Shown: piece by piece, positions 1 through 21,247 of the stretch
Layout of the letters: every line of letters begins with the position of its first letter
Numbering within the stretch: the stretch's first letter is position 1
From: a virus
Direction: 5' to 3' (one strand)
Length of the DNA stretch: 21,247 bases
IMG/VR virus record: IMGVR_UViG_3300009132_000048
Span: 1-21,247 of that record
Notes under the pieces: model-generated
Seen by the model: only the letters and a program-made list of their open reading frames with translations
Database searches by the model: none
What the model was told of the DNA's origin: nothing
Program-made: the position numbers and the translations under genes

Positions 1-266
1 GCTTTTAAATTAGCAGCTGTATGTGTACGTACTAATGCCACACCATTTCCAACTGTACCCGTGGCTACAGCTTTTCTACCTGAAGTTAAGTGACGGGACT
101 CTGTCCAGTTTTTACCATCTCTCCAAGTATTATATTCGGCCACAGTAGTTAAAGCCGGGTCCCAATTGGTTCCATTTGAATCTAAAAAGTCTTGTAATGC
201 TGCATCTACTGTTGTAAATGTTGCATCAACTTTTGAGTATGCTGTGGTTGCTTGATGGTCTGCCAT
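1..266 (-). CDS. Partial structural or fibre-associated protein, N-terminal 88 residues
   Basis: The gene starts at ATG 266-264 on the minus strand and runs off the left edge, so only the N-terminus (MADHQATTAYSKVDATF...) is visible. I do not recognise a family. The visible part begins with a Thr/Asp-rich helical-looking segment, then a Trp-containing part (NWDPALTTVAEYNTWRDGKN) and a segment rich in Gly, Val and Thr. A good ribosome site, AAGGA at 276-280, lies inside the end of the upstream gene, and only one base separates that gene's stop from this ATG. The position at the distal end of a fibre block suggests a virion surface or fibre-accessory protein. That role is inferred from context only. 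Confidence 0.7.
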   Translation of the reverse strand, partial: MADHQATTAYSKVDATFTTVDAALQDFLDSNGTNWDPALTTVAEYNTWRDGKNWTESRHLTSGRKAVATGTVGNGVALVRTHTAANLK

Positions 267-267
267 G

Positions 268-1227
268 TTATGCCGTCCTTAACCAAAGTTTCATTGTTGA
301 TACTGTGTCTGTTGACGCTAAAATAGTAGCACCAGTATATGTACCTGTGTATGTACCCGTATAGTTTCCTGTATAGTTACCAGCGTATGGACCTACTTGA
401 CGTCCAGAATAAAATGTTGAATAATAACCCGTATATGTACCTGAATATGTACCTGAATAATCACCAGCATAGTTTTGGTCTGCACGTTGATATCTTATAT
501 CAGAAAAACCATCACCTTGTTGTTGCCATGTACCTGAACCAGGAGCTGAAGCAGCTAATTGATATTTACCAATACCTGTATCAACAATAGATTCTTGATA
601 CATTTCTACTAAGTCATTAATCTCAGCATCAGATAATTCACTTAATCTACTATTACTTGCATCCCAACCTATTGGACGTGTAGCAGTTGTATTAGAACCG
701 GTTGTTCTCTTCCAAAGTTTAGTTTGTGTGGAAACAGTATCCACAGCTAATTTGTTACTAATTGTGGCAACTGCTGTCCATGTACCTGTGCCTGGAGCAG
801 ATGCTTGTAGCATATATGCACCTACACTACCTGCAGCAATTTTAGCATTAACTCTGTCAACGATATCACTTCTACACTCAGCATCGGTCATTTCAATAAG
901 ACCATCATAAGAACCCGAATCATATTTAACTGCCATTGGTCTCCTTGTTGGAGATGGAGTTAAGTCTGTTAAGTTTTGTCTAAAGACATAGTTGTCTGTA
1001 TGGACGGTTGTGTTAGCCGGGTGAGTTCCCTGTGCTTGGTCACGTCTTGTGTCTGCGAATGTACCAATGTCTGTCCAGCCAGCCTCAGCATTCACTGCAA
1101 GGTGTCCAGTATTATTAGAAGTCATTCCTGAAAAATGGTCCAGTATTAAATCTACATTATCATCTATTTCTGCAGCACTCATTTCCTTTAACGAGGCTGA
1201 CCCATTCCATTTAATCGGTTTTGGCAT
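268..1227 (-). CDS. Three-module virion protein with a Tyr/Gly tetrad-repeat tract, putative adhesin
   Basis: This 319-residue protein is built from three related modules. They begin at about residues 4 (PIKWNGSASLKEMSAAEIDD), 97 (PMAVKYDSGSYDGLIEMTDA) and 185 (PIGWDASNSRLSELSDAEIN). Each has a Pro-hydrophobic-x-aromatic start, then L-x-E-(M/L)-(S/T)-(D/A)-A-E and an acidic helix. Modules 2 and 3 share a second half, (L/A)ASAPG(T/S)GTW, and both end in a DTVST...KLW(K/L)RT strand. Module 3 is interrupted at residues 253-299 by a tract of about a dozen (S/T)G(T/N)Y-like units. No signal peptide or membrane segment is visible. Two ribosome-site-like copies, AGGAGAA at 1234-1240 and AGGAGA at 1242-1247, precede the ATG. 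It follows the 682-residue fibre gene after a 36-base gap and probably forms part of the host-contact apparatus. No established family was recognised, so the function is inferred. Confidence 0.8.
   Translation of the reverse strand: MPKPIKWNGSASLKEMSAAEIDDNVDLILDHFSGMTSNNTGHLAVNAEAGWTDIGTFADTRRDQAQGTHPANTTVHTDNYVFRQNLTDLTPSPTRRPMAVKYDSGSYDGLIEMTDAECRSDIVDRVNAKIAAGSVGAYMLQASAPGTGTWTAVATISNKLAVDTVSTQTKLWKRTTGSNTTATRPIGWDASNSRLSELSDAEINDLVEMYQESIVDTGIGKYQLAASAPGSGTWQQQGDGFSDIRYQRADQNYAGDYSGTYSGTYTGYYSTFYSGRQVGPYAGNYTGNYTGTYTGTYTGATILASTDTVSTMKLWLRTA
331..471 (-). repeat. Tyr/Gly tetrapeptide-repeat coding tract
   Basis: This part of the 319-residue protein encodes residues 253-299, a run of four-residue units such as SGTY, TGNY and TGTY, with one irregular stretch around SGRQVGP. 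The DNA is correspondingly repetitive (gtatatgtacctgtgtatgt at 335-354 on the plus strand). It codes for protein and is not an intergenic array. Confidence 0.85.
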
Positions 1228-1263
1228 AATTTGTTCTCCTATCTCCTATAGTATATATACGTC

Positions 1264-3312
1264 TTAGAACGTTCCACCATCAATAGTTCCGCTAGCTTGT
1301 GGAACTCCGGTTGAACTAAATCCTAAATGTTGATATTGTGTGCCTGTGATATAACTTAATGCTGTACCACCTGCGTTTGATACCCAGTATCCATTTCCAG
1401 TATGTGAGCTTACTCCTGTACCACCATCTGTTATCGGAATATCTGTACCAGTTGCGTGATAAAGTATATTACCCTCAATGGATAATACACCTGCTGAGCT
1501 TCTTGCTAAAGTTGAATCAGATGCGTGACCAATATTTACTGCTGTAAAGTGAGGTGAATCACCTGTGCCCACACCCATAGATGTTCTTAATGTTCCACCT
1601 GTTTCTAATACAAAGTTAGAACCATCGCCTACAATCATTCCACCATCAGTTACTGCTAAACCAGCAACATCTGCTAGTTGAGCATCATATGCTTGTACAT
1701 CTGAACCAATTGCTACACCTAAATTTGTTCTAGCGCCTGAGGCTGTTGAGCTTCCTGTACCACCATGAGCTACCGCAACGTCAGTACCTTCCCATACGCC
1801 TGTACCAATAGTACCAAGGGTTGTAATAGTATTTTGACCAACATAGTCTGTAGCAATAGTGATAGCATCTGCTGAAACTGTAATTTTTCCGGCTGTACCA
1901 ACCGCATCAATGGTGTTACCACTCTTGGTTAAACCATTTCCAGCTGATATTTGACCAGCACCAGAGAATTGTTCAAAGGTTATTGAAGTAGTACCAAGGG
2001 TTACTGCACCATCAGTAGATAATACATAACCATTATCGGCATTTGCAGTACCCTCTTCGGTAAATGTAAATGCACCTGCAGTTAATTCAGAAGCTGCATC
2101 AGCATCTGGAGTCCTAGTCAATACAAATACTGCTGAAGCACCACCTGTTGCTGTAACTTTATAGAAACCATTTTGTGCTGCTGCTGCCTGGTTTTTAACA
2201 AGAACCCTGTCATCTACTGCAACCGCTATACCATCAACCGTTAATGCACCATTAGAATCACCTGTTAATGTACCATTACTATTATTGTATGTACAAGCAG
2301 CTAGTGCAGCTGCTGTAGCAACTCTTACGGATTTTTTAACATCAAGTCCATTTGCTACTGAGTCAACATATGCTTTATTTGTAAGTGAATCTGTAGTAAA
2401 TCCAGCTCTTCCAGCATATCCAGAAGGAACTGTGACCGTACCTGTGCCATTTGGTGTTAAATCTAGGTTGCCGTTCGCATTAGTTGTTGTAATTGCATTG
2501 CCATCTAATGTTAAGTTATCAACATCAATAGATGTAATTCCATTTAGGTCAGTGATTGTATCACCTAAAGAGGTATCATCACTACCAATTGTTATACCAT
2601 CATTTACTAGTTTAGAGTTTGCAATTGAACCAGCTAATTGAGCATTTGATACACCTAATGCTTTAATTGTTACATCACCTGATGAAGTATCAAATGAGGC
2701 TGTATTAAATGTTGCAACACCCTTATTACTATCTGAAGCATCCTCACCAGCAATTGTAATAACATTATCTGTTACTGTAGTATCAATACCTTCACCACCA
2801 GTGTATGTTATTGTTTCACCGGTATTTACTGTATCATTTGAACCTGAATCGGCTGCAATACTTAATGTACTTATTACTGTAGCAAATGTTAGGTTACCTG
2901 AACCGTCGGTTTTTAAGAATTGACCATTTGTACCATCCGATGTTGGATGTGATAAACCATCAATAACGACTTTACCTGAGCCGTTTGGTGTAATGGTAAT
3001 ATTACCATTTGAATCTGTACTTGTAATGGCATTGCCATTAATATTTAAATTATCTACATTTAAATTGTCAAGTTTTGAACTTGCATCTACTACTAGTGCA
3101 GAGGACGCTGTTAACGTACCTGCTGTGTGGTCCAACATATCTGTGAAATGCTGTCCACCAATTACTCGTGCTACTACATCCGAACCCGATGTTTCGCCAA
3201 TGAATAACTTATCTGAACTAAATGAGTAGGCTTGCTCACCAACGGATAATGCATCTGTCGCTGGTGACCCAGTGGCTAAACTATATTTAGTTACAATGAC
3301 TGTTCCTGCCAT
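1264..3312 (-). CDS. Tail fibre protein, marine T4-like type, 682 residues
   Basis: This is a long fibre or adhesin made of recognisable phage tail-fibre modules. Residues 25-76 (EQAYSFSSDKLFIGE, then LDHTAGTLTASSALVVD) form an N-terminal part common in fibres of marine T4-like phages. A repeated unit VDNL-x3-GNAIT-x-T-x2-NGN-x3-TPNG-x-G occurs at about 86-115 and 263-292. Residues 313-450 (KAYVDSV, DDRVLVKNQ, NGFYKV) match a widespread fibre module. Residues 500-535 carry a classic fibre motif, GVWEGTDVAVAHGGTGSSTA followed by ARTNLGV. The protein ends in DGGTF. It is Gly/Ser/Thr/Asp-rich with few aromatics, as expected for a trimeric beta fibre. The strong ribosome site AAAGGAGA at 3319-3326 supports the start. 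It probably contacts the host surface; receptor and attachment point are unknown. No intramolecular chaperone or T4 gp12-type collar domain was identified. Confidence 0.88.
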   Translation of the reverse strand: MAGTVIVTKYSLATGSPATDALSVGEQAYSFSSDKLFIGETSGSDVVARVIGGQHFTDMLDHTAGTLTASSALVVDASSKLDNLNVDNLNINGNAITSTDSNGNITITPNGSGKVVIDGLSHPTSDGTNGQFLKTDGSGNLTFATVISTLSIAADSGSNDTVNTGETITYTGGEGIDTTVTDNVITIAGEDASDSNKGVATFNTASFDTSSGDVTIKALGVSNAQLAGSIANSKLVNDGITIGSDDTSLGDTITDLNGITSIDVDNLTLDGNAITTTNANGNLDLTPNGTGTVTVPSGYAGRAGFTTDSLTNKAYVDSVANGLDVKKSVRVATAAALAACTYNNSNGTLTGDSNGALTVDGIAVAVDDRVLVKNQAAAAQNGFYKVTATGGASAVFVLTRTPDADAASELTAGAFTFTEEGTANADNGYVLSTDGAVTLGTTSITFEQFSGAGQISAGNGLTKSGNTIDAVGTAGKITVSADAITIATDYVGQNTITTLGTIGTGVWEGTDVAVAHGGTGSSTASGARTNLGVAIGSDVQAYDAQLADVAGLAVTDGGMIVGDGSNFVLETGGTLRTSMGVGTGDSPHFTAVNIGHASDSTLARSSAGVLSIEGNILYHATGTDIPITDGGTGVSSHTGNGYWVSNAGGTALSYITGTQYQHLGFSSTGVPQASGTIDGGTF

Positions 3313-3345
3313 CCTATATCTCCTTTATGTTTGCCGAGTCACCCA

Positions 3346-3597
3346 TTAAAATGTCCCGCCGATTAATTTTAAATTACTATTTGTATCTTGTATATCTCCC
3401 CTGACCTTAAAGGTCCCAGCAGTACTATCCCATTGTATTAATGAACCATCTGCTCTGTCTGAAGTATCTACATCTGTTAATGCAGCCAATGTGGTTGTCT
3501 CCCCAGAGATGCTAATGTTCTTAGCCATAATGACTTTCTTTTGTGTACCAGCGCTTCGATATCCTCTATTTGCTGTTATCTTTCCTTGTAATGCCAT
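3346..3597 (-). CDS. Small fibre-associated protein ending in GGTF
   Basis: This is an 83-residue protein. The first 23 residues are basic (ITANRGYRSAGTQKKVIM). They are followed by a segment of phage structural-protein type, TLAALTDVDTSDRADGSLIQ then WDSTAGTFKVRGDI, and the C-terminus LKLIGGTF. The ATG overlaps the stop of the upstream gene by one base (TAATG), and AGGAG at 3611-3615 lies 13 bases upstream. An internal ATG at 3528 (MAKNISISG) would give a 60-residue protein starting where the fibre-like part begins, so the true start is uncertain. The last four residues match those of the adjacent 682-residue fibre. A small fibre, linker or tip role is likely but inferred. Confidence 0.72.
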   Translation of the reverse strand: MALQGKITANRGYRSAGTQKKVIMAKNISISGETTTLAALTDVDTSDRADGSLIQWDSTAGTFKVRGDIQDTNSNLKLIGGTF

Positions 3598-3932
3598 TAT
3601 ATTTGTGTTACTCCTGGATTAATAGTTATTTGCCCTTCGACAACTCTAGTTTTTACACCACCATCATCGGTTACCTCTACATCATATAAATATCGACCAG
3701 CCTTCATTCCCGCTGTGGTCGTATTTGACAACTTGACTGTAATTATACCTTGACCGGCATTAGTTATAGTCGATGTAAAATTCGTTGCAGTACTAGATGC
3801 ATAACTTTTTCTTATCTGTCCTGCTACTGTATAATCTGCTAGGTTAGCAACATTGCCTGCTGCATCCTCTACCTGAATTTCAGCACTATAATCTGCCCCT
3901 TGGTCCACACTTAAATTACTTAATACTGCCAT
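3597..3932 (-). CDS. Ig-like beta-sandwich virion protein
   Basis: This is a 111-residue protein. N-terminal DQGADYSAEIQVEDAAGNV leads into alternating strands (YTVAGQIRKSYAS, GIITVKLS) and a conserved end, GRYLYDVEVTDDGG followed by RVVEGQITINPGVT. This matches the small beta-sandwich found near baseplate and fibre genes in marine T4-like phages and resembles the N-terminal domain of BppU-type upper-baseplate proteins. No catalytic residues are expected. A late-promoter box TATAAATA lies at 3953-3946. A TAGGT sequence is the only possible ribosome site. A role in attaching fibres to the baseplate is inferred from fold-level resemblance and neighbours. Confidence 0.72.
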   Translation of the reverse strand: MAVLSNLSVDQGADYSAEIQVEDAAGNVANLADYTVAGQIRKSYASSTATNFTSTITNAGQGIITVKLSNTTTAGMKAGRYLYDVEVTDDGGVKTRVVEGQITINPGVTQI

Positions 3933-3945
3933 TTACTAATACCTA

Positions 3946-3953
3946 TATTTATA
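3946..3953 (-). promoter_or_regulatory. T4-type late promoter box for the Ig-like and distal fibre genes
   Basis: A perfect TATAAATA on the minus strand sits in the 32-base gap between the 414-residue fibre gene and the Ig-like gene, 13 bases before the ATG. With T4-like spacing the start would be near 3940, leaving a leader of about 8 bases. Confidence 0.65.
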
Positions 3954-3964
3954 ATTTTATTCAT

Positions 3965-5209
3965 TTAGAACAACTGATTGCCTGCTACATCAAAAACATC
4001 AATCTTGGTAGCTGCCGCAGCTGTTGTTGCTATACTTACCGAACCTAAGTTTGTCATTGTAGCAGAACCTGTTACCGCTCCTGTTAATGTTATGGTTGGG
4101 TCTACTACATCAAAGTCTAATGTGTTATCACCAGATTGATATGTTACTGCAATACCTGATTCAGTATTACTTGATACCATTGCTCCAACAAGAGCATGGA
4201 CTTGAGCATCAAATCCTGTAATATTAGCTACAGTATGAGCATGGCCATTATCTGCTATTGCTAAATCTATTTCCCCATTAGTATCATCGTATGTAGCTGA
4301 AATTCCACCTGCCTCAGTATTACCTGTAAACATTGCACCCACTGTGTCCTCAAATACTTCTCCAGCTGTTACAAATTTTGTCGCTAAGTCAACACCAGCA
4401 TAGCTTAATGTGGTTGCATTTAAATTACCAGATACATCTACCTTATGCGTGGCATGTGCTGTTGTACCAACACCAATTCTTTGGTTTGAGTCAACTGTTA
4501 CTGCCGTACCCGAACCAGTACCTAATGTTAATTTAGTAGCAGCACTTACACCAGCTGTTGAACCACTTAGCCCAGAGCTTGGAGTAATAAGTGTGCCGGT
4601 CATTGTATCACCGGCTACTGCTACATAAGTTGCACCAATTGCTGCAATATCAGTTGTATTTGTATTTGTTTCAGTATGAACTTCGTTAACAGCTGCAACT
4701 AAGTTAGTTGCTGAAGTAGCAAGTGAACCAATTGTACCAATATTTGTTGTAGCGGTTGTTACTTCTAAATGCACTTCTTCAATAGCTGGAGCTAATGTCT
4801 GTGCTGAAGTAGTCATATTAGTAGCACCAGCCTTACCACCATCAAAGGCATATTGAGCATTAAGAATAGCAACTAGAGTAGTTTCATCACCATTATATCC
4901 AGATAAGCTTGAACCTGCTAAGTTAATACCAGCAGTATTAGCAATAACACCAATATCTGAATGGTTTTTATTAATTGCTTCAAGCATTGTATCATAAGTA
5001 CCACCTGCATCCCATAAAGCTTCAACACCAATAATAGCATCAATGGCTTCTGTTCTAGTCTCATGGTCTGCTAATGCAGCGATAACATTTGTTGCACCCG
5101 CTAATGGTTCAGTTAAATTAGTAAGGTCACCAACAGCTGTTCCCAACTCATTGGTCTTAACTCTCCATTCCTCGAATGTATTTGCTGTTGTTACATTTAC
5201 TGTTGCCAT
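3965..5209 (-). CDS. Fibre-like virion protein with coiled-coil-type shaft, 414 residues
   Basis: The N-terminus (VTTANTFEEWRVKTNELGTA) is a conserved start seen on marine phage fibre proteins and probably the virion attachment end. Residues 50-190 are helical-looking with repeated IGxLATSATNLVAAVNEVH-type units and NTNTTDIAAIG, suggesting a trimeric coiled-coil shaft. Residues 196-207 (VAVAGDTMTGTL) are a common fibre linker. A duplicated beta unit follows: VGAMFTGNTEAGGISATYDD at 289-308 and VGAMVSSNTESGIAVTYQSG at 341-360, each continued by an acidic strand. The end is VAGNQLF. The start lies one base after the stop of the 67-residue gene, with a GAGAG-type ribosome site. It probably serves as a tail fibre or fibre connector; the receptor is unknown. 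Confidence 0.8.
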   Translation of the reverse strand: MATVNVTTANTFEEWRVKTNELGTAVGDLTNLTEPLAGATNVIAALADHETRTEAIDAIIGVEALWDAGGTYDTMLEAINKNHSDIGVIANTAGINLAGSSLSGYNGDETTLVAILNAQYAFDGGKAGATNMTTSAQTLAPAIEEVHLEVTTATTNIGTIGSLATSATNLVAAVNEVHTETNTNTTDIAAIGATYVAVAGDTMTGTLITPSSGLSGSTAGVSAATKLTLGTGSGTAVTVDSNQRIGVGTTAHATHKVDVSGNLNATTLSYAGVDLATKFVTAGEVFEDTVGAMFTGNTEAGGISATYDDTNGEIDLAIADNGHAHTVANITGFDAQVHALVGAMVSSNTESGIAVTYQSGDNTLDFDVVDPTITLTGAVTGSATMTNLGSVSIATTAAAATKIDVFDVAGNQLF

Positions 5210-5210
5210 A

Positions 5211-5414
5211 TTATCTCTCTATTAATTGTTTTAACATATCTTTAATTTCAGATACGTCTTGTTCTACTTTATTTAATCTGGCTTCTTGCACTCTTTTTTC
5301 TTCTTGCAAAGCTGCCCTATTTGCTGTGTGTATCTTACCTCCACTCATATTTATAATAGCACCTGAATTCGTGTCTCTCATTAAATTAGTATGTCCTTCT
5401 ACTGGTATATGCAT
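5211..5414 (-). CDS. Small coiled-coil protein of unknown function
   Basis: This is a 67-residue protein. A non-helical N-terminus (MHIPVEGHTNLMRDTNSGAI) is followed by a heptad-like charged helix (about residues 33-66: ALQEEKRVQEARLNKVEQDV, then IKDMLKQLIER). No membrane segment or signal peptide is visible. Its ATG overlaps the stop of the 86-residue gene (TAATG) and has no clear ribosome site of its own, so coupled translation is likely. The next gene's ATG follows its stop after one base. Pairing with the 86-residue coiled-coil protein is possible. No family was recognised. Confidence 0.75.
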   Translation of the reverse strand: MHIPVEGHTNLMRDTNSGAIINMSGGKIHTANRAALQEEKRVQEARLNKVEQDVSEIKDMLKQLIER

Positions 5415-5674
5415 TAGTAATTATATGATGTCCCACCACTATCAGAACTATTTAAAATTTGTTTAAATAAATCTTCGTGTTGTTCCATTATCTCCTCATC
5501 TACTTTTAACATATCATCCATTTGCTCTCTAAGTTTTTCTTGTTCTCTTTCTAGTTTATCAACCTTATCATCAAGTACCGCTTGAGTAGTGGACAAACTA
5601 AATGTTTGTGTCATTGTCCAACCACCCAAAGCTATAAGCAATCCAAGAAGCAACATTACAATCTGGTCTTTCAT
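5414..5674 (-). CDS. Small membrane-anchored coiled-coil protein
   Basis: This is an 86-residue protein. Residues about 5-23 (IVMLLLGLLIALGGWTMTQ) form a hydrophobic segment fitting a single membrane anchor with the rest outside the cytoplasm. Residues 33-72 form a strongly charged heptad helix (KVDKLEREQEKLREQMDDM and onward), and a flexible Ser/Gly/Tyr tail ends it. The layout resembles inner-membrane spanin-like proteins, but no partner outer-membrane lipoprotein with a lipobox is seen nearby. The ATG overlaps the stop of the DUF4815 gene (TAATG). Alternatives are a membrane-contact factor for baseplate assembly, or a tail component used at infection. The function is not established. Confidence 0.75.
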   Translation of the reverse strand: MKDQIVMLLLGLLIALGGWTMTQTFSLSTTQAVLDDKVDKLEREQEKLREQMDDMLKVDEEIMEQHEDLFKQILNSSDSGGTSYNY

Positions 5675-8600
5675 TATACTTGAAGAGCTATAGCCCTAAG
5701 TTGTTGTACCTTAGGTATATCAGCTGTATTAGTAGACCTCATTACAATCTTTATTGCAAACAATGTAAATGTTGCTGCAGGTGTAATAGTATATACTGTC
5801 TCGTTATAATTATAGCCATCTGAGAATGAAACGACACTTAAATCATTTGTTGCTAATACCCATGCTCCAGTATCAAAGGTTGATAAATTATTACCAGTCT
5901 TATAATATACATCAATGAATGTATTATTCGGACGATGTAAATCCATAATTAGTTTAATTCCATCTGATGTACTTTGTAATTCAACTGTCTTAGTTACATA
6001 TTTTGCTAAGTTAGCACCACCAGCTGCTGCAGTTTCACCAGATGTTACATTATCAATTCTATTTGAAATAGTAATTAATGAACATCTTTCCATATCAATC
6101 ACTGGTGATAAGTAACTATTGGTTGAAGTAAATGTAGCATCAAGTTGTACTGTATGAGTTGCACCTGCTTTAATTACTTTAGCACTTAATGGTGTATAAT
6201 CTTCATTTGCAACAATCGCTAATGCAGTTGACCCGATACTTGTACCATTACCTTCAGCTGTATCTTTAATTGTATATGATGTTCCAGTATTAGGTAATAT
6301 AAGTTCTTGAATAACTGGCTTAAGTGTATTCCATGCTAAACCTTGTGTTGCTTGACATGCCGCACCACCACCAATACCTGTAGAACTACCTGTACCATCT
6401 GATACAAATGTATATGAATCTCTTGTGATTGCAGTAATTGTATGTGCTTTATTTAAATGTGTAGTAGTATGACCATTAACCGTTGCTGCAACTCCAGCTA
6501 TAGTAACCGAATCACCAACAGACATTCCATGGTCTCTATGAGCCACAGTAACATTTTGTGAAGTATCAGTTGTTGTAATTGGATTATTCCCTAATGCTCT
6601 TGAAGGCAACGCAGAATTTCTAAGTACTGCATTACGTGTGGTAGTATCAAATTCAGCTCTATGTAGTACAAATGTTAAGTCTTTACCTTGTTCTGCTGTC
6701 CATGTTGAAGCATTTGCTGACTTAAATAATACACCGTTGTATGGTTGTTGTGAAATTCTATTACCACTTTGGTCTTCACCACCAACTTCAGCATAGCGTA
6801 CAGTATAGTCATTTGAATTAGCAAGAATAACAAATGCATATTCAATACCATCTTGTAAGAATACCGGTGATGGGAATGTAAATGAAGTGGCTGTACCATC
6901 TATATTTACTGAACCAGGATTAAGTGTTACATCAGAGAATGGAACAACTGTTTGAGTTGGGAATCCATTTACCATTTCACGTATCTGTACTTGTACAGGT
7001 ATAGCAGCATCTTTACTTGCAAAGTAAAGGTCTAACTTCGTAACAAATTGAGCTTTATCGAATAAGAAAGATTGTGCTAATGGGTCTGAATATGCCACAT
7101 TACCAGAAGAAACATTTGTTCTTTGTATACGTGGAATACGTGTTGAAACAATAACGTTCTCTCTTGTTTCAATCATTCCAGCAGCTGTGTAATCTGCTGT
7201 TGCTGATGTACGAGCTAAAGCTTCATTATTAGTAGAGTCTGAAGTCAGTCTAAATTCTTTTGTTCCTGCTGTAAATTGAGTTGTACTATTATTAGGTACT
7301 AAGAATGAACCTGATACAGCACCATTTGCATCAGTCGTTAATGCTCCAGCACCATCTGGGTGAGCAGTCACACTATTAATACCTACGAGAGGTGTAAACC
7401 CTGGCTGAGTTTCACTAACATAGTCTGCTACAGCTACACCATCAAAGAATGCGTAAACAGTAGTATCTGGTTTCATACGAGTTGCGGTAAAGTGTACAAG
7501 TCTTGACCTCATATATGGGACAAAGTTAACTTCTACTACTCTATCACCTTGCTCAACTCGTGATGTTTCAACTGCGATAGTTGTTTGAACACCTGACCTT
7601 GATTTACCAGAGATTTGTCGGTTACCACTTACCCAAACTCTTGACCAAGAACCTCTCTTTCTATATGAATTTCTTGGGCCTTCCCAACCACCTGGAGTAT
7701 ATTGATTGTCCCAATGACCACCGCCACCTGACCAGTTTGTTGTCCATGAACCCCATACAGTACCAAGTTGAGGTTGTAATGCTTGTACCATAGCATCAAA
7801 TTCACCATCATTATTAATAACAACTTCAGGTCTACGTTCAATATCCATCCATTCATCAGTTGAAGGAGATAATGCCATTGAACCAGTCCAATTAAAGACG
7901 TTATAAGGGTTAACATTAACAGTTCCTGAATACTGTGTTTGTGTAATTGCTGCAGTATTAGTATATGGTAATGTTACCAAGTCACCAGTTTTAACTGTGG
8001 TTGATGTTGCATGATGTTCTAATCCAGCATTACCTTGAGAAAATCCAGGTCGTAGTGTACGGTTAGCTATATCAACAGAAGCTCTGAACTCAGCAGAATC
8101 ATTTCTTGACATACGAGTATTTGCAAAACCATCAACTAAATAACCAGCTTTCCATCTTGGATTATATGGTGATGCTGTATCTAAAATTTGTGTATTTTGT
8201 GCTTCAGTTTCTAAGAAATTTAAAGCAGTATAATATTCAACTTGATTTAATCTTGTATCAATCCTTCCGATATCACGCATAGTATAACGACGTTGGTCAA
8301 TAAATTCAATACCAACTTCTTCAGTGGTTAATGTATATGGAGGAATGCTTAATGTAAATAAATGCATTGCATCACTTGGAATGGCAGGAACTCCAGGGGT
8401 TCTGTCTGGAATACCTTCGGCAACACCGAAATTACCTTTAGAATCTAAATATATTTTGTCCATTCTTGGTAAGTAGAATTGAATATCAGTTTCAAATTGT
8501 GAATATCTTGTAGGAGCAAACGCTGTTTGAGCACCTGTTCCTGTATAGTTACCACCAGTATTATCCATTCTTGGTCTAAAGTCAACTGCACTTCTTAATT

Positions 8601-10686
8601 CTTGGTCATTATATTTAGGAATGTCTTCGTAATCAACCTGTCCAGTATATGAATCAACTGTAAAAAAGTCACCAGCTGAATGTGAGAAGTAGTCATATGT
8701 AACAGTAAGTGCTACAGCTGCAGTATAGTTAGATGTAGACTTTAATGTAATATGACCAATACCATAATGAGTATCTGTTTGACCATTATCTAAATCAAAG
8801 TGTTCAGTTACATCAGCACCGCCCGAAGTTTCAGTAATAGATACTATACGATATATATCTGCATGACCAAGAGCATTCGTAGTACCTGGAGTACTAAAAT
8901 CTGCTCCTGCAGATAGTGAAGTACCCTGGTTAGTAACTAATGTTTTAGTTTTTTGGTCTAATGTACGTACCATTGGAGCAATTAATCTTACAGTATCTCC
9001 CACAGCAGAAGCTGGTAAGTTAGCTATAACAACATTTGGAGGAGAAGCTCCATTAGTAATAGTAATGTCACCTACAACAATTTCTTCACCACCAACTGTT
9101 GAATCAGTGTCATTAATTAAAATCCAATTTGTATTAAGTGATTTAGAACCAAATTGTTCATTGGCAGCAACCGCAGTAAATGTAGCAGTATTTGAACCTG
9201 ATACAGTAGCTGAACCAACTATACGATTAGTCTCATATCTATAGTTAAAATCAGTTGTACCATCTGTTTGGCTATTACATGTTTTTATTCTTTCGTAAGG
9301 TAAATCATATACTAAACTATCTGGACCAAGGTTATATGCCGTAGCTGCACCACTGTCTGCTATTGTTGCAGCAAAGGTTGTACCTGCCGCGGTACCCTCT
9401 TTGTCATCTAATTGAGTTGCCGCTGTCATTGTACCAGTAAAATCAAATATATGTATTCTATATCTTGATGCAGATGATGCACCATTACCACTTACACGTT
9501 CGATTGACCGTGCACGGCAAGTACCAATTTCTGTACCACCTGAATTCTCAATACTAATTTTACCGAATGTAGTAATGTCAGGTGTGCCAACCATATCTGT
9601 AACTTCAATATAGTTATTATGTGTTATCTCTGTAAGTTTATCTGTAACTAATTCTGATGTTCTTGCTTTATTAAAATGAACATTATTAGTTCCTAATTTC
9701 TCTATTTCATAACCTCTTACATAAGCTTTTGAAGGGCCAACTGCAAGAGATAGTTTTGTAGCATCAGGACTTGAAGCTTGATGTGTTTTGACAATAGCTG
9801 GAAAAGGATTAACATAATAGTTACCTGATTCATCGAACGTTCTACGTGCTAACTCATCTTCTAAAGCATTATAATCAGGGGTCCGTGCATTCTTTGTAAT
9901 AACACCAGACTCTAATCTAGCTATAAGAACAAAATTACCTGTTGTTGCATTAACTGCTTGAGAAGATAATGCTGCTGTAATAGAATAACGGTGTGCACCA
10001 GGTGCGGACTCATTAGGAGTACCTGTGGCATTATCATTTAATGATGAATCACTACCTGAACTAACAAGAGCTTCTGTAACGAGTAAGCCTATATCAAATG
10101 ATACATCATAAGTATATTTGGATAATACAATTGTCTTAGCTTTAGCTGTGACAAAATGTTTCTTAATATAGTATATACCATCTTCCATAGATACTATTGA
10201 ACCAAAACCTGTAGCGGCAGATGCTTTTACTTCAGCTGATTTATTAACTCCATCTGTTATAGTTGCATTATCAGCAAATACGGTACCAGATATATATTGC
10301 ACAAATATTGTAATTGGGTCTGAGCCAGTAGCTAAAACCGCATGAAGAACCTTAGCGGTGTTAGTACCATCAGTAAATTCAGTACCAACTAATTCTGCAA
10401 CAGTATCACAGTATGCATTAACCGAATCTAATTTAACATAGTCAACTTTATTATGAAGGTGAACCGCACCAGGCACAACAACCGAACCATCCTTAAATAT
10501 ATTGTCTCCCGCAGAAGATATTTGATGTTGTAACTGTGTTTGTAGCTGAGTTAACTCTCGTGCTTGTACAGCCTTACCGGGTCTAAATAATATCCTTTGA
10601 TATTGTTCTTTAGGACTAAGCGTATTACCTGAAGCTACGCTTTCAAAATCGTCCCAGTATGGTTCTACGTTAAATGCTATTGCCAT
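5674..10686 (-). CDS. DUF4815-family large virion structural protein, 1670 residues
   Basis: The N-terminus (MAIAFNVEPYWDDFESVASG, then RILFRPGKAVQARELTQLQT) matches the DUF4815 family of large structural proteins in T4-like marine phages. A conserved core at about 690-830 contains LRSAVDFRPRMD, FYLPRMDKIYLDSKGNFGV, a Pro-rich turn, IPPYTL and RRYTMRDIGRID. A second conserved block at about 1200-1346 contains DPLAQSFLFDKAQFVTKLDL, IREMVNGFPTQ, the FPSPVFLQDGIEYAFV strand, LFKSANASTWTAEQGKDL and LHRAEF. Residues 975-1015 are Trp/Gly-rich. Residues 1380-1440 look like an added beta module (HGMSVGDSVTIAG, HTITAITRDSYTFVSDGTG). The position after gp8 equals that of T4 gp9/gp10, so it may be the peripheral wedge component that holds fibres. 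That equivalence is an inference. The ribosome site AGGGAAG at 10691-10697 supports the start. Confidence 0.88.
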   Translation of the reverse strand: MAIAFNVEPYWDDFESVASGNTLSPKEQYQRILFRPGKAVQARELTQLQTQLQHQISSAGDNIFKDGSVVVPGAVHLHNKVDYVKLDSVNAYCDTVAELVGTEFTDGTNTAKVLHAVLATGSDPITIFVQYISGTVFADNATITDGVNKSAEVKASAATGFGSIVSMEDGIYYIKKHFVTAKAKTIVLSKYTYDVSFDIGLLVTEALVSSGSDSSLNDNATGTPNESAPGAHRYSITAALSSQAVNATTGNFVLIARLESGVITKNARTPDYNALEDELARRTFDESGNYYVNPFPAIVKTHQASSPDATKLSLAVGPSKAYVRGYEIEKLGTNNVHFNKARTSELVTDKLTEITHNNYIEVTDMVGTPDITTFGKISIENSGGTEIGTCRARSIERVSGNGASSASRYRIHIFDFTGTMTAATQLDDKEGTAAGTTFAATIADSGAATAYNLGPDSLVYDLPYERIKTCNSQTDGTTDFNYRYETNRIVGSATVSGSNTATFTAVAANEQFGSKSLNTNWILINDTDSTVGGEEIVVGDITITNGASPPNVVIANLPASAVGDTVRLIAPMVRTLDQKTKTLVTNQGTSLSAGADFSTPGTTNALGHADIYRIVSITETSGGADVTEHFDLDNGQTDTHYGIGHITLKSTSNYTAAVALTVTYDYFSHSAGDFFTVDSYTGQVDYEDIPKYNDQELRSAVDFRPRMDNTGGNYTGTGAQTAFAPTRYSQFETDIQFYLPRMDKIYLDSKGNFGVAEGIPDRTPGVPAIPSDAMHLFTLSIPPYTLTTEEVGIEFIDQRRYTMRDIGRIDTRLNQVEYYTALNFLETEAQNTQILDTASPYNPRWKAGYLVDGFANTRMSRNDSAEFRASVDIANRTLRPGFSQGNAGLEHHATSTTVKTGDLVTLPYTNTAAITQTQYSGTVNVNPYNVFNWTGSMALSPSTDEWMDIERRPEVVINNDGEFDAMVQALQPQLGTVWGSWTTNWSGGGGHWDNQYTPGGWEGPRNSYRKRGSWSRVWVSGNRQISGKSRSGVQTTIAVETSRVEQGDRVVEVNFVPYMRSRLVHFTATRMKPDTTVYAFFDGVAVADYVSETQPGFTPLVGINSVTAHPDGAGALTTDANGAVSGSFLVPNNSTTQFTAGTKEFRLTSDSTNNEALARTSATADYTAAGMIETRENVIVSTRIPRIQRTNVSSGNVAYSDPLAQSFLFDKAQFVTKLDLYFASKDAAIPVQVQIREMVNGFPTQTVVPFSDVTLNPGSVNIDGTATSFTFPSPVFLQDGIEYAFVILANSNDYTVRYAEVGGEDQSGNRISQQPYNGVLFKSANASTWTAEQGKDLTFVLHRAEFDTTTRNAVLRNSALPSRALGNNPITTTDTSQNVTVAHRDHGMSVGDSVTIAGVAATVNGHTTTHLNKAHTITAITRDSYTFVSDGTGSSTGIGGGAACQATQGLAWNTLKPVIQELILPNTGTSYTIKDTAEGNGTSIGSTALAIVANEDYTPLSAKVIKAGATHTVQLDATFTSTNSYLSPVIDMERCSLITISNRIDNVTSGETAAAGGANLAKYVTKTVELQSTSDGIKLIMDLHRPNNTFIDVYYKTGNNLSTFDTGAWVLATNDLSVVSFSDGYNYNETVYTITPAATFTLFAIKIVMRSTNTADIPKVQQLRAIALQV

Positions 10687-10698
10687 TTTTCTTCCCTA

Positions 10699-12204
10699 TT
10701 AAAATGCGATTACTAATCTTACTGTTTCTACTTGCCCATCAGCCCTCGTGGTTGCCGTCCTATTCTCAATAAACATTACCTCACCTGAATGATGATTAAT
10801 TAAAGGAACTCCTACTGCCGTACAATCTTGTCCTGCAATTGATGTTCCATCCTCACGGATATTATCTGAAGCAGTGAATGTACCAAAACCAGTAGTTTCG
10901 TTTTGTATATAATATATAATACCATTTACTGAATCATATTCTACAACCATGCCCTTAGCACCTGTTACAGTACCTTCAACTATTTGGTCAGCTGGGAATG
11001 ATACTCCTGTTGCTACAGTTAAGCTCTTACATGTATTATATGCACTTGCTTCTGCAACTTGAGCAATAGTACCCGAACCACTTGATGTAGTAGCAATGGC
11101 TTTAAATACTTCTCCAACCACTGGGTCACCACTTGTTGAACCTGCAGTTTCCCAATGCGCATCGGTAGATGTACCCATTGTTAAAATCTTATAAAAGTTA
11201 CCAACTACCATTGAGCCAGAAGCTGAAAGAGTTGCTGTCTCATTAGCTTGTTCAATTGGATTTTTAATAAGAGCCAATTGTCTAAAGTCATTTGAATCAG
11301 GAATTGTACCCGATTCATCACCTGTAAATGTAGTATTAATTGTTACATAATGTGAACGTAAATCATTAGTTGGGTCTGCACCAAATCCACCTGGAGGACC
11401 AATCACTGGTCTTACCGCACCACTTGAACCACCGCCACCTGTTACTGTAACAGTAGCGTGGGTATATCCTGTGCCAACATTAGTCATTGTGATATCTGTA
11501 ATAGCTCCACCTGATACTACAGCCGTAGCTGCAGCACTTGCACCATCACCGACAATAGTCAATGTTGGAGCTGAAGTATATCCAGTTCCTGCTGTTGTAA
11601 TCTTCATATTATATATTGCACCATCAACTGCGTTAGTCTGTACACTATATTGATTAACTAATGCTGTGTCAGAACCTCCCGGAGGTGAAGCTTTAATATG
11701 TCTTGTTGGTATGAATGATGCTGTTAAAAACTTAGTTACATCAGATGTTGGGACTGTAAACATATATTTCCATATATATCCATCTGAGCCTGAGTGATTA
11801 ATAACACCTGATGTTTGAACACCAGTAGTGTCTGGGTTTGTTGTACTTGTTCCTGAACCAGCCTTTAAACACATATATACATTATTGTTATCTGAGATAA
11901 CAAAGTATTTTTTGCTTTCTATGTTGGTGTCTTGGTCATCATATTCTACATAAGTTGTACCAGAAACCCAAAGATTTCTTGGTGAACAATGAATAATATC
12001 TGTACTAGCAATCTTCTTCATGGCAAACATATTTTCCCACAGAGTATTTGATGCGTAGTCATTTTCATATGGGGTGTCTGGAACCGTATCATCAGTCCAT
12101 GCATTAGGCCGTCCCAAAGCCATGTAGAATTGATTGTCCGCAAGACTAGCTAAGAACTTATTAGTTGTATCTAATCTAAATTTGCTAGTTATTATTGCTG
12201 CCAT
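10699..12204 (-). CDS. 8: Baseplate wedge protein gp8, enlarged
   Basis: The N-terminus (IITSKFRLDTTNKFLASLAD, YMALGRPNAWTDDTVPD) and the block around 139-170 (SDGYIWKYMFTVPTSDVTKF) are typical of gp8 of marine T4-like phages. The C-terminus (LINHHSGEVMFIENRTATTR, then a VETVRLVIAF strand) is also typical. T4 gp8 is 334 residues and this one is 501. The extra length fits three inserted modules: about 199-257 (two halves with (G/T)AGTGYT or GTGYTHAT), 327-382 (VVGNFYKILTMGTSTDAHWE...VGEVFKAIATTSSGSGT) and 400-465 (GTVTGAKGMVVEYDS...). gp8 acts in the outer wedge of the baseplate. The ribosome site AAAGGA at 12211-12216 supports the start. Confidence 0.88.
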   Translation of the reverse strand: MAAIITSKFRLDTTNKFLASLADNQFYMALGRPNAWTDDTVPDTPYENDYASNTLWENMFAMKKIASTDIIHCSPRNLWVSGTTYVEYDDQDTNIESKKYFVISDNNNVYMCLKAGSGTSTTNPDTTGVQTSGVINHSGSDGYIWKYMFTVPTSDVTKFLTASFIPTRHIKASPPGGSDTALVNQYSVQTNAVDGAIYNMKITTAGTGYTSAPTLTIVGDGASAAATAVVSGGAITDITMTNVGTGYTHATVTVTGGGGSSGAVRPVIGPPGGFGADPTNDLRSHYVTINTTFTGDESGTIPDSNDFRQLALIKNPIEQANETATLSASGSMVVGNFYKILTMGTSTDAHWETAGSTSGDPVVGEVFKAIATTSSGSGTIAQVAEASAYNTCKSLTVATGVSFPADQIVEGTVTGAKGMVVEYDSVNGIIYYIQNETTGFGTFTASDNIREDGTSIAGQDCTAVGVPLINHHSGEVMFIENRTATTRADGQVETVRLVIAF

Positions 12205-12220
12205 GTCTTTTCCTTTGTTT

Positions 12221-12228
12221 TATTTATG
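12221..12228 (-). promoter_or_regulatory. Candidate late promoter box for gp8 (CATAAATA)
   Basis: CATAAATA on the minus strand overlaps the stop of the upstream wedge gene and lies 16 bases before the gp8 ATG. It differs from the T4 consensus only at the first base. With T4-like spacing the start would fall near 12215. Confidence 0.45.
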
Positions 12229-13420
12229 AAATCACGAGTGAACTTGCTCCACCCAATCCGAATTGTAAACCTATATTGTTATTTATACTATCTTGCACTG
12301 TATATCGAGCAAAATCACTGTTTGGACCTAAATATCTAAACTTCATATTGTCCCAATGATTCCACATGCCTATTCTACCACCACCTGAACCAATATTATA
12401 AGTTTCATTTGTAGTTAATGGTGTGTGTGTCCAGCTTATTTCATATAAATTTGAATTGAAATTTACTGGTCCAACTTGGAATGCACCTATATTAAGATTA
12501 ATTTTACCAGCTGTTGGTAACCAACCATATAATTGTGTTGGTATACCTGAAGTTAATAACTTAACTAGTATTGCAATCTCACCAAAGAACTTAAATCCTG
12601 CTGGGTGAACTAATCTTGTAAATGCATTTTTCCAATCTGCTATATTTTTACCAGTCCTAAGAACATATGAAAATTGCTGATAATAATATGAGTCTTGTAT
12701 GTATTTTTTATCTGATAAGAATCCATCATTGTTAGTAAACAAACCCTTTGGATATGTTTTAACCACATCACCGTTTGATAATGCGCTTGTAAATGTTAAC
12801 TTATATTTAGTTGTATTTGATTCTGAATATACAGCCTCAGCATAATCTGTGACTGGTGTTTGATATACATTATTGACAAATACCACATCATCATCAAGGT
12901 ATATTCCATTACCACTATCATTATTTCCACTAACTACTGTTGGTGTGCCACTAATTGTGATTACATTTGTTGGTGTATATGAGGATTGATTACTTTGAAT
13001 ATCAGTTGCTTGGTCTGTCCAGTTTCCATCTGATGGTTCTAATAAATCTACAAATGGAAAATATGTTTCAACCTCATCATCATATATCATTCTAAAAAAT
13101 GCTGTAATAGATTCTGGTGTACCCCTACTTCTATAAAATTCAATAAGCCTCTTATAAAACATCCTTGGGTCTGTAGCAAAGTCACGTGGTACAGCAGTAC
13201 CAATCTCATTTTGAAGTTCTGAAAGGAGACTATCTTCTACAAAATCAATATCTCTTTGGATATCTAATGCATTAAGATAAAATCCTGATTTATTTGAACG
13301 TTCTAAATAAAGAGCATATACCTTAAGAAATGAAACTAAGTCAGGATATGTCGATTGGACATGTTCAGGTATTAAGTCATCTATGTATGATGATATATTA
13401 TATTTACCTAGGCCAGCCAT
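12224..13420 (-). CDS. Baseplate wedge protein at the gp7 position, gpI-like motif
   Basis: This is a 398-residue protein between gp6 and gp8, where T4 has gp7 (1032 residues). Residues 1-45 (NISSYIDDLIPEHVQSTYPD, FLKVYALYLE) and 58-125 are helical and well conserved in marine T4-like phages. The stretch FYKRLIEFYRSRGTPESITA at 88-107, followed by FFRMIYDDEVE, resembles the KGT-containing helix motif of P2 gpI-type tail proteins, the contractile-tail counterparts of gp7. The middle is Ser/Thr-rich beta sequence, and residues 280-398 look like a C-terminal beta domain. The ATG overlaps the gp6 stop (TAATG). It probably forms the inner wedge with gp6. Assignment as a reduced gp7 rests on position and the motif and has not been tested. 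Confidence 0.72.
   Translation of the reverse strand: MAGLGKYNISSYIDDLIPEHVQSTYPDLVSFLKVYALYLERSNKSGFYLNALDIQRDIDFVEDSLLSELQNEIGTAVPRDFATDPRMFYKRLIEFYRSRGTPESITAFFRMIYDDEVETYFPFVDLLEPSDGNWTDQATDIQSNQSSYTPTNVITISGTPTVVSGNNDSGNGIYLDDDVVFVNNVYQTPVTDYAEAVYSESNTTKYKLTFTSALSNGDVVKTYPKGLFTNNDGFLSDKKYIQDSYYYQQFSYVLRTGKNIADWKNAFTRLVHPAGFKFFGEIAILVKLLTSGIPTQLYGWLPTAGKINLNIGAFQVGPVNFNSNLYEISWTHTPLTTNETYNIGSGGGRIGMWNHWDNMKFRYLGPNSDFARYTVQDSINNNIGLQFGLGGASSLVIS
12280..12287 (-). promoter_or_regulatory. Possible internal late promoter box upstream of gp8
   Basis: A perfect TATAAATA on the minus strand lies inside the 3' end of the gp7-position gene, about 75 bases before the gp8 ATG. It codes for Ile-Asn in that gene and may be chance in AT-rich DNA. 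It could, however, serve gp8 together with the CATAAATA box nearer the start. Confidence 0.3.
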
Positions 13421-15303
13421 TAGTTAGCCACCGTTGTATAGTCAATACCAGCAGTTGTACCACCAGTAGCCATAGTATCTATCTCTCCTGTTATCGTTGC
13501 GGTTGAGGTATTAATTGTTAATAATTCATTTCTTGTAGGTGACACATCAGATGATGCTGGCTTAACAGTCACGTCAATTGTAGTTGAGCCTGTAGGTAAT
13601 GCAGTTGGTTGAAATGAGTTAAGAGTAACTATTCCAGACTCTTCATTCACATCACCAACATTTGCACTTTGTACTAAACCATCTGTATTAACTATTTGAA
13701 TAATTCGTGTATCACTTGAGCTATCATAATAGTCTTTAAGTTTACAATCAACACCACCAAATGTGAATACGGTTGAAGTCAAATAAGCACCAGTAGTACC
13801 TGTAGTAGCATCAATATCAGTTAATGCTTGATTAAATTTAAGAGTATATTTAGTTGCTGTACCAAGAACAGGTGTAATTTTTTTGGTCATTTTTACACGA
13901 GTGATATTAGATAGGATAGCAATATTTGTATCATCAATTTTCTTCACAACATTTGAATCTCTATATACTCCATTAAAACTCTTAAGGGTATCATTATTAT
14001 ATGCCACGAGTGTAGTCCTTATTGAAGTTGCTAAACCAGATGCTGTTACTGTAGCAAGGTTAGGATTATATTTAAAATAGACTTCAAGGTCTATATAAGT
14101 GTATTCTGGGTCGACAAGAACCGGAGTGATGGATACGACATTTTTTGGCTTAAGAATGTTAGTTTTTATTGTTGTCTTTTGAGCATCAGTTAGTGTTTCA
14201 GCAGATAATGGTTTAATACTTATATAAACTTTACCATAATCTGGTACATCATGGTCTTCACCACCCCATACAGCAACAGCTTCAATGTCGGCAAATTCGT
14301 TTTTAATAATTGTCTTATAGTCATCAGGTGTAACAGCCCTATTTTGAGATACATGTGAAAGTGGAGCATTAAACTTAATTGCTTCTTTAGTTTCTCTTGG
14401 TGCACCACCAGTAGCTTTAGTTACTAATGTGATGGTCTCATCTGAGTTACCAGCAATTGAATCTGTCAATGTAAATGTAGTGGCACCATTAACGTCAGTG
14501 CCTGATGATATCTTAGAGTATTCAATAGTAATTATAGCACCATTAAGTGGTCTTTTACCAACTATATTATCACCAAACTTAATTTCATAATATCCATCTC
14601 TTCCTTCTTCTAAAAAGTATACTTCACTTGTACCGTCTAAGTTTACCATATTAGTATTTAAAGTATAAACCTTAGATGCAGTAGATGCACTTGAATCTTT
14701 CACAGTGACTTTAATGGATTTTGTATTTGCATTAATATCAGGAATTAAATATGTTTCAAAAGTATTATTTTGATATGTGTATACTATAGTTTCTAATGTT
14801 CCTTGCTCAATCTCAAGGTTTGAGAATAACCAACCATTAGTTGCATCATAGTTGATGGTAGTGGTCGTTGAATTAAACATTGGATATGTGATACCATCAA
14901 TAACCGTTTGAAATGTAGTACCCCTTGTCATAGTTAATGGTAGTGGATTATTATCTGCGTCATGATTCCATAAAGGAGTGGCAGAACCTTTAGCCATCTT
15001 ACAATTTATAACAGCGACCGAGGGCGCTATAGACCTTGGTGTATATCCTAATAGCTTAGCGTGAGATACCACAGAAGTTCGTAATTGAGCTGTGTCAAGG
15101 AATGTTTCATTAAGAGCAAAGTTTGCATTCATTGAATTTATATGTGTTACATAACTTAATACGTCAATAATGGTTGCCATTGCTGAGCCTTCATAGTTAT
15201 AGTCATTGAAGGTTGTATCGGTTGCTTTCATATAAGCAACTAAGTTATTTTTTAATTGGTCAAAATCTAATTCACTTGCTGCTATTCTACGTTCTATTGC
15301 CAT
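13420..15303 (-). CDS. 6: Baseplate wedge protein gp6, baseplate J-like
   Basis: This 627-residue protein compares with 660 residues for T4 gp6. The N-terminal helical part is diagnostic: DFDQLKNNLVAYMKATDTTF at 13-32, then YEGSAMATIIDVLSYVTHIN at 37-56, NETFLDTAQLRTSVVSHAKL at 65-84 and LGYTPRS. The middle has YYEIKFGDNIVGKRPLNGAI at 238-257, a typical baseplate-J strand pair. Residues 313-364 (APLSHVSQNRAVTPDDYKTI, ...YGKVYISIKP) are the conserved gp6/gpJ block. The C-terminal 130 residues are Thr/Ser/Asp-rich and less conserved. gp6 forms the continuous ring that links the wedges and that changes shape on contraction. The ATG overlaps the gp25 stop (TAATG), with GAGAGAT upstream. Confidence 0.93.
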   Translation of the reverse strand: MAIERRIAASELDFDQLKNNLVAYMKATDTTFNDYNYEGSAMATIIDVLSYVTHINSMNANFALNETFLDTAQLRTSVVSHAKLLGYTPRSIAPSVAVINCKMAKGSATPLWNHDADNNPLPLTMTRGTTFQTVIDGITYPMFNSTTTTINYDATNGWLFSNLEIEQGTLETIVYTYQNNTFETYLIPDINANTKSIKVTVKDSSASTASKVYTLNTNMVNLDGTSEVYFLEEGRDGYYEIKFGDNIVGKRPLNGAIITIEYSKISSGTDVNGATTFTLTDSIAGNSDETITLVTKATGGAPRETKEAIKFNAPLSHVSQNRAVTPDDYKTIIKNEFADIEAVAVWGGEDHDVPDYGKVYISIKPLSAETLTDAQKTTIKTNILKPKNVVSITPVLVDPEYTYIDLEVYFKYNPNLATVTASGLATSIRTTLVAYNNDTLKSFNGVYRDSNVVKKIDDTNIAILSNITRVKMTKKITPVLGTATKYTLKFNQALTDIDATTGTTGAYLTSTVFTFGGVDCKLKDYYDSSSDTRIIQIVNTDGLVQSANVGDVNEESGIVTLNSFQPTALPTGSTTIDVTVKPASSDVSPTRNELLTINTSTATITGEIDTMATGGTTAGIDYTTVAN

Positions 15304-15701
15304 TATCGTAATCTCTCTATTGTGGTAGTAATATCAAGTACTTCATTACTTGATTTAACTCTCCCGGTTACTGTTACCTTTACTTCATTTTCATCAGCCT
15401 TAGCCTGAATATTTGTATTTAATACTTCTATTCTTGGCTCCCAATTACTTAAAGCAGTATTAATTGAAGTAGACATACTTGCTGCTGTTGCTCTGGTCAT
15501 ATTCTCAAATAAATATCTCCTTAAGTTAGCACCAAAATTATAATTAAATGGTCTCTCTCCATGATTAGTTCTTAATATGTTTAATACACTTTGACTTATT
15601 GAAGCATTATCTTTTTTTATTCCAACGTCATTGGTATTAGGATTTTGTTTAAAAGCAAAATCTAAATCTTTGTAAGTACTTTGTCGTGCTATTGTTGCCA
15701 T
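15303..15701 (-). CDS. 25: Baseplate wedge protein gp25
   Basis: The protein has 132 residues, the same length as T4 gp25. Key family residues are visible: TNHGER at 45-50, NFG at 55-57 and LFE at 64-66, followed by a helix and the C-terminal strand block VKVTVTGRVKSSNEVLDITT. gp25 joins gp6, the gp7-position protein and gp53 in the inner wedge and contacts the first sheath ring. A late box TATAAATA at 15715-15708 ends six bases before the ATG, and no clear ribosome site exists between them. Confidence 0.93.
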   Translation of the reverse strand: MATIARQSTYKDLDFAFKQNPNTNDVGIKKDNASISQSVLNILRTNHGERPFNYNFGANLRRYLFENMTRATAASMSTSINTALSNWEPRIEVLNTNIQAKADENEVKVTVTGRVKSSNEVLDITTTIERLR

Positions 15702-15707
15702 ATATCT

Positions 15708-15715
15708 TATTTATA
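15708..15715 (-). promoter_or_regulatory. T4-type late promoter box for gp25
   Basis: A perfect TATAAATA on the minus strand directly follows the gp5 stop codon and lies six bases before the gp25 ATG. T4 late transcripts start about six or seven bases after the box, which here would place the start at the A of ATG. Confidence 0.7.
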
Positions 15716-16645
15716 CTAATTGGTGTTAGGTCCTGCAGTATTTGGTTGGTCAACATCGTTTTCTCCATGTGTATGGTTATTAAGTGTGATACCTTCTGCT
15801 GTTAATCTTAAATTACCAGTTATATCAACATCACCATCTAATGTAATTTTTTTACCACTACCAGTTACATCTATTTTTATATTATCAACACCTATTAATG
15901 AAGTTGTTCCAGTAATATTAGCTGTCATATTACCAGTAACATCAGTAGTAAGGTTACCACCCACCGCAAGATTTACATCATTTGCTACAGCAATATCTGC
16001 TTGACCACTAACAATAATTCTAACATTACCATATACTTCAAGTGTGTCATGCCCTACCACTAACTGATAGTTATCCCTTACAACCCTTTCAATTTTTGTA
16101 CCATCAGATTGTATTTCATATTGGGTACCACTTTTATGTCTTTCCATTATACGTTCAGCACCAGGAGTATCATCATATTCCTTAGCGTGACCGGACCCTG
16201 TTTCATATACATTATTATATGGGTATACCGGCGCAAAAGTACTATCAGGTTCATAGTCACCTTTAGGGTCATCAACATGTGGATTTATACTTCTTACTCT
16301 ATCATTATTATCAAATGCACCATCGGTCTTAGTGGGAAGTGTACCCATCACCATAAACTCTTGTTGAAAATCATCTAAAAATATACCACAAACTAATGAA
16401 CCAACTATTTTAACATCACCAATTGTTACGCCATCAGGCAATGTATCGCCCTCTTCCCATAAAACTTCTGCATTTAAATTTACTGAATGGCCTTGACCAC
16501 TTATAGCCGGTGTATCTCCAGGCATCATAACCTGTGACCATCCAAGGTCTTTTGGGTCTATGGCATCATGACAACCAAATACAGAAACCTTAACTCTTCC
16601 AAGTTTTTCTGGGTCTACATTATTTTTTACTATTCCAAAATACAT
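15716..16645 (-). CDS. 5: gp5-like central spike protein lacking lysozyme
   Basis: Residues 1-105 form a gp5/VgrG-type OB-fold domain (MYFGIVKNNVDPEKLGRVKV, then LGWSQVMMPGDTPA, and GSLVCGIFLDDFQQEFMVMG). Residues 137-180 contain the conserved linker YNNVYETGSGHAKEYDDTPG then AERIMERHKSGTQYEI. From about 185 to 290 the sequence has short repeated beta strands (VTGNMTANITGTTSLIG, ITLDGDVDITGNLRLTAEGI) fitting a trimeric beta-helix spike. The end carries NNHTHGE (His291 and His293), like the HxH metal-binding tip of gpV-type spikes. T4 gp5 has 575 residues because of an internal lysozyme, absent here. It sits under the gp27-like hub as the membrane-piercing needle. The ATG overlaps the gp27-like stop (TAATG), with AAGAGA upstream. 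Confidence 0.9.
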   Translation of the reverse strand: MYFGIVKNNVDPEKLGRVKVSVFGCHDAIDPKDLGWSQVMMPGDTPAISGQGHSVNLNAEVLWEEGDTLPDGVTIGDVKIVGSLVCGIFLDDFQQEFMVMGTLPTKTDGAFDNNDRVRSINPHVDDPKGDYEPDSTFAPVYPYNNVYETGSGHAKEYDDTPGAERIMERHKSGTQYEIQSDGTKIERVVRDNYQLVVGHDTLEVYGNVRIIVSGQADIAVANDVNLAVGGNLTTDVTGNMTANITGTTSLIGVDNIKIDVTGSGKKITLDGDVDITGNLRLTAEGITLNNHTHGENDVDQPNTAGPNTN

Positions 16646-17811
16646 TATTCTCTTATTAATCCTACGTCTTGTGTGTAATTAAATTCTCCACCATCTAATG
16701 TGATTTTGTGATTGATATTAGAAACTATATAATTATTATCTTGTCTTGTAGTAGAAATATTGCTTCCTCCTTGGTCAGTTAATACACAAAATCCAACACC
16801 AAGGCCTGGTACCGGTGTCATATTATTAACTTTTAAATATTGTCCTTGAAGTACTCTGTTTTTAGCATTATATGCAGCCACAGCAGCCGGGTCTTGAATG
16901 GTACTAAATATGCTTTGTGTATTATCATCATATAATTTATTTGATAACTTATATCTAGTTTGTGAAAGTGATTTGGTTGCTTCAATCGGTGTTAATTCTT
17001 CCTTTTTAGTTTCATCTAAATGTATATGCTTAATTTTAGTTCCCCAAAAACCTGCAGCTAATTTTTGATAAAAATCTTTTTGAAATTCCTCTAATTTAAA
17101 ATCATTTGATGTACCCACTTCATTTAAATTAGATAAACCATCTTGTTCACTGCTAGTACCAGCCATAGTATGTTTTATTACAAATTTATTGTAATGAACA
17201 TTTGTACCTATTTGTTGACTTTCCATAAAATAATTTTTATCCATATAGTCAAAAGAAGATAATCTTGATGCTCCTTGGTCCCAAAGCCTTTGGTATAAAC
17301 AAAATCCAGTTTGTTCATCATCATACATCGTTTTTAATATATTGTCTATTGCAACTCCTGCTTTAACAGATGGAACAATATATCTACCCTTTGTAACCGC
17401 TTTTGAATCAACACGTAATGGTAAATGATTCCCTTGAGTTTCATACCACATCGCTTTTAATATTATATGGCTTGGTCCAGAATATACTTGATTAAGACTT
17501 TCCATTTCCATATTTACTGATGGAAAACTAATAAAATGAATAATATATGTTTTGCCTAATTTTTTTATATCCATATTAGTAATACCATTACAAGCAAAGA
17601 TATTATTACAAGGTACTCCAATATAATTAAAATTTATTTCAGCAGAAGGTTGGAAATGAGCAATAAAAGTATCATAAAAATTTATATTATCTTGAACTAC
17701 AAAACTTCCTCTAATTCCACCATTTAAACTTTCATATAAAGTTAAACTAAGAACCATTCTGCTTATATCAACACCAGCAACTTTTATTTCTAATGAGCTT
17801 ATGTTTAACAT
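16645..17811 (-). CDS. 27: Baseplate hub protein, gp27-like
   Basis: The protein has 388 residues, compared with 391 for T4 gp27. The N-terminus (ISSLEIKVAGVDISRMVLSL, then LYESLNGGIRGSFVVQD) is a first hub-type beta domain. IVPSVKAGVAIDNILKTMYD at 145-164 followed by DEQTGFCLYQRL matches the second hub domain of gp27/gpD-like proteins. The C-terminus (TRQDNNYIVSNINHKITLDG) is the family's last beta block. It trimerises above the gp5-like spike and adapts the threefold spike to the sixfold tube. It is placed between gp53 and gp5, joined by TAATG junctions on both sides. The name rests on length, position and motifs; sequence similarity to T4 gp27 is expected to be low. Confidence 0.85.
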   Translation of the reverse strand: MLNISSLEIKVAGVDISRMVLSLTLYESLNGGIRGSFVVQDNINFYDTFIAHFQPSAEINFNYIGVPCNNIFACNGITNMDIKKLGKTYIIHFISFPSVNMEMESLNQVYSGPSHIILKAMWYETQGNHLPLRVDSKAVTKGRYIVPSVKAGVAIDNILKTMYDDEQTGFCLYQRLWDQGASRLSSFDYMDKNYFMESQQIGTNVHYNKFVIKHTMAGTSSEQDGLSNLNEVGTSNDFKLEEFQKDFYQKLAAGFWGTKIKHIHLDETKKEELTPIEATKSLSQTRYKLSNKLYDDNTQSIFSTIQDPAAVAAYNAKNRVLQGQYLKVNNMTPVPGLGVGFCVLTDQGGSNISTTRQDNNYIVSNINHKITLDGGEFNYTQDVGLIRE

Positions 17812-18524
17812 TATACACCCATTACTTCAATAAACTGATTTGCTACTTGTTGAATATACTCCGGTTTAATTACTTTTAAATTCCTATTTTGTTCGGTTAC
17901 AGCCGACTCATAATCGATATAACTATATGCAGTTGTGCCAGCTAAACGTCTTGGTACCCATGCTCCGGTTGAATCATCAACATGATGATGAGGAGCATAG
18001 GCTTGTGATTTAACAAAATTACATGCAACAGAATCTTGAGAATTAATACCCTGTATAGTTTCACCAGCTATAGCAAATGTACCTGATGTTTTTTCAATAA
18101 CAAGGTAACCCATATTGACGTGTATCTCTTTAAGAATACCTTGTGCACCAGATACAGAACCAGTAACTGTCTCACCTAAAGTAAACTTATCATTGAGGTC
18201 ATCATCAGTATCACCTGCAAGGTATTGATATTTATTTGTACAGTACTCTACTAATTGAGAATATTTCATTGGCCAATCATCCCATATATTTTTTAAGTGT
18301 GGATTAAGTAGTAAGAATGTCCAATGATATTTGTCGTTATTATATAATCGTTTGCTTAAATGGTCTGGCCTCTCGCCATCTATAACCTCTATAGTTTGAT
18401 AATAACTAGCACTATTAATTAATTCATCAGAAACTTTTGCTTTTGATGTTAAATTTTTTAATATATCTAAATTACCAGATGCATCTATATCTATTGCCGC
18501 GTTGCTTATATTTGCAAAATACAT
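17811..18524 (-). CDS. 53: Baseplate wedge protein gp53 with an inserted module
   Basis: This 237-residue protein compares with 196 residues for T4 gp53. Residues 49-88 (DGERPDHLSKRLYNNDKYHW, TFLLLNPHLKNIWDDWPM) are the LysM-like core typical of gp53. The C-terminal LKVIKPEYIQQVANQFIEVM is also typical. Between them, residues about 113-168 (FTLGETVTGSVSGAQGILKE...GTFAIAGETIQG) look like a self-contained small beta module, which accounts for the extra length. gp53 clamps neighbouring wedges together. The ribosome site AAGGA at 18532-18536 lies inside the gp48-like gene, and one base separates that gene's stop from this ATG. Confidence 0.88.
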   Translation of the reverse strand: MYFANISNAAIDIDASGNLDILKNLTSKAKVSDELINSASYYQTIEVIDGERPDHLSKRLYNNDKYHWTFLLLNPHLKNIWDDWPMKYSQLVEYCTNKYQYLAGDTDDDLNDKFTLGETVTGSVSGAQGILKEIHVNMGYLVIEKTSGTFAIAGETIQGINSQDSVACNFVKSQAYAPHHHVDDSTGAWVPRRLAGTTAYSYIDYESAVTEQNRNLKVIKPEYIQQVANQFIEVMGV

Positions 18525-18525
18525 A

Positions 18526-19713
18526 TTAATATCCTTCGTCTATATTATGTTGATATATTGGAACTATCTCTTTAAGTGTTACACCAAATTTAATTTCAAC
18601 TGGCCTATTACCTTCGCTAAAGAATGAAGAATTATTTGGATTATAATTAACATTAACTGATTCAATATAACATGGAGGGATTTGAACCATATCTGCCGCA
18701 CCATGAAATGATACTACAACATGGTCAGGGACTATTATTAATGTTGAAGAATCTCTTTTAGCATGAGCTGACCTTCTAAATAGTTGAATAAGACCGGTCA
18801 CTTGTTTTGATTCATCTTCTGAATCTGGTAAAAATGTCCAATTAAATGTAAAAGTTCTTAATCCGGTTGATGCATATCTTAAAAGTTCATTTGGATTAGC
18901 AATTTGACCAGTGGCCCTTTGTAATTCTGTTTGAAGAATATCACCTATACCATAAGTAGCAAAAGCACCTATCGCTGCTCCTGTATTACCTGAAAATCTT
19001 TTACCAAGTGCAGTACCTATTGTGGCTGTGACAAGTGGGTCTAGCGCAATAGTTGGATTCCATAAATCCCAATCACCTGGTGGTTTATTCAACATAGATT
19101 CAAATATTGCTCCAATTTTTCTTGTATCTTCATTGTATACTAGTTGGTCGTTTATTTGAATATCTGTTGGCATATATATAGCAACTGAACCAGTATAATC
19201 TCTTTCAGCTGTATCAAATAATTGTCCCATCCAAGCTTTAATATCTGCCCATTGGGAATTTCCTTTATTTGCAGCATTATTTGCTTTTTGTTTTTCTAGA
19301 CCAGCTAACACACTATCGCGACCATAGCGATTGGCCGGTCCAGAACCACCTTGATTTTTTTGATTTTCAATAATTGCTTTTTCTAAAGCTAAATCTTTTT
19401 CTTCAAAACTAATATACTTTCTTACAGCATTAGTATTTTTCTCTTTTCTTGCAGCTGCTCTATCTTCATTTATTTTCATAAACTCAAACATCATAAATGG
19501 TTCAACTGATAATTCATCTATTGTACTCATACGTTCAATAGCATATTCACTAGTTTGATTACTATTAAAATTTACATCATCTACAAGAGTATCTGCACCA
19601 ATAGAAAGTGGATATTTCCAATGTTCCCATTTATTTGGGTCATTTTTTCTTAGAGATGAGCCTAGCATTCCACGAAGTTTTACTGCTGCTGTGGGTACAT
19701 TTCCGTTTGCCAT
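18526..19713 (-). CDS. 48: Baseplate tail-tube cap, gp48-like
   Basis: This 395-residue protein compares with 364 residues for T4 gp48. The N-terminus is charged (SSLRKNDPNKWEHWKYPLSI), followed by a charged helical region at 80-155. Residues 175-192 (SVAIYMPTDIQINDQLVY) and the C-terminal block NPNELLRYASTGLRTFTFNW at 273-292, then PDSEDESKQVTGLIQLFRRS at 296-315 and IPPCYIESVNVNYNPN, are tube-like features shared by gp48/gp54-type proteins. A Gly/Ala-rich stretch at 225-262 may be a flexible or membrane-like segment. It caps the hub and starts the tail tube. A ribosome site AAGGA at 19720-19724 and a late box at 19747-19740 precede it. It could be called gp54 instead, but a second tube-like gene starts at 21040. 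Confidence 0.85.
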   Translation of the reverse strand: MANGNVPTAAVKLRGMLGSSLRKNDPNKWEHWKYPLSIGADTLVDDVNFNSNQTSEYAIERMSTIDELSVEPFMMFEFMKINEDRAAARKEKNTNAVRKYISFEEKDLALEKAIIENQKNQGGSGPANRYGRDSVLAGLEKQKANNAANKGNSQWADIKAWMGQLFDTAERDYTGSVAIYMPTDIQINDQLVYNEDTRKIGAIFESMLNKPPGDWDLWNPTIALDPLVTATIGTALGKRFSGNTGAAIGAFATYGIGDILQTELQRATGQIANPNELLRYASTGLRTFTFNWTFLPDSEDESKQVTGLIQLFRRSAHAKRDSSTLIIVPDHVVVSFHGAADMVQIPPCYIESVNVNYNPNNSSFFSEGNRPVEIKFGVTLKEIVPIYQHNIDEGY

Positions 19714-19739
19714 AATGATTCCTTGGTTTGTATAATACT

Positions 19740-19747
19740 TATTTATA
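19740..19747 (-). promoter_or_regulatory. T4-type late promoter box, leftward, for the baseplate operon
   Basis: A perfect TATAAATA on the minus strand lies 26 bases before the gp48-like ATG. The predicted start near 19734 leaves a leader of about 20 bases that contains the ribosome site AAGGA. It is the only box seen ahead of the gp48-gp53-gp27-gp5 set. Confidence 0.75.
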
Positions 19748-19755
19748 CGAATAGT

Positions 19756-19763
19756 TATAAATA
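19756..19763 (+). promoter_or_regulatory. T4-type late promoter box, rightward, for gp4
   Basis: A perfect TATAAATA lies five bases before the gp4 ATG and eight bases from the opposing leftward box. T4-like spacing puts the transcription start exactly at the A of ATG, and no ribosome site is present. Confidence 0.72.
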
Positions 19764-19768
19764 CTCGT

Positions 19769-20266
19769 ATGAAAAAGACATATTCTGGTTCATGGAGACC
19801 AAAACACCCTGAGAAATATAATGGTAATATTGATATGATACATTATAGGTCTTTATGGGAAAGAAATGCATTTAGATATTTAGATAAAGCTTCATGGGTT
19901 AAGTGGTGGCAATCTGAAGAGACCATTATACCATATATATGTTCAACCGACCGCAAGATGCATCGCTATTTTGTTGACCTTACCATAAGAACAAACACCG
20001 GCCGTACTCTCCTGGTTGAAATAAAACCAAGTGCACAAACCAAACCACCTAAAAGAAAACAATTAAGTGAAGCATTGACCTATATGAAGAACACTTCTAA
20101 GTGGAAGTATGCTAGGAAGTACTGTGATGAACATGGTTATGACTTCCAAATATGGACAGAAAAAGAATTAGAAGCTATGGGTATACGTACAATGACCTTA
20201 GGATTTAAAGCTAGCAAAACAAAGACCGGTCGAAGAATATGGAAAACCCTTAAGAAAAGAGTATAA
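19769..20266 (+). CDS. 4: Head completion protein gp4, TnsA-like nuclease fold
   Basis: This 165-residue protein compares with 150 residues for T4 gp4. The motif pattern IHYRSLWERNAFRYLD at 24-39, WVKWWQSEETIIPY at 43-56, HRYFVDLTI at 65-73 and LLVEIKPSAQTKPP at 81-94 is diagnostic. Glu31, Asp70, Glu84 and Lys86 fit a PD-(D/E)xK-type site as in TnsA-like nucleases. The C-terminus is strongly basic. In T4 the protein (also called gp50/65) completes filled heads before tail joining. It is the first gene of the rightward block, diverging from the baseplate genes as in T4, where gene 4 diverges from gene 53. Confidence 0.92.
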   Translation: MKKTYSGSWRPKHPEKYNGNIDMIHYRSLWERNAFRYLDKASWVKWWQSEETIIPYICSTDRKMHRYFVDLTIRTNTGRTLLVEIKPSAQTKPPKRKQLSEALTYMKNTSKWKYARKYCDEHGYDFQIWTEKELEAMGIRTMTLGFKASKTKTGRRIWKTLKKRV

Positions 20267-20269
20267 ATA
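20262..20269 (+). promoter_or_regulatory. T4-type late promoter box for the 63-residue gene
   Basis: A perfect TATAAATA overlaps the gp4 stop codon and lies five bases before the next ATG. This is the same box-to-ATG distance as at gp4. AGG at 20271-20273 is too close to the ATG to act as a normal ribosome site. Confidence 0.68.
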
Positions 20270-20274
20270 TAGGT

Positions 20275-20466
20275 ATGGATAACAAGGAAGATGAAGGTAA
20301 ACTTGAGCTCTCAATACGCATATTGGGTAATGAGATAATAGGTTTTCAAATGTTAGTAAATGATTTTAAAATGAAATGGATGTTAATAGGTTTAATGGGT
20401 ATTGGAATCATTGCATATATAATGGTTACCTTTGGTCCGCAATTAATGGAGACGTTTAGTGGCTAG
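20275..20466 (+). CDS. Small single-span membrane protein
   Basis: This is a 63-residue protein. A charged N-terminus (MDNKEDEGKLELSIRILGNE) and an amphipathic middle lead to a hydrophobic span at about 34-53 (KWMLIGLMGIGIIAYIMVTF), then a short tail. No signal-peptidase site is obvious. It starts nine bases after gp4 and overlaps the next gene by eight bases. Its own late box argues that it is expressed with virion genes. The function is unknown. Confidence 0.72.
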   Translation: MDNKEDEGKLELSIRILGNEIIGFQMLVNDFKMKWMLIGLMGIGIIAYIMVTFGPQLMETFSG

Positions 20467-21040
20467 TTTATTTGATACATTAGAGGCAGAAGCATTCCGT
20501 AAGGGATTAAAAGCTCGTTCAAAAGAAGCTGCATTATGGTTTCAAAGAAAAGCTAAAGAGCTTGGACCATTAGGTAAGGCGGTACTTAAAGATGAGAGGT
20601 TACAAACAGTTGGTAAGCCAATACCAGGTGATATGATAATGTATACATATAACCCAAAGCTTAGACAACAACTTCCATACTATGATACCTTCCCTTTAAC
20701 TATTGTGGTTGGACCAGCTAAAGATGGTTTTTATGGTATTAACTTGCATTACTTACCACCAACAGTAAGAGCTATATTTTTGGACCATTTAAGTGACGTT
20801 GCATCTAATAAATACTTTAATAAAACAACTAAATTTAGAATAACTTATAACTTACTAAAAGCCACAAAAAATTATAAATACTTTAAACCTTGTTTTAAAC
20901 ATTATTTAACAAAGCATGTATCTTCTAATATATCAAAAGTAAATGCTTCAGAATGGCATATAGCAATATTTTTAGAGACAGCTGCATTTAGAAAAAAATC
21001 AACCAGGTTTGTTTGGGCACAGTCAAGGAGACAATATTAA
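20459..21040 (+). CDS. Conserved-looking phage protein of unknown function, GTG start
   Basis: This is a 193-residue basic protein. The central block GDMIMYTYNPKLRQQLPYYD at 57-76, then FPLTIVVGPAKDGFYGINLH at 78-97 and YLPPTVRAIFLDHL, looks like a conserved beta domain. The C-terminal half is basic and aromatic (KNYKYFKPCFKHYLTKHVSS, RFVWAQSRRQY). I do not recognise a characterised family. The GTG start is supported by GGAG at 20448-20451, seven bases upstream, and by the eight-base overlap with the previous gene. The position after gp4 is where T4 has gene 2 (DNA end protector), but no similarity supports that name. A head, neck or DNA-binding virion role is possible. Confidence 0.78.
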   Translation: MASLFDTLEAEAFRKGLKARSKEAALWFQRKAKELGPLGKAVLKDERLQTVGKPIPGDMIMYTYNPKLRQQLPYYDTFPLTIVVGPAKDGFYGINLHYLPPTVRAIFLDHLSDVASNKYFNKTTKFRITYNLLKATKNYKYFKPCFKHYLTKHVSSNISKVNASEWHIAIFLETAAFRKKSTRFVWAQSRRQY

Positions 21041-21247
21041 TGGCATTACCGGTCAGTATAGATTCAATTAAGTCAACGATTAATCGTCGTGGCGGTGGGG
21101 CACGTGGAAATAGATATGCAGTATATGTTTCACATCCATCAAAAGGTATGAATAGCTTATTAAAGTTTGACCCAGCTACCATGTTAAGTAATATGATATC
21201 CGGTGATGGATTAAACATAGGAGATTTTATTTCTGACCCAAGAGATT
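21040..21247 (+). CDS. Partial tail-tube-like protein, possibly gp54 baseplate tube initiator
   Basis: Only the N-terminal 69 residues are in the window, and the gene runs off the right edge. The start MALPVSIDSIKSTINRRGGG and then ARGNRYAVYVSHPS is the RGG-x-AR-x-NR-(F/Y)-x-V pattern at the N-terminus of gp54/gp19-type tube proteins of marine T4-like phages. ATG 21040-21042 overlaps the upstream stop by one base (TAATG), with AAGGAG at 21025-21030. If it is gp54, the two tube-base proteins gp48 and gp54 lie on opposite strands about 1.3 kb apart. Tail tube gp19 or another tube paralogue remains possible. Confidence 0.6.
   Translation, partial: MALPVSIDSIKSTINRRGGGARGNRYAVYVSHPSKGMNSLLKFDPATMLSNMISGDGLNIGDFISDPRD

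Follow-up and report, generated by a model that had tools for sequence, protein, structure and literature searches.

At virion and other late genes of a lineage of T4-like phages that infect marine heterotrophic bacteria, the T4-type late promoter box TATAAATA recurs at a fixed, very short distance before an ATG, and we consider it probable (roughly 0.8), judging from sequence features, that two architectures coexist at this promoter, which would be read by a gp55-type sigma factor. In the ordinary architecture, the box lies about 25-31 bases ahead of the start codon, and the short leader has a Shine-Dalgarno (SD) sequence. In the second one, box and ATG are separated by exactly five bases or, in some cases, six (N5 or N6, the number giving the bases between box and start codon); transcription starting six bases past the box would then begin at the A of ATG and yield a leaderless mRNA, to be translated by ribosomes binding the 5'-terminal AUG. 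Predicted leaderless late mRNAs are the best explanation for the combination of an N5 spike, lineage-wide conservation, a start-site mark and the absence of SD sequences.

Late boxes in the window and at gp4

The window, i.e., the whole stretch of DNA analysed, is the viral record IMGVR_UViG_3300009132_000048 (21,247 nt). Its relevant features are as follows.

15303..15701, minus strand: gp25, baseplate wedge (phrog_261, E 6.4e-42); predicted leaderless or with a one-base leader
15708..15715, minus strand: late box of gp25; N6 before ATG 15701, with the stop of the preceding gene immediately before it
19740..19747, minus strand: late box of gp48, divergent from gp4; N26, ATG 19713, SD AAGGA
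19756..19763, plus strand: late promoter box TATAAATA of gp4; N5 in gp4 relatives too
19764..19768, plus strand: five-base spacer CTCGT; in relatives the letters differ, the length is constant and the final base is T or C
19769..20266, plus strand: gp4, head closure protein; its late mRNA is predicted to start at 19769 and to be leaderless
20262..20269, plus strand: late promoter box of the 63-codon gene; overlaps the gp4 stop TAA 20264-20266
20275..20466, plus strand: 63-codon gene; N5, predicted leaderless; hydrophobic segment; stop overlaps the gp2 start
20459..21040, plus strand: gp2, DNA end protector (phrog_429, E 3e-50); GTG start, SD GGAG

As a sequence-only reading of this DNA had claimed, the boxes at 19756-19763 and 20262-20269 are each followed by exactly five bases (CTCGT and TAGGT, respectively) and then by the ATG of gp4 (19769) or of the 63-codon gene (20275). 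Inspection of the window sequence also bore out its claim that neither gene has a usable ribosome site, there being no SD at usable spacing. A third short-spaced site is that of gp25, with box-N6-ATG on the minus strand, where gp48, gp53, gp5 and gp6 are also encoded; gp2 comes after the 63-codon gene. The identity of gp4 is given by phrog_218 (E 1.9e-47) and a Pfam TnsA-like endonuclease N-terminal domain, and between TAA 19733 and ATG 19769 no in-frame ATG, GTG or TTG codon occurs. The 63-residue protein matched nothing in PHROG and nothing at significance in Pfam; about half of the relatives have its gene, which has been lost repeatedly. An Rfam scan of the window found nothing.

The box sits upstream of late (virion) genes, as a T4-type late promoter requires. 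A homologue of the late sigma factor gp55 was found in one relative (G001, 2.5e-50) and in the isolates HTVC008M, Mosig and Melnitz; the evidence for gp55 comes from these four genomes, since the 21 kb of the window include no part of the genome with such a gene.

With gp4 as query, viral contigs yielded 80 loci, 78 of which had enough upstream sequence (79 with longer records included). The arrangement TATAAATA-N5-ATG was present at gp4 in 79 of 79 loci (78 of 78 before the longer records were added), which are kin and do not count as independent events. The spacer letters vary (CTCGT, CTACC, GTTAT, GTTGT, TACAC and others), while its length is always five. The gp48 box in the same intergenic region, an ordinary leadered site that is an internal control for gp4, drifts in its distance (N26 in 57, N27 in 15, N28 in 3 and N47 in 1). 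Because the gp4 spacing is fixed while that of gp48 drifts, the spacing appears to be constrained on the predicted leaderless side and free on the leadered side.

The gp4-gp2 junction could be read in 78 cases, including the window, and its box is followed by an ATG at N5 in 75 and at N6 in 3. What comes after this ATG varies: the 63-codon gene in 37 of the 78, gp2 itself in 10 and, in most others, mini-ORFs of 6-14 codons, a count that includes one ended by the contig edge (L024). On the gp4 tree, the downstream cistron changes at least 12 times, a count that recombination may inflate, and the box-proximal ATG is kept. The mini-ORF junctions include those of L002, L010, L017, G003, G004, L040, L043 and L069, among others, and their stops overlap the gp2 start or fall just inside it (TAATG, TAGTG, ATGGCTAG); at L040, gp2 is without an SD. 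Elsewhere, on the reverse strand of G002 (box 65456), a 9-codon mini-ORF at box-N5-ATG shares an ATGA overlap with a gene for 226 aa, and on the reverse strand of G001 (box 23020), a 6-codon mini-ORF at box-N5-ATG stands directly before a 93-aa ORF starting from TTG. These junctions tentatively suggest that leaderless initiation might act as a ribosome-loading device, the mini-cistron delivering ribosomes to gp2 by termination-reinitiation, an idea that we hold to be somewhat doubtful. A simpler reading is that the mini-ORFs are leaders with SD whose first three bases are still ATG by descent.

Box-to-ATG distances in relatives and reference phages

The distances were surveyed in six long contigs plus the window, that is, seven phage records of about 438 kb with 140 boxes, counting ATG-started ORFs of at least 50 aa and using 55 anagrams of the box as control. 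N5 was occupied by 23 boxes against 0.75 expected from the anagrams and N6 by 8 against 0.53, N4 and N7 were empty (near-empty in larger sets), and a second, broad mode lay at N25-31; the same-composition anagrams gave no N5/N6 peak. A flat distribution in relatives, which the sequence-only reading had named as speaking against its proposal, was thus not what we found: the distances peak sharply at N5/N6, apart from the mode at N25-31. ATG is the start codon of all 31 N5/N6 ORFs of at least 50 aa, and GTG, TTG and CTG occur at N5/N6 at background level only.

When the set was enlarged to 81 sources, an N5 or N6 member occurred in 15 protein families, and N5/N6 was the modal distance in 13 of 48 families. 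These families include gp4, gp25 (N5/N6 in 30 of 30 clade members located behind a box), gp2, the 63-codon gene and a radical SAM protein, and further ones are an Asp/Arg hydroxylase, a CHASE2-guanylate cyclase and a gp19-like tail protein. The cyclase, which is about 613 aa long and combines CHASE2 with a guanylate cyclase, is an N5 gene at G001 18021 and G002 93222, reverse strand; HTVC008M also has an annotated cyclase, and such cargo is unusual among late genes of phages. An inverted repeat, GGTGATTATATAATCACC, follows the late box within the leader at G005 21840, G006 22548 and G002 58095, ahead of a gene that begins MAGTVVKIKQS, and a structured leader is possible there.

An apparent N9 ATG peak was rejected, as it comes mostly from one site within the gp2 coding sequence and is therefore not a start. 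In the window's clade, boxes with other first letters (CATAAATA, AATAAATA and GATAAATA) gave a single N5 site and no additional peak; in HTVC008M and Mosig, they raise the number of N5 sites by several.

Among reference phages examined by the same method, T4, KVP40, Syn9 and P-SSM2 had no N5/N6 site, the late boxes of T4 lying at N13-34 with one more at N52. N5 sites were found in C48C1 (one), HTVC008M (five), Mosig (two) and Melnitz (two, or three by raw pattern), and 9 of the 10 raw-pattern N5 sites of the last three phages are start codons annotated by others. The N5 mode is thus common to the cultured SAR11 and OM43 phages HTVC008M, Mosig and Melnitz. Orthologous genes differ in their spacing: for gp4, the box is at N26 with SD AAGGAG in T4, at N29 in C48C1 and at N5 in the window's clade; for gp25, it is at N30 in P-SSM2, N20 in C48C1, N16 in Melnitz, N8 in Mosig, N5 in HTVC008M and N5/N6 in the window's clade. 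By geometry, gp2 would be leaderless (N5) in HTVC008M, Mosig, Melnitz and ten relatives of the window. Among viral contigs related to HTVC008M, gp2 is at N5 in 18 of 25 loci, and gp25 is at N5 or N6 in 45 of the 63 loci with a resolved start and at N7-N9 in the others. The contigs with a gp25 box at N7-N9 fall in L281-L301, where leaders of two to four bases would be expected (1-4 bases for such relatives in general).

Start-site mark, ribosome-binding signals and rival explanations

The T4 late box occupies positions -13 to -6 (PMC1524935). Its +1 is thus at box+6, in agreement with the start about six bases downstream on which the sequence-only reading had relied, and this is the position taken by the A of ATG in N5 genes. 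The composition around the expected start was examined across leadered promoters from the window's clade, with one count per family (32 families). T stands at box+5 in 20 of the 32 (p 5e-5) and A at box+6 in 24 (p 6e-4); a pyrimidine-A step occupies box+5/+6 in 20 families and other positions in roughly 1 to 13. In N5/N6 families, the base preceding ATG is T or C, one singleton family excepted. The T-A mark, coming from leadered promoters, offers independent evidence that supports a predicted transcription start at the A of ATG. SD pairing energies separate the two classes (family-level p 7e-4): pairing is strong in leadered families but weak where the box is at N5/N6. By sequence, N5/N6 genes thus have the marks of leaderless genes, namely a spacing that puts the predicted +1 at ATG, no SD and an ATG start; from these we infer the actual 5' ends and the translation of leaderless mRNA in the host.

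An alternative that we regard as unlikely accepts the box as a real late promoter and holds that N5 genes are translated mainly from read-through transcripts by coupling, the short spacing being a by-product of compaction. It suits the 63-codon gene, which starts 8 bases past the gp4 stop, and gp25, directly behind the preceding gene. Read-through from gp4 is indeed a real additional route for expression of the 63-codon gene, and both genes, lying close behind upstream genes, could be translated by coupling on longer transcripts. However, gp4 has no co-directional upstream gene, being divergent from gp48, and it is still at N5 in every one of the 79 loci. Furthermore, compaction would be expected to produce a spread of short distances, but the observed spike stands at 5-6 with 4 and 7 empty, and compaction does not predict T or C before the ATG.

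Still less probable is a start slightly upstream of ATG, giving leaders of 1-4 bases and ribosomes that act on short-leader mRNA without SD. If +1 lies at box+6, leaders this short would indeed arise at the N6 genes and at gp25 in those distant relatives that have N7-N9; however, N5 dominates, the T-A mark lies at box+5/+6, and the known geometry of the T4 promoter sets +1 at box+6 (PMC1524935). Finally, chance in A+T-rich DNA or common descent, to which the roughly twofold excess of TATAAATA in the window (9 against 4.6 by chance) and the kinship of the gp4 loci might point, can be dismissed as an account of the geometry as a whole, which the non-flat distance distribution refutes, with no N5/N6 peak for anagrams, N5/N6 modal in thirteen gene families, and no such site in T4 and P-SSM2 despite similar G+C.

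Relation to known systems and meaning

Late transcription of T4 is a textbook system, and T4 late mRNAs have SD leaders. The T4 late promoters, which depend on gp55, gp33 and gp45, have a box identical to that of the window, and leadered late genes are also present in the window's clade. In T4, however, no box is nearer than N13 to an ORF start and the late leaders carry SD, whereas the window's clade has N5/N6 sites without SD. The late genes of pelagimyophages and OM43 myophages resemble those of the clade, with N5 at gp2 and, in HTVC008M, also at gp25, csgF and others; unlike in the window's clade, gp4 is not at N5 in HTVC008M, Mosig and Melnitz, where gp2 or gp25 is. According to a study of pelagimyophages, attempts to predict late promoters in their genomes failed (PMC7029224). 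For Melnitz, 15 late promoters have been listed, with no treatment of spacing in the parts of the paper that we consulted (PMC9004378).

In bacterial leaderless genes, the position of the -10 element makes the A of ATG the +1 base, and there is no SD (PMC3160421; PMC4117421). Those of Caulobacter, mycobacteria and Deinococcus (TANNNT about 10-12 bp upstream) show the same placing of promoter to ATG, but they use the -10 element of the host sigma-70, whereas the marine phages would use a phage late-sigma box at virion genes late in infection. Leaderless mRNA is translated in bacteria by 70S binding at the 5' AUG (PMC9031893), and the alphaproteobacterium Caulobacter has 375 leaderless genes that are translated as well as leadered ones (PMC4117421). 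In SAR11 (400 kb of one genome, which may not be that of the host), -10-like boxes before genes showed at most a slight bump at N5/N6. A phage leaderless mRNA is also known, that of lambda cI (cited in PMC9031893), with AUG at the 5' end as predicted for the N5 genes; it belongs to a single repressor gene, whereas the architecture in the marine phages recurs at many late genes.

Leaderless genes are therefore already known, and what is provisionally new is their coupling to a T4-type late promoter. The part of the literature that we searched gave no account of leaderless late genes in T4-like phages, cyanophages or Pelagibacter phages, consistent with the novelty that the sequence-only reading had supposed. 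Its proposal of a leaderless mode finds support in the spacing spike, the absence of SD and the T-A mark; its attribution to this phage alone does not stand, since the predicted mode appears to belong to a T4-like lineage of marine heterotroph phages.

Overall, promoter and start codon have apparently been merged at some virion genes of ocean phages, which would reduce the regulatory region to 13 bases and bypass SD recognition. Such an arrangement would account for start codons liable to escape gene finders that rely on SD, and it leads one to expect that leaderless mRNAs are translated late in the infection of marine bacteria.
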